Of a stretch of 64,000 bases of DNA, positions 1 to 64,000 are shown piece after piece (the first letter of the stretch is position 1; each line of letters begins with the position of its first letter). The notes under the pieces were generated by a model that was given only the letters and a program-made list of their open reading frames with translations, made no database searches and was not told the DNA's origin. The stretch is from an uncultured Eggerthellaceae bacterium. GTDB taxonomy: Bacteria > Actinomycetota > Coriobacteriia > Coriobacteriales > Eggerthellaceae. Location of the stretch: assembly GCA_903789415.1 (NCBI GenBank), contig CAIFEG010000008.1:1-64000 (forward strand), read 5' to 3'. The position numbers and the translations under genes were made by a program.

Positions 1-1076
1 GCCCTCCAGAGTCTGGTCGTTGGGTTCACTGGGGCGCAACCACGCAAGACGTTATGGACTCCGCGGTTGTCCTTCAGATTAAGCAGGCAGAAGAGATCAT
101 CGAGAAGCACACCAAGCAAATGTTGCATGAATGCTTGGTACGTGCGAAGCAGAATCGCGACGTCGTAATGGCCGGTCGTACCCATGGTCAGCAGGCTGTC
201 CCTATCACGATGGGCTACAAATTCGCCGTTGTTGCTGACGAGCTTGGCCGTCACTTGGAGCGCTTAGAAGAAGGCAAGAAACGTTATCTGCGCGTCCAGT
301 TTGGTGGCGCTGCTGGTGGCCTGAACTCTCTGTATGACAAGGGTCTTGAAGTTCGCAAGGGTGTTGCAAAATATCTGGGCCTGTATGAGCCAACCGTTAC
401 GTGGCATGTCGCACGCGATGGATTCGCTGAGTTTGCCGCTGACCTTTCAATGATCGCCGGCACTGTTGGTAAAGTCGCAAATGAGTTCATCAACTTGGAG
501 CGCACCGAAATCGGTGAGGTTGAAGAGGGCTTTACGATGGGTAAGGTTGGATCTTCAACAATGCCTCAGAAGCGCAACCCCATGATTTCTGAGAATGCAC
601 TTGCAAACTGCCGCCTGGTTCAGGGCAATGCAGCAATGATGATGCCTGCAATGATCCAAGAACATGAGCGCGATATGTCATTCTGGCAGTCAGACTGGAG
701 CGTTATTGCTCAGTGCTGCATCGTTTTGGACTCCGCGCTTGAGATGATGAATGGTGTGCTGAAAGACATGATCGAGCGCAAACAAGATATTGACCGTAAT
801 CTGCATATGAGCAAAGGACTCATCGTCTCTGAGCGTGTCATGCTTGATCTGGGCGAAAGCATTGGACGCAATGAAGCACACGAAGTGGTGTACGAGTGCT
901 GCATGAAGGCATTCGAAGAGGATCGTCCATTGATCGACTTACTGCTTCAGGACGAGCGCGTTACCTCTAAAGTCTCTGAGAAAGAACTTCGTGAACTCGT
1001 AAAGCCAGAGAACTACACCGGAAGCTGCGGCAAGATGGTTGACCTGGTTTGCGATAAGTACAAAGAGTATCTCTAA
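1..1076 (+). CDS. Fumarase/adenylosuccinate lyase superfamily protein (5' truncated)
   Basis: The gene runs off the left edge. The open frame continues upstream of the first in-window Met (position 54) and encodes the superfamily motif HWGATTQDV, so the true start lies outside. The signature loop GSSTMPQKRNP, which closes over the substrate in this superfamily, is present, as is the GRTHGQ motif of the second conserved region. The C-terminal part (GLIVSERVMLDLGE, then the ENYTGS stretch) resembles 3-carboxymuconate cycloisomerase and PcaB-like adenylosuccinate lyase relatives more than classical PurB. A separate canonical purB lies at 61153-62496, so this copy may act on another substrate by beta-elimination or cycloisomerisation. 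The exact reaction cannot be set from sequence; superfamily membership is secure. Confidence 0.85.
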   Translation, partial: PPESGRWVHWGATTQDVMDSAVVLQIKQAEEIIEKHTKQMLHECLVRAKQNRDVVMAGRTHGQQAVPITMGYKFAVVADELGRHLERLEEGKKRYLRVQFGGAAGGLNSLYDKGLEVRKGVAKYLGLYEPTVTWHVARDGFAEFAADLSMIAGTVGKVANEFINLERTEIGEVEEGFTMGKVGSSTMPQKRNPMISENALANCRLVQGNAAMMMPAMIQEHERDMSFWQSDWSVIAQCCIVLDSALEMMNGVLKDMIERKQDIDRNLHMSKGLIVSERVMLDLGESIGRNEAHEVVYECCMKAFEEDRPLIDLLLQDERVTSKVSEKELRELVKPENYTGSCGKMVDLVCDKYKEYL

Positions 1077-1243
1077 GAAGAGCTGCTCTTAAAAAGAGCG
1101 TCTCTGTCTCTAGGGCATCTCCTGAAGAGCATCTCTAAGGTTTGAGCGCCGGATTATTCCCGCATCGAACCTGCATAAAAACGGGGTGATTTGGTATAAC
1201 GCCAACTCAGCAATCGCTCACGTTACATAGAAATAGCACGACA

Positions 1244-1281
1244 GCTCCCTATTCTGGTGCAGGAATAGGGAGCGTTTTTTT
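1244..1281 (+). terminator. Rho-independent terminator after the lyase gene
   Basis: An 11-bp perfect stem (GCTCCCTATTC / GAATAGGGAGC) with an 8-nt loop is followed by a run of T residues. It lies 170 bases after the lyase stop codon and before the convergent apbE gene. Nothing else was recognised between 1077 and 1360. Confidence 0.85.
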
Positions 1282-1360
1282 AATACAAGTTTTGGGCGCT
1301 GCTGATAGTGATGCTGCCTATTACCTTATGCGTAAAATCTTTCAGCGGAAGAAAATGCAG

Positions 1361-2380
1361 TTACGACAAATACTTGATAACACCTGAGGACAAAAGAATC
1401 TTCCCGTCATTGCGCACCAGAATTGCTTCTATTTCAGGCGTCGATTCAACAAACGACATGGCTGCAGTCGATCCTAGCGCAAACAGGGTCGTCGAGTATC
1501 CATCGCCATCAATAGATTTCTCTGAAATGATTGAGGCACTCACCAAATCGGTCTTAACGGGCATCCCATCATTCGTACTTAGAATGTGGTGGTATATGTT
1601 GCCGTTTTTGGTGAAATAGCGTTCGTAGGGACCACTCGTTACCACAGACCCATCATGCAGGGGAACTGCCATCAAAATTCGAGTCGGCGCCTGCGCGGTC
1701 GAAGGAGTTTTCGGATCGCGAATACCTACATTAAAAGGGCTCCCATCGGGCTTGCCACCAAACACAACAGCATTTCCGCCCAGGTTGATGATGCCATGAT
1801 GCACCTCTTGAGAGATTAACAATTCGCGCAGCTTATCGGCAAAGTATCCTTTTGCAATGCCTCCCAGGTCAACTGAGGTAAGAGGATCGATAAGCTGCGC
1901 ATAATAGTGGCCATCGTTACGAGCTAACTTGAGCTTTTTCCAATCAACGTGAATTAAGGCGGCATGCAAATCTTGCTGTGCAGGAATCACACCCTTTTTA
2001 AAATCCCAAAGCTTGCACACAGATCCCATGGTGATGTCAAACGCATCGCGACTGTTCTTGCAATATTTCAGGCTGATTTGCAAAAGGTCCCACGTAAGTT
2101 TAGAAACTTCTACCCGTTTTCCGTGGGCTTGGTTGAGCTGCGAAATATCGCTTGATGGAATAAACATTGAAATGCAATTTTCTGCATTCCTGCACCAATC
2201 CACTGCGGACTGAAGGATGGCTTGGGCATCCTTATGTTCGTGCACGAAAATAGAGATATTGATGACGGTGTCAAATGCCAAGAACGTGCAGTCCCACTTT
2301 GTATACGAGCCATTTTCTGGATAGCGTACATTTGAATGTCTGAACTGGACAAACTTTTTTATATCGACATTATGTTGCAC
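1361..2380 (-). CDS. apbE: FAD:protein FMN transferase (ApbE family)
   Basis: ApbE enzymes transfer FMN from FAD to a Thr/Ser in the D-x-x-S/T-G-A-T/S motif of target flavoproteins. Family motifs are visible: DLGGIAKGYFAD (171-182), INLGGNA (198-204), and the C-terminal GYSTTLFALG segment (294-303) that carries metal and FAD-binding residues. At 339 aa it has usual length. Translation probably starts at GTG (2378-2380), 8 nt after a GAGGG ribosome-binding site. No signal peptide or lipobox is visible, so the enzyme looks cytoplasmic. It lies 12 nt downstream of the LuxR regulator gene and is probably co-transcribed with it. The divergently encoded UrdA-like protein (4113-5933) carries a matching FMN acceptor motif and is the obvious substrate. 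Confidence 0.93.
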   Translation of the reverse strand: MQHNVDIKKFVQFRHSNVRYPENGSYTKWDCTFLAFDTVINISIFVHEHKDAQAILQSAVDWCRNAENCISMFIPSSDISQLNQAHGKRVEVSKLTWDLLQISLKYCKNSRDAFDITMGSVCKLWDFKKGVIPAQQDLHAALIHVDWKKLKLARNDGHYYAQLIDPLTSVDLGGIAKGYFADKLRELLISQEVHHGIINLGGNAVVFGGKPDGSPFNVGIRDPKTPSTAQAPTRILMAVPLHDGSVVTSGPYERYFTKNGNIYHHILSTNDGMPVKTDLVSASIISEKSIDGDGYSTTLFALGSTAAMSFVESTPEIEAILVRNDGKILLSSGVIKYLS

Positions 2381-2392
2381 AAAATTACCCTC

Positions 2393-3790
2393 TTATTTTT
2401 CTACAAGATCAAGCATTTCTTGCCTGCTGTGAATCCCAAGCTTTCGATAAATATGATTGATATGTGCCTTTACGGTTCCTTGCGAAACGAAGAGCTCTTC
2501 ACTTATGCGCTGAATGCTATCGCCGCGCATCACCAGCTGGAACACTTCTTCTTCGCGAGGGGTTAGCCCCCGTTTTTTCGAAAGATCCGAAACGGTTAAT
2601 TCGCGTTCTTTCTTGCGCTGATCATCGATATCTTCAAGGCGAATACCCCAGCGTGCTGAAAGATTTCTTTCGGAATGAAAGACCGCAATAAAGACAATCG
2701 AAAGAATAATGGTGATAATCAGCACAACTGCTTGCGTTGTCTGGGGTGAGGCGCTTCTTACAAGCGTATATCCCGTCAGCCATCCAAGGACTTCGACCAC
2801 ATAGCGCACACCGCGCTCGATGCCGTTCAACCACACAGCACTAATGCCAAAACGATACGTAATGTTTGACATGATGAGCATGATAAACATCGAAAGCATG
2901 CTGTATCCAGCGTCGTAACAGAATGCGCGCACTTGGCCGGAAAGATCGAAGGTTGCCGGAAGCAGCATAAAACCAACGGTGATAAACGGGAAAGCCAGCT
3001 GATAAATGGTGTCGAAATTAAACCACTTTGCCCGAGAGAGCACACCAACCGCAACGAGTGCTGTTACAAAAACAGTGCCCGTGACATTTCCTATGAGTAA
3101 CTGCTGTCCTGGAATTCCCCCGAACCCGCCTGAAAATGTGCACGTAGACATTAAGAGGATAGGCTTCCAAGGAAATGGTTTTTTGCTGTCCTCATGGGGC
3201 TTTGCGGGCAGATCAAGCTCGGGTATTGCGTGCATGCTCAGCTTTACCTGAACAATTGAAATGCTTGGTAAAATAAGCGAGAAAAACACCAAATATGGTG
3301 CGGACATTCCCATAAATATCCATTTGATGCATTCGCCTAAAAACAGGGCGATGGCGTGATAAAGTGCCACGCGCATGGGGTTTAATGAGCCGTAAAATTC
3401 CGCCCACATCAAAATAAGTGATGCAAGCCCGCCGCCAGAAAGCACAAGGCCTGCCCAAACCGCATATTGACTCTGAGTTATAAAACTTGCAATTGCAAGA
3501 ACTGCAGAGCCTATTGTCATCGCCAGCCACGTGAAAACAGTTGCTTTTTTATTAGACCAAAGTGGCGTAATGCGTGTGGCAACAAGAGCAAGCACGAGCG
3601 AAACAACGCCAATTGCGCCTTCAAAAATAAAGTAGTCAAACGTTCCGATGCCGGGATACGCGTTATAGCGGAAGAAAATTGCAAGCCACGCCCGATACGT
3701 TCCTACGCCAAAAAATGCGAGAGGGATTGCGTAAAGACGCTTCCATACAAAGTGCCAGTGAGAAATTGTCGAACTTCGGACTAAAGCCAA
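2393..3790 (-). CDS. LuxR-type regulator with N-terminal multi-pass membrane domain (copy 1)
   Basis: The first ~390 residues form about a dozen hydrophobic helices. The C-terminal ~60 residues are a LuxR/GerE helix-turn-helix: LTPREEEVFQLVMRG, then ISEELFVSQGTVKAHINHIY and the RKLGIHSRQ recognition end. This architecture is common in Eggerthellaceae, where such genes sit beside Tat flavoproteins. It probably senses a ligand at the membrane and switches on the adjacent reductase gene (inference). The start appears to be TTG (3788-3790) with a weak GGGG site upstream. The gene diverges from the UrdA-like gene across a 322-bp spacer and precedes apbE by 12 nt. The ligand is unknown. Confidence 0.88.
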   Translation of the reverse strand: MALVRSSTISHWHFVWKRLYAIPLAFFGVGTYRAWLAIFFRYNAYPGIGTFDYFIFEGAIGVVSLVLALVATRITPLWSNKKATVFTWLAMTIGSAVLAIASFITQSQYAVWAGLVLSGGGLASLILMWAEFYGSLNPMRVALYHAIALFLGECIKWIFMGMSAPYLVFFSLILPSISIVQVKLSMHAIPELDLPAKPHEDSKKPFPWKPILLMSTCTFSGGFGGIPGQQLLIGNVTGTVFVTALVAVGVLSRAKWFNFDTIYQLAFPFITVGFMLLPATFDLSGQVRAFCYDAGYSMLSMFIMLIMSNITYRFGISAVWLNGIERGVRYVVEVLGWLTGYTLVRSASPQTTQAVVLIITIILSIVFIAVFHSERNLSARWGIRLEDIDDQRKKERELTVSDLSKKRGLTPREEEVFQLVMRGDSIQRISEELFVSQGTVKAHINHIYRKLGIHSRQEMLDLVEK

Positions 3791-4112
3791 AAAATATCCC
3801 CATCATCCATAGCGGTTTTTCGTTTCATAAAGGTATCAAAAAATCAGGCGGTATTCCAATGAATCCAATAAAGCAAAACCGGACGATTCAATAGGGGCGT
3901 ACGCTTGTACGTACGCGTCCAAATTCTCGTAAAAACACTTCGACGCAATGACAGAAGTATTATTCAATACAACCAGCCTCATGCTGGCAAAGCAGCAGGA
4001 AATGGGAACTTTCTTTTCCGAAGGTTACGCATTTAACCCTCCATAACCCCGGCATTCGGCTATGTTCAAATCAGGTTTTATAACAAACAGCGAAACTTGG
4101 GAGGGATTCGCC
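3791..4112. other. Divergent promoter region between LuxR copy 1 and the UrdA-like gene
   Basis: This 322-bp gene-free spacer must hold promoters for both the leftward luxR-apbE unit and the rightward flavoprotein gene. The clearest feature is the dyad at 3897-3916, listed separately. A GGGAGG ribosome-binding site (4099-4104) sits 8 nt before the ATG at 4113. No RNA gene or convincing paired -35/-10 was identified. Confidence 0.6.
3897..3916. promoter_or_regulatory. Palindromic operator candidate (dyad of 7-bp arms)
   Basis: GCGTACG and CGTACGC form a perfect inverted repeat around the 6-bp spacer CTTGTA. Related sequences lie just upstream of the third flavoprotein gene (36555-36574) and of the third LuxR gene (38639-38651). 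The location between divergent regulator and target genes suggests a binding site for the LuxR-type regulator (inference). Confidence 0.5.
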
Positions 4113-5933
4113 ATGAAGGGAATGTCAAGAAGGGCATTTATCGGAACAGGTGCGGTTGCTGCTGCAAGTGCTGCTGCCGTGTTGGGTGGTTGCTCGCCAC
4201 GAAGCAATAATGGTTCGTCGGGCAATTCAATGAATAACGGCGCGTACGTGGGAACAGGACTCGGCAAACACGGAAACATCCAAGTAGAAGTTGCGGTGCA
4301 AGACGGCAATATTCAACGCATTACTGTTCTTCAATCTCGTGAGACTCAGGGTCTTGGGGATGTTGCCATGCAGCGTCTAAGCGACCTCATTGTTAACAAC
4401 CAAACGCTTAATGTTGACACGGTATCAGGTGCAACACTATCGAGCATGGCATTTATCGATGCAGTTTCCGATGCAATCAATCAAGCAGGTGGCAGTGCAG
4501 ATCGCTGGAAGGGTCGCGATCATGCTGCTTTCGAAAGTGCAGATGATGCGCCGAGTTCTGCTGATGTGGTTATCGTCGGCAGTGGTGGTGCTGGTCTTTC
4601 TGCTGCAATTACCGCAGCAAATGCAGGTAAGAGCGTCATTCTTTTGGAGCGTTTGGGCATCGTCGGTGGTGACACGGCGCTTTCAGGTGGTGAAATGGCT
4701 GTTCCAGGAAACTGGGTGCAGCAACAAAGTGGAATTCAGGACTCACCAGAGCTTCTTGCCCAGGATATGTTGACAGGCGGGGATAACCAAGGAGATCCTG
4801 CGCTGGTAAACGTTATTGCGAACGGTGCGTATGATTCTTCTCAGTGGCTTACCTATGAAGGCGGAGTTTCTTGGGAACCAAACTTGCTGTTCTTCGGCGG
4901 CCATTCAGTTCGTCGTTCCATCATTCCAACGGGCCATACCGGGTCAGAAATGGTGGTAAAGCTGCATAAACGTGCAGACAGCCTTGATAATATTACGATT
5001 ATCAACAATATGAGAGCCACCGGTCTTGGCAGAGATGGCAGCGGCAACGTTAATTCTGTTACCGCGCAAGACCAGGTAACTCAGCAGCAGCACACATTTA
5101 CCGGTAAGGCTGTGGTGCTTGCATGCGGAGGCTTTGGATCAAATGTTGATATGCGTGTCCAATACAATCCGGACATGGATTCAGGCATTCTTTCAACAGA
5201 CTCCATTGGTGCACAGGGCGATGGACTTACCATGGCTCAGGCGATTGGTGCGGATCTGATCGATATGCAGTACATCCAGACGTATCCAACCTGCGATCCT
5301 GAAACGGGAAGCTTGCTCTATGTTGACGATATGCGTCTTGAGAGTCGCGCGATTATGGTCAACAAAGAAGGAGACCGTTTCGTTGAAGAGCTTGGTCGTC
5401 GTGATACCCTTTCGCAAGCAATTAAGAATCAAACAGGCGGACTTGGGTATATGCTGTGGGATCAGTCAGCTGCAGATGCTACGGGGCTTCTGGAAACACA
5501 TTCTGATGAATATGAGAACCTGGTATCGCGCGGCATCTTGGTGAAAGGCGACACGTTGGAGGATGTTGCTGCACCATTTGGTGTTGATGCTGATGAGCTC
5601 AAGAGAACGGTTGATCGTTGGAATCAGTTTGCGGCGCAGGGCCACGATGATGACTTTAACTATCGTGATACCTTAACCCCGATTGGTGACGGCCCATACT
5701 ACATGAATTCATATAAGCCCGCAGTTCACTACACCATGGGCGGTCTGCATATCAATACAAATGCAGAAGTTCTGGATACGAACGGAAACGTGATCCCCGG
5801 TTTATTTGCTGCCGGCGAAGTTGCGGGGCACAAGATGGGAACGAACCGCTTAGGTTCCTGCTCAATGGCTGATATTTATACCTTTGGACGTATTGCTGGT
5901 ACGAATGCCTCTAACTTTGCAAACAATCATTAG
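4113..5933 (+). CDS. urdA: Tat-exported FMN/FAD reductase, urocanate reductase-like (UrdA)
   Basis: A Tat signal (SRRAFIG, 5-11) with lipobox-like LGGC (Cys27) precedes an FMN-binding domain (about 45-125). That domain ends in DTVSGAT (102-108), the acceptor motif for ApbE-attached FMN at Thr108. A FAD_binding_2 domain follows, with dinucleotide loop VGSGGAG from 155. Fumarate-reductase-type residues are kept: His539 (HYTMGG), Arg579 (NRLG) and the proton-donor Arg429. The residue that is His in fumarate reductase (HPT) is Tyr391 here, with Asp406 fifteen residues later. Shewanella UrdA has Tyr373, Asp388 and Arg411 with identical spacing. The likely reaction is urocanate to imidazole propionate as terminal electron acceptor outside the cytoplasm. 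The start at 4113 has a GGGAGG site; an upstream in-frame ATG at 4062 lacks one. Confidence 0.85.
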   Translation: MKGMSRRAFIGTGAVAAASAAAVLGGCSPRSNNGSSGNSMNNGAYVGTGLGKHGNIQVEVAVQDGNIQRITVLQSRETQGLGDVAMQRLSDLIVNNQTLNVDTVSGATLSSMAFIDAVSDAINQAGGSADRWKGRDHAAFESADDAPSSADVVIVGSGGAGLSAAITAANAGKSVILLERLGIVGGDTALSGGEMAVPGNWVQQQSGIQDSPELLAQDMLTGGDNQGDPALVNVIANGAYDSSQWLTYEGGVSWEPNLLFFGGHSVRRSIIPTGHTGSEMVVKLHKRADSLDNITIINNMRATGLGRDGSGNVNSVTAQDQVTQQQHTFTGKAVVLACGGFGSNVDMRVQYNPDMDSGILSTDSIGAQGDGLTMAQAIGADLIDMQYIQTYPTCDPETGSLLYVDDMRLESRAIMVNKEGDRFVEELGRRDTLSQAIKNQTGGLGYMLWDQSAADATGLLETHSDEYENLVSRGILVKGDTLEDVAAPFGVDADELKRTVDRWNQFAAQGHDDDFNYRDTLTPIGDGPYYMNSYKPAVHYTMGGLHINTNAEVLDTNGNVIPGLFAAGEVAGHKMGTNRLGSCSMADIYTFGRIAGTNASNFANNH

Positions 5934-5945
5934 TTAGTTTGTGCA

Positions 5946-6006
5946 GTGGGTAGTTCGGCAGGCAGTTCGAAATGCAATAGGTAGTTAAGCAGGCAGTTCG
6001 AATAAT
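5946..6006 (+). repeat. Two imperfect tandem copies of a ~32-bp unit
   Basis: GGTAGTT, then GCAGGCAGTTCGAA, occurs twice in succession directly downstream of the urdA-like stop codon. Further GTAGT words continue up to the terminator. The repeats are non-coding and of unknown role; they may be simple local duplication. Confidence 0.6.
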
Positions 6007-6053
6007 AGTTTGACAACGTAGTCCGGTTTAAAACGTAGTTCGGTCCTCCCTTG

Positions 6054-6089
6054 AATGCGGGTGCAATTCATTTTGCATCCGCATTTTTT
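6054..6089 (+). terminator. Rho-independent terminator after the urdA-like gene
   Basis: A 13-bp stem with one wobble pair (AATGCGGGTGCAA / TTGCATCCGCATT) and a 6-nt loop is followed by six T residues. The stem is also suitably placed to end leftward transcription from the convergent coiled-coil gene. Confidence 0.85.
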
Positions 6090-6151
6090 GGGTGGGTGAT
6101 TTTTGGTAAAACTATCTGGTAAAACTATCTGGCCAAATAATTCTGAGAAAA

Positions 6152-6610
6152 TTAGACGGTCTCTTTTACTTCATTGAGCGCCTGGAAATATTCTTCCTTA
6201 TAGTCATCGATTTGCTTTTGCAGAGCAGTTCGCCTTTGGGCAGGTAAAAAGGCTTGTTGTGCCTCTTCTTCGCTTTCGAAACTGCTTTCTTGCAATAATT
6301 GATCAAAAATTTTCTTTCCAAAACGTGCAGGTGCGCTGTGATAGCCACATTGATTGCCCCAGAAGCTCACCTGTTGGCCAGCTGCCTCTATTTGATCCTT
6401 CGTCCCCGTTTTCTGAGCCTCAGCAAGATGTTTCTGCGCTTCAGATAGTTTTTTCGATGCGCGAGAAAATTCTATTTTTGCACCCTGCAGGCTTTCTTTC
6501 TTATGAATCAGTGTTGCCGCTTCTATCGCTCTTGATAGTTGCTGGTCAATCTCTTCCATTTGGGGAAGCTGGCTTTCTAATTCTTGAAGACGTTGTGCCG
6601 CGTTTTCCAT
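6152..6610 (-). CDS. Hypothetical coiled-coil protein
   Basis: This 152-aa product is not recognised as a known family. It is rich in Glu, Gln, Lys and Ala with heptad-like spacing of Leu/Ile (LQELESQLPQMEEIDQQL, later KLSEAQKHLAEAQK), so most of it is probably alpha-helical coiled coil. A central FWGNQCGYHSAP segment interrupts the helix. No signal peptide or membrane segment is seen. An AGGAG site lies 6 nt before the ATG at 6608-6610. It is 67 nt downstream of the second flavoprotein gene on the same strand and is probably its operon partner, with an intergenic hairpin between them. Confidence 0.7.
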   Translation of the reverse strand: MENAAQRLQELESQLPQMEEIDQQLSRAIEAATLIHKKESLQGAKIEFSRASKKLSEAQKHLAEAQKTGTKDQIEAAGQQVSFWGNQCGYHSAPARFGKKIFDQLLQESSFESEEEAQQAFLPAQRRTALQKQIDDYKEEYFQALNEVKETV

Positions 6611-6626
6611 TTCTTGCTCCTTCTGA

Positions 6627-6663
6627 GAGCCCCATCCTTCAGGGAGGGGTGGGGATGGGGCTC
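6627..6663 (-). other. Intergenic hairpin between the second flavoprotein and the coiled-coil gene
   Basis: A perfect 11-bp stem (GAGCCCCATCC / GGATGGGGCTC) has a 15-nt loop and no T-run on either strand. It may stabilise the upstream transcript or partly attenuate readthrough into the downstream gene. It is not a canonical terminator. Confidence 0.55.
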
Positions 6664-6677
6664 ATGAAAGAAATGAG

Positions 6678-8342
6678 TTATTCATTAATTTCGTGGTAGA
6701 CTCCAGCGAGTTGTTCGCCAAGGCATTTACCTTCGACCAAACAACGAGCATGGCTGTTGCCCTGAATATTAATTGGGTAATCGTAGGCGTAGATATCGCC
6801 GGCGCAGTTGCCGATCGCGTAAAGTCCTTCAATTGGGTTGTCATTTTCGTCGAGGACTTCAAAGTTGTCGGAAATATGGCATCCACCGCACACGGCTAAC
6901 AGGCCTGTACCAATTTCGAGTGCGTAATAAGGAGGTTGGCGAACAGGGGTTAAGAAGTGCGCCTCTTTATAGAAATCGGTGTCGGCTCCTGCATCGCACA
7001 TGCGGTTGTAGCGATCAATAGTTGCCTGGAGTGTATTCGGATCAACATCAATCGCCTGTGCTAATTCCTCAATAGTGTCGCATCTCTTGTAGTAATTTGG
7101 ATTTTGCTGAAGACCGTTTTCTATCGTCTGATTGATGGTGCTCACAGCATAATTGTAATCAGTGCCAACAGGGCGGAACGTATCCCAGAACATTCCTCCG
7201 CCATACGGGAGCCCATTGAGCAGATCTCTTTGCCAATTGCCGTCAAAAATTGACCACGCATGATCAGAACCGCTGTGCTCGACGATGCCTACGCATTTTC
7301 CTTGAACCCATGTTCCTTCGTTCATGAAACGCTGACCTTGAGTATTTACGAACAGGAATGGGCCAGAGAACATAGCAGCTGCTTGTGGGTGCATCATGGT
7401 AGGCCAGTCTCTGTCTTGCATGACGCCGCCAGCCCACATTGCCATCTTCTGTCCATCACCAACATTTCCTGGTGCAGCGCAAAGTCTCGTCATGACTTTT
7501 TCAGCAATAGGAGCGTAATAATCCAACATTTCATCGTTGTAGGAAATGTCGCCTGTCGCAAGCACGACGCCTTTGCTCGCGTTGTACTGAATGTAGTTGC
7601 CGTCGCTATCTTGGCAAATTGCTCCGGTCACTCTGCCATTGTCATCTTGAACAAGCTGCTGTGCCGGGGAGTTAAAGATGAATTGTGCACCCGCTTGTTC
7701 TGCGAGCTCTTCGAATAAGTATTCAACGGTATCTGCAACAGTATGATTTTGCGCAACATTGCCACCAGTGAGCATGTGATAGTCGGAAGCTTCGGGATGG
7801 ACCGTTAAGTTCGAGCCAACCGTCAGCATGCAGCTTGCGCCATCAGCTTCGGCCACATCAAGAAGCCAATTCATGCAGCGCTCCGATTCACGGAAGAATT
7901 TGCCCACCAGGCTTTCACGACACCGTCCGCCGCATGTGGAAACCCAACGTTCCATTTCAATTGGCTGGTCAAGAACGATTCCGTTTTGGTCCATAACGCG
8001 GGATTTCACTGCGCCGGTACCGCCAACGCCATGGCCATTAAGCACTGAGCTCTTCTCAACGAGGATGACGTTCGCACCATTTTGCGCCGCATTTACTGCG
8101 CAACACGTTCCAGAGTATCCACCACCAATGATTAAAACATCAGTATCGACCGTATTAGAGATATTGGTAATTGGATCTGGTTTTTGCTCCCATGAATGTT
8201 GTTGCTGATTGTTGTTCTGCTGGGAACTTTCATCTGATCGTCCTCTTGGGGAACATCCGAAGGTTCCGAGTGCAGCAACGGTAGCCGCACTCGCAAGAGC
8301 ACCTTTGAGGAGTGTACGACGAGTTATTCCTGAATTTTCCAT
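6678..8342 (-). CDS. Tat-exported FAD-dependent flavoprotein reductase (substrate unknown)
   Basis: The 554-aa product starts with a Tat signal (TRRTLLKG, 7-14), then a lipobox-like GTFGC (Cys30) and an S/N/Q-rich linker. A FAD_binding_2 fold follows with the dinucleotide loop IGGGYSG (72-78). There is no FMN-binding domain. The HxTMGG and NRLG active-site segments of fumarate and urocanate reductases are missing; the C-terminal part instead has CGGCHIS and YPINIQGNS. It is therefore a membrane-anchored or exported reductase or dehydrogenase for some other organic electron acceptor. The start at 8342 is set by AGGAG 5 nt upstream; an upstream extension of 23 codons lacks a site. It lies just downstream of LuxR copy 2 on the same strand. 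Confidence 0.87.
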   Translation of the reverse strand: MENSGITRRTLLKGALASAATVAALGTFGCSPRGRSDESSQQNNNQQQHSWEQKPDPITNISNTVDTDVLIIGGGYSGTCCAVNAAQNGANVILVEKSSVLNGHGVGGTGAVKSRVMDQNGIVLDQPIEMERWVSTCGGRCRESLVGKFFRESERCMNWLLDVAEADGASCMLTVGSNLTVHPEASDYHMLTGGNVAQNHTVADTVEYLFEELAEQAGAQFIFNSPAQQLVQDDNGRVTGAICQDSDGNYIQYNASKGVVLATGDISYNDEMLDYYAPIAEKVMTRLCAAPGNVGDGQKMAMWAGGVMQDRDWPTMMHPQAAAMFSGPFLFVNTQGQRFMNEGTWVQGKCVGIVEHSGSDHAWSIFDGNWQRDLLNGLPYGGGMFWDTFRPVGTDYNYAVSTINQTIENGLQQNPNYYKRCDTIEELAQAIDVDPNTLQATIDRYNRMCDAGADTDFYKEAHFLTPVRQPPYYALEIGTGLLAVCGGCHISDNFEVLDENDNPIEGLYAIGNCAGDIYAYDYPINIQGNSHARCLVEGKCLGEQLAGVYHEINE

Positions 8343-8457
8343 ATCCTCTCCTTTTCTTTTCCTAAACCCTCCACAAATAATTGTCAGAAAAAAGGCAGGT
8401 GAGCGCACCACATAAAATAGGGGGTATTAGCACTATTTGAGAGGAGGGTATGACGCC

Positions 8458-8512
8458 TTTCGGGGAAAACTTCCGGGAAATCTTTCGGGATATTCGGGAT
8501 ATCAGGGATAGG
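8458..8512. repeat. Short imperfect tandem repeat TTYCGGGRWA
   Basis: Four to five degenerate 10-13 bp copies (TTTCGGGGAAAAC, TTCCGGGAAATC, TTTCGGGATA, TTCGGGATATC) lie between the stop codon of LuxR copy 2 and the start of the second flavoprotein gene. A regulatory role is possible but unproven. Confidence 0.5.
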
Positions 8513-8519
8513 TGCTCTT

Positions 8520-9890
8520 CTAATGACGCTCCGATTTTGAAACAAGATCAATAAGTTGCTGTCGCGAATGAACCCCAAGTTTTTGATAAATATTCTTCAT
8601 GTGTCCGCGTACGGTGTTTTCCGAAATAACAAGTTCCTTCGCAATTGCCGGAACATTGTTTCCGGACAAAATGAGTTCTGCAATTTCTCTTTCACGGGGA
8701 GTAAGTGGTTGCATTTCTTGCGTAGAATTCGGCAATAGGCCGTCTTCATTAAAATGTGTTTGCGTACGTATTTCCGAAGAAGGATTTTTCTTTGATTTTG
8801 AAGCTGCATAAAGTCCGAGAGACAACACATAGACCCCAAGAAAAAGAACCGCAACTACGGATTGGACGTCTTGGACGAATGCTTGAGCGGCAATCTTTCC
8901 GATCGTTCGCCCTATTTCCATAATGACAAGGGTAGGGGTTATGCAAAGTACATACACATAAATAGGTGGTTCATGGTGCTGATTTGCATAGGCAGCTGCA
9001 AGCATTATTAAGAGCAGGTTTAAAATTTCGAAACCTGTCATGAGTATTCCGGACGCTAATGGCGTAAAACTCAGCCCGAATATTGCGACGAGCAAAAATG
9101 CAGAGGTAACTATGGGAAAAAGTATCTGGAAGATTTTTTCAATTTCCCAGGTCATAAGCAGCTCAGTGACAATAACGAGCAAAGAGCCAATGATGATTCC
9201 CCAATTTACGGCAATAAAAATTCGATTACTAGGATTTAAATTTGCCATGAGTTGCCAGGCAAAGCCCACGGCACAAACGCAAAAAATCGGTTTCCACAAT
9301 TGTTGGGTAAGTGTTCGTAACTCTTGGTTTCCGAAATGGACATGGCGTTGAGGCGTGACATCTCTTCTTGCGATGTATAAGCATACTGAAGATAGGAATG
9401 TTAATGCCGCACAGAGCGCCAAAATTTCTATGTCATTTAAGAGAAGTGTTTGGATGGCAATGATTAATAATGAAGAAATTGCTGCTGAAGTGGGAATCGC
9501 AAGAGCAATTTTCCCAGGGTTACATCTCGCATAATATTCTTGCCAAAACGCCATATACGATGCGCCGGCAATTCCCTCTAAACATCCCGCAACTATGGCT
9601 ACCTGAAAATTATTTTGGAAAAAGACAAGTAAAAATGCTCCTAGGGTAAGCAACAAAAATGGGAGAAAACACGTTACTTTTTCGTTTTGTAATTCCTTAT
9701 TTGTAAAAATGAGAAATGCGAGCAAAAACAAAAAGAGAACGGTTAACGTGGTGCGCGATATTTCAAAAGCATTTTCAACAAATTGCGATTCTGACCAGGA
9801 AGAAGTCCCAAGGAAACTGATTACCCAAAAGAAAGCAAATCCAATATCATAAAATCTTATTGAGCGAAACGTGTATTTCGGTTTACTCAT
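8520..9890 (-). CDS. LuxR-type regulator with N-terminal multi-pass membrane domain (copy 2)
   Basis: This 456-aa protein has the same layout as copy 1: about 12 predicted membrane helices over residues 10-350, a short polar linker, and a C-terminal LuxR/GerE domain beginning LTPREREIAELIL, with ISENTVRGHMKNIY as recognition region and KLGVHSRQQ. The ATG at 9888-9890 is preceded by GGGAG at a 9-nt distance. It is followed on the same strand by the second flavoprotein gene (stop-to-start gap 177 bp), its likely regulatory target. No receiver domain or cognate kinase is visible, so signal input is probably direct through the membrane part (inference). Confidence 0.88.
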   Translation of the reverse strand: MSKPKYTFRSIRFYDIGFAFFWVISFLGTSSWSESQFVENAFEISRTTLTVLFLFLLAFLIFTNKELQNEKVTCFLPFLLLTLGAFLLVFFQNNFQVAIVAGCLEGIAGASYMAFWQEYYARCNPGKIALAIPTSAAISSLLIIAIQTLLLNDIEILALCAALTFLSSVCLYIARRDVTPQRHVHFGNQELRTLTQQLWKPIFCVCAVGFAWQLMANLNPSNRIFIAVNWGIIIGSLLVIVTELLMTWEIEKIFQILFPIVTSAFLLVAIFGLSFTPLASGILMTGFEILNLLLIMLAAAYANQHHEPPIYVYVLCITPTLVIMEIGRTIGKIAAQAFVQDVQSVVAVLFLGVYVLSLGLYAASKSKKNPSSEIRTQTHFNEDGLLPNSTQEMQPLTPREREIAELILSGNNVPAIAKELVISENTVRGHMKNIYQKLGVHSRQQLIDLVSKSERH

Positions 9891-9960
9891 ACAGCGATCT
9901 CCCAGACAATGAAAATTTGGCTCAATAATGCGTGAAAAGGTAGTGGATCAACTTTTAATA

Positions 9961-9986
9961 TATTATCCTGCTTGTACAGGGATAAT
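9961..9986. promoter_or_regulatory. Inverted-repeat operator candidate upstream of LuxR copy 2
   Basis: ATTATCCTG and CAGGGATAAT form a near-perfect dyad, offset by one base, around CTTGTA. The same CTTGTA centre occurs in the dyad at 3897-3916. It lies between the divergent LuxR copy 2 and helicase genes, 70-100 bp from each start. Confidence 0.4.
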
Positions 9987-10086
9987 GTGAGTGTTTTATC
10001 GTTCTGGTTTTTCAAAATACGAAACTCACTTATGCAATTCATTTATCGTTCATCAGTACCAGTTTTAGGGGAACACCAGATAATAG

Positions 10087-12801
10087 ATGCAAAATCAGGA
10101 ACATAGCCATTTGTTTGAACAAGAAACCCAAGAGTCCCAAGGCCCAAAAAGCCCTGGAAAAGAAAGCTCAGAAGGAAAAAGCCTCGAAAAAGAAAACCCT
10201 GAAGAAGAAAGCCCAGAAAACTCCCAAGGCGCTCCTTCGTTGGAAGATCAAGTTCCTGATTTGTGGTTTGATCGGGAAGAATTTCCCGATGTCAAACCCG
10301 AAGATCCGCTTACGCCTGATGAATCGCTCGAACGGTTTATGGACTGGGCCGCCTCCCGCGGAATCAATCTGTGGGCGCACCAAGAAGATGCCCTCATGGA
10401 TTTGGCTGTCGGTGACAACGTGATTTTAGGCACTCCTACCGGCTCGGGGAAATCAATGGTTGCGCTGGGTTTGTCATACATGACCATCTGCACGGGCAAA
10501 CATGCCATCTATACGGCGCCGATAAAGGCGCTCGTGAATCAAAAGTTTTTCGATCTCGTAGACATTCTGGGAAAAGATAACGTGGGAATGCTTACGGGGG
10601 ATTCCCATATCAATGTGGATGCTCCCGTGATTTGCTGTACCGAGGAAATTCTTGCAAATATTGCACTTCAAGAGGGCGAAAATGCTCAGGTAGCAAGCGT
10701 TGCGATGGATGAATTCCATTATTTTTCCGATCCTGATCGTGGATGGGCGTGGCAGGTTCCGCTGCTCACGCTTCCGCAGACGCAATTTCTGCTGATGAGT
10801 GCCACGCTGGGCGACACAACCAAAATTGCCCAGACGCTCAAGGCGCATACGGGGCGCGATGTCGATCAGATTCTTAATGCAGAGCGTCCTGTTCCCCTTC
10901 GCTATGAATATGTTGAGACCAATATTGAAGGCACCGTTGAACTTGCGCTTCGGGCAGGCGAAGCGCCCATGTATATCGTCCATAGTTCCCAGGATGCAGC
11001 GCTTTCAACGGCGCAATCGCTTTCAAGTTTCGGCGTGGCAACCAAAGAGCAACGCACCGCAGCAAAGCAGGCGATGAAGGGATTTCAATTCAACACGGCG
11101 TTTGGCAGAACGCTTAAACGCCTGTTGACCAGCGGGGTAGGAGTGCATCATGCGGGTATGCTTCCGCGTTATCGCCTGCTAGTGGAAAAGCTTGCACAAG
11201 AAGGGCTTTTGCCGGTGATCTGCGGAACCGACACCCTTGGTGTGGGTATTAACGTGCCTATTCATACGGTTATCTTGATGGCACTCACCAAATATGATGG
11301 CAATAAAATGCGGCGCTTAAAGCCGCGCGAGTTCCACCAGCTTGCGGGACGTGCAGGTCGTGCGGGGTTTGACAGCGAAGGGGTCGTGATCGCTGAGGCG
11401 CCTGAGTATGCAATTGAAAATGCGCGGGCGATGGCAAAAGCGGGCGACGACCCACGAAAACAGAAGCATATCAAGAAGAAGCATCCACCTAAAGATTTCG
11501 TGAACTGGGACAAGCACACCTTCGAGCGACTTGTCGCGGCGGCGCCTGATACGCTCAAACCTCGAATGACCATTACGCATTCGATGGTGCTCTCAGAAGT
11601 GCTGCAGGGCGGTGATGCAAATGCACGCGTTCGCAAGCTCATCGATGATTCGCTTCAAACACCTGAGCAAAAGGTGAAGCTCTATGAACGAGCGCAGGAG
11701 ATTTTCGATACCCTTGAGGCAGCAGGCGTCGTGAAAGTTGATCATGATGCACAGGGAAAACCAGTGTATAGCCTTACGGTTGAACTTCCGCCGGATTTCG
11801 CACTTGATCAGCCGCTTTCTCCGTTTATGTTGGCGGCCCTTGAACTGCTTGACCCTGAATCTGATAACTATGCACTCGATGTCATCTCGGTGGTGGAATC
11901 TACGCTTGAAAATCCGTGGCAGATTCTGCGTGCGCAGCGGCGTCTTGCGCGTAATCGTGCGATGGCCGAAATGAAAGCGGACGGCATAGAGTACGAGGAG
12001 CGCATGGAGCGCATTCAAGATGTGACGTATCCCATGCCGCTTCGACGTGATCTTTTTGCTGCCTTTGATGTGTATTGCGAAAAGGTCCCTTGGGCGCGTG
12101 ATTTTCAGCTGCATCCCAAGTCGGTGTTGCGTGACATGGTGGAACGTGCGGCAGACTTCAAGGAATACATCGCGGCATATGGCATTGCGAAAAATGAAGG
12201 CACGTTGCTTCGCTATCTATCGGAGGCGTATCGGGTGCTCGCGCGCACGGTGCCCGAAGACAAGATCGATGAGCGCCTTGAGGGTATCATCGATTGGCTT
12301 GGATTCTTGGTTACGCGTGTTGACTCCAGCTTGCTGGATGAATGGAACTCGTTTGGTCAGGAAGCGGATGAAAAGCCGCCAACGCAAAAAGATGTGGTGG
12401 TAGCCGACAGGCACGGTATGGAAGTGCTAGTTCGCAACGCGCTGTTCTTGCGGGTGCGCTTGGCTAGCCAGAATAAGGCGGCACAGCTCGGCACGCTCGA
12501 CGGCGATTGGGGATATGGTCAACGCAAGTGGGCAGATGCACTCGATGATTTCTACCAGGTGCATGAGTTTATTCGTACCGACGCCGATGCGCGCTCTGCT
12601 GCATATTTTTTGTTAGACGAATCAGATGAGGAATCTGCGCATGTGTGGCACGCGACACAGATTTTCGCGGATAGCGATGATGACCATGATTTCCAAATTC
12701 GTGGCGATGTGGATTTAGATGCGACACAAAACGAAGGCGAAGTGGTGTTTTCGCAGTATTGTGTGGGATTTCCTGAGCAATTTGATGACAAGGATGCGTA
12801 A
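10087..12801 (+). CDS. Ski2/Mtr4-like DExH-box RNA helicase (DUF3516 type)
   Basis: Superfamily II helicase of 904 aa, probably acting in RNA processing or turnover. Motifs appear in order: Walker A GTPTGSGKS (115-123), motif Ia TAPIKALVNQ (143-152), motif II DEFH (208-211), motif III SATLGD (238-243), GVHHAGMLPRYR, and motif VI QLAGRAGRAGFD (about 417-428). The long C-terminal region corresponds to the DUF3516 part of actinobacterial homologues. Residues 10-60 are a Glu/Ser/Lys/Pro-rich low-complexity tail that is probably disordered. The only possible ATG near the beginning is at 10087; its ribosome-binding site is weak (AGGGG about 15 nt upstream). It stands alone, divergent from LuxR copy 2. 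Confidence 0.9.
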   Translation: MQNQEHSHLFEQETQESQGPKSPGKESSEGKSLEKENPEEESPENSQGAPSLEDQVPDLWFDREEFPDVKPEDPLTPDESLERFMDWAASRGINLWAHQEDALMDLAVGDNVILGTPTGSGKSMVALGLSYMTICTGKHAIYTAPIKALVNQKFFDLVDILGKDNVGMLTGDSHINVDAPVICCTEEILANIALQEGENAQVASVAMDEFHYFSDPDRGWAWQVPLLTLPQTQFLLMSATLGDTTKIAQTLKAHTGRDVDQILNAERPVPLRYEYVETNIEGTVELALRAGEAPMYIVHSSQDAALSTAQSLSSFGVATKEQRTAAKQAMKGFQFNTAFGRTLKRLLTSGVGVHHAGMLPRYRLLVEKLAQEGLLPVICGTDTLGVGINVPIHTVILMALTKYDGNKMRRLKPREFHQLAGRAGRAGFDSEGVVIAEAPEYAIENARAMAKAGDDPRKQKHIKKKHPPKDFVNWDKHTFERLVAAAPDTLKPRMTITHSMVLSEVLQGGDANARVRKLIDDSLQTPEQKVKLYERAQEIFDTLEAAGVVKVDHDAQGKPVYSLTVELPPDFALDQPLSPFMLAALELLDPESDNYALDVISVVESTLENPWQILRAQRRLARNRAMAEMKADGIEYEERMERIQDVTYPMPLRRDLFAAFDVYCEKVPWARDFQLHPKSVLRDMVERAADFKEYIAAYGIAKNEGTLLRYLSEAYRVLARTVPEDKIDERLEGIIDWLGFLVTRVDSSLLDEWNSFGQEADEKPPTQKDVVVADRHGMEVLVRNALFLRVRLASQNKAAQLGTLDGDWGYGQRKWADALDDFYQVHEFIRTDADARSAAYFLLDESDEESAHVWHATQIFADSDDDHDFQIRGDVDLDATQNEGEVVFSQYCVGFPEQFDDKDA

Positions 12802-12980
12802 TTTGCGCATGGCGTTCCATGGCGTTCGTGTGTTTGCAAAAATGTTTTAGTATGCGCTAAGACTACAATGTGTGGAACGGATACGTGACTGAGCGTATGT
12901 GGTTTGTCGCTTGATAGTGCGGTAGTGTTGTGTGCTGCATGTATGTGGTTGCACGACACCAAAAATGAGAAAGGGCATGT

Positions 12981-15167
12981 ATGGGAATTCAAACGGGACT
13001 TGCGCGGTGCATAAGCGCGGTGTCAACCGCGGCGCTGAAGCATGTGTTTCATCGTCCAGCGGCGAATTTCCCTGGCAAAATCGCGCTTTACGTGGATCCT
13101 CACATCATTGCCGATATGACAAAGAAGCTGGGCAAGGGCAGCATTTGCGTGGTGGGCACCAACGGAAAAACCACCATCACAAACCTGATTGCCGATGCTC
13201 TTGAATCTGCGGGGCAGCGCGTCGTATGCAATCGAACGGGAGCAAACTTAGATTCCGGGGTCGCCACGTCGCTTCTCCATGCAACCCAGAGCGACTGGGG
13301 TGTTTTTGAATGCGATGAACTCTGGCTCACCAAGATTTTGCCATTTACACAGTCGAAGTATGTGCTGCTGTTAAATTTATTCCGTGATCAGCTTGATCGT
13401 GTGGGAGAGATCGACCGCACGCAAAATTCAATCGTGAATGCGCTAAAGCAGTCGCCGAAAAGCATTCTGATATATAACGGCGACGATCCGCTGTGCGAGG
13501 CTATCGCACGGAAGGCGCCAAATCCTCATGTGGCATTCGGTATCGACGAAGATTTGCATTTGGTAAATCACACGGTCTCCGATGCGCCGATGTGCCAGAT
13601 GTGCGATGGAATTCTTCAATATCGGTATCGCCAGTATGGCCAGCTGGGGGACTATCACTGTCCGAAGTGTGATTTTGCGCGCCCGGCACTGGCGTTTGCC
13701 GCGCACAACTGCCATATCGGTTCAGATCAAATCGATTTTGACGTGGTGCATGCTGATTCGAATAAAGATCAGTCGACCACTGCTCATATCCACGCAGATG
13801 TTGCGGGTGCCTATATGCTCTACAACTTGCTTGCAGTATATGCCGCCTCGCACCTGATGGGTGCGCCCGATAGTGCCATTGCCGAAGCGATTGCATGTTT
13901 CCACCCAGATAATGGCCGTCTGCAAACTATCCGCATCGGTAACCACAATGTGCTTTTAAACCTGGCAAAAAATCCCACGGGATTCAACCAAAATCTCACG
14001 CTCATTAACCAGGTAAAAGGTCGTAAAGCAGCGGCGTTCTTTGTAAACGATAAGCAAGCCGACGGCCACGATATTAGCTGGATTTGGGATGTAAATTTTG
14101 ATGAACTGGCCGATCAGGACGTTGTTGCGTTTGCTGGCGGCATCCGCAAAAACGATGTGCAGCTGCGCTTGAAATATGGCAATGTATCTGCTGAACTCAT
14201 TGAAGATGCCCATCAGGCGATGCAGAAAATCTTGAATGATCCATCACTTGATGGATGCCCCGTGTTTATGATCGCAAACTATACGGCGCTTCCGCAGGTT
14301 CGCCAGCAGCTCATGGAAATGGCGAAAACAGCTCAAGATGTCTCCGCTTCGTCTGATGCACAGCCATTAGACGCGGATGCAGCGAAAACGTCGTTCTATG
14401 CGAAAGACAAGCCGACATTTACCATGGAGCATCCGTTGCGCATCTATCACCTGATGCCGAAGCTTTTGAATTTGTATGGCGACAATGGAAACGTTAAAGT
14501 GCTTCAGCGCAGGTGTGAGTGGCGAGGAATTCCTGTCGATGTGCACGATGTAAAATTTGGTGAACCAGCGAATCTGGGCAACGCCGATATTGTCTTTTTA
14601 GGCGGTGGTCCTGACCGCCAGCAGAAACTCGCAAATGAAATGCTCCTTTCCATGCGCGTTCAAATCTTGGATTACGTGGAATCCGATGGGGTACTTCTGG
14701 CCATTTGCGGTGGATACCAAATTTTGGGGCCTTCATGGTATGCGGATGGCGAAAAAGTTAAAGGACTCTCAATTCTCGATATGCATACCGACCCTGCTCC
14801 AGAAGGCGCGTCGCGAATTATCGACAACATCGTGATTGATTCGCCGCTCTCTACGCGTCCGGTTGTGGGCTATGAGAACCACGGTGGGCGAACCTATCTT
14901 GGTAAAGATCTGAAACCATTTGGTACGGTTCACAACCATATTGGTCATGGCAACAACGATGATTCAGGCGCTGATGGTGCCCTGTATAAGCATGTGGTGG
15001 CAACGTATTTACATGGTCCGTTGCTCGGAAAGAACCCGCAAGTGGCTGATTGGATCATTCAGAAGGCTATCGAACATCGTTTAGGCAGAAAGGTAGATTT
15101 ACCAAAGCTCAACGATGATGTGGAAAATGAAGCGAATGCTTTTATGTGCAAGCGATTAGGTGCGTAA
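12981..15167 (+). CDS. Fused lipid II isoglutaminyl synthase, MurT-GatD in one chain
   Basis: The complex amidates D-glutamate of lipid II to D-isoglutamine. Residues 1 to ~455 are MurT: Mur-ligase P-loop GTNGKTT (59-65), a four-Cys zinc ribbon (Cys205/208 and Cys227/230), and the DUF1727 region with KNPTGFNQN. Residues ~482-728 are GatD, a class I glutaminase: oxyanion segment GGGPDRQ, nucleophile Cys576 in AICGGYQ, and catalytic His678 in YLHGPL. These are two genes in Staphylococcus and most relatives. Here one frame continues through a linker (about 455-481), and the in-frame ATG at 14424 has no clear ribosome-binding site. The ATG at 12981 follows GAGAAAGGG. Substrate ammonia would pass between the joined subunits. 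Confidence 0.92.
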   Translation: MGIQTGLARCISAVSTAALKHVFHRPAANFPGKIALYVDPHIIADMTKKLGKGSICVVGTNGKTTITNLIADALESAGQRVVCNRTGANLDSGVATSLLHATQSDWGVFECDELWLTKILPFTQSKYVLLLNLFRDQLDRVGEIDRTQNSIVNALKQSPKSILIYNGDDPLCEAIARKAPNPHVAFGIDEDLHLVNHTVSDAPMCQMCDGILQYRYRQYGQLGDYHCPKCDFARPALAFAAHNCHIGSDQIDFDVVHADSNKDQSTTAHIHADVAGAYMLYNLLAVYAASHLMGAPDSAIAEAIACFHPDNGRLQTIRIGNHNVLLNLAKNPTGFNQNLTLINQVKGRKAAAFFVNDKQADGHDISWIWDVNFDELADQDVVAFAGGIRKNDVQLRLKYGNVSAELIEDAHQAMQKILNDPSLDGCPVFMIANYTALPQVRQQLMEMAKTAQDVSASSDAQPLDADAAKTSFYAKDKPTFTMEHPLRIYHLMPKLLNLYGDNGNVKVLQRRCEWRGIPVDVHDVKFGEPANLGNADIVFLGGGPDRQQKLANEMLLSMRVQILDYVESDGVLLAICGGYQILGPSWYADGEKVKGLSILDMHTDPAPEGASRIIDNIVIDSPLSTRPVVGYENHGGRTYLGKDLKPFGTVHNHIGHGNNDDSGADGALYKHVVATYLHGPLLGKNPQVADWIIQKAIEHRLGRKVDLPKLNDDVENEANAFMCKRLGA

Positions 15168-15250
15168 GCAGTTTATGTGAATTACGCACCCCGTCATGGC
15201 AATTATCACGTGTTTTTATCCGTGCATGTGGTGCAGGCACTTTGTGAATG

Positions 15251-15280
15251 TTGATTTTTCTTATTCAGAAAGAGTAGACT
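15251..15280 (+). promoter_or_regulatory. Promoter candidate for the LCP gene
   Basis: TTGATT (15251-15256) and TAGACT (15275-15280) are separated by 18 bp and lie about 130 bp before the LCP gene start at 15411. No other structure was recognised in the 15168-15410 spacer except a weak TGCGTAA/TTACGCA inverted repeat right at the end of the MurT-GatD gene. Confidence 0.45.
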
Positions 15281-15410
15281 ACGTTTTTCAGATTGTTTCG
15301 GATTTTTGTAATGTGAAAAATACTCAAACTAAGTTACAAGTGCGTGGATTTTAAAAAGAATCGTTAGTTTAGTTTTTGGCAATTTATAAGCGCATATCAC
15401 GATAGGGATC

Positions 15411-17198
15411 ATGGCTTTTCAAAATCATAGAGCATCAGACAATTCAAATGTGCGTCGCACGCAAGCGAGCCACGGACGACATTCGCGTGCGAATGTTCAA
15501 AACACCCGTACGCAAGATCAATCGCAAAATCGATCACGCACGCGCACATCAAGAAACGCTGCACCTCAGAATTCTTCCCAATATTCAAGGGGAAATGCAA
15601 ACAGATATGCGCAGCAAGCCCCGCAAAATGCGCCGGGAAACGTTTCGCAATACACTCAGCAATATGCGTCTCAAAACGCTCCGCAGGGAAATGCGAAGTC
15701 GAGACCCACATCCCGCAAGAATTCGAAAAAAACATCATCAAGACGCACTTCAAAGCGCGAGCGTCAGTACCGTCAACCGGGCGCATCGGCAGCTTCATAC
15801 AGCGACCCAACGCGTTATTCTGCAAGTGCAAGCAGACCAGACATGTTCTCGCGCGATGCGGCAACGCAACATTATGCCAGCGAGCATAAACGCTTGCATC
15901 GTCATCGCATTCTCAAACGCGTGTTGATAACAATTTTGATTATTGTTCTTGCGGCTGTTGTTGCTGCGGCGGCATACATATACCACATTAATTCGAACTT
16001 AAATCGTGGTACCGATAGCGGGCTCTCAAATGTTCTCGTGAGTTCCAACATGACAAAAGAGCCATTCTATATGGTGCTTATGGGTACTGATCAGTCCCTT
16101 CAACGTGATGAAGATGGATCTACGGCCGATACGTATCGTACCGATTCCATCATGCTTGCGCGGCTGGATCCGGTGAACAAGAAGATTACGCTTATCTCGC
16201 TTCCGCGTGATACGCAAGTGAATTTGCCGGAGTATGGAACGCAAAAATTGAATGCGGCGTATGCCTTTGGTGGACCTTCCCTGGCTGTCCAAACGGTATC
16301 CAACATTTCTGGTCAGAGCATTTCTCACTATGGTCTGGTAGATATGGATGGGCTGAAAGAAGTCGTCGATGATCTGGGTGGCATTGACGTCAATGTTCCT
16401 ATGACGATCGACGATGAAGATGCCGGCGGCCATTTGGATGCAGGCGAACAGACGCTCAATGGTGACCAGGCACTTATTCTCTGTCGTTCGCGTCACGCCT
16501 ATGACCAGTACGGTGCAGGTGATGACTTCCGCGCTGCAAATCAGCGTTTGGTGTTAGCTGCCATTGCAAACAAGATGCTTGCATCAGACCCTCTGACAAT
16601 TGCAAACACCGTTAACACCTTGTCTCAATACGTACAGACAGATCTGAGTGTCAACGATATCATTGCGCTCGCACAGACGTTCCAAGGTATGGACGTTTCA
16701 AACGATATGTATTCAGCGGAAATGCCGACGAATTCTGTCTACGAAGATGATCTGTGGTATGAACAAATTGATCAGCAAGCATGGCAGCAGATGATGCAGC
16801 GCGTGAATAACGGTGAGCCACCAACCACAGGAAACGAAGTTGATGCAGCTACGGGTACGATTCTTTCCAATGCGGGAAGCGAATCTACGGGAACTAGCTC
16901 CAGCACCAGTTCAAAAGCGGGCACAGTTGTTGTTCGTAATGGTTCGGGTGCGCAAGGGGTCGCAGCGTCTGTATCTTCAAAGCTTTCTGATGCGGGATAT
17001 TCGGTAGGCAACGCAGGCAACGCCGACAGCTTCAACTACACCGAATCTCTCGTGGTTTACGATGATGTTGACGACGCAGGTGAAGCCCAGGATATTGCGA
17101 ATATTGTGGGCGGAGCGACAGCGATGCAAAACGATGGCAACTACCTCTACCAAGGCGACTTCTTGGTGATCATTGGCAAAGATTACAGCGATAATTAG
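15411..17198 (+). CDS. LytR-CpsA-Psr (LCP) family wall-polymer ligase with LytR_C domain
   Basis: LCP enzymes transfer undecaprenyl-linked polymers to peptidoglycan outside the membrane. The 595-aa product has a long cytoplasmic N-terminus (1-165) rich in Gln, Asn, Arg and Ser. A single membrane anchor follows at about 170-192, then the LCP catalytic domain (about 214-390). Typical landmarks are MVLMGTDQ, YRTDSIMLARLD, SLPRDTQV, the Asp-rich GGIDVNVP region and LCRSRHAYDQYGAGDDFRA, which includes conserved Arg residues that bind the pyrophosphate. A Ser/Thr-rich linker leads to a LytR_C domain (about 503-592). The ATG follows an AGGG site with short spacing. The gene is monocistronic between MurT-GatD and the trp leader. 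Confidence 0.92.
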   Translation: MAFQNHRASDNSNVRRTQASHGRHSRANVQNTRTQDQSQNRSRTRTSRNAAPQNSSQYSRGNANRYAQQAPQNAPGNVSQYTQQYASQNAPQGNAKSRPTSRKNSKKTSSRRTSKRERQYRQPGASAASYSDPTRYSASASRPDMFSRDAATQHYASEHKRLHRHRILKRVLITILIIVLAAVVAAAAYIYHINSNLNRGTDSGLSNVLVSSNMTKEPFYMVLMGTDQSLQRDEDGSTADTYRTDSIMLARLDPVNKKITLISLPRDTQVNLPEYGTQKLNAAYAFGGPSLAVQTVSNISGQSISHYGLVDMDGLKEVVDDLGGIDVNVPMTIDDEDAGGHLDAGEQTLNGDQALILCRSRHAYDQYGAGDDFRAANQRLVLAAIANKMLASDPLTIANTVNTLSQYVQTDLSVNDIIALAQTFQGMDVSNDMYSAEMPTNSVYEDDLWYEQIDQQAWQQMMQRVNNGEPPTTGNEVDAATGTILSNAGSESTGTSSSTSSKAGTVVVRNGSGAQGVAASVSSKLSDAGYSVGNAGNADSFNYTESLVVYDDVDDAGEAQDIANIVGGATAMQNDGNYLYQGDFLVIIGKDYSDN

Positions 17199-17310
17199 TT
17201 TCTCGTCTTTTGTTTCATCTTTGTTATATTTTGCAATCCAAGAAATTTTTGTGGGTACGAACGCATTTTTCTGTGCTAGGATACATGAAAATTAAATAAG
17301 AAATAAACCT

Positions 17311-17617
17311 ATGAGGCGGAAGTAAAAGTAAGGAAAGCGCGCACAGAGAGCTTGAGTAGCTGAGATTCAAGCCGTAAGCGCCTTGCATAAATGGGCCGCC
17401 GAGGGCACACCGAAATCAGGTTTTGAAAGTAGGCTGTGACGTAAGACATACGTAAGTTGTCGGGGATATGTCGGTATCCTTAAAAATTTGCCGGGAGGCA
17501 TTGAGGGGCTACCAAGTATCTCATAAGAGCACGAGCAATCGTGAATCAAGGTGGCACCGCGAATTCGAAGTTCTGAATCCGTCCTTGAGTGTAAAAGCTT
17601 AAGGACGGATTTTTTTA
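17311..17617 (+). ncRNA. T-box riboswitch (tRNA-Trp specific), transcriptional, upstream of trpE
   Basis: The leader has the canonical T-box AAGGTGGCACCGCG (17548-17561). Stem I closes with GGCGG (17315-17319) pairing CCGCC (17396-17400). The specifier position directly before the 3' strand reads TGG (17392-17394), the Trp codon, followed by one G. The antiterminator bulge is TGGC (17552-17555), complementary to a GCCA acceptor end, matching the G73 discriminator of bacterial tRNA-Trp. The leader ends in an intrinsic terminator. Uncharged tRNA-Trp should stabilise the antiterminator and switch on the trp operon. Confidence 0.93.
17577..17617 (+). terminator. T-box-controlled terminator before trpE
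   Basis: A 13-bp stem (ATCCGTCCTTGAG / CTTAAGGACGGAT, one wobble) is followed by seven T residues, 36 nt upstream of the trpE start. It overlaps the 3' side of the region expected to form the antiterminator. Confidence 0.9.
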
Positions 17618-17652
17618 TGGGTCCGTTCTTGGGAAAGATTGGACTGTAAGAC

Positions 17653-19224
17653 ATGAATGCTTTGAATACGATTACTCCCACAAAAGAAGAAATTCGCACC
17701 ATTGCGCAAGAAGGTACGTATCACTTCGTCCCCATCAAGCGTGATATTCTTGCGGATTCGATCACGACGATTGAAGCATTTCGGGCGCTCTCAAATAACG
17801 ATCATCATTGCTTTATGCTTGAGAGTGCCGAGCCTGAACAACGCACGGGGCGCTATTCATTTATCGGAGTAAATCCGTTTGTTGAGCTCACCTGCACTAA
17901 TGGGCACCTGAAGCTTACGTATAGCGGAAATATGGCATCTGCAGACACCACATCTGGGGATACGGTACCCGAAGACCCAGCAGCCGAGAACACGGCATTC
18001 GGAAGCACAGCATCAGTTGTCGAAAAAGAAGTCAGGCATCCCGGCGATACGATCCGTCACCTCATCGCGCAAAACGCCGCTCCTCAACTCGAGGGATTTC
18101 CGCCCTTCACCGGCGGCTTGGTAGGATTTTTCTCCTACGATTATCTGAAATACGCAGAGCCAACACTTCAAAACGACCAGATCTCAGATGATTTCAACGA
18201 CGTGGACCTGATGGGCTTTTCAGAGCTCGTGGTCTTCGACACCTACACAAGTCGGATTTCGCTCATTGCACGGGTCGCAACGGACGACATCGACGATTCC
18301 TATCAGCGGGCAGTTAACGCGATTGATGCTATGGAGCGCCTGCTGAAGGGAACGCAGCGTCGTGTTTTCCCGCCACTTCAGATGGAAGGCGATTTGGCCC
18401 CTCGGTTTAGCAAAGCCGAATATTGTGCGATGGTGGAAAAGGCAAAGCAGCACATTTTTGACGGTGACATTTTCCAGGTCGTGCTTTCAAATCCGCTCAC
18501 CGCAAAGGCAACGGGAAGTCTTTTCGACACGTATCGAATTCTTCGTTCGACAAACCCATCCCCCTACATGTTCTATTTTGCGAGCGACAACCTGGAAGTT
18601 GCCGGCGCAAGTCCCGAAACTTTGGGCAAGCTCACCAACGGGGAACTGGAAACCTACCCGCTGGCAGGTACACGTCCGCGGGGCAAAACATCTGAAGAGG
18701 ATGAAGCGCTTGAAGAGGGACTTCTTACCGACGAGAAAGAGATCGCTGAACACACGATGCTTGTCGATCTTGGGCGCAATGACCTGGGCCGCATCGCTGA
18801 ACTCGGCACGGTGCATGTAGATAGCTATCTGAATGTGTTGCGATTTTCCCATGTGATGCATCTCGGTTCCACCGTCACGGCGCACATCGCAAAAGGCAAG
18901 GATGCCGTGGATGCAATCGATTCAATATTGCCGGCAGGAACGCTTTCCGGAGCTCCCAAAATTGAGGCTTGTCATATCATCCAGGAGCTCGAAGGATCCA
19001 CGCGCGGCATCTATGGTGGCGCGATCGGATACCTGGATTTTTCTGGAAATATGGATACCTGTATTGGGATACGACTTGTTTACAAAAAACATGGTACGGT
19101 TTGTGTTCAGTCAGGTGCAGGGATTGTTGCGGACAGTATTCCGGAACATGAGTATCAGGAATGCATCAACAAGGCTCAGGCAGTCGTCGAGGCGCTGCAT
19201 ATCGCTGAGGGAGGTCTCGAATGA
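17653..19224 (+). CDS. trpE: Anthranilate synthase component I
   Basis: It converts chorismate plus ammonia to anthranilate, the first step of Trp synthesis, working with TrpG. The feedback-site motif MLES (55-58) with GRYSFIG suggests inhibition by Trp. Chorismate-binding motifs are present: AGTRPRG, DLGRNDLGRI, LSGAPKIEA and the closing VQSGAGIVADS. At 523 aa it is slightly long because of a low-complexity Ser/Thr/Gly/Ala insertion at about 91-125 between N-terminal strands. The ribosome-binding site before the ATG is weak. It is the first gene of the six-gene operon and overlaps trpG by 4 nt. Confidence 0.97.
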   Translation: MNALNTITPTKEEIRTIAQEGTYHFVPIKRDILADSITTIEAFRALSNNDHHCFMLESAEPEQRTGRYSFIGVNPFVELTCTNGHLKLTYSGNMASADTTSGDTVPEDPAAENTAFGSTASVVEKEVRHPGDTIRHLIAQNAAPQLEGFPPFTGGLVGFFSYDYLKYAEPTLQNDQISDDFNDVDLMGFSELVVFDTYTSRISLIARVATDDIDDSYQRAVNAIDAMERLLKGTQRRVFPPLQMEGDLAPRFSKAEYCAMVEKAKQHIFDGDIFQVVLSNPLTAKATGSLFDTYRILRSTNPSPYMFYFASDNLEVAGASPETLGKLTNGELETYPLAGTRPRGKTSEEDEALEEGLLTDEKEIAEHTMLVDLGRNDLGRIAELGTVHVDSYLNVLRFSHVMHLGSTVTAHIAKGKDAVDAIDSILPAGTLSGAPKIEACHIIQELEGSTRGIYGGAIGYLDFSGNMDTCIGIRLVYKKHGTVCVQSGAGIVADSIPEHEYQECINKAQAVVEALHIAEGGLE

Positions 19225-19817
19225 TAGTAATTATCGATAATTACGACAGCTTTTCGTACAACCTTTATCAACTCATAGGCGTACTTGAACCAGATATTCA
19301 AGTCATCCGAAACGATGCGATAGAGGTTCCTGAGCTTGCTGAGCTCCATCCTTCTGCGATTATTCTGTCGCCGGGACCGGGCACTCCTGATGATGCAGGT
19401 ATCTGCGAAGAAGTGGTCACGAAGTTTTCTGGCCATGTTCCCATCCTTGGAGTTTGCCTTGGTCATCAGGCCATTTGTGAAGCCTTTGGCGCCAAGATTG
19501 TCCATGCGTCACAGGTGATGCATGGAAAAACTTCGCAGGTCACCTTTACCGGAGACTCACCGCTTTTTAAAGGAATTCCTGAACCTTGCACTGTTGGTCG
19601 CTACCATTCTCTGGCGGTTGACCCAAGCACGCTTCCCGATTGCTTGCAGGCGATTGCCCGCACGCGTATGGGAGAAGTTATGGCTGTCCAACATGTACAA
19701 GATCCTACCTATGGGATGCAATTCCATCCCGAAAGCGTTCTCACGCCGAACGGCAAGCAAATGCTTCAGAACTTCATTACCATTTGCAAAGAATTTAACG
19801 CACACAAAGCTCAATAA
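19221..19817 (+). CDS. trpG: Anthranilate synthase component II (glutamine amidotransferase)
   Basis: It supplies ammonia from glutamine to TrpE. The class I glutaminase triad is visible: nucleophile Cys79 in GVCLGHQ and His169/Glu171 in QFHPES. The oxyanion-strand motif [11 protein letters not shown] lies at 50-60. At 198 aa it is a stand-alone subunit, not fused to TrpD. The start codon overlaps the trpE stop (ATGA), giving translational coupling that suits a 1:1 complex. Confidence 0.97.
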
Positions 19818-19833
19818 AGAGAAAGGGATTGTC

Positions 19834-20856
19834 ATGATTAAGGAAGCCATTATCAAAATTGTGAACAAGGGAGACCTTACCTACGACGAGGCCTACCAAT
19901 CTATGAAAGAAATTATGAGCGGGAAAACCACGCCTACTCAGAATGCCGCCTTTTTAGCAGCACTTTCTACCAAGTCAACAAAAGCTGAAACCATCGACGA
20001 AATTTCAGGATGTGCCGCGGCAATGCGCGAAATGGCAACACCGGTGGAGCATCCGGGCATCGACACGCTCGAGATTGTGGGAACCGGCGGCGATGGCTCA
20101 AACACCTTCAATATCTCTACCACTGCAGCACTCCTGTGTGCCGCGGCAGGAGTGAAGGTTACCAAACATGGAAATCGCGCGGCAAGCTCACAATGCGGAA
20201 CCGCTGATTGCCTCGAAGCGTTGGGAGTCAATCTTAACCAGGATCCCGATAAAGTTCGCAGGGAACTGGAAGTTGATAACATCGCTTTCCTGTTTGCGCA
20301 GGTCTATCACGCTTCAATGAAATATGTGGGTTCGATTAGAAAAGAACTGGGATTCCGCACCGTCTTCAATATCTTGGGACCGCTGACCAATCCCGCAAAG
20401 CCGGCATACTTTGTACTGGGTGTCTACGACGAATATCTGGTAGAGCCCATTGCAAAAGTGCTCGATAGCCTGGGTGTCAAACGTGCCTTTGTGGTGTATG
20501 GCCAAGACAAGATGGATGAAGTCTCGCTCAGCGCGCCCACCACGGTGTGTGAACTTCGCGACGGGTACTATCGCACGCGTGTGGTAAAGCCTGAAGATTT
20601 TGGTCTGACCCGCTGCAAGAAAGAAGATGTCAAAGGCGATACGTCGCAGTATAACGCTCAGATCGTGCGTGACATTCTCAGTGGAAAGTTGGAAGGTCCC
20701 AAGCGCGACATTGCACTTTTAAATGCTGGATTTGCGCTGGTAGTAGCCGGGGAGACGTCAGATGTTACCGCCGGCATCGAGCTTGCACAGGAACAGATTG
20801 ATTCTGGCAGAGCAACCGAAACCTTAGAGCGCTTCATCGAGGAGTCCAACAAATGA
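19834..20856 (+). CDS. trpD: Anthranilate phosphoribosyltransferase
   Basis: It joins anthranilate to PRPP. The PRPP-binding loop [14 protein letters not shown] (83-96) and the KHGNRA motif shortly after are intact. The 340-aa length is typical. The frame is open well upstream into trpG, but the start at 19834 is supported by GAGAAAGGG 6-14 nt before it and by alignment of the MIKEAI N-terminus with the family. It lies 16 nt after trpG and overlaps trpCF by 4 nt. Confidence 0.97.
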
Positions 20857-22421
20857 GTGGCACCATTCTCGACACACTCGCGGCTTCCACGAGACGGCGC
20901 ATCGAGGCGCAGAAGCGAGAAGTTTCTCCTGAGAAAATGAAGGAACGTGCCCAGGCTCGTGCCGAAGCGGAATATGCCCAGGCGGGGAAGTTTACCTTCC
21001 CGTTTGAACATGCGCTTAGAAAGCCTGAACTCTCCTATATCTGCGAGGTTAAGTGCGCGTCTCCTTCCAAGGGGCGTATCGCGCAGGATTTCGATCCGGT
21101 GGCTATCGCAAAGGAATACGAGCAGGCAGGCGCCTCGGCGATCAGCTGTTTGACTGAGCCCGAATACTTTTTGGGATCTGACGAATACTTAAGCGATATT
21201 GTGCAAGCGGTTTCGATCCCGGCACTTCGCAAGGACTTTATCGTTGATTCTTACATGATCTACCAAGCGAAGGTGCTCGGGGCCCAAGCGGTTCTTTTGA
21301 TTGTGTCGCTTCTCAATGATGAGCAGCTGAAAAGCTTCATTGATCTCGCGCATAGTTTGGGGTTATCCGCACTTGTAGAAGCCTACGAGCCAGAAGAGAT
21401 CCCGCGTGCCATTGCACAGGGAGCACGCGTGGTAGGCGTAAACAACCGCGACCTGAAAACCTTTACGGTTGACTTTTCTCGCTCTACGAAACTTCGCTCT
21501 GAAGTTCCCGATGACCTGCTGTTTGTATCCGAGTCGGGAGTTCAAACGCGCAGGGATATCTACGCGCTTGAGCGGGCACATGTCGATGCAGTTTTGATCG
21601 GTGAGACCCTAATGCGCCAAGAAAACAAGCGCAAAGCGTTGAATTCCCTGAAGGGCATTGAAGAGCTTACCGACCGCCAGCGCCAAGCAAAGGATTTTAT
21701 TGGTAACGTGCACAACCGCTGTTGCATCAAGCTATGTGGGATGAAGCGGAAGCAGGATATTGATGAGGCGGTACAGGCGCGGCCTGACTTCGTGGGGTTT
21801 ATCGTGGATGTTCCCTCGTCAAAGCGCAATTTGAGCATTGATGAGATGAGCGAGTTGTGCTCATATCTGGTTGAGCGCGAACGTGAAGCAGACCATGGTA
21901 CCGAAGCACCTGATGAGGGCGAACCACGCGAATCACGTGAAGGACCACATCCCATCTTTCGGGTCGCGGTTCTGGTCAACGAAGGGCTGGAACAGGCGTG
22001 CGAAATTGCTCGTCATGTGGATGTAATCCAGCTTCATGGTCAGGAAGATGGGGTCTATATCGACGAACTCAAACGCAGAACGGGTGGCATTCCGGTCATC
22101 CAAGCGTTCAAAATCCACGCCCTTGCAGATGCAAAACGTGCGGTCCAAAGTACTGCGGATATGGTGTTAGCCGATGCAGGAGCAGGAAGTGGTACCCAAT
22201 TTGACTGGCGACTTCTCAAGCCACTTCAGGAAGCAAAAAGACCTTTCATGCTTGCCGGCGGGCTAAATCCTGAAAATGTATCCTCAGCAATCAAGGCTGT
22301 TCATCCCTGGGGCATCGACATGAGCTCAGGGATAGAGACGGATGGCGTGAAGGATCCACAGAAGATGTGGCAAGCCGTTGAACAGGTAAAAAGCACGACG
22401 AGTGAATACGCGCAGGATTAG
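20853..22421 (+). CDS. trpCF: Bifunctional indole-3-glycerol phosphate synthase / phosphoribosylanthranilate isomerase
   Basis: The 522-aa chain joins two TIM barrels. Residues 1 to ~260 are Trp[13 protein letters not shown] carries the catalytic Lys, followed by [18 protein letters not shown] and FVSESGV. Residues from ~291 are Trp[14 protein letters not shown] with catalytic Cys, [21 protein letters not shown] and the C-terminal [10 protein letters not shown] and GIDMSSGIE. The fusion order matches the E. coli enzyme. An acidic insertion of about 25 residues (345-370) interrupts the TrpF barrel and is unusual. Start overlaps the trpD stop (ATGA). Confidence 0.96.
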
Positions 22422-22445
22422 CGCAGGGCTGAAAGAGAGAAACCA

Positions 22446-23669
22446 ATGGAAAAGCAAGCAGAACAACAGGATGTGACTCAGCGCGCGGGACGCTTCGATA
22501 TATTTGGCGGGCAGTATATTCCCGAGACCCTCATGAACGCCGTCAAAGAACTTGATGAGGCATATACCTACTACAAAGACGATCCCGAATTCAGATCAGA
22601 GCTCACCGATCTTTTAAACAATTACGCAAATCGTCCGTCGCTTTTGTATTACGCCGAAAACATGACCAAGGATTTGGGTGGTGCCAAGATCTACCTTAAG
22701 CGCGAAGATTTAAACCATACCGGCGCGCATAAAATCAACAACGCGCTAGGCCAGGTTTTGCTCGCAAAAAAGATGGGTAAAACACGCGTGATTGCCGAGA
22801 CTGGTGCTGGTCAGCACGGCGTTGCGACGGCGACGGTCGCGGCGCTTTTAGGTCTTGATTGCGAGATCTACATGGGCGTCAAAGACATGGAACGCCAGGC
22901 GCTCAACGTCTATCGCATGCGCCTGCTTGGTGCAAAGGTACACGGCGTCAATACCGGCACGGGAACGCTGAAAGACGCGGTGTCTGAGACCTTCCGCGAA
23001 TGGACGCGCCGCATCTCCGATACCCACTACGTCATCGGAAGTTGCATGGGGCCGCATCCGTTCCCCACGATCGTCCGCGATTTCCAGGCGGTGATCAGCT
23101 CTGAAATTAAACAGCAATTGCAAGAGGTGGAAGGGAAGGGAACACTTCCCGATGCGGTGCTGGCGTGTGTTGGCGGCGGTTCAAATGCCATCGGAAGTTT
23201 TTACCACTTTATCGATGACCCGTCAGTCAAGCTGATCGGGTGCGAAGCGGCAGGCCGAGGAATCGACACGCCCGAAACTGCAGCGACCATTAATACCGGA
23301 CGGTTGGGCATCTTCCACGGAATGAAATCCTATTTCTGCCAGGACGACAATGGACAGATTGCACCTGTCTACAGCATTTCGGCAGGGCTTGATTATCCAG
23401 GCATCGGGCCCGAGCACGCCGAATTGTACAAGAAGGGCCGCGCACAGTATGTGGCCATCACCGATGAAGAAGCAGTTCAAGCCTTTGAATATCTCAGCCG
23501 CACCGAAGGCATCATTCCCGCAATCGAAAGCGCTCATGCGGTGGCATACGCGATGAAGCTCGCGCCAAAGATGCGCAAAGATCAAATTATGGTGATCACC
23601 CTATCTGGTCGTGGAGACAAAGACGTCGCGGCTATTGCTCGTTATAGAGGAGAGGATCTGTATGACTAG
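22446..23669 (+). CDS. trpB: Tryptophan synthase beta subunit
   Basis: The PLP enzyme condenses indole with serine. The Schiff-base lysine is Lys96 in HTGAHKINN. The phosphate-binding loop GGGSNAIG (about 239-246) and the [13 protein letters not shown] loop of TrpB1-type enzymes are present. Length 407 aa is normal. It follows trpCF by 24 nt with a GAAAGAGAGAAA-type purine-rich site. Its last 8 nt overlap the start of trpA, as expected for partners of one alpha2beta2 complex. Confidence 0.97.
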
Positions 23670-24438
23670 AATTGCTTCTGCTTTCTCAAAAGGAAAGGCA
23701 TTCATTCCATTTATTACGGCAGGGGATCCTTCTCTCGACGTGACCGAGCAGCTGGTCCTTGCGATGGAAAAGGCAGGCGCAGACATCATTGAGCTGGGAA
23801 TTCCGTTTTCAGATCCTATGGCCGAAGGCCCGACGATCCAAAATGCGAACGTTCGCGCACTTGCCGGAGGTACAACCCCTGATCAGGTAATTGAACTCGT
23901 AAGAAAGTTGCGCACACAAACGCAGATTCCCCTGATCTTTATGACCTATGCGAATGTGGTGTTTAGCCGTGGCACGCAGAAATTCCTCGATAGGGCTGCA
24001 GACGCAGGTATTGATGGCCTTATCTTGGCAGACGTGCCTTACGAAGAGTCGGAAGAGTTCCGTGTACCGTGCAAAAATGCGGGCATCGATCTTATCAATA
24101 TGGTGGCTCCGACCAGCCACGAGCGCATCAAGACCATTGCCGCACACTCCGACGGTTTTCTCTACTGCGTTTCATCGCTCGGCGTGACCGGCGTGCGCGC
24201 CAAGATTACCGGCGATATTGGCGGTATGGTATCGCTTGCGCATGAAGCTTCCAACATTCCGTGTGCCGTGGGATTTGGCATTTCTACTCCCGAGCAGGCA
24301 CATGATATCGCGCAAAAAAGTGACGGCGCGATTGTGGGCTCTGCCATCGTCAACATCATTGCCGAACACGGAAAAGACAGCGTTCCGTACGTCGCTGATT
24401 TCGTGAAGCAGATGAAACAAGCCGTTCAGTCTGCATAA
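23662..24438 (+). CDS. trpA: Tryptophan synthase alpha subunit
   Basis: It cleaves indole-3-glycerol phosphate and passes indole to TrpB. The motif [14 protein letters not shown] (44-57) holds catalytic Glu44. The position matching E. coli Asp60 is Glu55, an acidic substitution that keeps the charge. Later motifs are [22 protein letters not shown] and [10 protein letters not shown]. At 258 aa it has normal length. GGAGAGG upstream of the ATG at 23662 fixes the start, although the frame is open further upstream within trpB. Confidence 0.96.
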
Positions 24439-24463
24439 GCTGTTCAGCCCGCATACGTATCAA

Positions 24464-24505
24464 AAACGCCTCCTGTGCTTGGTACACAAGAGGCGTTTCG
24501 CTTTT
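24464..24505 (+). terminator. Terminator of the trp operon
   Basis: AAACGCCTC pairs with GAGGCGTTT, extended by CTGTG/CACA pairing across the loop, and is followed by a T-rich stretch (CTTTTAGTTTATTTTT). It lies between trpA and the convergent aldo/keto reductase gene and can serve both strands. Confidence 0.8.
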
Positions 24506-24542
24506 AGTTTATTTTTACCGCGATTCGAATTGCGAAATGAAT

Positions 24543-25409
24543 TTAGTCATTCGCATGTACGTCATATGCTTTCATCAGCATTTCTCCCATGCCTGGCGCA
24601 TCAGAATCATGGCCACTCTCGCCCTTGTTCAGCCCGCGAATCGCATCCATTTCATCGCTGGTGAGTTCAAAATCGAAAATTTCCATGTTCGATTTAATAC
24701 GCGCCTCATGTACTGACTTCGGGAATACAATTACGCCTTCCTGGTGAATAAAGCGCAAAATAATCTGACCGGTATTCTTACCATATTTCTCGGCCATCGT
24801 GGTCAAAATAGGCTCATTCAGCAGGTCTTTGTTTCCTGTTCCTAAAGGTGAATAGGCTTCTAAGGTGCAATGGTTTTCCGCCATGACCTTGCGAATCTCT
24901 TTTTCTTGATAATACGGGTTAAATTGCACCTGGTTGATGACAGGCTTTGTTGCGAACTTTGGCACGAAATTGTTCCAAATCTTCACGCTCATGTTTGAAA
25001 CACCGATCGAGCGAATTTTGCCCGCTTTTTGTGCCTCTTCCATTGCTTGCCATGCCTCATCGACCGCTCCGTACGGCTGGTGAATTAGATATAAGTCGAT
25101 ATAGTCGGTGTCGAGCTTTTTAAGCGAAAGATTGATGGCCTTTTTGGCATCCTCGTACTTGTGATCCTGCAGCCAAATCTTACTGGTGATCCAAATCTGA
25201 TCACGAGGAATTCCGCTATCTTTGACGGCTTTGCCTACCTCTTGCTCGTTGAAATAGGCAACCGCCGTATCGATGTGGCGATATCCAAGTTTAAGCGCCA
25301 TCTTTACGGCATCATAGGTTGATCCATCGGCAGGAATCTGAAATGTTCCAAAACCAAGTGAGGGAATATCGTTTCCGTCGCTCAATTTGAAGGTTGGAAT
25401 ATCAGCCAT
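24543..25409 (-). CDS. Aldo/keto reductase
   Basis: NAD(P)H-dependent oxidoreductase with a TIM barrel, 288 aa. The catalytic tetrad is visible: Asp47 and Tyr52 (HIDTAVAYFNE), Lys77 (WITSKIW) and His110 (LYLIHQPYG). The cofactor-binding C-terminal motif is present (IVFPKSVHEARIKSNMEIFDF region). It resembles the 2,5-diketo-gluconate reductase/AKR5 group often annotated as glyoxal or aldehyde reductase. It is the last gene of a leftward cluster with an SMP-30 propeller, SnoaL-like and MoaE-like proteins and a MarR regulator, which hints at a small-molecule catabolic role. The physiological substrate cannot be assigned. Confidence 0.93.
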   Translation of the reverse strand: MADIPTFKLSDGNDIPSLGFGTFQIPADGSTYDAVKMALKLGYRHIDTAVAYFNEQEVGKAVKDSGIPRDQIWITSKIWLQDHKYEDAKKAINLSLKKLDTDYIDLYLIHQPYGAVDEAWQAMEEAQKAGKIRSIGVSNMSVKIWNNFVPKFATKPVINQVQFNPYYQEKEIRKVMAENHCTLEAYSPLGTGNKDLLNEPILTTMAEKYGKNTGQIILRFIHQEGVIVFPKSVHEARIKSNMEIFDFELTSDEMDAIRGLNKGESGHDSDAPGMGEMLMKAYDVHAND

Positions 25410-25539
25410 AGAACAATCCTTTCTTTGTTATGTCAATGATGTTTTTTACATCCAAAGAAATGGTAACAGAACACCCAAAGAAGAAGATATGTAGTCGCAA
25501 TTTTGTTTCACGAATGGTTTTTGGCAGCTGGATTATTGC

Positions 25540-26499
25540 TCAGAGTTGCAGTGCGTTTGCGTACACCTTTGCCGTAAAGATGGCAGCCTTACCGGTTGTC
25601 AAGTTTGAGCTGCACATATATGCCTCATTTGTCCTTGGGCGAATGGTAATGTGCGTGGATTTCAGCATGTCGCCCTTATCCCGTCCAGGCAGCAGAATTT
25701 GCCCAATAGGGAAGCCACGGGGATTAAAGACGAGAAACCGCCCTTGGCCGCACATGGAAACATACACATTTCCGTCGCTATCAACGCAAAGCGAATCGGG
25801 GCCTTCGATCCCCGTAAAGTAATACGGAATCGTAGATTCCGGGATCTGAATAGATATCTTGTCTGCTCCCAACCCGAGGTGCAGGAGCCGACCGCGGCCA
25901 AATTCGGTGACCCATAAACTTTTCCCTTGAGGGTCCAACCCAATTCCGTTTGATCCTATAAGTCCTGTTGGAACGACCGAATGTACAGTCTTTTCATCGG
26001 GCTCAACATAAAAGATTCCTGCGCTAGGATTGGCAAGGGTTCCAGCCAAATCAGAAAGATAGAACCCACCGTCGTGGTCAAATGTCATGTCGTCAAACAT
26101 ATGACCTTCTAGATTGGCCAAAGTCTTGAGCACTTCTCCGGTTCCAGGATCCAACACGGCAACCAAACATCCCTTATCCGAAGAGACGGCAGTCACAAAA
26201 AGTCGTCCATCTCGGTGAACTTTGAGAGCCGATGGCAGCATATGCAGGGGCAGATGCGTGAACTTCATGAGTTCATGGCTGACAACGTTGTAGCGAAAGA
26301 TATCTCCATGAGGGGGAGAGCAGATATAAAGATTATCGTTTTGATCGAAATTCAAACCCTCAAGAATATTAAATGAGGGATTATCCTGTCCTAGGTTAAT
26401 GTCAACAACGTGTTCGGCAACCACAGAAGGCAAATTTTGCTCACTGGGTGGGATGGGAACTTGTCTGTCACCTGGTCTATATGTTAATTCGTTATCCAT
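25540..26499 (-). CDS. SMP-30/gluconolactonase/LRE-like beta-propeller protein
   Basis: The 319-aa product shows repeated propeller blades: GLNFDQNDNLYICSPPHG, VHRDGRLFVTAV, FDHDGGFYLSDL, GLDPQGKSLWVTEFG and CVDSDGNVYVSMCG. Each ends with the strand pattern of SMP-30/strictosidine-synthase-like six-blade propellers that hydrolyse lactones with a bound divalent metal. No signal peptide is visible, so it is probably cytoplasmic. GGAAGGGG precedes the ATG (26497-26499) by 6 nt. A lactone produced or used by the neighbouring aldo/keto reductase is a reasonable but untested substrate. Confidence 0.85.
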   Translation of the reverse strand: MDNELTYRPGDRQVPIPPSEQNLPSVVAEHVVDINLGQDNPSFNILEGLNFDQNDNLYICSPPHGDIFRYNVVSHELMKFTHLPLHMLPSALKVHRDGRLFVTAVSSDKGCLVAVLDPGTGEVLKTLANLEGHMFDDMTFDHDGGFYLSDLAGTLANPSAGIFYVEPDEKTVHSVVPTGLIGSNGIGLDPQGKSLWVTEFGRGRLLHLGLGADKISIQIPESTIPYYFTGIEGPDSLCVDSDGNVYVSMCGQGRFLVFNPRGFPIGQILLPGRDKGDMLKSTHITIRPRTNEAYMCSSNLTTGKAAIFTAKVYANALQL

Positions 26500-26533
26500 G
26501 ACGAGCCCCTTCCATTTTGTAAGGCACTACCAG

Positions 26534-26959
26534 CTATTTCGCCTGCTCTTGCCACATAAATTCAGAGCGGCGATGTGAGAGATACCATTTGCCGTCAATC
26601 TTTTTGAATTCGTCATGGTAACGAACACCCTCATGCTCCAGGTGGTCATTATCCTTGCCAACGGTAACATATGAATATGCGGTGCCTTTTGCGGTGTCGC
26701 CATCAATATCGACGCTTTGATGCCCATTCATATGGAATACAACCTTGTTATCTTCCATCGAATTTGAGAAGGTTTTTGCGATCTGATCTCTTCCGTTAAG
26801 CGTCATGACAATTTTGCCGCCCATTTCAATTTCAATAACGGCATCTTCGGAAAAGAGCGCAACCTGTTTGTCGTTTTCTTTAGTATCGGCGTAATCAGAA
26901 AACTTGTCGACGATTTCTTTGAGCTCTAAACGATCTGAGATTTCTTGCAAGTCCATCAT
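26534..26959 (-). CDS. SnoaL-like / NTF2-fold family protein
   Basis: This 141-aa protein begins LQEISDRLELKEIVDKFSDYAD, the helix-helix start typical of SnoaL-like (SnoaL_4) NTF2-fold proteins. It continues through FSEDAVIEIEMGGKIVMTLNGRDQI and a late GVRYHDEFKKIDGKWYLSHRR strand pair, the usual family ending. Members act as isomerases, hydratases or dehydratases or have no known activity. An AAGGG site precedes the first of two adjacent ATG codons. It is placed 34 nt upstream of the SMP-30 gene on the same strand, so the two are probably co-transcribed. Confidence 0.85.
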   Translation of the reverse strand: MMDLQEISDRLELKEIVDKFSDYADTKENDKQVALFSEDAVIEIEMGGKIVMTLNGRDQIAKTFSNSMEDNKVVFHMNGHQSVDIDGDTAKGTAYSYVTVGKDNDHLEHEGVRYHDEFKKIDGKWYLSHRRSEFMWQEQAK

Positions 26960-27129
26960 TTAGTTTCCCTTTCATGTTCAAATGTTTTGGAATAACGTTC
27001 TGGAATAAGAGTAATATCTCTGATTTATGCCTTACATGGGCAATGTTTCCCCAGGTGTAGCTATATGTATCCACATGGGGCTTTTCCGTACCCATAACGT
27101 TGAAATTTCCGAAAGTTTACTTCTCGGGC

Positions 27130-27525
27130 TTACTTTTCGACATATACCTCATGCTCGTCAACGTAATTGCTCTTTATGGTATCCACGAGATAATTCAGCG
27201 CTGCATGAACGCGAGGGCGAATATCTCCGCCAACTAAAACGTACATGATGGGATCGCCGATATTTACCTTACCGTGGTTAAACCAGGTGCGAACATAGTA
27301 AATGCCGTCCATTTGCTTGGTCTTCTCAATGGTTTGCTGAACAGCATCTTCGTTATATGAGAACTCAATGTGATCAACCGCCGGCTTATTTTCACCTGCG
27401 CGTACTTGGCTTTTTGCGGTACTGCGCGCAACGCCTTTATGAATCAAATACATTCCGCACTTGTCGGCGTTCGGGTCTTTCTTTGCGTCTTCAAGCCATT
27501 GGTCGATGGATGGTTCGTCGTTCAT
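27130..27525 (-). CDS. MoaE-like protein (divergent molybdopterin synthase large-subunit homologue)
   Basis: The 131-aa product matches the MoaE fold in outline: IHKGVARSTAKS at the first conserved Arg region, VDHIEFSYNED for the strand that follows, and TWFNHGKVNIGDPIMYVLVGG leading to a helix with a conserved Arg and LVDTIKS. The Lys in IKS may match MoaE Lys119, but the second catalytic Lys (Lys126 in E. coli) appears replaced in YVDEHEVY. It may therefore not be a normal molybdopterin synthase. No moaD is nearby. AAGGAG 6 nt upstream fixes the start at 27525; the frame is open further upstream. It sits between the SnoaL-like gene and the MarR gene. Confidence 0.7.
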   Translation of the reverse strand: MNDEPSIDQWLEDAKKDPNADKCGMYLIHKGVARSTAKSQVRAGENKPAVDHIEFSYNEDAVQQTIEKTKQMDGIYYVRTWFNHGKVNIGDPIMYVLVGGDIRPRVHAALNYLVDTIKSNYVDEHEVYVEK

Positions 27526-27562
27526 ACTATTCTCCTTGGTGTCGAAACGGTATCTATAAAAC

Positions 27563-27622
27563 AATATGTATCGATATGTATCAAAAGGCACATCAAGTTG
27601 CACATCAAAAAGTACGTATCAA
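27563..27622. promoter_or_regulatory. Tandem operator-like repeats upstream of the MoaE-like gene
   Basis: Five short copies of a GYATCAA/GYACATCAA word recur with ATC positions at 27570, 27580, 27592, 27604 and 27618, so spacing is about one helical turn. The array lies between the moaE-like start and the upstream MarR gene. It may be the MarR operator region (inference). Confidence 0.4.
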
Positions 27623-27662
27623 ATGTGTCTCGTTAGAGAATAGCGAAATAAAGAAATCTAGG

Positions 27663-28118
27663 CTATTTTACGGAATTTACGTTACCGAGCGCCTTGCAGA
27701 TGGTATCCGCATAATCTTCGAACGCCTGAACGAGTGCATCTTGATCGCGTAGCGGAAGTGCTTGCGCAGCATACTCTTCGGCTTGAATCACGGGGTCAAT
27801 GCGCTCTTTTACGAGTTGCTTGCCTTTGTCAGTAAGAAAAACCAAGGTGGTACGACCAAACCCTGATTCTAAGCGCAGAATTCCATCTCGTTGAAGGCGG
27901 TGAATTGCTGAATTGATTGTTTGCTTACCGGTATAGCTTGCCTCTGAGAGGTCTTTTTGCGAGCAGCCTTCGCCGATTGAGCGAAGCGTATATAAGATAT
28001 CGAAGCTACTTGAAGAAAGTCCAACCCTCTTTGCGGCGAGGTCATATGCTTCATCGGTCCTGCGAATTGCCGTATTAATGCGCGATAGAAAATCACCATT
28101 TTGGGTTTTCTCGCTCAC
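27663..28118 (-). CDS. MarR-family transcriptional regulator
   Basis: A 151-aa winged-helix regulator. The DNA-binding core reads LYTLRSIGEGCSQKDLSEAS, then YTGKQTINSAIHRLQRDGILRL and a wing GFGRTTLVFLTDKGKQL, flanked by dimerisation helices, which is the MarR layout. The start is probably GTG at 28116-28118 with GAGGT 7 nt upstream; an ATG 27 nt further up has no ribosome-binding site. It is the promoter-proximal gene of the leftward cluster ending in the aldo/keto reductase and probably controls it. MarR proteins usually release DNA on binding phenolic or lactone-type ligands (family knowledge). Confidence 0.88.
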   Translation of the reverse strand: MSEKTQNGDFLSRINTAIRRTDEAYDLAAKRVGLSSSSFDILYTLRSIGEGCSQKDLSEASYTGKQTINSAIHRLQRDGILRLESGFGRTTLVFLTDKGKQLVKERIDPVIQAEEYAAQALPLRDQDALVQAFEDYADTICKALGNVNSVK

Positions 28119-28539
28119 TGTGCGTACCTCGATTCTGCAAAGCATAGAGCTCTACGTATTAACCGCATGCATGCACGTGTATATGCATGACGTATCGTTG
28201 AATTATTTGTCGCTGCAAAAAGAACCCGGCTTTCGGATTGCGGAGCGCCAGCAGCTATCTTGAATGCCTGCGTGCACTCCGGTACGGAAAACCGGGATGA
28301 CAAATGTCGTCGTTCGAGAGGGGAGGGAAACGAAGACGACCAACACCAAGTATGATATCAGACTTACCGGTGAATATGAAATCATACTCGCAATTTTTTT
28401 CAGAAATTTTCATACAGTAACGTTCCTGTTGATTTTCACGTGAATTTGATGTTGCGAATGAGTTAAATGAACACAGGTTGTGCCTGAAAAAATGCGTAGT
28501 TGTTACAATAGCGATGGAAATCAGCGAAAGGAAATATTC
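28119..28539. other. Intergenic region between marR and lysA
   Basis: This 421-bp gene-free stretch separates divergent genes. It contains the structured element at 28225-28340 listed separately. A TACAAT box at 28504-28509 could be the lysA -10 hexamer, but no well-spaced -35 was found. The lysine riboswitch core was looked for and not seen. Confidence 0.6.
28225..28340. repeat. Structured intergenic element: two strong adjacent hairpins
   Basis: Hairpin 1 (28225-28296) pairs CCCGG/CCGGG, TTTC/GAAA and GGAG/CTCC with small internal loops, and has an inner GCAG/CTGC helix. Hairpin 2 (28306-28340) pairs GTCGTC/GACGAC and TTCG/CGAA with one bulged G. The element is more G+C-rich than its AT-rich surroundings. 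It may be a small non-coding RNA, a REP- or MITE-like unit, or part of a leader. Confidence 0.5.
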
Positions 28540-29898
28540 ATGTCTATGCCAGCTCCAAATCATGATGTTGTAGCAGATAACCGCACAACGATGCAGCTTG
28601 GGCCCGTTTTACCGCTCACTGCGGAGGTTAAAGATCACCACCTGTTTATTGGTGGGGTGGATATGGTCAAGCTGGCCCGCGAAAAAGGTACGGCGATGTA
28701 TGTGTTCGACGAAGCGGATATTCGTCATCGCATGCGCGAGTATCACGACGGGTTTAAGAAAAACTATCCTGATGCCGAAGTATTGTATGCAAGCAAGGCA
28801 TTTTTAAATAAGGTCATCGTAAAGATCGCCAACGAAGAGAATATGAGTTTAGATGTTTCAGGCGGTGGTGAACTTGCGATTGCACGTGCGGCGGGGTTCC
28901 CAATGGAACGCGTGTATGTGCATGGCAACAACAAGACACCGGAAGAGCTAGAAGAGGCGATCAGCGCTGGTGCGGGCACAATCGTGCTTGACAGCCGCAT
29001 AGAACTTTCTCGTGTGGATGAAATTGCACGGAAACACGGCATCGTTCAGAACGTATTTATGCGCATCACCCCAGGTGTAGAGGCTGATACGCTTGATTAC
29101 ATCAAGACCGGTTGTGAAGACTCAAAGTTTGGTTTTAACCTGCGGGATGACTTTGCATTCAACTGTGTTGGCGATGTTTTGAAAGCTCAGAATGTTCGTC
29201 TTACCGGTTTCCATATGCATATTGGGTCAGAGATTTTCGATTTGCATAGCTATCAAGAAGCAGTGGGAGTCATGTGCAATTTTATGGCTCGCGTTCGTGA
29301 TAAGTATGGTTTTGAAACCAAGAACTTCGATGTTGGTGGCGGCGTGGGCATTGCATATCAGGCCGATGATAAACCCACGACAATCGAGCACTTCACCAAG
29401 GTCGTCGGCGATTCGATTCGTTCACAATGCAAAAAATACGGCATCCCTGAACCTCATGTACTTTGTGAGCCTGGTCGTTCTATTGTGGGACGAGCTGGGG
29501 TAACACTGTACACCGTGGGCATCTTAAAAACGCTGCCGGGCATTCGTAAATACGTCGCTATCGATGGTGGTATGTCCGACAACATTCGTACGGCTCTCTA
29601 TCATGCAGATTATGAAGCGACGATCGCCAATAAGGCCGATCAACCGCGCACCGAAATTGTCACCTTGTGTGGCAAGCATTGCGAGTCGGGCGATGCAGTC
29701 GTACTTGATGGAAGCCTGCAAAAGGCTGACCTGGGTGATATCGTGTGCGTCTTTGATACCGGTGCATATTGCTACACGATGTCCAGCAATTACAATGGCC
29801 AACCTCGACCCGCAATCTATTTTGTTTCAGACGGAAAAGCGCGTTTGGTCACGCGTCGCGAAACGTATGCTGACTTGATGTCTCGCGATGTAGATTAG
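28540..29898 (+). CDS. lysA: Diaminopimelate decarboxylase
   Basis: It catalyses the last step of lysine synthesis, meso-diaminopimelate to lysine, with PLP. It has an alanine-racemase-type barrel with Schiff-base Lys86 in YASKAF and the SGGGEL loop. The HMHIGSEIF motif, the GGGVGIAY phosphate loop and the active-site CESGD motif (Cys381) from the partner subunit follow. Length 452 aa is usual. The start at 28540 has GAAAGGA upstream; an in-frame ATG at 28480 lacks a site. It stands alone, followed by a 262-bp spacer and hom. Confidence 0.95.
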   Translation: MSMPAPNHDVVADNRTTMQLGPVLPLTAEVKDHHLFIGGVDMVKLAREKGTAMYVFDEADIRHRMREYHDGFKKNYPDAEVLYASKAFLNKVIVKIANEENMSLDVSGGGELAIARAAGFPMERVYVHGNNKTPEELEEAISAGAGTIVLDSRIELSRVDEIARKHGIVQNVFMRITPGVEADTLDYIKTGCEDSKFGFNLRDDFAFNCVGDVLKAQNVRLTGFHMHIGSEIFDLHSYQEAVGVMCNFMARVRDKYGFETKNFDVGGGVGIAYQADDKPTTIEHFTKVVGDSIRSQCKKYGIPEPHVLCEPGRSIVGRAGVTLYTVGILKTLPGIRKYVAIDGGMSDNIRTALYHADYEATIANKADQPRTEIVTLCGKHCESGDAVVLDGSLQKADLGDIVCVFDTGAYCYTMSSNYNGQPRPAIYFVSDGKARLVTRRETYADLMSRDVD

Positions 29899-30160
29899 CT
29901 GTGTGGCGCAGATTCGTTTTGTGGCGCTGGCGCCGGCAGCGATTGGGCGGTGACCGTGCTTGTCGCCGACAGTGATTATGCGGCAACAGTAATCACGCAG
30001 TGACAGTGAGCAGGTATTGACAGGGCATTCGCTTTCAGACAGATATCGAAATTTATTGCTACTTCGTATAAGCTAACAAGTATTGAAAAACTATAAAGCG
30101 CTTATAGCTTATGTAACGTGCGTTTTATTGGCATAAATCAAAAGAAGGGCGGCAGCTTCC

Positions 30161-31450
30161 GTGGCAATCAAAATAGGGCTCGTGGGAACCGGCACTGTTG
30201 GGTGCGGTTTCATCAATATTCTGCAGAAGCACCATGACGATTTTGTCCGTCATTATGGCCTCGATCTCGAGATTGTACGTGTGTGCTCGCATTCCGATAC
30301 TCGGGCGAAAGACTTGGGACTGGGCGACCGATTCACCCCTGACTTCCATGACATTATTAACGACCCTGAAATTGATATTGTTGTAGAACTTATTGGTGGC
30401 ACGACCGATGCACGTGACCTAATTGTCGGTGCGCTTTCAGCGGGAAAACATGTCGTTACTGCCAATAAGGCGCTCATGGCATCTGATGGCAAAGAAATCA
30501 TGGATTTGGCCGATCAGATGCATAGAAATATAGCATTTGAGGCAAGCGTGGGCGGGGGAATTCCCATTATCGAGCCAATGAAACACATGCTTATTTCAAA
30601 CGAAATTGAGCAGGTCAAAGGCATCGTAAATGGAACCACTAACTATATGCTTACGCGTATGGACCAAAATGACCTCACCTATGAGCAAGCGCTTCATGAA
30701 GCGCAAGATGAAGGGTTTGCCGAAGCTGATCCTACGGCCGATGTCGATGGTCTCGATGCGGCGGCAAAGATTGCCATTCTTTCTTCGATTGCCTTTAATT
30801 CACGTGTGACGATGGGGCAGGTTTATGCCGAGGGCATTCGCAGGATTTCTCCTATCGACCTAGCCACCGCTCGTGACATGGGGTATTGCGTGAAATTATT
30901 AGCGATCGGAAATCGCACCCCGAAGGGGATCGATGTTCGTGTTCATCCGACCATGCTTCCCCTTGAGCATCCTCTGGCAAGTGTCAATGGAGTAGATAAC
31001 GCTATCTATGTGGTAGGCGATTATGTGGGGCAGACCATGTTCTTCGGCGAAGGTGCAGGAAGTGGCCCGGCAGCAAGTTCGGTTATGGGCGATGTGATGG
31101 AAACCGCACGCCTGGTAAAAAATAATGTTCAACCTTTGGTGGGTTGTACGTGCACCGATAGCCTGCCGGTCGTTCCGATGGAAGACCTGCTCATGCGCTA
31201 CTACATTCGCTTTGTGGTCATGGATACCCCTGGCGTTTTGGCTGCTATGGCCGAAGTTTTTGCAAAACATAAGGTTTCTGTCCGTTCGGTTATCCAGCGT
31301 GGTCATGAGGCATCAGGCAGCGTCGATATGGTATATGTCACGCATACTGCGCGCGAAAAGGATGTGCGTGATGTCTTGACCGATATCCAAAACTTGGATG
31401 ATGTCCTTGCCCCGAAATGCCCGCCAACGGTCATTCGTGTTGATCAATAG
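30161..31450 (+). CDS. hom: Homoserine dehydrogenase
   Basis: It reduces aspartate semialdehyde to homoserine for Thr, Met and Ile synthesis. The N-terminal NAD(P) loop is GTGTVG (9-14). NKALMA and the catalytic region FEASVGGGIPII follow, then GIVNGTTNYML and EADPTADVDGLDAAAK, all family hallmarks. A C-terminal ACT domain (about 350-425) indicates feedback control by threonine, as in Gram-positive enzymes. Length is 429 aa. Translation starts at GTG (30161) after AAGAAGGG at a somewhat long distance. A TTGACA box lies at 30017-30022, but the matching -10 is poor. Confidence 0.95.
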   Translation: MAIKIGLVGTGTVGCGFINILQKHHDDFVRHYGLDLEIVRVCSHSDTRAKDLGLGDRFTPDFHDIINDPEIDIVVELIGGTTDARDLIVGALSAGKHVVTANKALMASDGKEIMDLADQMHRNIAFEASVGGGIPIIEPMKHMLISNEIEQVKGIVNGTTNYMLTRMDQNDLTYEQALHEAQDEGFAEADPTADVDGLDAAAKIAILSSIAFNSRVTMGQVYAEGIRRISPIDLATARDMGYCVKLLAIGNRTPKGIDVRVHPTMLPLEHPLASVNGVDNAIYVVGDYVGQTMFFGEGAGSGPAASSVMGDVMETARLVKNNVQPLVGCTCTDSLPVVPMEDLLMRYYIRFVVMDTPGVLAAMAEVFAKHKVSVRSVIQRGHEASGSVDMVYVTHTAREKDVRDVLTDIQNLDDVLAPKCPPTVIRVDQ

Positions 31451-31602
31451 CGCAAGCTGATCAATAGCGCAAGCTTCTTGTCGGGTTCGATTTTCTTCAG
31501 GTCTGGTTCTTTTCAAACTCGGGCACAAAAAGAGCGATCAGATTTATTCGGGGCGATCTAGACATCAGCACGCGGGGATTGACACATCAAAATCTAGACA
31601 TG

Positions 31603-31637
31603 AAAAACTGGCATCGAGATGTTCGGTGCCAGTTTTT
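31603..31637. terminator. Bidirectional terminator between hom and copA
   Basis: An 11-bp perfect stem AAAAACTGGCA / TGCCAGTTTTT with a 13-nt loop gives a T-run on both strands. It lies between the convergent hom (+) and copA (-) genes. Confidence 0.88.
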
Positions 31638-31734
31638 GTAGCAGGAGCGCTGAATCTTTATTTTTTAGCCGTGATTTTTAATCATCAGCGCTCGTATACG
31701 ATTCGCAAGACTTTTTATTAAGCTGTAGCAGAAG

Positions 31735-31944
31735 CTATGCTGCGACAGAAGCGTCGTAGCCAGCGTCCTTAACTGCCTGGATCAACTTGTCGTTGTCTAC
31801 ATCGTTGTCCATGTGAACAACTGCAGATTTCTCATCCAAGCTTACATCGGCCTTGGTCACGCCATCGACGCCCTCAAGCGCCTTCGTTACATGGTCGACG
31901 CAATGCTGGCACATCATACCTTCGACGTTCAGTTTCTTTTCCAT
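31735..31944 (-). CDS. Possible internally started CopZ-like copper chaperone within copA
   Basis: In frame with copA, ATG at 31942-31944 (and another at 31945-31947) is preceded by AGAGG at 5 nt (2 nt for the first). Starting there gives a 69-aa protein, MEKKLNVEGMMCQHC onward, with one complete HMA domain and the same length as stand-alone CopZ. A stretch rich in Glu/Asp/Lys separates it from the last membrane helix. It could be made both as a tail of CopA and as a free chaperone. This is an inference from the start-site sequence only. Confidence 0.4.
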   Translation of the reverse strand: MEKKLNVEGMMCQHCVDHVTKALEGVDGVTKADVSLDEKSAVVHMDNDVDNDKLIQAVKDAGYDASVAA

Positions 31945-34440
31945 CATGTCCTCTTTCTCTTCGTCGTTTGCTATATCTAATTCTAACGTAATATCATTTG
32001 TTGGATTCGCTGCTTCAAGCTGTGCTTCGGTAGGCTCTGGCGTGGTAAAAGGTGGTTTCCATGCGCGCAGTCTCAACGCGTTTGAAACAACGAACACACT
32101 TGAGAATCCCATGGCCGCCGCACCAATCATTGGATTGAGCGTAAGTCCGGCCCAGGCAAACGCACCTGCAGCAATAGGAATGCAGATGACGTTGTAGAAC
32201 AGCGCCCAGAACAGGTTCTCTTTGATGTTCTTCATCGTTGCACGCGAAAGCTGAATTGCTGTGGCAACATCCATTAAGTCGTTGCGCATTAGTACCGCGT
32301 CTGCGGAAGCGATTGCGACATCGGTGCCCGCACCAACTGCGATTCCTACATCGGCACGCGAAAGTGCAGGAGCATCATTGATGCCATCGCCAACCATTGC
32401 AACCGTGCCTTGCTTTTGCAGATCACGGACGTACGATTCTTTGTCCTGCGGCAGCACGTCAGATATAACCTGCTGAACGCCTACCTGTTTGCCGATTGCA
32501 TTCGCTGTTGCTTTGTTGTCTCCGGTGAGCATAACCGTATGAATACCCATCGCAGCAAGTTCTTTCATCGCGCGTGCGCTTGTTGGCTTTGCGACATCGG
32601 CAAGTGCGATCATGCCTAACACCTTGCCATTGTTCGCAAAGAACAGTGGGGTAGCGCCTTTTGACGCAGCTTCGTTTGCTGCCGCATCTACCGATGCGGT
32701 GTCGATGTGGTTCGCTTCCATCATGCGCGCATTTCCCGCGAAATACGTGGTTCCAGAGATGGTTGCTTGGATGCCTTGACCAGGCACTTGTTTGAAGTCG
32801 GTGGCTTCATGGGCTTTGGAAATTTTGTACGAATCGACAAAGTTTACAATTGCGCGCGCCAGGGGGTGCTCAGACTTCGACTCGATTGCACGGGCAACTT
32901 GTAGAAGATTGCGTGTACGTACGCCTTGCTCAGCAGGGTCGCCATCGGCAACTGCAACGGATACCACCTGTGGTTTTCCGCGGGTGATTGTTCCGGTTTT
33001 ATCGAAGGCAATGACCTTCGTGGTTCCCGCTTGTTCCAGCGTTTCTGCTGATTTAATCAGAATGCCGTGCGTTGCGCCGCGTCCTGTACCAACCATAACA
33101 GCGGTTGGGGTTGCGAGCCCGAGTGCGCAAGGGCAGCTGATGACTAAAACAGTGATTGCGTAATTCAGCGATGCTTCAAATCCGATGCCAATAATCATCC
33201 AGATGAAGAACACCGCGATGGCCACGGCGATAACGGCAGGTACAAACACACCTGCAATTTTGTCGGCAAGACGCTCAACAGGTGCTTTGCTGCTCGTAGC
33301 CTCATCAACAAGGTGAATGATCTGAGCTAATGCGGTGTCGTCTCCTACACGGGTGGCCTTCATCAAGAACCATCCGGTTTTATTCACCGTTGCACCGGTG
33401 ACTTCAGAACCGGCCTGCTTATCAACCGGAACACTCTCACCGGTAATCGCCGATTCATCGACCGATCCATTTCCTTCTACGACGACGCCATCGGTAGGGA
33501 TGGATGCACCTGCCTTTACGACCAGTTGATCGCCAAGCACAATTTGGGATGCGGGAATGGTTTGATCTTTTCCGTTGCGGCGAACGATTGCTGTCTTCGG
33601 CGCCAGGTTTACGAGCCCTTCAATTGCACTCGTGGTCTTGCCCTTGCTGCGGGCTTCGAAGTATTTCCCGAGTGTGATCAGGGTCAAGATCATGCCGGCA
33701 GAATCAAAATACATGTTGCGCGAGAACGCCTGTGCGCTTGCGACATCGCCGGCGCCAAGGGCAGCTCCCATGCGGAACATGTTATAGATGCCATAGACAA
33801 TCGATGCGGTAGCGCCGAGTGCGATCAGGGCATCCATGTTGGGGTTTAGGTGGAAAAGCGTGGAAAAGCCGCGCGTGAAATACGAATAGTTCGCGATTAC
33901 GATAGGCAGCAGAAGTAAGAATTCCACGAACGTTACCGCGAAAATTTGCGTGGGCACCATGTTGGAAAGCGGCTCAGGCCATCCAAACATTCCACCCATC
34001 GCCAGGTAAAACAGAGGAACGCAGAAAACAACGGATACAATCAGGCGTTTCTTCATTGCTGAAACTTGTTTTGCCTGCGTCTTGCTTGATGATTCGACAC
34101 CGGAAAATGTCTCGGACGTATTCTGAGCAGGACCTTGTGTGTGTGCGGTTTCACGTACCGAAGCACCATAGCCGGCTTTTTCGATTGCTGCGCAAATTTC
34201 TTTGTTTACGGCATCGCGATCTACGCCAGGGTCGTAGGCGACTTCCATGCTGTTTTTCAGCAGGTTAACGTCGGCTTCCTTAACGCCTTTGACGCCGTTT
34301 GCTGCCTTGCCGACATGTGACGAACATGCTGCACACGACATACCCGTGATATCAAATGTCAGTTTTGTATCCTCGGCATTTGAATTCTCCTCAGTCGTTT
34401 GTGCTGTCTGGGGATCTTTTTCTAATGTTGCAGTTGCCAT
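31735..34440 (-). CDS. copA: Copper-translocating P-type ATPase with terminal CopZ-like domain
   Basis: It exports Cu(I) from the cytoplasm. An N-terminal HMA domain has GMSCAAC (Cys36/Cys39). Then come about eight membrane helices, the CPC ion motif (436-438), phosphorylation motif DKTGT (Asp480), TGES, the SEHP motif and GDGINDAP. Unusually, a second HMA domain follows the last membrane helices, residues ~833-901, with GMMCQHC (Cys844/Cys847). That tail is 69 aa, the size of a free CopZ chaperone, and begins at a Met-Met pair preceded by AGAGG. At 901 aa the protein is long for the family. AAAGGAGG precedes the ATG at 34440. csoR is immediately upstream in the same operon. Confidence 0.95.
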   Translation of the reverse strand: MATATLEKDPQTAQTTEENSNAEDTKLTFDITGMSCAACSSHVGKAANGVKGVKEADVNLLKNSMEVAYDPGVDRDAVNKEICAAIEKAGYGASVRETAHTQGPAQNTSETFSGVESSSKTQAKQVSAMKKRLIVSVVFCVPLFYLAMGGMFGWPEPLSNMVPTQIFAVTFVEFLLLLPIVIANYSYFTRGFSTLFHLNPNMDALIALGATASIVYGIYNMFRMGAALGAGDVASAQAFSRNMYFDSAGMILTLITLGKYFEARSKGKTTSAIEGLVNLAPKTAIVRRNGKDQTIPASQIVLGDQLVVKAGASIPTDGVVVEGNGSVDESAITGESVPVDKQAGSEVTGATVNKTGWFLMKATRVGDDTALAQIIHLVDEATSSKAPVERLADKIAGVFVPAVIAVAIAVFFIWMIIGIGFEASLNYAITVLVISCPCALGLATPTAVMVGTGRGATHGILIKSAETLEQAGTTKVIAFDKTGTITRGKPQVVSVAVADGDPAEQGVRTRNLLQVARAIESKSEHPLARAIVNFVDSYKISKAHEATDFKQVPGQGIQATISGTTYFAGNARMMEANHIDTASVDAAANEAASKGATPLFFANNGKVLGMIALADVAKPTSARAMKELAAMGIHTVMLTGDNKATANAIGKQVGVQQVISDVLPQDKESYVRDLQKQGTVAMVGDGINDAPALSRADVGIAVGAGTDVAIASADAVLMRNDLMDVATAIQLSRATMKNIKENLFWALFYNVICIPIAAGAFAWAGLTLNPMIGAAAMGFSSVFVVSNALRLRAWKPPFTTPEPTEAQLEAANPTNDITLELDIANDEEKEDMMEKKLNVEGMMCQHCVDHVTKALEGVDGVTKADVSLDEKSAVVHMDNDVDNDKLIQAVKDAGYDASVAA

Positions 34441-34451
34441 GTTCGCCTCCT

Positions 34452-34856
34452 TTACGAGAACTTCTTGATAAGTTGTGTAAGTTCGTCGACGACTTCCAGA
34501 TCGCCGTTTTGGATTTTTTCAACCACACACGTGCGAACATGATTATCTAAAACCATGCTCGAAACGCTTTTCAGTGCACTTTGCGCGGCGCTCAGCTGAA
34601 CTAACACATCACCGCAATACCGGTTTGAGTCGATCATTGATTTGACGCCATTGAGCTGGCCAATGATGCGATTGAGCCTGCAGTCAATGTCTTTCTGCAT
34701 CTGATCGCTGCGTGGGGTGTGCTTATAACGTGGTTCGGAGCCTGCCTCGCCTTTATCTGTGTCTACCACAGTTGCAGAAGCAGTTTTATGAGCGCTGCCG
34801 CATCCGCATGACGAAGCGGGTGCGCTGCTCTTTTTCTCCTTAACTGTTTCAGGCAT
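34452..34856 (-). CDS. csoR: Copper-sensing repressor CsoR
   Basis: Members of this family (DUF156) repress copper export genes until Cu(I) binds. The ligand set is present: Cys81 (NRYC), His106 (DNH) and Cys110 (RTC), in the CsoR spacing. The helical core begins DCRLNRIIGQLNGVKSMID. The 134-aa protein has an extra N-terminal tail of ~45 residues with SSCGCGSAHK, which may bind metal as well. It is 11 nt upstream of copA. Two G/C-tract dyads in its promoter match known CsoR operator style, so the operon is probably autoregulated. Confidence 0.93.
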   Translation of the reverse strand: MPETVKEKKSSAPASSCGCGSAHKTASATVVDTDKGEAGSEPRYKHTPRSDQMQKDIDCRLNRIIGQLNGVKSMIDSNRYCGDVLVQLSAAQSALKSVSSMVLDNHVRTCVVEKIQNGDLEVVDELTQLIKKFS

Positions 34857-34872
34857 TTTGTTTCTCCTTACA

Positions 34873-34886
34873 TACCCCCATGGGGT
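34873..34886. promoter_or_regulatory. CsoR-type operator 2
   Basis: TACCCCCATGGGGT is a short dyad of C and G tracts typical of CsoR sites. It lies just downstream of the predicted -10 box, 17-30 bp before the csoR start. Confidence 0.6.
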
Positions 34887-34902
34887 TTATAGTTCACTGC
34901 TC

Positions 34903-34932
34903 ACTATACACCCCCCGGGGGTTTATGCAAGG
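34903..34932 (-). promoter_or_regulatory. csoR-copA promoter with embedded CsoR operator
   Basis: On the minus strand TTGCAT (34932-34927) and TATAGT (34908-34903) are 18 bp apart. The spacer is almost filled by a run of C followed by a run of G (34911-34923), the CsoR operator form. A repressor bound there would block the promoter directly. Confidence 0.7.
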
Positions 34933-35157
34933 GAATTTTCAGAACAATCAATTGAATCCAAAATGCGCTCATTCAGAAAACGCATAATAGAACTGACGAA
35001 CTATGAATAATTTTTAATGTATTAAAAGAAAATGAATTACCATCCACAATTTTTAATATATCGAAGATTTAGAGAACTTTTAAATGTCTTTAACTCAGCA
35101 TCCTTACACCTGAATTTTTGAAAACGTGAGATTTATTTCAAGCTTTATTTATTCGCA
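34933..35157. other. AT-rich spacer upstream of rplM
   Basis: About 225 bp between the csoR promoter and the rplM promoter. The stretch is AT-rich with several TTTTTAA-type runs. No gene, RNA or repeat was recognised. Confidence 0.5.
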
Positions 35158-35187
35158 TTGACTCAAGGGCCTCGTGCATTTTATACT
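35158..35187 (+). promoter_or_regulatory. Promoter of the rplM-rpsI operon
   Basis: TTGACT (35158-35163) and TATACT (35182-35187) are separated by 18 bp, a near-consensus housekeeping promoter. Transcription would start near 35194, giving a leader of about 165 nt before rplM. Confidence 0.7.
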
Positions 35188-35193
35188 TCAAAA

Positions 35194-35357
35194 GTTCGCT
35201 TTCAAAAGCCCCGTATAGCAGCGTTTAAACGGAACGGTTTGAAGGTTTGTCCAGAAGCTGGATACCGTGTCGAGGTAGGATCTTGGCGCCCGTGACAACT
35301 GCACTTTTGGAAAACGAAGCTTTCGCTGAAGCGGAAGCAATTATTGGAGGAAAAACA
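35194..35357 (+). promoter_or_regulatory. rplM 5' leader, possible L13-type autoregulatory leader
   Basis: The leader holds a local stem-loop GCTTTCGCT/AGCGGAAGC (about 35319-35337) shortly before the GGAGG ribosome-binding site. Other bacteria use an L13-binding leader in this position. I could not match a specific Rfam consensus by eye. Confidence 0.35.
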
Positions 35358-35792
35358 GTGAAGACGTATTACGCCAAGCCCAACGAAGTGAAGCGTGAGT
35401 GGGTCTTGATCGACGCAAAAGACCAGGTAGTTGGTCGTGTCGCAACCAAGGCTGCAATGATCCTTCGTGGCAAAAATAAGCCGCAGTATACTCCGCATGT
35501 TGATACCGGAGATTTTGTCATCATCATCAATGCTGACAAAGTCCGTTTCACTGGCACCAAAGCCGGTGAAAAGGAATACTTCCATTACACGGGATTCCCG
35601 GGCGGCCTGAAGAGCGAGTCGTTCAAAGAGGCTATGGTAAAGCATCCTGAGCGCGTGCTTGAGCATGCAATTAAGGGTATGTTGCCAAAGAATACCTTAG
35701 GTCGTCAGCAGCTCAAAAAGCTGAAGATCTATGCTGGCCCAGAACACCCGCATACCGCACAGAAACCTCGCGAGATTAAGATGGAGGATTAA
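35358..35792 (+). CDS. rplM: 50S ribosomal protein L13
   Basis: A 144-aa protein. Landmarks are [20 protein letters not shown] at the start, [17 protein letters not shown], the RNA-contacting segment [21 protein letters not shown] and the end [24 protein letters not shown]. The start is GTG at 35358, 7 nt after GGAGG; this gives the family length, while an upstream in-frame ATG at 35247 would add 37 unrelated residues. The stop is followed after 3 nt by rpsI, the universal L13-S9 pair. Confidence 0.97.
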
Positions 35793-35795
35793 CGT

Positions 35796-36188
35796 ATGGC
35801 AGGCGAAGCTATTTATACGGGCACCGGCCGCAGGAAGAATGCCACCGCACGTGTGCGTTTAGTTCCTGGTACTGGCAAAGTAACGGTGAATGGCCGTGAA
35901 GGTGCAGAATATTTTGGTCGTCAACAACTTCTTGACTATGCTTTAACTCCATTCAAGGTTACCGATACTGTTGCTCATTTTGACGTGGTTGCACGTTGCA
36001 ATGGTGGTGGCGTGAATGGTCAAGCAGGCGCTTTGCGTTTGGGCATTGCTCGTGCATTGCTTGATGCTGGCGAATATCGTGCTGAGCTCAAAAAGGCCGG
36101 ATATCTTACCCGCGATAGCCGTATGGTTGAGCGTAAGAAATATGGTCTGAAGAAAGCTCGTAAGCGTCCGCAGTTTAGCAAGCGTTAG
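35796..36188 (+). CDS. rpsI: 30S ribosomal protein S9
   Basis: This 130-aa protein shows [18 protein letters not shown] at the start, [31 protein letters not shown] and the C-terminal Lys/Arg tail [16 protein letters not shown] ending in FSKR, which reaches towards the P-site tRNA. GGAGG overlapping the end of rplM provides its ribosome-binding site. The operon ends with an intrinsic terminator. Confidence 0.98.
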
Positions 36189-36224
36189 AACAACGGCTTT
36201 CAGCATTTTCAAACAATATTGCAG

Positions 36225-36252
36225 AAAAGGAGTCTTTCGGGGCTCCTTTTTT
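36225..36252 (+). terminator. Terminator of the rplM-rpsI operon
   Basis: AAAAGGAG pairs with CTCCTTTT around a short loop and is followed by more T residues, 36 nt after the rpsI stop. Confidence 0.88.
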
Positions 36253-36601
36253 ATTTGCGAGGATATCTCTTTCGCCCACAAACTACCTGATCAAACGATG
36301 TCAACCTTTTTGGTCGATGCAAAAATCTCAAATTTCGTCCCCTTCTGTCGATTTGCAACTCGCCGTGTTTAGGCAAACTAGCATCATTAGATGTGCACGG
36401 ATTTGTTCCGGAGGACAAAACAACGCATTTTGCTGCATGCAAAAACACAACGCATTGTGTTGCAGGCAACAAAGCTGCGCAATAGCGACAAAGCTACGTA
36501 ACTTTCAGTTGCTATTAAGAAAGCTCAACGGAACGAATTACATCATGTGACATTCCATACACATGTACGTGCGCAATAAAACTCGTAATTGGGAGGGAAT
36601 T
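36253..36601. other. Spacer upstream of the third flavoprotein gene
   Basis: About 350 bp without a gene. It contains several partial repeats of AACGCATT and TTGCAGGCAA/TGCTGCATGCAA words (36421-36475) of unknown meaning. A dyad-like site at 36555-36574 is listed separately, and a GGGAGGG ribosome-binding site sits just before the ATG at 36602. Confidence 0.5.
36555..36574. promoter_or_regulatory. Operator candidate related to the 3897-3916 dyad
   Basis: CCATACACATGTACGTGCGC matches the perfect dyad at 3897-3916 at 15 of 20 positions, including the core TGTACGT. It lies 28 bp before the third flavoprotein start, so a bound protein could block or guide transcription. Confidence 0.45.
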
Positions 36602-38389
36602 ATGGAAAACGGAGGAATTTCGCGTCGCAGTTTTTTAACGGGTGCAGGAATTGTCGCAGCAGGGGCTGCGGTTGCTGGACTTTCTGGATGCGGACCAAGA
36701 AGCAGAAGTGATCAAAGCTCGTCATCAAGCTCAAGCACGACATCTTCTGCGTCGGGATCTATGGGAAATGACGGATCGGGCGATCTGCCTTGGCTCGGTG
36801 AAGCACCAACGATTTCAGATTCTGATGTTTCGCAGACAATCGACACCGATGTTGTCGTAGTAGGTCTTGGCTGTGCTGGTGTTCCTGCTGCGCGTGCCGC
36901 GGCTGAGCAGGGCGCACGCGTTGTTTGTCTGGAAGCATCAAGCAATCTGAACAGCTGCGCGTCTGATATGGCAATCATTGGCGGCAATACGCAGGCTCGC
37001 TGGGGCAGAGGCAATGGGTTTATGGATAAAAACACCATCGTCAACATGCATATGGCCGAAGGTTGCCACCACAGCAATTACGGAATCATCGAGCGCTATT
37101 TCGATGAGTCTGGCGACGCTTTGGATTGGTTTATTCAGGGCGATCCAAATTTGTACATTACGCAGGAGTCGTATTCAGACGTCCCTGAGGCTAACCAAGA
37201 TGACTACTTGTATCCGTACTTTGTTCCAATGCCAGAGCATTACGACTACACCAGGGAAAGCTTGCCATGCTATCCAACATCAGTCGGCTTTAAATCTTTG
37301 GCAACCGTGATGCAGGCGAACTTAAACGTTGCGACTGAGCATGGTGCAGATGTGCATTACAACACTAAGGGTGTTGAGCTGATCACCGATTCCGACGGCA
37401 AGGTCACCGGTATTTATGCACAGGAAAATGGCTCGAATCAGTATCTTCGCATCAACGCAAACAGTGTGATCATCGCAACAGGCGATTACCTGATGAACGA
37501 AGATATGATGAAGTACTATCGCCCCGAGTGTGTTGAAAACGGCATCCAATATTTAAGCATGGATATGGATCAGAATGGCAATTACACTAATGTTGGTGAT
37601 GGCCACAAGATGTGCGCGTGGGTAGGCGCAGCGATTGAGCAATGGCATGCACCAATGATTCACCATATGGGCGGCGGTGCTGGCCCTGACGGACGTGGCG
37701 TCATCGGAAACAATGGTTTCTTATGGTTAAACCTCAATGGCCAGCGCTTCATGAACGAAGATATTCCAGGACAACAGCTTGAAAACCAAGTAGAGATGCA
37801 GCCACAGCACGTGGCATATCAGTTCTTCGATGGAAACTGGCCGCAGGAACTCGCATACTTCCCCGCAGCACATGGTGTTGCGTGCTACTATCGCGATCAG
37901 CCACTTCCTGATTACACGGCATCAGGCTTGAGAATTAACGTTCGTACCCCTCAAGATATTCAGTCAGCAGTCGATGATGGTCGTTGCTTGATGGCAAATT
38001 CAATCGATGAATTGCTATCCCAGATCGATGGCATGAATGTTGACGCAGCAAAAGCATCTATCGAGCATTACAACCAACTGTGTGCACAGGGAAATGATAC
38101 TGACTTCGGAAAGAGCTCCCAGCGTTTGTTTGCCTTAAATACGCCACCGTTCTACGCAGCACAGTGCGGTGAAGCTCTGTCCCTTGCGAACTTAGGCGGC
38201 ATGGTCTCAGATAATAACTGCCATGTGTACAACAAAGATGGCCAAATTATTCAGGGACTCTATGTATGCGGTGCTCCGCAGGGCGGCCGTTTCAACGTGC
38301 AATACCCGATTTCCCTTAAGGGTCTTTCTGCTGGCATGTGCATGATGTACGGCAGAGTTGCTGGTGAAAATGCTGCTCAACAGGCATAA
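36602..38389 (+). CDS. Tat-exported FAD-dependent flavoprotein reductase (substrate unknown, copy 3)
   Basis: 595 aa. The N-terminus has a Tat signal (SRRSFLTG, 7-14), a lipobox-like LSGC (Cys30) and a Ser/Thr-rich linker to residue 55. The FAD_binding_2 fold starts at about 80 with VVGLGCAG (86-93). No FMN domain is present. As in the second flavoprotein, the fumarate-reductase HxTxGG and NRLG segments are replaced; here the end reads LANLGGMVSDNN and YPISLKGLS. Both paralogs share the YPI-x2-x-G-x-S stretch. It is probably a reductase for a specific organic electron acceptor on the outer face of the membrane. GGGAGGG upstream fixes the start. LuxR copy 3 follows 279 bp downstream. Confidence 0.87.
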   Translation: MENGGISRRSFLTGAGIVAAGAAVAGLSGCGPRSRSDQSSSSSSSTTSSASGSMGNDGSGDLPWLGEAPTISDSDVSQTIDTDVVVVGLGCAGVPAARAAAEQGARVVCLEASSNLNSCASDMAIIGGNTQARWGRGNGFMDKNTIVNMHMAEGCHHSNYGIIERYFDESGDALDWFIQGDPNLYITQESYSDVPEANQDDYLYPYFVPMPEHYDYTRESLPCYPTSVGFKSLATVMQANLNVATEHGADVHYNTKGVELITDSDGKVTGIYAQENGSNQYLRINANSVIIATGDYLMNEDMMKYYRPECVENGIQYLSMDMDQNGNYTNVGDGHKMCAWVGAAIEQWHAPMIHHMGGGAGPDGRGVIGNNGFLWLNLNGQRFMNEDIPGQQLENQVEMQPQHVAYQFFDGNWPQELAYFPAAHGVACYYRDQPLPDYTASGLRINVRTPQDIQSAVDDGRCLMANSIDELLSQIDGMNVDAAKASIEHYNQLCAQGNDTDFGKSSQRLFALNTPPFYAAQCGEALSLANLGGMVSDNNCHVYNKDGQIIQGLYVCGAPQGGRFNVQYPISLKGLSAGMCMMYGRVAGENAAQQA

Positions 38390-38463
38390 CGTGCAATTGA
38401 GCCTTAAATTGGGCCAAAGTTTCATTTTGGTTTACTGTTAGTCGCTCATGCGACTTGGTAATA

Positions 38464-38510
38464 ATGCGTCGCGTATGTATCCTCCCTGCATACGCGGCGT
38501 TTTCTTTTTT
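38464..38510 (+). terminator. Terminator after the third flavoprotein gene
   Basis: GCGTCGCGTATG pairs with CATACGCGGCGT (one wobble) around an 11-nt loop, then TTTTCTTTTTT follows. It separates the flavoprotein from LuxR copy 3, so the regulator has its own promoter. Confidence 0.85.
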
Positions 38511-38617
38511 AGTCATTTTCTTTTTCAGTCACCACGCTCAAACTCAGTCAACATGCCCCGGAGATCAGCGCTGCATTTTGTAACAAACCTTTATTACCAG
38601 ATAATCAATTAGTTCTA

Positions 38618-38651
38618 TATAATTTCTCCTAGGTTTTTGCGTACGTACACA
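38618..38651 (+). promoter_or_regulatory. -10 box and operator-like half-site before LuxR copy 3
   Basis: TATAAT (38618-38623) is followed by GCGTACGTACA (38639-38649). The latter equals one arm plus centre of the reverse complement of the dyad at 3897-3916 (11 identical bases). Its place just downstream of the -10 box suits a repressor site. No good -35 was identified. Confidence 0.45.
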
Positions 38652-38668
38652 TGAGCAAGGGCGCTTAG

Positions 38669-40132
38669 ATGGCTGAAGATACCGCATCCCATACGAATTC
38701 GCTGCATACGGTGTCCATTATTCTGGGCTTTGGTCTCTACTGGTCTTGGGTGTACTGCTCTTTTAATCAATCGGGCTCCATCAATCTTGATCTATCGAAC
38801 AATCCCGATATGCTTTGGGTGCATTCGTTGTCTATGGTGATGGGCGTTGTAACGTATGCCTACATGCTGCTATCTTGGAGAAAGTCCGAATCATGGACGC
38901 GCACCCGCACTCAGATTTTGATTGCCGGCGGAGCAATAGCGGTTGCGACGCTTTGCTATAGTTTGCCGCTTCCGTTTGCGGTTAAAGCTATCGGGGGAAT
39001 TCTATCGGGCATTTCTTCTGCGTTTCTCATCATATTTTGGGGCAGATTATTTTCTCAGATGTCTGCACGAGAAGTTTTTCTTGAGACGGTAACGGCATTT
39101 CTTATTGCCAACACAATCTACTTCTTGCTTGTTTTATCAGGCGAATTAGATGTTGCTTCAGATTTAAACACATTTTCTATTCGTCAAATAATAAATGCGA
39201 TTCTCGTTGCCTGTATGCCGATCCTATCCGCTGTCCTATGTTGGAAGGGCTCGCACACATCGGATGGAGAACTGGTAACTTCCGAAACGCTTGTGATACC
39301 TGAAGAAGAGCAGCCGTTGCGAAAGGTTCCGTGGAAACTCTGCATCGGCCTGTTTATCGTGATGAGTGTGTACGGATGTGTTCGTGTTTTTGTAGGCAGA
39401 TCAGATGCTTCTATAAATCAAAGCCTTATTGCTACGGTTCTTCTTGTCTTTGGGATTTGCCTCTTCTTCATCGTGTGCGGGGCATTTTTGCAGGGCAAAC
39501 GGACGGGTCTCGGCTTCTTCTATAAGGCGCTTTTGCCTATTCTCGCGGCGGCGCTTCTGATGGTGGCGGACTTCGGAAGCAACTCAAATTTTGCAGGACC
39601 TGTTGCGAGCATGTTTAACGTCGCCATAGAAATTCTTTCTTGGGTTGTGTTGGTGGATGTGGTTCGCATGACATCGGCACGCGCCGCGTTTGTGTTTGCG
39701 GCGGGACGCATGTGTGTCCAAGGAGGTATGTTCTTTGGACAAATCACCGCATGGGGTCTTCCGCTTTCGATTAACGTATTTACGTTTATTGGTGTGATTG
39801 CGCTGATGGCCGCCATGGGATTCATGTTCAACGATACCGAAACTGAATATCTCTTTGAGCCGCCGTCACAAAATGAGTTGTCGCATATTTCCCAGACGGC
39901 AAAGGAAAATAACGAATCGGTGTTTCGCGATATTGCTAAGAACTATGGTTTGACCGATCGAGAAACTGAAATTTTCGTGCTTTGGGTAACTGGTCATGGG
40001 GCGAAGTACGTCCAAGATGCACTCTCGATTAGCCAGTCAACGGTGAAAACTCATATTCGGCATATCTATGAAAAATTTGATGTTCACAGCCGCGCCGATC
40101 TGATGGCAGTGCTGGAGCAAAAACACGAATGA
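38669..40132 (+). CDS. LuxR-type regulator with N-terminal multi-pass membrane domain (copy 3)
   Basis: 487 aa with about 12 hydrophobic helices over residues 10-385, then a polar linker. The C-terminal LuxR/GerE domain begins LTDRETEIFVLWVTG and continues with LSISQSTVKTHIRHIY and the KFDVHSRADLMAVLEQ end. The layout equals copies 1 and 2. The gene follows the third flavoprotein on the same strand but after a terminator. It probably controls that gene, and perhaps itself through the half-site at 38639-38649 (inference). The signal is unknown. Confidence 0.88.
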   Translation: MAEDTASHTNSLHTVSIILGFGLYWSWVYCSFNQSGSINLDLSNNPDMLWVHSLSMVMGVVTYAYMLLSWRKSESWTRTRTQILIAGGAIAVATLCYSLPLPFAVKAIGGILSGISSAFLIIFWGRLFSQMSAREVFLETVTAFLIANTIYFLLVLSGELDVASDLNTFSIRQIINAILVACMPILSAVLCWKGSHTSDGELVTSETLVIPEEEQPLRKVPWKLCIGLFIVMSVYGCVRVFVGRSDASINQSLIATVLLVFGICLFFIVCGAFLQGKRTGLGFFYKALLPILAAALLMVADFGSNSNFAGPVASMFNVAIEILSWVVLVDVVRMTSARAAFVFAAGRMCVQGGMFFGQITAWGLPLSINVFTFIGVIALMAAMGFMFNDTETEYLFEPPSQNELSHISQTAKENNESVFRDIAKNYGLTDRETEIFVLWVTGHGAKYVQDALSISQSTVKTHIRHIYEKFDVHSRADLMAVLEQKHE

Positions 40133-40192
40133 AACGATTAGAATGCATTATAACGAGGAATAAAAGGGCAATTATGGGGGCTGGAAGGTATA

Positions 40193-40279
40193 GAAGGTGC
40201 TGCTAAAGACAGGGAAATACTGGTAAAAGTACAAAGAAATGCTGCTAAACGCACAAGGAAGTGCTGCTTAAAGCACACG
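40193..40279 (+). repeat. Four tandem 22-nt units, each able to form a small hairpin, upstream of glnN
   Basis: Units start at about 40193, 40214, 40236 and 40258 with consensus GAARTGCTGCTAAAAGCACAA. In units 2-4 a 4-5 bp stem closes a 6-nt loop: TACT-GGTAAA-AGTA, TGC-TGCTAAAC-GCA, GTGCT-GCTTAA-AGCAC. Stem bases change in a paired way between units (TACT/AGTA against TGCT/AGCA), while the loop GCTAAA is kept. The array lies 140-225 nt before glutamine synthetase. Function is unknown; RNA-based control or a multi-site operator are both possible. Confidence 0.65.
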
Positions 40280-40417
40280 ACCGTCCACGGTAAAATTTGG
40301 CTATTCCGTGATGTAACATGTGCGAAAAGTTTTTGAAACAGTAGTCCGTCATCGTAGAGAACATCACGAGCATGTATTTGCATTCAACATGCGAATCATA
40401 AGAAATGTGAGGACGTT

Positions 40418-42511
40418 ATGAGCGTAGATATTCCCAAAATTTATGGATCGTTGGTATTTAACGACAAGGTTATGCGTGACCGACTTCCAAGCGATACCTA
40501 TAAAGAGCTTGCGAAAACGGTCAAAGAGGGCAGGCCACTCGACCTCGACATCGCAAACATTGTTGCTCATGAAATGAAAGAATGGGCCACCGAACATGGT
40601 GCCACCCATTTTGCTCATTGGTTCCAGCCACTCACCGGCATCACTTCCGAAAAGCATGACAGCTTCATGACGCCGCTCTCTGACGGCACAGCAATCACAA
40701 GATTCTCTGGCAAAGAGCTTATTCAAGGCGAGCCCGATGCTTCAAGTTTTCCCTCAGGCGGGCTTCGCTCTACCTTCGAGGCGCGCGGATATACTGCATG
40801 GGATCCGACGAGCTATGCCTTTATTAAGGCTGAAGTTTTGTGCATTCCAACTGCGTTCTGTAGCTATACCGGAGAAGCGCTTGACGAAAAGACACCGTTG
40901 TTGCGCTCCATGGCGGCACTCGAAAAGCAGGCGCGCCGTGTGCTCACGTATTTTGGCGACGGCAACGAACATGTAGTTACCAACGTGGGTGGCGAGCAAG
41001 AGTACTTCTTGATTTCAAAGAAGGACTATGAGCGCCGTCAGGACTTGATCATGACGGGACGTACGCTTTTTGGTGATGCGCCAAGTAAAGGTCAGGAACT
41101 TGAGGAACACTACTTTGGTGCGATTCGTCCGATCGTTAACGACTTCATGAAGGAGCTCGATAAAGAGCTTTGGGAAATCGGTGTGTCGGCGAAGACTAAA
41201 CACAACGAAGTAGCACCATCTCAACACGAACTTGCACCAGTGTTTGATATTGCGAATCGCTCCATTGATGGTAACTTGCTCACGATGGAAAAGATGAAGT
41301 TGCTCGCATCGCGCCACGGTCTCGCATGTCTGCAGCACGAAAAGCCATTCGCAGGCATCAACGGTTCGGGTAAACATAACAACTGGTCTATCAGTGCAGG
41401 TGGCACGAACCTGCTCGAACCCGGGGATTCTCCTCAGGATAACCTGCGTTTTCTTGTTTTCCTTACCTGCATCATTGCTGCGGTTGATGATTATCAGGAT
41501 CTCTTGCGCACCTCGGTGGCAAGCTGTGGCAACGATCATCGCCTTGGTGCAAATGAAGCGCCACCGGCAATTGTGTCCATCTTCTTGGGCGATGAGCTTG
41601 GCGAAATCGTAAAGGATATCATCGCAGGTCAGGAATACCAATCTGCTGAGCGTGTCTCGGTTGATTTAGGCATTGATGCACTTCCGAACTTCCTAAAAGA
41701 CAATACCGATCGTAACCGTACCAGTCCGTTTGCGTTTACGGGCAATAAATTCGAGTTCCGTATGCCAGGAGCTCAGCAGAACTTATCGAACTGCAACACC
41801 GTCTTAAATACGGCCGTGGCACATGCCCTAAAGCAATTCGCTGATGCGATGGGAGATGTGCAGGGTGCCGATTTCGAGCAGAAAGCACTGCGCTACATCA
41901 AACAATCACTCACGGAACACCAGCGCATTATCTTCAACGGCAATGGATATTCAGACGAATGGCCAAAAGAGGCAGCGCGCCGCGGGCTTACCAATTATGC
42001 AAACACGGCAGATGCCCTTCCATGCCTGATCACAGACAAGGCGTACAAGCTATTCGCTGAGCAGAATGTCTTGAATCACAATGAGGTTCAGAGCCGGTAT
42101 TTAGTTTCACTTGATAAATACACCAAACAAATGAACATCGAATGCAACGTGATGCAACGCATGACACGCCGCCAGTATTTGCCAGCGGTAAATGAATACG
42201 CAGGCAAAGTGGCAAGCGAAATCAACGCCATTAAGGATGCGGCAAGCGGGGCGAACATCGAGTCGCAAGAGGAGCTGCTCAACAGCTTGGTCAGTGGCGC
42301 GGATCGTGCGTCGAAGGCATTGAAAGATTTAATCGAAATTCATACAAAAGCGGAATCTTTCTCCGATGGTCAAGAGCAAGCAAATTGCTATGCGCATGAA
42401 GTTGTGCCAAAGATGGCTGCGCTGCGCAAAGAAGTTGACGACCTCGAGCGCATCACCGCTCATGACTATTGGCCGGTGCCTACGTACAACGACATGTTGT
42501 TCTATCAATAA
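40418..42511 (+). CDS. glnN: Glutamine synthetase type III
   Basis: It makes glutamine from glutamate, ammonia and ATP. The 697-aa length and N-terminal extension are those of GSIII rather than the ~450-aa GSI. Family segments include HFAHWFQPLTG, SFPSGGLRSTFEARGYTAWD, the metal/ATP region GGEQEYFL, KTKHNEVAPSQHELAP, GINGSGKHNNWS and RNRTSPFAFTGNKFEFR. It stands alone with a GAGG ribosome-binding site. Its leader carries the four-unit hairpin repeat, so expression may follow nitrogen state through that element. It would be a main ammonia-assimilation enzyme together with the amino-acid synthesis genes nearby. Confidence 0.96.
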   Translation: MSVDIPKIYGSLVFNDKVMRDRLPSDTYKELAKTVKEGRPLDLDIANIVAHEMKEWATEHGATHFAHWFQPLTGITSEKHDSFMTPLSDGTAITRFSGKELIQGEPDASSFPSGGLRSTFEARGYTAWDPTSYAFIKAEVLCIPTAFCSYTGEALDEKTPLLRSMAALEKQARRVLTYFGDGNEHVVTNVGGEQEYFLISKKDYERRQDLIMTGRTLFGDAPSKGQELEEHYFGAIRPIVNDFMKELDKELWEIGVSAKTKHNEVAPSQHELAPVFDIANRSIDGNLLTMEKMKLLASRHGLACLQHEKPFAGINGSGKHNNWSISAGGTNLLEPGDSPQDNLRFLVFLTCIIAAVDDYQDLLRTSVASCGNDHRLGANEAPPAIVSIFLGDELGEIVKDIIAGQEYQSAERVSVDLGIDALPNFLKDNTDRNRTSPFAFTGNKFEFRMPGAQQNLSNCNTVLNTAVAHALKQFADAMGDVQGADFEQKALRYIKQSLTEHQRIIFNGNGYSDEWPKEAARRGLTNYANTADALPCLITDKAYKLFAEQNVLNHNEVQSRYLVSLDKYTKQMNIECNVMQRMTRRQYLPAVNEYAGKVASEINAIKDAASGANIESQEELLNSLVSGADRASKALKDLIEIHTKAESFSDGQEQANCYAHEVVPKMAALRKEVDDLERITAHDYWPVPTYNDMLFYQ

Positions 42512-42581
42512 GATGCTTTTTAGAAAGTTACTAAGAAGTTGCCTTTTACGTGCAAAAATAGGTAATTTTCATGAGACAGGT

Positions 42582-42623
42582 AACCTCATATGTGTTTAAA
42601 ATGTCAATAATGCACGTGAGGTT
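42582..42623. other. Inverted repeat upstream of the aminotransferase gene
   Basis: AACCTCA (42582-42588) and TGAGGTT (42617-42623) are perfect 7-bp arms around a 28-nt AT-rich loop, with a further GTG/CAC pairing inside. There is no T-run. It may act as a glnN transcript end or as a regulatory site for the next gene. Confidence 0.35.
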
Positions 42624-42686
42624 CAACTTACCTGCAGAAGAGTGATTAGGCTATTTGAAACGGAACAACAATTTAAGGAGGTTGCC

Positions 42687-43718
42687 GTGGAAAAGAAGGA
42701 TCTTGATTGGGGTAGTCTGGGCTTCGCATACATGCCAACAGACTACAGCTACGTCTCAAATTACAAAGACGGTAAGTGGGATGAAGGCGGATTGACCGAA
42801 GATCACTCGGTAAAACTTTCCGAGTGCGCAGGCATTCTGCAATATTGCCAGCAGGTTTTTGAAGGCCTGAAAGCATACACCCAGAAAAATGGCGACATTG
42901 TATGCTTCCGTCCTGATTTGAACGCGGATCGTATGTTTAACTCTGCAGCGCGCTTAGTTATGCCATCATTCCCGAGAGATCGCTTTGTTGATGCAGTAAA
43001 GCAGGTCATTAAGGGAAATGCTGCATGGGTACCACCATATGGATCTGGAGCTACGCTCTACATTCGTCCTTATATGTTTGCAACGGGTGAGGTTATTGGT
43101 GTCCAGCCTGCAGATGAATACCAGTTCCGTATTCTCACCACTCCTGTAGGACCGTATTATTCAGGCGGTGTGAAACCGGTTAAAATCGTTGTTCCTGATT
43201 ACGATCGTGCGGCGCCACGCGGTACCGGCAACATTAAAGCTGGTCTGAACTATGCAATGAGCTTGTATCCTTCAATGTTGGCTCATAAAGAAGGATATGC
43301 CGACAATATGTTCTTGGATCCTCAGACGAATACCTATGTCGAAGAGTCCGGCGGCGCAAACATTATTTTTGCTGCGAAAGACGGCACCTTGGTTGTTCCT
43401 GTTTCCCATAATGATTCAATTTTGCCTTCTGTTACCCGTCGTTCTCTTGAGTATGTCGCTGAGAACATCTTGGGCATGAAAGTTGTTAGACGCCCGGTTC
43501 GTTTCGATGAGATTGGTGACTTTGTTGAGTGCGGTATGTGTGGCACTGCAGCGGTTATTTCTCCTGTCGCATCCGTTACCAAAGACGGCAAGGAGACCAA
43601 GTTCGAGAACGGCTACACCACGGTAGGCCCGGTAATGAAGGAACTTCGTCAGACTCTGGTCGATATCCAGACTGGTGATCGTGAGGCTCCTGAAGGCTGG
43701 ATTTGCCACGTTTGCTAA
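42687..43718 (+). CDS. ilvE: Branched-chain amino acid aminotransferase
   Basis: This fold-type IV PLP enzyme interconverts branched-chain amino acids and 2-oxo acids. The Schiff-base residue is Lys184 in GTGNIKAGLNYA. Substrate and cofactor motifs GLKAY, RPYMFATG, VEESGGANIIF and the closing ECGMCGTAAVISPV are present. The 343-aa length is normal for the BCAT2-like group. GTG at 42687 is preceded by AAGGAGG at 5 nt; the ATG 45 nt upstream lacks a site. The gene lies between glutamine synthetase and the TrpR-family gene, without overlap. Confidence 0.95.
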   Translation: MEKKDLDWGSLGFAYMPTDYSYVSNYKDGKWDEGGLTEDHSVKLSECAGILQYCQQVFEGLKAYTQKNGDIVCFRPDLNADRMFNSAARLVMPSFPRDRFVDAVKQVIKGNAAWVPPYGSGATLYIRPYMFATGEVIGVQPADEYQFRILTTPVGPYYSGGVKPVKIVVPDYDRAAPRGTGNIKAGLNYAMSLYPSMLAHKEGYADNMFLDPQTNTYVEESGGANIIFAAKDGTLVVPVSHNDSILPSVTRRSLEYVAENILGMKVVRRPVRFDEIGDFVECGMCGTAAVISPVASVTKDGKETKFENGYTTVGPVMKELRQTLVDIQTGDREAPEGWICHVC

Positions 43719-43793
43719 TGTGAAAATGGAGAAATTATCCACACATTGCATTTGAAATTTTCTCAAGATGCGTTCTTGATGAAAAAACAATAC

Positions 43794-43829
43794 AATAGCG
43801 AGCTAGCTGTTAATAGCGAGTTAGCTGTT
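43794..43829 (+). repeat. 18-bp direct repeat upstream of the TrpR-family gene
   Basis: AATAGCGAGCTAGCTGTT is followed at once by AATAGCGAGTTAGCTGTT (17 of 18 identical). The CTAG-containing palindrome AGCTAGCT in the first copy resembles the core bound by TrpR proteins. It may be an autoregulatory site (inference). Confidence 0.5.
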
Positions 43830-43835
43830 TAAACA

Positions 43836-43870
43836 GGCGCGCGGTCTGAAAGGGCCGCGCGTTTGTGTTG
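43836..43870 (+). terminator. GC-rich hairpin before the TrpR-family gene
   Basis: CGCGCGG (43838-43844) pairs with CCGCGCG (43855-43861) around a short loop, then GTTTGTGTTGTTT follows. It may terminate transcripts from the aminotransferase gene or act as an attenuator in the leader of the next gene, whose ribosome-binding site starts 13 nt later. Confidence 0.55.
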
Positions 43871-43885
43871 TTTAGAGGAGAAGTA

Positions 43886-44221
43886 GTGGCTGATTCTGAG
43901 CCAGAACTGAAGCGAACACCAGAAGTTAAAGATATGCTTTATGTATTCGCGTCTATCAATGACATCGATGCGATGTCTTCGCTGATGCAAGACTTATTCA
44001 CCGTCCGTGAAATCAAGGATATTTCCCAGCGGCTTACCGTAGCACGCAAGCTTGATTCGGGGGAGTCGTATGCCCGTGTGGAAGATGACACGGGCGCTTC
44101 GGCAACAACTATCTCTCGTGTGTCAAAGTGTTTAAACTATGGTGCAGGAGGATATCGCATTGCACTCGATATGCTCAACCGTTCTGCGAGCAACGAGAAA
44201 AGTGGAGTGAGTGGGAAATGA
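43886..44221 (+). CDS. TrpR/YerC/YecD-family DNA-binding protein
   Basis: A 111-aa helical protein. The helix-turn-helix part reads FTVREIKDISQRLTVARKLDSG followed by VEDDTGASATTISRVSKCLNYG and GYRIALDML, the hallmark of the YerC/YecD branch of the TrpR family. These proteins are small transcriptional regulators whose effectors are mostly unknown. GTG at 43886 follows GAGGAG. The stop overlaps the start of the next gene (ATGA), so the two are translationally coupled. The direct repeat just upstream is a candidate binding site. No evidence links it to the trp operon, which has a T-box. Confidence 0.88.
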   Translation: MADSEPELKRTPEVKDMLYVFASINDIDAMSSLMQDLFTVREIKDISQRLTVARKLDSGESYARVEDDTGASATTISRVSKCLNYGAGGYRIALDMLNRSASNEKSGVSGK

Positions 44222-45063
44222 AACGTCTGCTTGTCGTCGTTGACTACCAAAATGATTTAGTGTCTGGTCCGCTTGGTTTTCCTCAAGCAAAAAAAATCGA
44301 TAAAAAAATTGCCGATAAAATCATGCAATACCATACCAACCATGATGTTGTTGGGTTTGCCCTGAACTATCACACCAGAAAGTACCTCGGCACGCAGGAA
44401 GGGCAATATTTGCCTATTCTGCACTGCATCGAAGGTACTGAAGGCGCGGAACTTTATGGGGAAACAGGAAAGGTGCGTAAAGAGCAGGATCGCCAATTTG
44501 AATCTTCGACATTTGGTGCGGCTTCCTTCTTCCGTCATCTCGATAATGCCCAGCGTTCTGCTGCACACGCAAACGTAAAAGCATTTCGAAGCATTGAGCT
44601 GGTAGGAATCGTAACAAACACATCCTTGCTGGCCGATGCCATACTCGCAAAAACCGCATGCCCGGAAGTACCTATCTATGTGGATGCATCTTGTGTTGCT
44701 TCTCCAAGCCGAAAGGCGAATGAAGAAGCCCTGGACATCATGGAAAGCATGCAGATTATCGTTACGAATCGCCGTCAAAAGGCAAGTGCGATTGGCCCCT
44801 GGGCGCTTGATGCGACAAATGCACAAAAGCCGCTGAAGAAAGCATCCTCGGATGCTTCACCTTCTCATTCGGCAAGTGTCTTTCTTGATGATACCGACAT
44901 CGAGAACTTGAAAAACTCTGGGTCGGATGCCTCGATAAAGCACAGCGCAACGAAGCGTAACCCTGCATATACGGGAACTGCAGACATCACGGTGCCTGAC
45001 GGAGTCTCGGCAAGCGAAGATTCGACGGCACCAATGAAGCCAATTTCAAACGACGACGAATAA
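44218..45063 (+). CDS. Isochorismatase-fold protein, probably without the catalytic Cys
   Basis: The first ~190 of 281 residues follow the isochorismatase/nicotinamidase fold: LLVVVDYQNDLVSG with the expected Asp, FALNYHTRKY, then ELVGIVTNTSLLADAI. In active family members the last segment reads GxxTDxC; here the Cys position is Ser (TNTS), and the usual catalytic Lys before the SAF motif is also not evident (RQFESSTFGAASFF). It may be a binding or regulatory pseudoenzyme. The C-terminal ~85 residues are a low-complexity Ser/Asp/Ala tail. Overlap with the TrpR-family gene indicates joint function. The substrate, if any, is unknown. Confidence 0.75.
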   Translation: MKRLLVVVDYQNDLVSGPLGFPQAKKIDKKIADKIMQYHTNHDVVGFALNYHTRKYLGTQEGQYLPILHCIEGTEGAELYGETGKVRKEQDRQFESSTFGAASFFRHLDNAQRSAAHANVKAFRSIELVGIVTNTSLLADAILAKTACPEVPIYVDASCVASPSRKANEEALDIMESMQIIVTNRRQKASAIGPWALDATNAQKPLKKASSDASPSHSASVFLDDTDIENLKNSGSDASIKHSATKRNPAYTGTADITVPDGVSASEDSTAPMKPISNDDE

Positions 45064-45111
45064 GAGTTAATGGTTCGCAGCAGTCCCGTCATGGTGTGGC
45101 ATGTCTCAAAC

Positions 45112-45160
45112 GATGGAGCACAAGCTCCACGATGGTGCCCTAAAACGATGGGGCACCATG
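45112..45160. terminator. Paired hairpins between convergent genes
   Basis: TGGAGC/GCTCCA (45114-45129) and ATGGTGCCC/GGGCACCAT (45132-45159) form two adjacent stems between the isochorismatase-fold gene and the convergent NUDIX gene. There is no clear T-run, so this is a weak terminator call. Confidence 0.45.
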
Positions 45161-45183
45161 ATTCAAGTGATCGTGCGCTATAG

Positions 45184-45849
45184 TTAAATTTCTTGCATCA
45201 ACCGCGGGAGTTCGCCCGAAAAGGTCTCAATAACAAGTTGCGCACGCATATCAAAAAGCAGTGTGTTTGTGGCAAGGAAGGTTTTCGCCTCGTCGCGAGT
45301 AAGGGTAAAACACACAATGCGTTCATGTGCTTCTTGATGCGATTCGCCGGGGTTGTTTTGTACGCGCACCACAACAAGCTGGACGGTTTCAGAGGTCATT
45401 CCCGCAGAGGAGAATCCCACCTGCCGAAGCACATGCAGCTTGGGGTTTCCGCTCGCGTCGCATACCGGTTCGTATCCCGTTTCCTCTTTGAGCTCGCGTA
45501 CCGCAGCTTGGCTGGGGGTCTCGCCTTCGTCGACGAGCCCTGCGGGAAGTTCAATACACCATGCATTTAAGGGATAGCGAAATTCTCTGTTTAGGACCAG
45601 ACGTCCATCTTCGGTTATTGCGATAAGTGCAATTGCATCGGGCCGTGGCTCATGGGTGCCTTCCGCATTTGCTAAAAGTTCTGTGCGATATGCCTGTTGG
45701 TCTTTACGAGCAACACTTTCATATGAAAAAATATGAGGGTTACCATCTGATGCATCGCCGAAGCGGTACGTTAGAACATATTTTTTTAGCCAGCCATCAC
45801 TTACTTGGGAGATTTTCTCAAGTTCTGGTGTAGAAATTGAATGAGCCAT
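45184..45849 (-). CDS. NUDIX hydrolase, ADP-ribose pyrophosphatase-like
   Basis: The 221-aa protein has a complete Nudix box at 104-126 (GLVDEGE, then REL-x-EETGY), which binds the metal and carries the catalytic Glu residues. The preceding strand [21 protein letters not shown] is that of the ADP-ribose/NDP-sugar group. An N-terminal ~45-residue domain with [20 protein letters not shown] differs from the usual start. The physiological nucleotide substrate cannot be determined. It is a single gene, convergent with the isochorismatase-fold gene and divergent from the glycosyltransferase. Confidence 0.88.
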
Positions 45850-45935
45850 AGTATGCCTTTCAAAAAGGGAATGCCGAAGTGTGCATGTACATATACCAAT
45901 TTAGATTGTATGCCGGTCTAGGGAGGCTTCATTAG

Positions 45936-47225
45936 ATGAATCCACTTATTATTATTCCCACATTTGTGACTGCCGGTATGCAGGCAAATGCGCACGCTCC
46001 CGTAACGCAGCGATATGACCATCCTAATTTGGTGGGGCACACGGGGAATCTCTCTCGATGCCTTGCCTCTCTTTCGCAATTATCGAATGTTGGCATGATT
46101 GCGGTGCTTGTTGCAGGCGAAAAGAAAATTGCGCTTCAGGCTGCCTCAAAGGTACAGGGGGCGGTAGAAAATTTCCCCATGCTTCGTGTCATGGTAGTCG
46201 GACCGATCGAAGAGGCTCTTGTCCAGCAGCGTATTAAACAGCTCAACGTGGGTAATCTCGAATTTGAGGTAGGTCTTTCTGGCTATTCTGCAGTGCGAAA
46301 CCTCGGCTTGGTTATTGCGTGTACCTTAGGTTTCGACTCCGTCGTTTTTTTGGACGACGACGAGGTTATTGACGACCCTGATTTTCTTACAAAAGGAATG
46401 TATGGTCTGGGAAAACTCACGCGTCATGGCATTCCTATTCTTGCAAAAACAGGCTACTACTTAAATGCACGCGGCACCTATCATTCGATGTCAAAAAGCA
46501 AATGGTACAACCATTACTGGCGCCAAGGTGAAGCATTCAACAAGTGGATTGACAAGGCTATGGCAGGTCCCCGCCTCATGCGCTCAAATCACGTGTGCGG
46601 TGGCTGTTTGGCAATGCATCATGCGGTGTTCACCCGTTTGGCGTTCGACCCGTGGATTGCACGTGGCGAAGATCTCGATTACATGCTGAACTTGCGCATG
46701 TATGGATCCGATATTTGGTTTGATAACCAGTGGCGACTTCGTCACTTACCTCCGCGTCAGAGAAGCGAAGGTCTGCGCTTTCGTCAGGATATTTTCCGTT
46801 GGCTCTATGAGTATCGAAAGATGGAATTTAGCCGCACGCAAATCGATTTACAGCAGGTTAAACCCAAATCACTTGAGCCTTATCCGGGTCCTTTTTTGGA
46901 ACCAGGTATCACCAAACGCATCAAGCGTACCGCTCTTTTGCGCAGCATCGGGCGTCCCGATAAGAAGGGCTATCGTGCTGCCGTGAGGGCTGCGACGCAT
47001 GAAGCGTCAACATACGCAGAGGAAAACTGCGAAAAATACTTTGAATTTCAACATGTCTGGCCTACACTCATGCAGCGTATTGAAAATGATCAAACGCTCC
47101 AAACATGGCTCTACCAGGCTATCAATGTTCACCTTCCTCGGGGTGAGCAACCGGTGACGCAGGCTCCGGCTGCAAACATTGATCCGGGGAAAACAAGCGA
47201 AATCCGTCTGAATCTGGATGATTAA
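45936..47225 (+). CDS. Glycosyltransferase family 2-like protein
   Basis: 429 aa. It starts with the GT-A strand LIIIPTFVTAG and shows a metal-binding acidic cluster FLDDDEVIDDP (Asp140-142). Later come CGGCLAMHHAVF and GEDLDYMLNLRMYG, resembling the acceptor-side ED motif of GT2 enzymes. No membrane segment is visible. The sugar donor and acceptor are unknown; wall or exopolysaccharide synthesis would fit. GGGAGG lies 10 nt before the ATG. The gene ends at the start of the TauE-like gene, suggesting one operon with it and the following two-component pair. Confidence 0.75.
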   Translation: MNPLIIIPTFVTAGMQANAHAPVTQRYDHPNLVGHTGNLSRCLASLSQLSNVGMIAVLVAGEKKIALQAASKVQGAVENFPMLRVMVVGPIEEALVQQRIKQLNVGNLEFEVGLSGYSAVRNLGLVIACTLGFDSVVFLDDDEVIDDPDFLTKGMYGLGKLTRHGIPILAKTGYYLNARGTYHSMSKSKWYNHYWRQGEAFNKWIDKAMAGPRLMRSNHVCGGCLAMHHAVFTRLAFDPWIARGEDLDYMLNLRMYGSDIWFDNQWRLRHLPPRQRSEGLRFRQDIFRWLYEYRKMEFSRTQIDLQQVKPKSLEPYPGPFLEPGITKRIKRTALLRSIGRPDKKGYRAAVRAATHEASTYAEENCEKYFEFQHVWPTLMQRIENDQTLQTWLYQAINVHLPRGEQPVTQAPAANIDPGKTSEIRLNLDD

Positions 47226-47226
47226 T

Positions 47227-48039
47227 ATGTCCGTGACCCTTTTTATTATCGTTGCTCTTGTAGGTGTAGTCGTTGGTATCCTCTCTGGTCTTTTAGGTAT
47301 TGGCGGCGGAATGATTATGGTACCGCTGTTCCGTCTTATTTTCGGACTGTCTCCTCTGCAGGCAACGGGCACATCGCTTTTAGCCATTGTTCCGACATCG
47401 CTTGCGGGACTCATTCAGCATCTGCGTCAGCATGACTTACTGGTCGTTTTAGGTGTTGCCTCAGGAATTGCTGGTGCATGTACATCACCGCTCGGCGTAC
47501 AACTTGCAGCAGCGTCTCCTGGCTGGCTTGTGATGCTTGTCGCTGCGATCGTCATCGCCTTTTCTGCGGTTAAAACGTTGAAGAAGGCAGTAAAGAGTCC
47601 CAAAAAGAGCACTTCATCGCAAGCATCTTCATCTACGCCACAATCTACAAGCGGCAACGAACTCATGGTAGATCCTCCTCATAAGCGTCAGATTCTCATG
47701 GGTATCCCTATTGGTCTTGTTGCTGGTGTGCTTTCGGGATACATCGGTGTCGGAGGCGGTTTTATTATGGTCCCGCTTTTTTCATCGCTGGTACATGCGA
47801 GCATGCGTCAGTCGACGGCCACCTCGCTTGTCTCAATTACGATTCTTGCCATCCCTGGGGCGATTCTGCAACTTTCATTAGGGAATGCGCAGCTGATGAT
47901 CGCACTTGCCATGGTCGTAGGATCAATCCCTGGTGCGATACTCGGTGCATATCTTGCGAAACGTATCAACGATCGTGCACTTCGTTTTGCATTTGGCGCT
48001 ATGCTTTTAGTAGCAGCAATTATGCTTGTTGTTAACTAA
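47227..48039 (+). CDS. TauE/SafE family membrane exporter
   Basis: A 270-aa membrane protein with two homologous halves. Each half begins with the family motif: GILSGLLGIGGGMIMVP and, after a Ser/Thr/Lys-rich cytoplasmic loop at about 122-152, GVLSGYIGVGGGFIMVP. Eight helices are likely. Family members move sulfite, sulfonates or other organic anions; the substrate here is unknown. An ATG at 47218 (overlapping the upstream stop) is equally possible as start; neither has a clear ribosome-binding site, which suggests translational coupling to the glycosyltransferase gene. Confidence 0.88.
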   Translation: MSVTLFIIVALVGVVVGILSGLLGIGGGMIMVPLFRLIFGLSPLQATGTSLLAIVPTSLAGLIQHLRQHDLLVVLGVASGIAGACTSPLGVQLAAASPGWLVMLVAAIVIAFSAVKTLKKAVKSPKKSTSSQASSSTPQSTSGNELMVDPPHKRQILMGIPIGLVAGVLSGYIGVGGGFIMVPLFSSLVHASMRQSTATSLVSITILAIPGAILQLSLGNAQLMIALAMVVGSIPGAILGAYLAKRINDRALRFAFGAMLLVAAIMLVVN

Positions 48040-48093
48040 GACGTTAGACATACGGCTTTCAGAAAGCGTTTACTTAACTGGCCAGGAGATATC

Positions 48094-49773
48094 GTGGATC
48101 CGCAACGCAAACAGCACATCACGCATAGGATGCTTCTTATAGCTTTGGGCATCATTGCTCTGATATCCGGTGTGCTTATTCTTCTGGGGTTTTCGCGGTT
48201 TACCTTTGAAAATAGTTTCATGGTCATTGAAGGCGTGGTGCTCACGGTTTGTGCGGTCCTTCTGGCGTATTTCTGGGTAGACCCTGATACGGTGCGCGCA
48301 CAGCAAACCGAAGAAATGCTCAATCTGTCTTCGAAAACACTTTCGCTTATCGACGAGGGCATAGATGAAAAAACAGCTCAGCAAATCTGTACGCTTTTGT
48401 TGCCTTCTATGCGTGCGAATGCCGTAGCGATAACTGATAGGAAGAAGATCTTAGGCTATGTCGGCGTTGATAGCGAGCATAACCCCATTGATGCGCCCAT
48501 CCACACCGAAGCAACGCATAAAACAATTGCCGATGGAAAAACACGGGTACTCCGCAGCGCCGAAGAGATTGGGTTTCCCTATCACACCGATAAAATTCAT
48601 GCTGCGATCATCGTCGCGCTTCATCAAAGCGGGAAAACAATTGGTGCCTTGAAGTTTTACTATGCCCGTCCGCGTTTGATCAACGATACACAGTTTTCTA
48701 TTGCCAAAGGCTTTGGTGATTTGCTTTCTACCCAAATTGCTGCGTCGGCGCTCGATGAACAGAAAAAGCTTGCCACATCGATGGAGCTCAAGGCGCTTCA
48801 ATCCCAGATCAATCCGCATTTCTTATATAACACCATCAATACCATCGCAAGTTTTATCCGTACGGATCCCTCAAAGGCGCGTGTTCTTTTGCGTGAATTT
48901 GCTACGTTTTACCGCAGCACGCTTGAAGATGATTCTGACCTTATTGCCCTTGAACGTGAACTTGAGCAGACACAACGGTATTTGCATTTCGAAATCGCGC
49001 GTTTTGGGGAAGAACGTTTAAACCTCACCTGCGATGTTCCCGACGACTTGAAGGATATTCTGGTCCCTTCATTTTTAATTCAGCCGCTGGTAGAAAATTC
49101 AGTCAAGCACGCCATGCGACCGGAAGGCTGCCTGCATATTTGCGTAAGCGCCACCCGAAATGGTGACGATCTTACCCTCAAGATTTCTGACGATGGAGTC
49201 GGCATGAGCGATGAGCAAGCAGCTGCCATCACCAATGCGCGCTCTTCGAAGGGCTCTTCAGCGGGTTTAGGTATGGCAATTAAGAACATTCATGATCGTG
49301 TGCATAACTACTATGGTGATGAATCATATATGCACGTGACCAGCAAAATCGGGGAAGGCACGTGCGTCACACTCTTTTTGAAAGATGCCTGCTCGAAATC
49401 CACCTATGAACGATTTATCCATATCAACCATGTTTCTGTAGAATCGCTTGCCCGCAGCAACTCTGAGAAGGACGATGATGAACTTCGGGGCCATTCTGAT
49501 GTACATCATTTGCTTAAGCGTTCTGTACGCGAAACGCGTGATGGCAACAACGATTCTGAACGTGAAGAGCAGGAGCATGAGGAATGGGAACATGGGGAAT
49601 ATGAGCATAAACCAGGCGAGCATCATGCGTTGCAGGACGACGCTCACCTGGAAGGCAAAATTTGTGTTACCCCTGCCGCACAGGGGATTCGCCCCCATAT
49701 CATTGTCGTAAAAGATCATTCTGATTCGGGTGCAGAATCTGATGCATCTTCTACAGAATCATCAAGTGATTAA
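48094..49773 (+). CDS. LytS/YehU-type sensor histidine kinase with long acidic-histidine tail
   Basis: 559 aa. Two membrane helices (about 12-34 and 42-64) are followed by a GAF-like sensor domain (about 85-220). The His_kinase domain has LQSQINPHFLYNTINTIASF with phosphoacceptor His242. The ATPase domain follows with LVENSVKHA, DDGVGM and GLGMAIKNI (to about 428). A tail of ~130 residues is unusual and includes a Glu/His/Tyr/Trp-rich run (EHEEWEHGEYEHKPGEHH) that may bind metal. GTG at 48094 follows AGGAGA. The LytTR regulator gene lies 145 nt downstream. The cognate signal is unknown; the family often controls wall or carbon-source responses. Confidence 0.9.
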   Translation: MDPQRKQHITHRMLLIALGIIALISGVLILLGFSRFTFENSFMVIEGVVLTVCAVLLAYFWVDPDTVRAQQTEEMLNLSSKTLSLIDEGIDEKTAQQICTLLLPSMRANAVAITDRKKILGYVGVDSEHNPIDAPIHTEATHKTIADGKTRVLRSAEEIGFPYHTDKIHAAIIVALHQSGKTIGALKFYYARPRLINDTQFSIAKGFGDLLSTQIAASALDEQKKLATSMELKALQSQINPHFLYNTINTIASFIRTDPSKARVLLREFATFYRSTLEDDSDLIALERELEQTQRYLHFEIARFGEERLNLTCDVPDDLKDILVPSFLIQPLVENSVKHAMRPEGCLHICVSATRNGDDLTLKISDDGVGMSDEQAAAITNARSSKGSSAGLGMAIKNIHDRVHNYYGDESYMHVTSKIGEGTCVTLFLKDACSKSTYERFIHINHVSVESLARSNSEKDDDELRGHSDVHHLLKRSVRETRDGNNDSEREEQEHEEWEHGEYEHKPGEHHALQDDAHLEGKICVTPAAQGIRPHIIVVKDHSDSGAESDASSTESSSD

Positions 49774-49918
49774 AGTTGTTCGTGAAGCTTTGCTTGCGCA
49801 AATCCGGGCATATGGATAATGTTGAGTCCGTATGTATCGTATGAGAGTGGCCGTATTGCCTTATACTTAAAGATATTTAGTACTCTATCGTGCTTGGATG
49901 AGAAAAGGAGTGTGTGCA

Positions 49919-50632
49919 TTGCTGAAAGCGATCATTGCCGATGATGAGGCGCCAGCCCGTTCTGAGTTGAAATTTTTGCTTGATAAGCAGGGACAGGTTG
50001 ATGTCGTGGCGGAGGCATCCAGCGTGCGCGAGTGCATCGAAAAGCTCAAAACAAATCCTTGCGACGTGCTGTTTTTAGATATTAATATGCCTGATGCAAG
50101 CGGGCTTAAACTTGCAGAAGCCCTTCAGCAGATGAAATTTCCTCCTGCGGTCGTCTTTGTTACTGCATATAGCAAATTTGCTCTTGAGGGCTTTAAAGTT
50201 CACGCGGTCGACTATTTGGTGAAGCCCGTGGAAGAAGACCGCTTAGCCCAAGCAGTTGAGCGGGTAAAAGAGTACGTAAAACTGCATGCACAGTCTCAAA
50301 GCATGGAGCGCATTTCGGTCGATAAAGGCGGCAAAAAGGTTCTCATTCCTATTGATAGTATTCGCTACATCAAAGCGCACGATGATTACGCTTACCTCCA
50401 GACCGATAAGGACCGCTATTTCAGCACGTCAAGCCTGGCACAGCTCGAGAAACGTTTAGATGGCCATGGCTTTTTCCGCGTCCATCGCGGCTATCTCGTC
50501 AATCTGTCTTTAGTTACTGAAGTTGAATCAGTTTCTGGCGGCACACTGCTGCTTACCTTGGATTCGTGCGACGAAAAGGTTCCCGTAAGCCGTCGTCGTG
50601 TCTCGTCTCTGAAAAAGGCGCTCGGCCTTTAA
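49919..50632 (+). CDS. LytTR-type response regulator
   Basis: A receiver domain (ADDE at 7-10, phosphoacceptor Asp54 in LFLDINMPD, conserved VTAYSKFALEGF and YLVKPV) is followed by a LytTR DNA-binding domain: KKVLIPIDSIRYIKAHDDYAYL, then the FRVHRGYLVNLSLVTEVE segment. It pairs with the LytS-type kinase upstream. The start is probably TTG at 49919 with AAGGAG 9 nt upstream; the ATG at 49898 has no good site. That gives 237 aa. LytTR regulators bind direct repeats about 20 bp apart upstream of targets; none was assigned here. Confidence 0.9.
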   Translation: MLKAIIADDEAPARSELKFLLDKQGQVDVVAEASSVRECIEKLKTNPCDVLFLDINMPDASGLKLAEALQQMKFPPAVVFVTAYSKFALEGFKVHAVDYLVKPVEEDRLAQAVERVKEYVKLHAQSQSMERISVDKGGKKVLIPIDSIRYIKAHDDYAYLQTDKDRYFSTSSLAQLEKRLDGHGFFRVHRGYLVNLSLVTEVESVSGGTLLLTLDSCDEKVPVSRRRVSSLKKALGL

Positions 50633-50662
50633 TTTCGCATATAAACCGAAAGAAGGAATTTT

Positions 50663-52369
50663 ATGCTCAACGGTGATTTGGAGAAGCTTTATCCTTCGGC
50701 CAAAACATTGGTCAAAGATCATGTTGCAAGCCGCATTCATGCAAAAGATGCAACATTGTACGACTTTTCTGAAGACGCGCAGAAAACTGCAGAGAATTTC
50801 ATGGGGTGGGTAGATCTCGCATCGAACCCTCCTGTGTCGGTTGGATCGATTGTTGAATTTGCTGACAAAGTTATCGGTGACGGTATCCGCTCAATCATTT
50901 TGATTGGCGAAGGCGGATCAACGCAGGCACCGATGACCATCACAAAATATAACAAGGTGGACTCATCTATGGTTCGGTTCCGCACCATGGATTCTACGAG
51001 CGCGGTGCGTGTACGCGGAATCTTGTCCGAGTGCGACCCGGCAAGCACGCTGGTAATTACCAGTTCGAAGAGTGGAACGACCATCGAGTCTCGTTCGATG
51101 CTTAAAGCCGTTCAAGAGGTTTTCAGTGATGCCCTCGGGCGCGAAGAGATGATGCGTCACATGGTGGCAATCACCGACCCGGGTTCTGATCTGGAGCAAC
51201 TTGCGAAAAAAGAAAATTGGTTGGCCGTTTTTACCGGCGAGCCTTCCGTAGGTGGACGGTACTCGGCACTTTCTGTTTTTGGTCTGGTGCCCACCGCTCT
51301 TGTCGGTATCGACATGAACGATTTTATGGCGCATGCACGTGCGGCAGAGCGCAGTTGCAGCGAAGATTCTATCGATAATCCTGCAATTCAGCTTGCTGCC
51401 TTTTTGTATGACAACTATACGCAGGGTCGCGATAAATTCAGTTTCCTGACGCCCCAGCGTGGACGCGTTTTGGGCTTGTGGATTGAGCAGCTTGTTGCAG
51501 AAAGTCTCGGTAAGAACGGGAAAGGAATCTTACCGAACATCGAGGTTGACCCGCTTCTTCTTACGAAAGATCCCGGCGATCGTACCGCGATCATGTATCA
51601 GACCCAGACCGATCTTTGGGATGAGCGCAAGAACTTTGAAATGAGCTTGGCGTACATGGATACGGCGATCCCCCATATTACGTATCGTGTTGAGGGCGTG
51701 TCGGATCTGCCCGAGCACTTTATGATGTGGGAATACGCCATCGCGATGTGCGGCTATTTAATGAAGGTTTGCCCGTTTGACCAGCCTGATGTGGCATCGG
51801 CAAAGGCTGAAGTTTTAAGGATTCTCAATGACGGGCAGGTCAAGCCTGACTTTGTGCAAGACACCATCGGCTCAATGCAGATGGGTGATATCGAAGTTCG
51901 TCTTGGCGAATCGATGAAGGGCGTCACGAACCTCGAAGATGCGCTCAAAAAGCTGTTCGCGAGCATTCGCCCTGGCGACTATTTTGCTCTGAATGCATTT
52001 GTGCCGTTCACCGGTGAAGGTCGTCGTGAGGCACTCGAGCTCATTCGTCATGAGGTTGCCAAGCATTTTGGTGTCGTGTCCTGCCTTGAAGTTGGTCCGC
52101 GCTATCTGCACTCGACTGGTCAGCTGCAAAAGGGCGGCCCCAACAACGGTGTCTTTTTGATTGTTTCCGCCGACGAGCTCAAGGATATTCCGCTTTTCCA
52201 TGCAAAAGCGCCCAGCTTAGCCACGCTATCAAAGGCTCAAGCAGAAGGTGATTTGGTTACCTTGTCTTCCCGTGATCGCCGTGTAATCCATCTGCATCTT
52301 CCTGATAACTCGGGAATTATGCTTCGTCAACTGGGCGAAGTTGTTGAAAAGGTCCTTCGCGAACTATGA
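50663..52369 (+). CDS. pgi: Glucose-6-phosphate isomerase
   Basis: 568 aa with two SIS-type subdomains. Sugar-phosphate binding residues lie in ITSSKSGTTIES and GGRYSALSVFGLVP, and WIEQLVAESLGKNGKGILP carries the active-site Glu region. The wording of these motifs is close to the isomerase half of actinobacterial transaldolase-PGI fusion enzymes, but no transaldolase domain is attached here. It interconverts glucose 6-phosphate and fructose 6-phosphate in the cytoplasm. AAGGA precedes the ATG. Its stop overlaps the hypF start (ATGA). Confidence 0.9.
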   Translation: MLNGDLEKLYPSAKTLVKDHVASRIHAKDATLYDFSEDAQKTAENFMGWVDLASNPPVSVGSIVEFADKVIGDGIRSIILIGEGGSTQAPMTITKYNKVDSSMVRFRTMDSTSAVRVRGILSECDPASTLVITSSKSGTTIESRSMLKAVQEVFSDALGREEMMRHMVAITDPGSDLEQLAKKENWLAVFTGEPSVGGRYSALSVFGLVPTALVGIDMNDFMAHARAAERSCSEDSIDNPAIQLAAFLYDNYTQGRDKFSFLTPQRGRVLGLWIEQLVAESLGKNGKGILPNIEVDPLLLTKDPGDRTAIMYQTQTDLWDERKNFEMSLAYMDTAIPHITYRVEGVSDLPEHFMMWEYAIAMCGYLMKVCPFDQPDVASAKAEVLRILNDGQVKPDFVQDTIGSMQMGDIEVRLGESMKGVTNLEDALKKLFASIRPGDYFALNAFVPFTGEGRREALELIRHEVAKHFGVVSCLEVGPRYLHSTGQLQKGGPNNGVFLIVSADELKDIPLFHAKAPSLATLSKAQAEGDLVTLSSRDRRVIHLHLPDNSGIMLRQLGEVVEKVLREL

Positions 52370-54867
52370 GCGAAGCCGTAAAACTCCACGTCACTGGCGT
52401 CGTCCAGGGCGTGGGGTTTCGTCCATTTATATACCGAATTGCCCACGCCCATCATATATGCGGGTGGGTGTGCAATGCCGTTGATGGGGTAGACATCCAT
52501 GCCGAAGGCAGCGGGGAAGATGTCGCTCAATTTATAAACGATATCGCAAATGATGCCCCTGCAGCGGCACACGTCAAACGCATCAAGATCGACGATGTGA
52601 CACCTGAAGGCTTTACGCAATTCGAAATCCGTGTTTCCAACACCGCAGATGCCCAGGCTACCACGCTTGTCTCTCCCGATCTTGCAACATGTGATGCCTG
52701 CGTAAAGGAACTGTTTGATCCTGCCGATCGCCGATATCGGTATCCGTTTATCAACTGCACAAACTGCGGGCCTCGTTTTACGATCATCAACAATTTGCCC
52801 TACGATCGCAAAAATACGTCGATGGCAAAATTCACCATGTGCCCGGCTTGTCAAGCCGAATATGACGATCCTCTGAACCGGCGCTTTCATGCACAGCCAA
52901 ACGCGTGTTTTGAATGCGGCCCGCACATAAGCTTTGTGGATAACCCTTCTCTTGGATGTAATCCACCAATTGCAGATCCTACAAACGATGCGCGTGTGAA
53001 GTGGGGGAATACGCGTGAAGAAAGCGATGCGATCATTGCGCGCGCTGTTTCGATGCTGCTTGATGGGAAAGTTTTAGCCGTCAAGGGGCTCGGGGGATTC
53101 CACCTGGTGTGCGATGCGGACAACGCCGAGGCGATTGAAACGTTGCGCAGGCGTAAGCATCGTCCCCATAAAGCGCTGGCCGTGATGGTTTCCAATGTAG
53201 ATGTGGCACGCACACGTTGTTTTGTGTCTGAAGGCGAACGACAACAGCTGACATCCACTGCGCGTCCGATTGTGCTGCTTCGCAAACGCCCCGACGCCCC
53301 CATTGTTACGGGGCTTGCGGATGCGCTTTCCGAACTCGGCGTAATGCTTCCCGCAACCCCGCTTCAGCACTTGCTTATCCATGATTTCTGCGCGAAAAAA
53401 CCCGCAGGAATGCTCGTGATGACGTCGGGCAATATTCATCAATGCCCCATAGAGACAGATGACGTTTATGCCTTTCAGGCGCTCGGTTCTATTGCAGATG
53501 CGTTTATCGGAAACGATCGTCCGATACGTTCGCGCTATGACGATTCGGTTGTGCGCGTTCTCGACTTTTCTGGCGATTCACCAGATTCCAACGAGGCAGG
53601 GCAACAAGCAGAGACTGCCGTACAAGTTGTCCGCCGGGCGCGTGGGCTGGCCCCTATGCCGATCAAGGTTGACCTGGGTGAAGATGAGGATCCATCTCAA
53701 AATGGCGCGTCTGCTGTGGCTCCTCGTTCATCATTTAATGTGTTTGCAACGGGCCCCGAGCTCAAGAACACCTTTGCACTGACACGGCACACCTCTTCCG
53801 GCGACGAAGTGTTCGTAAGCCAACATATCGGAGATATGGAAAATGCCGAAACAAATGATGCATGGCTTGCAACCAAAGATATTTACGAGCATTTGTTTAA
53901 GCTTTCTCCCGATGTCGTTGCCTGTGATATGCATCCCGAATATCTCACGAGCAAGTGGGCACATGCGCAGTCGCTTCCCGTTGTCGAAGTCCAACACCAC
54001 TTTGCCCATATCGCATCGGTGATGGCGGAAAACAATATCAAAGGTCCTGTTGCAGGATTTGCGTTTGATGGCACGGGATACGGAATGGACCGAAGACTGT
54101 GGGGTGGCGAAATCCTTTTGTGCAACCAGAAGGACTTCGAGCGCTTTGCTAATTTTGCCTATTTCCCGCTGCCTGGGGGAACGGCGGCCATCAAACATAC
54201 TCTGCGCTGTGCGTATGGGTTGTTATGGTCACTTGACCTGCTCGATCATCCTGCGGCACACCATATATTCGAGCAGCTTGGGGCTGCGGCAGACGCGTGT
54301 GGTGAAATGATCGAGCGTGGTCTGAACTGCCCACAAACATCGAGCGTGGGTCGTCTGTTCGATGCCGCAAGTGCACTTTTAGGTATTTGTAGCGAACCTG
54401 TCTATGAAGGTGAAGGTGCAATTCTGCTTGAAGCGGCGATTGACCACAGCGACGCAGCTGCCGACAATGAGCATCGCTATCATATCGACCTCATAAAAAA
54501 TACCGCAACCGCAACTTCTACCGCACACGATACATCGGTGACGCTTTTTGATGTAAAGTCTCTGTTTTTGACCATGCTTGACGATATTGCAGATGGGGTT
54601 CCCACAGGCTACATCGCAAGAAGATTCCATGATGCCATGGTCGATGCAATTTTGATGGGTGCGCAAGCAGTGTATGCCCTCTATGGAATCTCAACTGTCG
54701 TACTTGCGGGTGGCGTTTTCTTGAATAGATATATAACTGAGCATGCCGTTAGAGTCCTTGAAGATCATGGATTTACGGTGGCTTTGTCAAAACAATTGCC
54801 CCCCAATGATGGATCGGTCAGTTTCGGTCAATCAGTGGTAGCATATTATTTAAGAAACAATTCGTAA
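52366..54867 (+). CDS. hypF: Carbamoyltransferase HypF, [NiFe]-hydrogenase maturation
   Basis: HypF makes the thiocarbamate on HypE that becomes the active-site cyanide. The 833 residues contain, in order: acylphosphatase domain with VQGVGFRPFIYRIA (12-25); two zinc-finger sets beginning CDACVKELFDP and CPACQAEYDDPLNRRFHAQP; a YrdC-like domain (KGLGGFHLVCDA, then RRRKHRPHKALAVMV); and a Kae1-like C-terminal domain with VQHHFAHIASVMAE, AFDGTGYG and LAGGVFLN. It overlaps pgi by 4 nt and is followed by hypC and hypD. HypE is not in the window. Confidence 0.96.
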   Translation: MSEAVKLHVTGVVQGVGFRPFIYRIAHAHHICGWVCNAVDGVDIHAEGSGEDVAQFINDIANDAPAAAHVKRIKIDDVTPEGFTQFEIRVSNTADAQATTLVSPDLATCDACVKELFDPADRRYRYPFINCTNCGPRFTIINNLPYDRKNTSMAKFTMCPACQAEYDDPLNRRFHAQPNACFECGPHISFVDNPSLGCNPPIADPTNDARVKWGNTREESDAIIARAVSMLLDGKVLAVKGLGGFHLVCDADNAEAIETLRRRKHRPHKALAVMVSNVDVARTRCFVSEGERQQLTSTARPIVLLRKRPDAPIVTGLADALSELGVMLPATPLQHLLIHDFCAKKPAGMLVMTSGNIHQCPIETDDVYAFQALGSIADAFIGNDRPIRSRYDDSVVRVLDFSGDSPDSNEAGQQAETAVQVVRRARGLAPMPIKVDLGEDEDPSQNGASAVAPRSSFNVFATGPELKNTFALTRHTSSGDEVFVSQHIGDMENAETNDAWLATKDIYEHLFKLSPDVVACDMHPEYLTSKWAHAQSLPVVEVQHHFAHIASVMAENNIKGPVAGFAFDGTGYGMDRRLWGGEILLCNQKDFERFANFAYFPLPGGTAAIKHTLRCAYGLLWSLDLLDHPAAHHIFEQLGAAADACGEMIERGLNCPQTSSVGRLFDAASALLGICSEPVYEGEGAILLEAAIDHSDAAADNEHRYHIDLIKNTATATSTAHDTSVTLFDVKSLFLTMLDDIADGVPTGYIARRFHDAMVDAILMGAQAVYALYGISTVVLAGGVFLNRYITEHAVRVLEDHGFTVALSKQLPPNDGSVSFGQSVVAYYLRNNS

Positions 54868-54888
54868 CACGAAATAGAGGTAATTGAT

Positions 54889-55128
54889 ATGTGTCTGGCT
54901 ATTCCAGCTCAAATTACGGAAAAACACGATGGCAATATGGCCACCGTAGATATTTTGGGAGTTACGCGTAAAGTCTCTCTTGACCTGGTACCGAAGGCGC
55001 AAGTGGGAGACTATATTTTGGTGCATGCGGGTTTTGGCATTGAAATCGTGACCCAAGAAGATGCCCAGGAAACGCTTGATTTGATCAAAGAGATGGATGA
55101 GGCCGTCCAATCCAAGCAGGTGCAATAG
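54889..55128 (+). CDS. hypC: Hydrogenase assembly chaperone HypC
   Basis: A 79-aa chaperone with the invariant N-terminal MCLAIP, whose Cys2 binds the Fe(CN)2CO precursor. DILGVTRKVSLDLV and GDYILVHAGFGIE follow. HypC passes the iron unit from HypD to the hydrogenase large subunit. GAGG precedes the ATG by 8 nt; hypD starts 2 nt after its stop. Confidence 0.96.
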   Translation: MCLAIPAQITEKHDGNMATVDILGVTRKVSLDLVPKAQVGDYILVHAGFGIEIVTQEDAQETLDLIKEMDEAVQSKQVQ

Positions 55129-55129
55129 C

Positions 55130-56236
55130 ATGACCGATCTTATCGCTCAGAAAAAAATTGACCTCTCGGTTTTCGATGACCCTCACATTGCACGGGATCT
55201 TATCGCAACCATTAACCGGTTTGCTCCCGAACATGCAAACCTTATGGAAGTGTGTGGAACACATACGGTAGCGATTGCGCGCAATGGCATTCGCGACCTT
55301 ATGCCTGATGGATGCCGCCTTTTGTCAGGTCCTGGTTGTCCTGTCTGTGTGACGGCAAACAAGGATATCGATGCGTTTATTTCGCTCTCGAGGATTCCGA
55401 ACGTCATCATTACCACGTTTGGCGACATGAAACGTGTTCCCGGTTCTACCTCAAGCTTGATTACGGAACAATCCCGCGGGGCTGATGTGCGCGTGTGCTA
55501 TAGCCCGCTTGATGCACTTCAGGTAGCGAAGGAAAACCCTGATAAACAGGTCGTATTTTTGGGTGTGGGGTTTGAAACAACGACACCGCTTGTCGCGATG
55601 GCAATCAAACATGCAAAGGCAGACGGCCTTACCAACTTTAGCGTGGCGTGCGCTCACAAAAACATGCCCAATGCGCTTCGCGTTTTGGTAAACGACCCTT
55701 CGCTTTCTATTGATGCTCTTATTCTCCCTGGCCATGTGTGCACGATTACGGGTACGAAGCCATTTGAATTCCTCGCTAAGGAATTCGGAATCCCCGGTGT
55801 GGTTACCGGTTTTGAACCAGTGGATGTGCTGCAGGGCATTGCCATGCTCATGCGCCAACTTCATGACGGACGCGCCGAAGTTGAAATTGCCTACAAACGT
55901 GGGGTCAAGCCCGAAGGCAATGTGACTGCGCTTGCAGTTATCGACGATGTGTTCGAAACATGCACGGCCACATGGCGCGGACTCGGAGACATTCCGGGAA
56001 GTGGATATCGTATTCGCAAGGAATACGAAGATTTTGACGCGATCAAACGCTTCCAGCCAACGGTTGAACCTACGGTTGAACCGAAGGGGTGCCGCTGTGG
56101 TGATGTGCTTCGTGGAGCACTTCCTCCCGACAAGTGTCCGCTTTTCGACAAAGTATGTACGCCGGAGCATCCGGTTGGCCCTTGCATGGTTTCAACCGAG
56201 GGAAGTTGTGCGGCATATTGGCGCTACTATCGCTAA
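55130..56236 (+). CDS. hypD: Hydrogenase maturation protein HypD
   Basis: 368 aa. HypD assembles Fe(CN)2CO with HypC. It shows MEVCGTHT, the thiol-redox segment SGPGCPVCVT, GFETTTP and the C-terminal [4Fe-4S] cysteines CPLFDKVCTPEHPVGPCMVS. The start at 55130 is 2 nt after hypC; an open frame extends upstream into hypC but is not used in relatives. The next gene is trhA-like rather than hypE, so the maturation set is split across loci. Confidence 0.95.
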   Translation: MTDLIAQKKIDLSVFDDPHIARDLIATINRFAPEHANLMEVCGTHTVAIARNGIRDLMPDGCRLLSGPGCPVCVTANKDIDAFISLSRIPNVIITTFGDMKRVPGSTSSLITEQSRGADVRVCYSPLDALQVAKENPDKQVVFLGVGFETTTPLVAMAIKHAKADGLTNFSVACAHKNMPNALRVLVNDPSLSIDALILPGHVCTITGTKPFEFLAKEFGIPGVVTGFEPVDVLQGIAMLMRQLHDGRAEVEIAYKRGVKPEGNVTALAVIDDVFETCTATWRGLGDIPGSGYRIRKEYEDFDAIKRFQPTVEPTVEPKGCRCGDVLRGALPPDKCPLFDKVCTPEHPVGPCMVSTEGSCAAYWRYYR

Positions 56237-56261
56237 GTAATGCGGAGCATATCTACGTCAT

Positions 56262-57011
56262 ATGAGTAACAAAACCCCGAGTCGGACTCCAAGTAATTAC
56301 CGGAAAAATTTAAAAGCAGCGCGCCCATTGAAAAAGGAAAAGGCGCAGACCTGGGCGAATGTCGAAAACCAATCGCGTTCGGTGCGTGAATACACGCTCG
56401 GCGAAGAGATTGCAAACTCGGTGACGCACGGCATCGGTGCCCTTTTGTCCATCGTGGCAATCGTTTTGTGCACCATCGTGGCGGTGCGTGATGGTGGGGG
56501 CGTGCTCCTTTTTGCCGCCCTTGCGTATTCTATTTCGCAATTCGTCGAATATATGATGTCGACGCTCTACCATGCAATCACTGCCGAAAAGGCAAAGCGT
56601 GTTTTTAAAGTTTTAGACCACAGCGCAATCTATCTCTATATTGCTGGTTGTTATACACCATTTTCGCTGATCACCCTTGGTCAAGCGAATGGTGTGTGGC
56701 TCTGTGCATTCGTGTGGATTGTTGCCCTTATAGGCGTTGCCATCGAAGCGTTTTGGGTATTTCGACCCCGCTGGATTTCGGTGGTCATCTATCTTCTTTT
56801 GGGCTGGTGTGTGATCTGGTTTATCGTGCCGCTCGTACACTCGCTTGCTCCCGGTGGGCTCACGCTTCTTGTAGCCAGCGGTCTCTGTTTCACCGCGGGG
56901 TGTCCCTTCTATTTAATGAAGAAAATCCGGTACATGCATACGGTGTTTCACGTATGGGTACTGGCAGGCAGTATTTGTATGTTCTTTGCTATTCTCTTCT
57001 TCGTTTTGTAA
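56262..57011 (+). CDS. TrhA/hemolysin III family (PAQR-like) membrane protein
   Basis: 249 aa with about seven membrane helices from residue 50. Family motifs are EIANSVTHGIGALLS, VEYMMSTLYHA and VFKVLDHSAIYLYIAGCYTPF, with His residues that probably form a metal site as in adiponectin-receptor relatives. A late MHTVFHVWVLAGS motif supplies the last His. TrhA proteins keep membrane fluidity in balance (family knowledge from E. coli). The basic N-terminal ~35 residues are an extra tail. Spacing of 25 nt from hypD may be coincidental. Confidence 0.88.
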   Translation: MSNKTPSRTPSNYRKNLKAARPLKKEKAQTWANVENQSRSVREYTLGEEIANSVTHGIGALLSIVAIVLCTIVAVRDGGGVLLFAALAYSISQFVEYMMSTLYHAITAEKAKRVFKVLDHSAIYLYIAGCYTPFSLITLGQANGVWLCAFVWIVALIGVAIEAFWVFRPRWISVVIYLLLGWCVIWFIVPLVHSLAPGGLTLLVASGLCFTAGCPFYLMKKIRYMHTVFHVWVLAGSICMFFAILFFVL

Positions 57012-57127
57012 TCGTAAAAACAGATGATACAAATACCCTTATACGCAAAATTGGTATACAACTTGTTATATACGGTGCAGGATAGCATGTTTTTATGCAC
57101 TGAAAGGGAGAATCGAGAGGATCTGCG

Positions 57128-58549
57128 ATGACAGTCGCACTCAGTATATTGGTCAGTTTCCTTCTTATTTTGGGAAATGGCTATTTTAGCGCAGCTGAAA
57201 TGGCGCTGGTCAATGCGCGCACAAGTAAGCTCCAAGAATTTTTGGATGCAGGAGATCAACGCGCAAAAAAGGCGCTCGATGTCGCGGCGGATTCTGATAA
57301 CTTGCTTGCCACCATTCAGGTGTTTATCACCCTGTTAGGGTTCTTTGCATCAGCAGTTTCTGCAACGATGCTCTCCGATCCGTTCGCTGCGTGGATGGAA
57401 TCGCTCGGTCTTTCTGCTTCGATTGGGCACCCTCTCGCAACGATCATAATTACGCTTGTTGTCTCGTATTTCAGCATTGTTATCGGCGAGCTTTTGCCGA
57501 AACGTATCGCACTTGCCGATCCTGAGCGCGTAAGCGAGCGCCTGGCCTCAAGCATCTTTGGCTTCGAACGTCTTGCCCGTCCGCTCGTATGGATAACGGC
57601 AAAATCTTCGAGTGGTCTGGCAAAGCTTTTGCATGTCAAAGAAGCAAGCGGGGGCAGCGCCGTCACGGGGGAAGAAATTAAGTACATCGTCAAGGACAAT
57701 AAAGAATTACTTCCTGATGAAAAGCGCATGATCGATGAGGTAATCGATATGCGCAACACCACGGCCCATGACATTATGACGCCGCGTACCGATATCGTTT
57801 TTGTTGAAGATACCGAAACTGTCCGCCAGTGCATCGAGCGCATGCGCGGCACCGGTTTTTCGCGTTTGCCCGTGTATCACATTCGCTATGACCGCATCAT
57901 CGGTGTGGTTAAATACAAGGATTTAGCGCCGGCACTTCTGGAACATCGCGAAGATGATCCGGTGGGCCCTTATGCTAAAGATGCCTACTTTGTTCCCGAG
58001 ACTAAAGACGTGTTCCCGATGCTCTCCGAGATGCAGGCATCACGTCAGCAGATGGCCATTGTGGTCGATGAATACGGCGGCACGGACGGCTTAATCACGA
58101 TTGAGGATATCGTCGAGGAAATTGTCGGTGACATTGAAGATGAAACGGATGCCGATCCTGAAGATGTTATTCCTCTGGCAGAAGATGAATGGTTGATCCG
58201 GGGAAGTCTGCCCATTGATAAGGCCATTGAACTGGGACTTCCGGTGAAAGATTCCGATAATTATGAAACGCTTGCGGGGTGGCTGTTGGATACCGTTGAT
58301 GCGATTCCAAAAATCGGCGATGTTTTTGTTATCAATGGCTATCGTTTTACGATTCATCGCATGCGCCGTCACCGCATTGAAAGCATGCGTGTGCAACGTT
58401 TGCCGAAGCCTGCGGGCAAACTTATCCCTGATGACAAAAGTGCAGGACGTGAGCCTTTAAGCGCACGCAGACATAGGGAAAAAGCAGAAAAACGAGACCG
58501 TAACATTTCCGATGACACGGTCCAGAATGCTGATAATCAAAGTACATAA
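57128..58549 (+). CDS. CNNM/CorC (HlyC) family transporter with CBS domains
   Basis: 473 aa. The N-terminal CNNM-type membrane domain (about 1-200) starts LLILGNGYFSAAEMALVNAR and includes VIGELLPKRIALADPE. Two CBS domains follow (MTPRTDIVFVEDTETV region, then FPMLSEMQASRQQMAIVVDEYGG). A CorC_HlyC domain (EDEWLIRGSLPIDKAIELG) and a charged tail end the protein. These proteins act in magnesium or cobalt efflux and are not real hemolysins. GAGAGG lies before the ATG. Confidence 0.92.
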   Translation: MTVALSILVSFLLILGNGYFSAAEMALVNARTSKLQEFLDAGDQRAKKALDVAADSDNLLATIQVFITLLGFFASAVSATMLSDPFAAWMESLGLSASIGHPLATIIITLVVSYFSIVIGELLPKRIALADPERVSERLASSIFGFERLARPLVWITAKSSSGLAKLLHVKEASGGSAVTGEEIKYIVKDNKELLPDEKRMIDEVIDMRNTTAHDIMTPRTDIVFVEDTETVRQCIERMRGTGFSRLPVYHIRYDRIIGVVKYKDLAPALLEHREDDPVGPYAKDAYFVPETKDVFPMLSEMQASRQQMAIVVDEYGGTDGLITIEDIVEEIVGDIEDETDADPEDVIPLAEDEWLIRGSLPIDKAIELGLPVKDSDNYETLAGWLLDTVDAIPKIGDVFVINGYRFTIHRMRRHRIESMRVQRLPKPAGKLIPDDKSAGREPLSARRHREKAEKRDRNISDDTVQNADNQST

Positions 58550-58677
58550 ATACATGAAGCAAATCAGCAAAAAGCACAACCATACGCATCGTTCGTAAGG
58601 CGCGAATTTTCGTGAGAGGCGGATTTTTCGTGCGGTACGAATTATGCCTTGGGGCAGCGCAGTGAAAATGAGGATGA

Positions 58678-59613
58678 ATGAAGTCTCCGCTCAGAAAATT
58701 TTACTGTGATGATGAAGATTATTACGTCGGGGGAGTATGTGAAGGCATTGCGCGAACGCTGAATATCGACGTGGAATCAGTTCGCATTTTTACGGTGATT
58801 TTAACCATTTTGACGTTCGGAGTTTTGGGCATTGCCTATCTTGTGCTCTATATCATGCTGCCCAAAAAGCACGAATACCGTCCGGTAGACGTTACTCCCA
58901 CAGAAGTCAAATCTGATAAGTATAACCAGGTAGTAGGCGAAAACAGCGCAATTCCGCCAACCGAGAAAACGACCGATGATACCTCTGTTCTCAATGCGCT
59001 GCGCCTCTCTCGCACCGCTCGTTCGGAACGCAAACGGGACAAAGACGCGGCAACCGGGCATATGCCTCCACCTGCTCCAGGCAGAGCGACACCCCATGCA
59101 TATGCGCCCACGTATGCTGAGCTGAGCAAGTCAGAACAATCGCGCCGTTCATGGGCCCTTTTTGCGGTTTTTGTTGCAATTGTTGTTGCGGTGACCTTTA
59201 TGAACATGGGCGTCGATGTCTATACCGATCATTTTCGCTCAGGCAAGTTTTTCCCTCTTATTTTGGTGGGCTGGGGAATCGTCCGCATGGTTGTACCGGA
59301 TAAAAACGGCAAAAGAACCTGGACAGGATCGTTCGGCTTTTTCCTGGCGCTCATTGGTGCCATGCTGTTCCTAGAAACGTCCGATACGATGCATTTTGCC
59401 TGGGTGCCCTGGCTTCATCAGGGTGTATTGTTGCTTGCTGCAAGCCTGGCGATGGTTGCGTTTGGGCGTGTTCACCATTCAATGATCATGATGGCATGCG
59501 GTCTTGCGCTTTTCATTACCTTCTGTGGAATGGGGATTTTCTTCTTTGGAATTCCGGGAAATCATTACGCCATCTGGATGCCGCTTGGAATCGGTGAAGT
59601 CCCCTTTGTCTGA
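58678..59613 (+). CDS. PspC-domain membrane protein
   Basis: 311 aa. The PspC domain at 5-65 reads FYCDDEDYYVGGVCEGIARTLN and a helix to YIMLPKKHEY. A polar, Pro/Ala-rich linker (65-160) leads to four or five C-terminal membrane helices (about 160-300). PspC domains sense membrane stress in other bacteria; the C-terminal part resembles the LiaF/DUF-type pores without clear identity. The GAGG site precedes ATG by 5 nt. It is a single gene. Confidence 0.83.
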   Translation: MKSPLRKFYCDDEDYYVGGVCEGIARTLNIDVESVRIFTVILTILTFGVLGIAYLVLYIMLPKKHEYRPVDVTPTEVKSDKYNQVVGENSAIPPTEKTTDDTSVLNALRLSRTARSERKRDKDAATGHMPPPAPGRATPHAYAPTYAELSKSEQSRRSWALFAVFVAIVVAVTFMNMGVDVYTDHFRSGKFFPLILVGWGIVRMVVPDKNGKRTWTGSFGFFLALIGAMLFLETSDTMHFAWVPWLHQGVLLLAASLAMVAFGRVHHSMIMMACGLALFITFCGMGIFFFGIPGNHYAIWMPLGIGEVPFV

Positions 59614-59733
59614 CGCGGAATTTCGGCAATTCTGCAGCAAAACTTCAGCAAAAATGTTGCTTCAGGGATAAAATCACTAGAGATATAGGCTCAGGATATA
59701 GACTCAGCGTAGAAGCAAGGAGGAGCTCGCAGG

Positions 59734-60390
59734 ATGGCGAACATCATTATTGTAGGATGCGGACGTGTGGGTTCGCGTCTTGCCACGAGTCTTTCGGATA
59801 ACGAAAACAATGTGTCTGTCATTGATGAAAACCCCGATGCGTTTGCGGGGCTTGGACGTTCATTTAACGGATCAACGTTTCAGGGTTTGGGATACGACGA
59901 AGATACCTTGCGCCGTGCCGGTGTTGAAGATGCCGATGTGGTGGCCGCGGTCACGCGTCTCGACAGCTCGAATTTGATGATCGTCGAGGTTGCACAGCAG
60001 CTCTACAATGTTCCGCATGTGATTGCGCGCCTCTACGATACGGGCCATGAACGCGCATATGAGCAGCTGGGTGTCGATTATGTCTGCGGAACTACGCTTG
60101 TTGCAGACGAGATGTACGCAAAAATCTCCAGCGGTCATGGCTCACACGTAGAAAGCTTCGGCGATTTTGAGATCCTCCGTTTTTCACTTAACCTCATCGG
60201 CAATGGATTTAAGTCGATTCGCGTAGGCACTCTTGAACGTGTCCACGATATTCGCATCATTGCTTTTTCGCGCGCGAATGATTCGATGAGCTCAATCCCG
60301 AATGCCGATAGCCTTCTGTATCACGGTGATATCGTGCTGGCCTGTGTGCGTCGCTCGCTGGTCAACGAATTTTCTTCCTGGATGCAATAG
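59734..60390 (+). CDS. TrkA/KtrA-family potassium-uptake regulatory subunit (first)
   Basis: 218 aa, with an RCK N-terminal Rossmann domain (GCGRVGSRLATSL, residues 8-20; DENPDAF acidic end of beta2; RAGVEDADVVAAVTRLDSSNLM) and an RCK C-terminal domain from about 135. Such subunits bind NAD(H) or ATP and gate Trk/Ktr channels. No channel gene lies in the window. AAGGAGGAG precedes the ATG. A second, related gene follows after 13 nt. Confidence 0.92.
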   Translation: MANIIIVGCGRVGSRLATSLSDNENNVSVIDENPDAFAGLGRSFNGSTFQGLGYDEDTLRRAGVEDADVVAAVTRLDSSNLMIVEVAQQLYNVPHVIARLYDTGHERAYEQLGVDYVCGTTLVADEMYAKISSGHGSHVESFGDFEILRFSLNLIGNGFKSIRVGTLERVHDIRIIAFSRANDSMSSIPNADSLLYHGDIVLACVRRSLVNEFSSWMQ

Positions 60391-60403
60391 GAGCCGATGG
60401 GAT

Positions 60404-61084
60404 ATGTATATTGTTATCAATGGCGGTGGTAAGGTCGGCGAATATCTCGCGACCAGGATGCTTGACCAGGGAAACGAAGTTGCCGTCATCGAAAGTGATG
60501 AAAGTACCGCCGATCGACTTTCTGGCATTCTTGAAGGCAGCTATATCGTCATTCACGGCGACGGATGTGTGAGCCGGTTTCAGTCGGATGCAGAAACAGA
60601 GCGCGCAGACGTGTTCGTTTCTACCACCGGTCAAGATGACAGCAATTTGATGGCGTGCGAAATTGCAAACCGCGTGTTTCATGTGCCGCGCGTCATCGCG
60701 CGTGTGAACAGCCCTAAAAATATTCGTATTTTCCGCAAGGTGGGAATCGAATGCGTTTCTTCGACGGCGCTTATTGCAACCATCATTGAACAGGATGCAA
60801 CGCTTGGTGGTCTTTCGGCACTCTCCAATTTGGCGCACGGTAATGTTGCCCTTGAAGAGACAACGGTGCCTTCGATGTCAAAACACGACAACGACGAAGG
60901 CGTTCTGGCAAGTGATGTCGAAATGCCTGATGGATGTCTCATTATTGCCGTTTCAAATACCGACAATCCCCAGGATATGGAAGTGGTCGGGGAAGACACG
61001 GTGCTGATGCCCGGAGATTCGGTTGTCTTGGCGTGTGACACCGATAAGACCGATGACGCCATTGAAGCAATTTCTGCATTGTAG
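60404..61084 (+). CDS. TrkA/KtrA-family potassium-uptake regulatory subunit (second)
   Basis: 226 aa. It repeats the layout of its neighbour: NGGGKVGEYLATRM (6-19), IESDESTADRL, ERADVFVSTTGQDDSNLM and VIARVNSPKN, then an RCK_C domain with a ~35-residue polar insertion. The pair probably forms one heteromeric gating complex or replaces the tandem domains of long TrkA. The start at 60404 is preceded by AGGAG; the frame is open upstream into the previous gene. Confidence 0.92.
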   Translation: MYIVINGGGKVGEYLATRMLDQGNEVAVIESDESTADRLSGILEGSYIVIHGDGCVSRFQSDAETERADVFVSTTGQDDSNLMACEIANRVFHVPRVIARVNSPKNIRIFRKVGIECVSSTALIATIIEQDATLGGLSALSNLAHGNVALEETTVPSMSKHDNDEGVLASDVEMPDGCLIIAVSNTDNPQDMEVVGEDTVLMPGDSVVLACDTDKTDDAIEAISAL

Positions 61085-61108
61085 ACACTTCAGGCGTGAT
61101 TTTCTGCA

Positions 61109-61114
61109 TATAAT
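61109..61114 (+). promoter_or_regulatory. -10 box candidate for purB
   Basis: A perfect TATAAT lies 39 bp before the purB start, in the 68-bp gap after the second TrkA gene. No good -35 was found. Confidence 0.4.
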
Positions 61115-61152
61115 CAGTGTGTAATGCGGCTGCTATCCCAAGGGGGTCATCT

Positions 61153-62496
61153 ATGATCGATCGTTACACACGTCCTGCGATGGGCAAGATTTGGAGCAAG
61201 GAAAACAAGTTTCGGATCTGGCAGGAAATCGAAACACTTGCGTGCGAGGCCGAAGTAGAACTTGGCGAAACAGGTATTACCAAAGAAGATGCCAAGTGGA
61301 TTCGTGATCATGCAGATTTCAATGTAGAACGCTGTGATGAAATTGAAAAAGTCACCCATCATGACGTTATCGCCTTTTTAACGTGCATGGGCGAGTACAT
61401 CGATGCAGATGTTCCTGAGGGGCAGCCGAAGCCAAGCCGTTGGGTGCATTATGGAATGACGTCAAGCGACCTCGTCGATACGGCTACATCATGCCAGATC
61501 AAACAGGCACTCGATATTATCATCGAAGACATTAAGGCTCTCGGAGAAACGTGTAAGCGTCGCGCGTTAGAAGAAAAAGACACGCTTTGCGTGGGACGCA
61601 CCCACGGTATTCATGCAGAGCCCATGACATTTGGAATGAAATTTGGCAGTTGGGCATGGATGCTCAAGCGTGCGGAAGATCGCCTGAAAGCAGTCCAAAA
61701 AGACGCTGCGGTCGGTGCCATCAGTGGTGCAATCGGAACGTATTCAAGCATCGACCCCGCAGTTGAGCAGTATGTTTGCAAACATTTGGGCCTGACCCCC
61801 GATCCGCTTTCCACTCAAATTATCGCGCGCGATCGTCACGCGGAAGTTATGTGCACCCTGGCAACAACTGCTTCATGCTTAGAATCCATCGCGACACAGG
61901 TGCGTCTTCTTCAACAAACCGATGTGATTGAAGCGGAAGAGCCATTCGCGAAAGGACAAAAGGGCTCGTCGGCAATGCCGCATAAGCGCAATCCGATTAC
62001 CGCCGAGCGTGTTGTAGGGCTCTCCCGTGTCATTAAAGCGAATTCGCAGGCCACTCTTGATGACGTTGCCCTTTGGTACGAGCGTGATATCAGCCATTCA
62101 AGCGTTGAGCGTGTCGCCATGGCTGACAGTTTTACGGCCCTTGACTACATCGCGGATAAACTTGAATGGATCCTCGATGGCATGAAACTTTATCCGAAGT
62201 CAATGGAGCGCAACCTTAACAAGACGCGCGGACTCATCTATTCGTCCAAGGTTTTACTGGCAATGGTTGATGCAGGTGTCAAGCGCGAAGATGCGTATGC
62301 AATCGTGCAGAAAGATGCTATGGATACCTGGCATGAAGTTCAGGATGCGGTTGATGGACCAACGTATCGTGAGCGTCTTGAGGCAGATCCAAAGTGCATT
62401 TTATCGAAAGAAAAGCTTGACGAAGTTTTCGATCCGTGGGATTTTCTGCAGCATCGTAACTACATTTTTGATCGTTTGGAAAAGCTTGAGTTTTAA
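61153..62496 (+). CDS. purB: Adenylosuccinate lyase
   Basis: It cleaves SAICAR and adenylosuccinate to fumarate plus AICAR or AMP. Hallmarks are WVHYGMTSSDLVDTA, VGRTHGIHAEPMTFG, the mobile loop GSSAMPHKRNPI and RDISHSSVER. Length 447 aa is normal. The start at 61153 (AGGGGG upstream) aligns with the IDRYTRPAMGKIW family N-terminus; the ATG 36 nt upstream would add unrelated residues. It is clearly different from the partial lyase at the left edge. Confidence 0.96.
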   Translation: MIDRYTRPAMGKIWSKENKFRIWQEIETLACEAEVELGETGITKEDAKWIRDHADFNVERCDEIEKVTHHDVIAFLTCMGEYIDADVPEGQPKPSRWVHYGMTSSDLVDTATSCQIKQALDIIIEDIKALGETCKRRALEEKDTLCVGRTHGIHAEPMTFGMKFGSWAWMLKRAEDRLKAVQKDAAVGAISGAIGTYSSIDPAVEQYVCKHLGLTPDPLSTQIIARDRHAEVMCTLATTASCLESIATQVRLLQQTDVIEAEEPFAKGQKGSSAMPHKRNPITAERVVGLSRVIKANSQATLDDVALWYERDISHSSVERVAMADSFTALDYIADKLEWILDGMKLYPKSMERNLNKTRGLIYSSKVLLAMVDAGVKREDAYAIVQKDAMDTWHEVQDAVDGPTYRERLEADPKCILSKEKLDEVFDPWDFLQHRNYIFDRLEKLEF

Positions 62497-62560
62497 GCTT
62501 GAAGGCCTTAAAGATTTATAGAGTTTGATGCGACCGGGCAATCAATACTATGAACGTCCA

Positions 62561-62599
62561 TTCGGGGGTATGCATGGGGTATGCCCCCGAAATTTGTTT
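62561..62599 (+). terminator. Terminator after purB
   Basis: TTCGGGGG (62561-62568) pairs with CCCCCGAA (62584-62591) around a 15-nt loop, followed by ATTTGTTT. Confidence 0.75.
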
Positions 62600-62617
62600 G
62601 TATGGTAGAGAAAGGCG

Positions 62618-63625
62618 ATGATCTGCGTGTCGAACAACAACAGCAGCATAAGGAATGCTCAAGCAGCTTTGAACAGCGCGTATACCCCAGGCGACGGCGC
62701 GTGCTCTATTTTTGAGGTAGGCGGCTCTGCGGCAGGAGAGTCAAGACTTATTGTTCCTGCTCAAGGTGATGCATTCCTTATTGATGCGGGGTTCTCCTGG
62801 TCATCGCCCCAAACTCTAGAAAATATCAAAGCATGTATCGGAAATCACAAACTTGCCTGGGTTGTGCTTTCCCATAGTCACTACGATCATGTGGATGGCC
62901 TGGGATATCTTATGCAGCATATTCCCGACCTTAAGGTTGCCTGTGCCGCACATACCGAAAAAGTATTTACGCGTCCCGGTGCCCTGAAGACAATGGGTGA
63001 CCTTGAAGAAGTGGCTGCGCATCGTGATGGTGTTGATTCATTCCCCAAGATTACCTTTCCTGAGAAAGCGGATCGAATTTTATCTGATGGGGATAGTATC
63101 CAGGCCGGCAACCTACGGTTCGATGCATTGTATACCCCCGGTCATACGCGTGATTGCCTGAGTTTTTGGTGTGCGCGCGAACGCCTGTTATTTGCAAGCG
63201 AAACCACCGGCGTTTTTATAGGGCGTGTTCCAAGCATATGGACCCATGTTCCAAGCAACGTTCCGTATGTGGTCGATATGCAGATGCTCACGGGCTACCA
63301 AACCACCCTTGATGTCATGAAACGCTGCCATGGCTTGCATCCCCATGTGCTATACACTTCCCATTGTCCCTATCCACTCGTCGGCGACCAGGTTGAGGAT
63401 TACTTTACCTCGGCGCAATATTGGATTCACCTCTGGTATACCACGGTGAAAAATGGCATGGAAAAGGGACTTGATGATACGCAGATTCTCGCTGAGCATA
63501 AGCGGTTTTATGACAATCCAAACATGCAAGCTGTCCAGCCTGAAGATGCATTTGATCTGAATGCAGGCTATATGTTGCGTACCTTAAAGCGCGAGATCGC
63601 AGAAGAGGAGAATACGCGTCGTTAA
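62618..63625 (+). CDS. MBL-fold metallo-hydrolase
   Basis: 335 aa. A metallo-beta-lactamase fold with metal motif HSHYDHVDG (His-x-His-x-Asp-His). A further His lies in YTPGHTRDCLSFW, the Asp/Glu region FASETTGVF follows, and a late HVLYTSHCPY supplies another His. Substrate classes of this broad family include lactones, thioesters and phosphodiesters; none can be chosen here. GAGAAAGG precedes the ATG at short distance. The N-terminal ~30 residues are extra. It is a single gene after purB. Confidence 0.87.
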   Translation: MICVSNNNSSIRNAQAALNSAYTPGDGACSIFEVGGSAAGESRLIVPAQGDAFLIDAGFSWSSPQTLENIKACIGNHKLAWVVLSHSHYDHVDGLGYLMQHIPDLKVACAAHTEKVFTRPGALKTMGDLEEVAAHRDGVDSFPKITFPEKADRILSDGDSIQAGNLRFDALYTPGHTRDCLSFWCARERLLFASETTGVFIGRVPSIWTHVPSNVPYVVDMQMLTGYQTTLDVMKRCHGLHPHVLYTSHCPYPLVGDQVEDYFTSAQYWIHLWYTTVKNGMEKGLDDTQILAEHKRFYDNPNMQAVQPEDAFDLNAGYMLRTLKREIAEEENTRR

Positions 63626-63698
63626 AGCTTAGGTCACATCTCAATCTGAATCTGATTCGCCTGGATAAATTGACGCGTCGATTGCGCTGCTACGCTCC

Positions 63699-64000
63699 TT
63701 ACTGCGGCTGCCATACGTGTACGGTGCAACGCTGATTTGTTTGTCCATTGGCATCGATGGTATCGATTTGCATTGCCGTGACCACGTTTTGGTGCTGCCC
63801 AGACGATACTAAATAGTCGCCCCACGAGGTGGTCCCATTGGCACTTTCGAGGACGCAATAGCGCTGGTTCGGTATGTCGACGCAGACGACAGTTGTGGTG
63901 GACTTTAGAGCAAGATAATTGTTGACCCATGCAGGACTTGCCAGGGGAACATGTGCGAGACGAAGATACGTCGCATTCGAGTAGTTCGCCGGCGCCGTAT
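63699..64000 (-). CDS. Unidentified protein, C-terminal 100 residues (5' end outside window)
   Basis: On the minus strand an uninterrupted frame enters at the right edge and stops at TAA (63699-63701). It has no in-window start, so it is a partial gene. The translated end has Thr/Val/Asn-rich beta-strand character (for example TTTVVCVDIPNQRYCVLES and QRCTVHVWQPQ) with four Cys residues, suggesting an exported or surface domain. No family was recognised. Codon choice is like that of neighbours, in contrast to the other frames here. Confidence 0.55.
   Translation of the reverse strand, partial: TAPANYSNATYLRLAHVPLASPAWVNNYLALKSTTTVVCVDIPNQRYCVLESANGTTSWGDYLVSSGQHQNVVTAMQIDTIDANGQTNQRCTVHVWQPQ

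Follow-up and report, generated by a model that had tools for sequence, protein, structure and literature searches.

A natural single-chain MurT-GatD fusion in an uncultured Eggerthellaceae bacterium and its apparently repeated origin in Coriobacteriia

Domain architecture of the fusion

In the window, by which we mean the whole 64,000-nucleotide stretch of contig CAIFEG010000008.1 analysed here, from an uncultured Eggerthellaceae bacterium, murT and gatD are joined in one gene (12981..15167, + strand). It is a single open frame of 728 amino acids without internal stop, with a Shine-Dalgarno duplex of -7.4 kcal/mol upstream of the ATG at 12981. Comparison with related sequences confirmed a real, evolutionarily fixed MurT-GatD joining and no sequencing artefact. 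The product, a single chain of ~80 kDa, is very probably a lipid II isoglutaminyl synthase whose two halves are covalently tethered and whose chemistry is that of ordinary MurT/GatD. In the pathogens studied MurT/GatD is essential and serves as a drug target, and both of its proteins have to be made jointly; an enzyme that is fused by nature offers a ready-made construct for solving structures with bound lipid II. Besides, Coriobacteriia are common in the gut, and their isoglutamine-bearing wall fragments are relevant to NOD2 sensing by the host.

An earlier note, made from the letters of the window, had described a full Mur ligase with the four-Cys ribbon, DUF1727 and a glutaminase with Cys576 and His678 in this one frame, and frame, Pfam, NCBIfam and alignment located every one of them there. 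The MurT half is complete, with the Mur ligase middle domain (Mur_ligase_M, Pfam PF08245, 1.7e-12; residues 57-192, 13149..13556, +), the four-Cys ribbon and the MurT C-terminal domain (MurT_C, formerly DUF1727, Pfam PF08353, 1.7e-28; residues 328-437, 13962..14291, +). Complete as well is the GatD glutaminase half (residues 484-728, 14430..15164, +; Pfam PF07685, 4.9e-36; PDB 5n9m/6gs2 at ~1e-47), in which the GATase_3 (PF07685) match covers residues 487-685 with 124.6 bits. All three Pfam domains exceed their cut-offs. Between the MurT and GatD models lies a linker of ~36 residues (about residues 448-483, 14322..14429, +); the junction had been put near 14350-14424, which is right as to its location but falls somewhat short of its extent. 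Among solved structures, MurT and GatD chains from Streptococcus pneumoniae (6fqb), Staphylococcus aureus (6gs2, 6h5e, 7q8e) and Streptococcus pyogenes (9sq9, 9sqj) come nearest, and Foldseek ranked those of 6h5e, 9sq9 and 6fqb best.

The ATP-binding P-loop GTNGKT (residues 59-64, 13155..13172, +) and the ribbon cysteines C205, C208, C227 and C230 (13593..13670, +), which align with the Cys-rich insertion seen in MurT structures, are invariant in 12 aligned fusions. The S. aureus glutaminase triad crosses two proteins, with C94 and H189 contributed by GatD and D349 by MurT (PMC6113224). In the alignment to 6gs2, D349 corresponds to D364 of the window chain (14070..14072, +), and the catalytic nucleophile C576 (14706..14708, +; motif LAICGGYQ) and the catalytic histidine H678 (15012..15014, +; HGP motif, here TYLHGPL) are the counterparts of C94 and H189, so the chain holds the entire triad in one polypeptide. 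Its MurT part therefore has the features that define the family, GTNGKT P-loop and MurT_C with Cys4 ribbon and triad Asp, as has its GatD part, GATase_3 with the nucleophilic Cys and the His of the HGP motif. Where the known complex consists of two polypeptides from an operon there is here one 728-aa frame, and the chemistry does not require two.

The gene lies between a DEAD-box helicase with DUF3516 (10087-12801) and a LytR-CpsA-Psr wall-polymer ligase (15411-17198), which is followed by a TrpE-like anthranilate synthase (17653-19224). These surroundings form no obvious wall operon.

Substrate and divergent relatives

The NCBIfam MurT model matched residues 1-447 (3e-73) with 247 bits, below its equivalog cut-off of 800 bits, and GatD models matched residues 486-726 (4e-57) with 174 and 194 bits, below cut-offs of 400-450 bits. 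Such cut-offs (400-800 bits) are very strict, and the shortfall limits a claim of exact equivalence, not of homology; because of it we infer the substrate. The chain could thus be a MurT/GatD relative that amidates another acceptor, or one in which the glutaminase does not feed the ligase, and the diversification of the family in Coriobacteriia, with both divergent MurT/GatD-like pairs and MurT-like paralogues that stand alone, speaks in the same sense. We consider this unlikely, since the window copy, unlike those paralogues, retains all the listed active-site residues of MurT and GatD, clusters with the canonical copies and is the sole MurT/GatD locus of its genome (1.88 Mb), the other match there being a 25%-identical Mur-ligase stretch. 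Lipid II remains the more probable acceptor.

The second, divergent MurT/GatD-like pair is separate in L163, L164, L170 and L171 and fused in L169, L172, L173 and L174; L167 has a weak GatD-like frame upstream. In this pair GatD matches GATase_3 weakly and lacks both Cys and His; the D364 position of MurT is occupied by Tyr or Phe. MurT-like ligases that stand alone, with no GatD close by, were found in L155, L156, L159, L160, L162 and L165, with Ser, Thr or Tyr at this position, and also in L161 and L168, with Asp. Taken together, the D364 position is mostly Y, S, T or F in the divergent and solitary paralogues that have no active GatD, which is consistent with a role of D364 in the GatD triad.

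Distribution of fused and separate genes

Eleven more fusions, from independently named contigs and including those of Gordonibacter pamelaeae and Senegalimassilia anaerobia, align with the window chain across the junction at 50-59% identity. A search with the alignment of these 12 fusions found the whole chain, uninterrupted and in one frame, among the matches listed for at least 137 of the 397 genomes searched in the order. The occurrence of the fusion in other Coriobacteriia, a point raised in the earlier note, is thereby established for the order. The note had also considered a sequencing or frameshift error at the junction, by which a missing base or a misread stop would join two adjacent genes. 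Separate murT and gatD mostly overlap or abut, hence a small error could join them, and in genus g10 of family f1 some pairs even share one frame with a stop between them. Nevertheless, the relatives that span the junction and the uninterrupted frame in at least 137 genomes, at three places of the gene tree, exclude such an error, and the joined chains have an alignable second domain and a linker of 27-122 residues; the probability left to an artefact is negligible.

Among the classified canonical loci, fusions predominated in the Eggerthellaceae-like family f1 (55 fused, 9 separate) and in f3 (10 fused, 1 separate), and separate genes in f2 (16 fused, 38 separate). The genes were separate in all 20 loci fetched from Actinomycetota outside Coriobacteriia. 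Beyond Coriobacteriia, the frames of 690-1006 aa that had looked like fusions, and likewise Clostridia L042 and Desulfurella L044, all turned out to be separate genes once fetched. In addition, no MurT_C was detected in the near-complete f1 genomes G004, G039, G136, G191, G225 and G266 and in several f3 genomes, which indicates that the amidation system can be absent within these families.

No clear start signal for a separate GatD

A continuous frame could still yield GatD, additionally or mainly, from an internal start, in which case the heterodimer would persist. The ATG at 14424 immediately precedes the GatD domain, and the TTG at 14436 has a weak Shine-Dalgarno-like stretch that could in principle yield some separate GatD. 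Most separate gatD genes start at the murT stop or within a few bases of it, and at separate gatD starts (n=78) the predicted pairing with the anti-Shine-Dalgarno sequence was strong (median -9.7 kcal/mol). In the fused genes the best candidate at the junction had -2.6 kcal/mol (n=95) versus -3.6 inside murT, which does not differ from background (p=0.15) and falls well short of the signal at true separate gatD starts (p=2e-21); 18 of the 95 had no in-frame start codon near the junction at all. In the window the duplexes were +0.3 kcal/mol for ATG 14424 and -5.6 for TTG 14436, to be compared with that of the murT start. Moreover, Met482, encoded by ATG 14424, is not conserved among the 12 aligned fusions. 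An internal start at 14424, which the earlier note had put forward as a way in which the single chain could fail, is not borne out by these values. With fused junctions at background level and no Shine-Dalgarno sequence at ATG 14424, a separately initiated GatD is very unlikely, and we take the 728-residue chain to be the form in which GatD is made.

Origins of the fusion

A tree of 164 concatenated MurT and GatD sequences required four changes between the fused and the separate state, and so did a mixture-model tree of 82 sequences (quick search). The fusions fell into three clades. Clade A contains f1 with f5 and includes the window copy, clade B contains f3 with the f2 genera g42 and g65 and has the separate f1 g10 genes as its sister group, and clade C is made of two f2 g58 genomes nested within separate f2. 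A single origin of all fusions, with A, B and C as one clade, was rejected by the AU test (p=6e-7), while A and B as one clade was not (p=0.235). The trees thus point to at least two independent fusions, and to three on the best tree.

Genus g17, inside clade A, has the genes split again (L110 1222-3839; G768 C1 2339569-2341682). The L110 MurT carries a tail of 51 residues before a TAATG junction, and this tail may be what is left of the linker. We considered L110 as a frameshift artefact and rejected it, since G768 of the same genus is also split and the L110 gatD has a strong Shine-Dalgarno sequence. Such tails are also found on some g10 MurTs, and g10 may represent a second return to separate genes.

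Fused relatives without the catalytic cysteine

Several fused GatDs have lost the catalytic cysteine, which is replaced by Asp in L027, L035 (4001-6163), L036 (4001-6142), L147, L199, L203 and L204, by Asn in L038 (4001-6172) and L207, and by Gly in L033 (1050-3218) and L028, the last with Gln also in place of the His. The MurT residues, including D364, are retained in those that were checked. In three g29 genomes and in G748 and G788 (both about 70-77% complete) the Cys-less copy stands beside an intact fused one, and in G269 (96% complete) it was the only copy found. Among canonical-type copies all the losses lie on fused branches, and the Cys was kept in all separate canonical GatDs examined. 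A branch-length test of Cys loss against fusion gave a weak result (p about 0.035, four inferred events including one reversal), and in the divergent type-2 pairs the triad was lost in the separate state. A link between fusion and Cys loss is therefore only suggestive.

In S. aureus the GatD mutation C94G abolished the use of glutamine and left an ammonia-dependent activity at pH 8.5 (PMC3266927, Table 2), for which GatD was still required (PMC3266927). This mutant resembles the Cys-less fused L027, L028, L033, L035, L036, L038 and L147, whereas the window protein keeps its Cys. Among the carbamoyl phosphate synthetases CPS I is ammonia-dependent (PMC6022934), and we predict by analogy that the natural Cys-less fusions may be driven by ammonia in the same manner.

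One tentative reading, which we hold as possible though short of probable, brings these observations together. Fusion would have happened repeatedly in Coriobacteriia (at least two independent fusions and one return to separate genes). In a joined chain the glutaminase half could then lose catalysis and persist as a structural partner that the enzyme cannot do without, with free ammonia driving the amidation of lipid II. Whether no other copy was found or an intact one accompanies them, the Cys-less fused chains would then be natural versions of C94G. The Cys-less relatives permit a direct test of whether ammonia alone feeds wall amidation in vivo, and of why a dead glutaminase is kept.

Linker and proposed mechanism

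The linkers of 89 fusions had a median of 44 residues (range as above), were rich in Ala, Pro, Ser and Glu and were poor in hydrophobic residues. The AlphaFold model of the window chain had a mean pLDDT of 81 and a pTM of 0.81, the latter being the measure by which its interdomain geometry was judged; the domains were confident, and confidence was low at residues 1-36 and 87-97 and in the linker (pLDDT about 46-53 over 451-480). Variable in length, of such composition and modelled with low confidence, the linker suits a tether and not a channel.

The chemistry has been established for the separate MurT/GatD complex (PMC3266927, PMC6085368). By homology the GatD half of the window protein would hydrolyse glutamine with C576 and H678 and with D364 from the MurT half, the ammonia would move from the GatD to the MurT half, and the latter would convert the D-Glu of lipid II to D-isoglutamine by ATP-dependent amidation of its alpha-carboxyl. 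The linker would act as a flexible tether that holds the partners 1:1 and guarantees their assembly, most likely leaving chemistry and ammonia path as in the heterodimer. From these likenesses we infer that the chain is active, that it acts on lipid II, that GatD docks on MurT in cis and that the tether brings a benefit. The fixed stoichiometry that had been expected of a covalent linkage follows, as 1:1, from the one-chain architecture. The changed ammonia path proposed with it is unsupported, because the cross-interface triad is kept in full, and the linker is tether-like.

Comparison with known systems

MurT and GatD are normally separate and co-transcribed, as the earlier note stated and as holds for the bacteria studied. 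The complexes of S. aureus, S. pneumoniae and S. pyogenes (6gs2, 6h5e, 7q8e, 6fqb, 9sq9) have the same domains, in the same order and with the same active-site residues as the window chain, at 27-38% identity in structure alignments. They are two polypeptides from an operon, whereas the window encodes one with its ~36-residue linker. In Mycobacterium tuberculosis the pair is Rv3712/Rv3713 (PMC8210147), likened here by description and not by alignment. No report of a natural MurT-GatD fusion was found in the full-text literature searched (subscription papers and database annotations were outside its scope), and a survey of MurT/GatD distribution mentions only an operon (PMC6085368). In the single-chain amidotransferases (GATases, PMC3266927; CPS, PMC6022934) glutaminase and synthase are likewise joined, but these enzymes belong to synthase families other than MurT/GatD.
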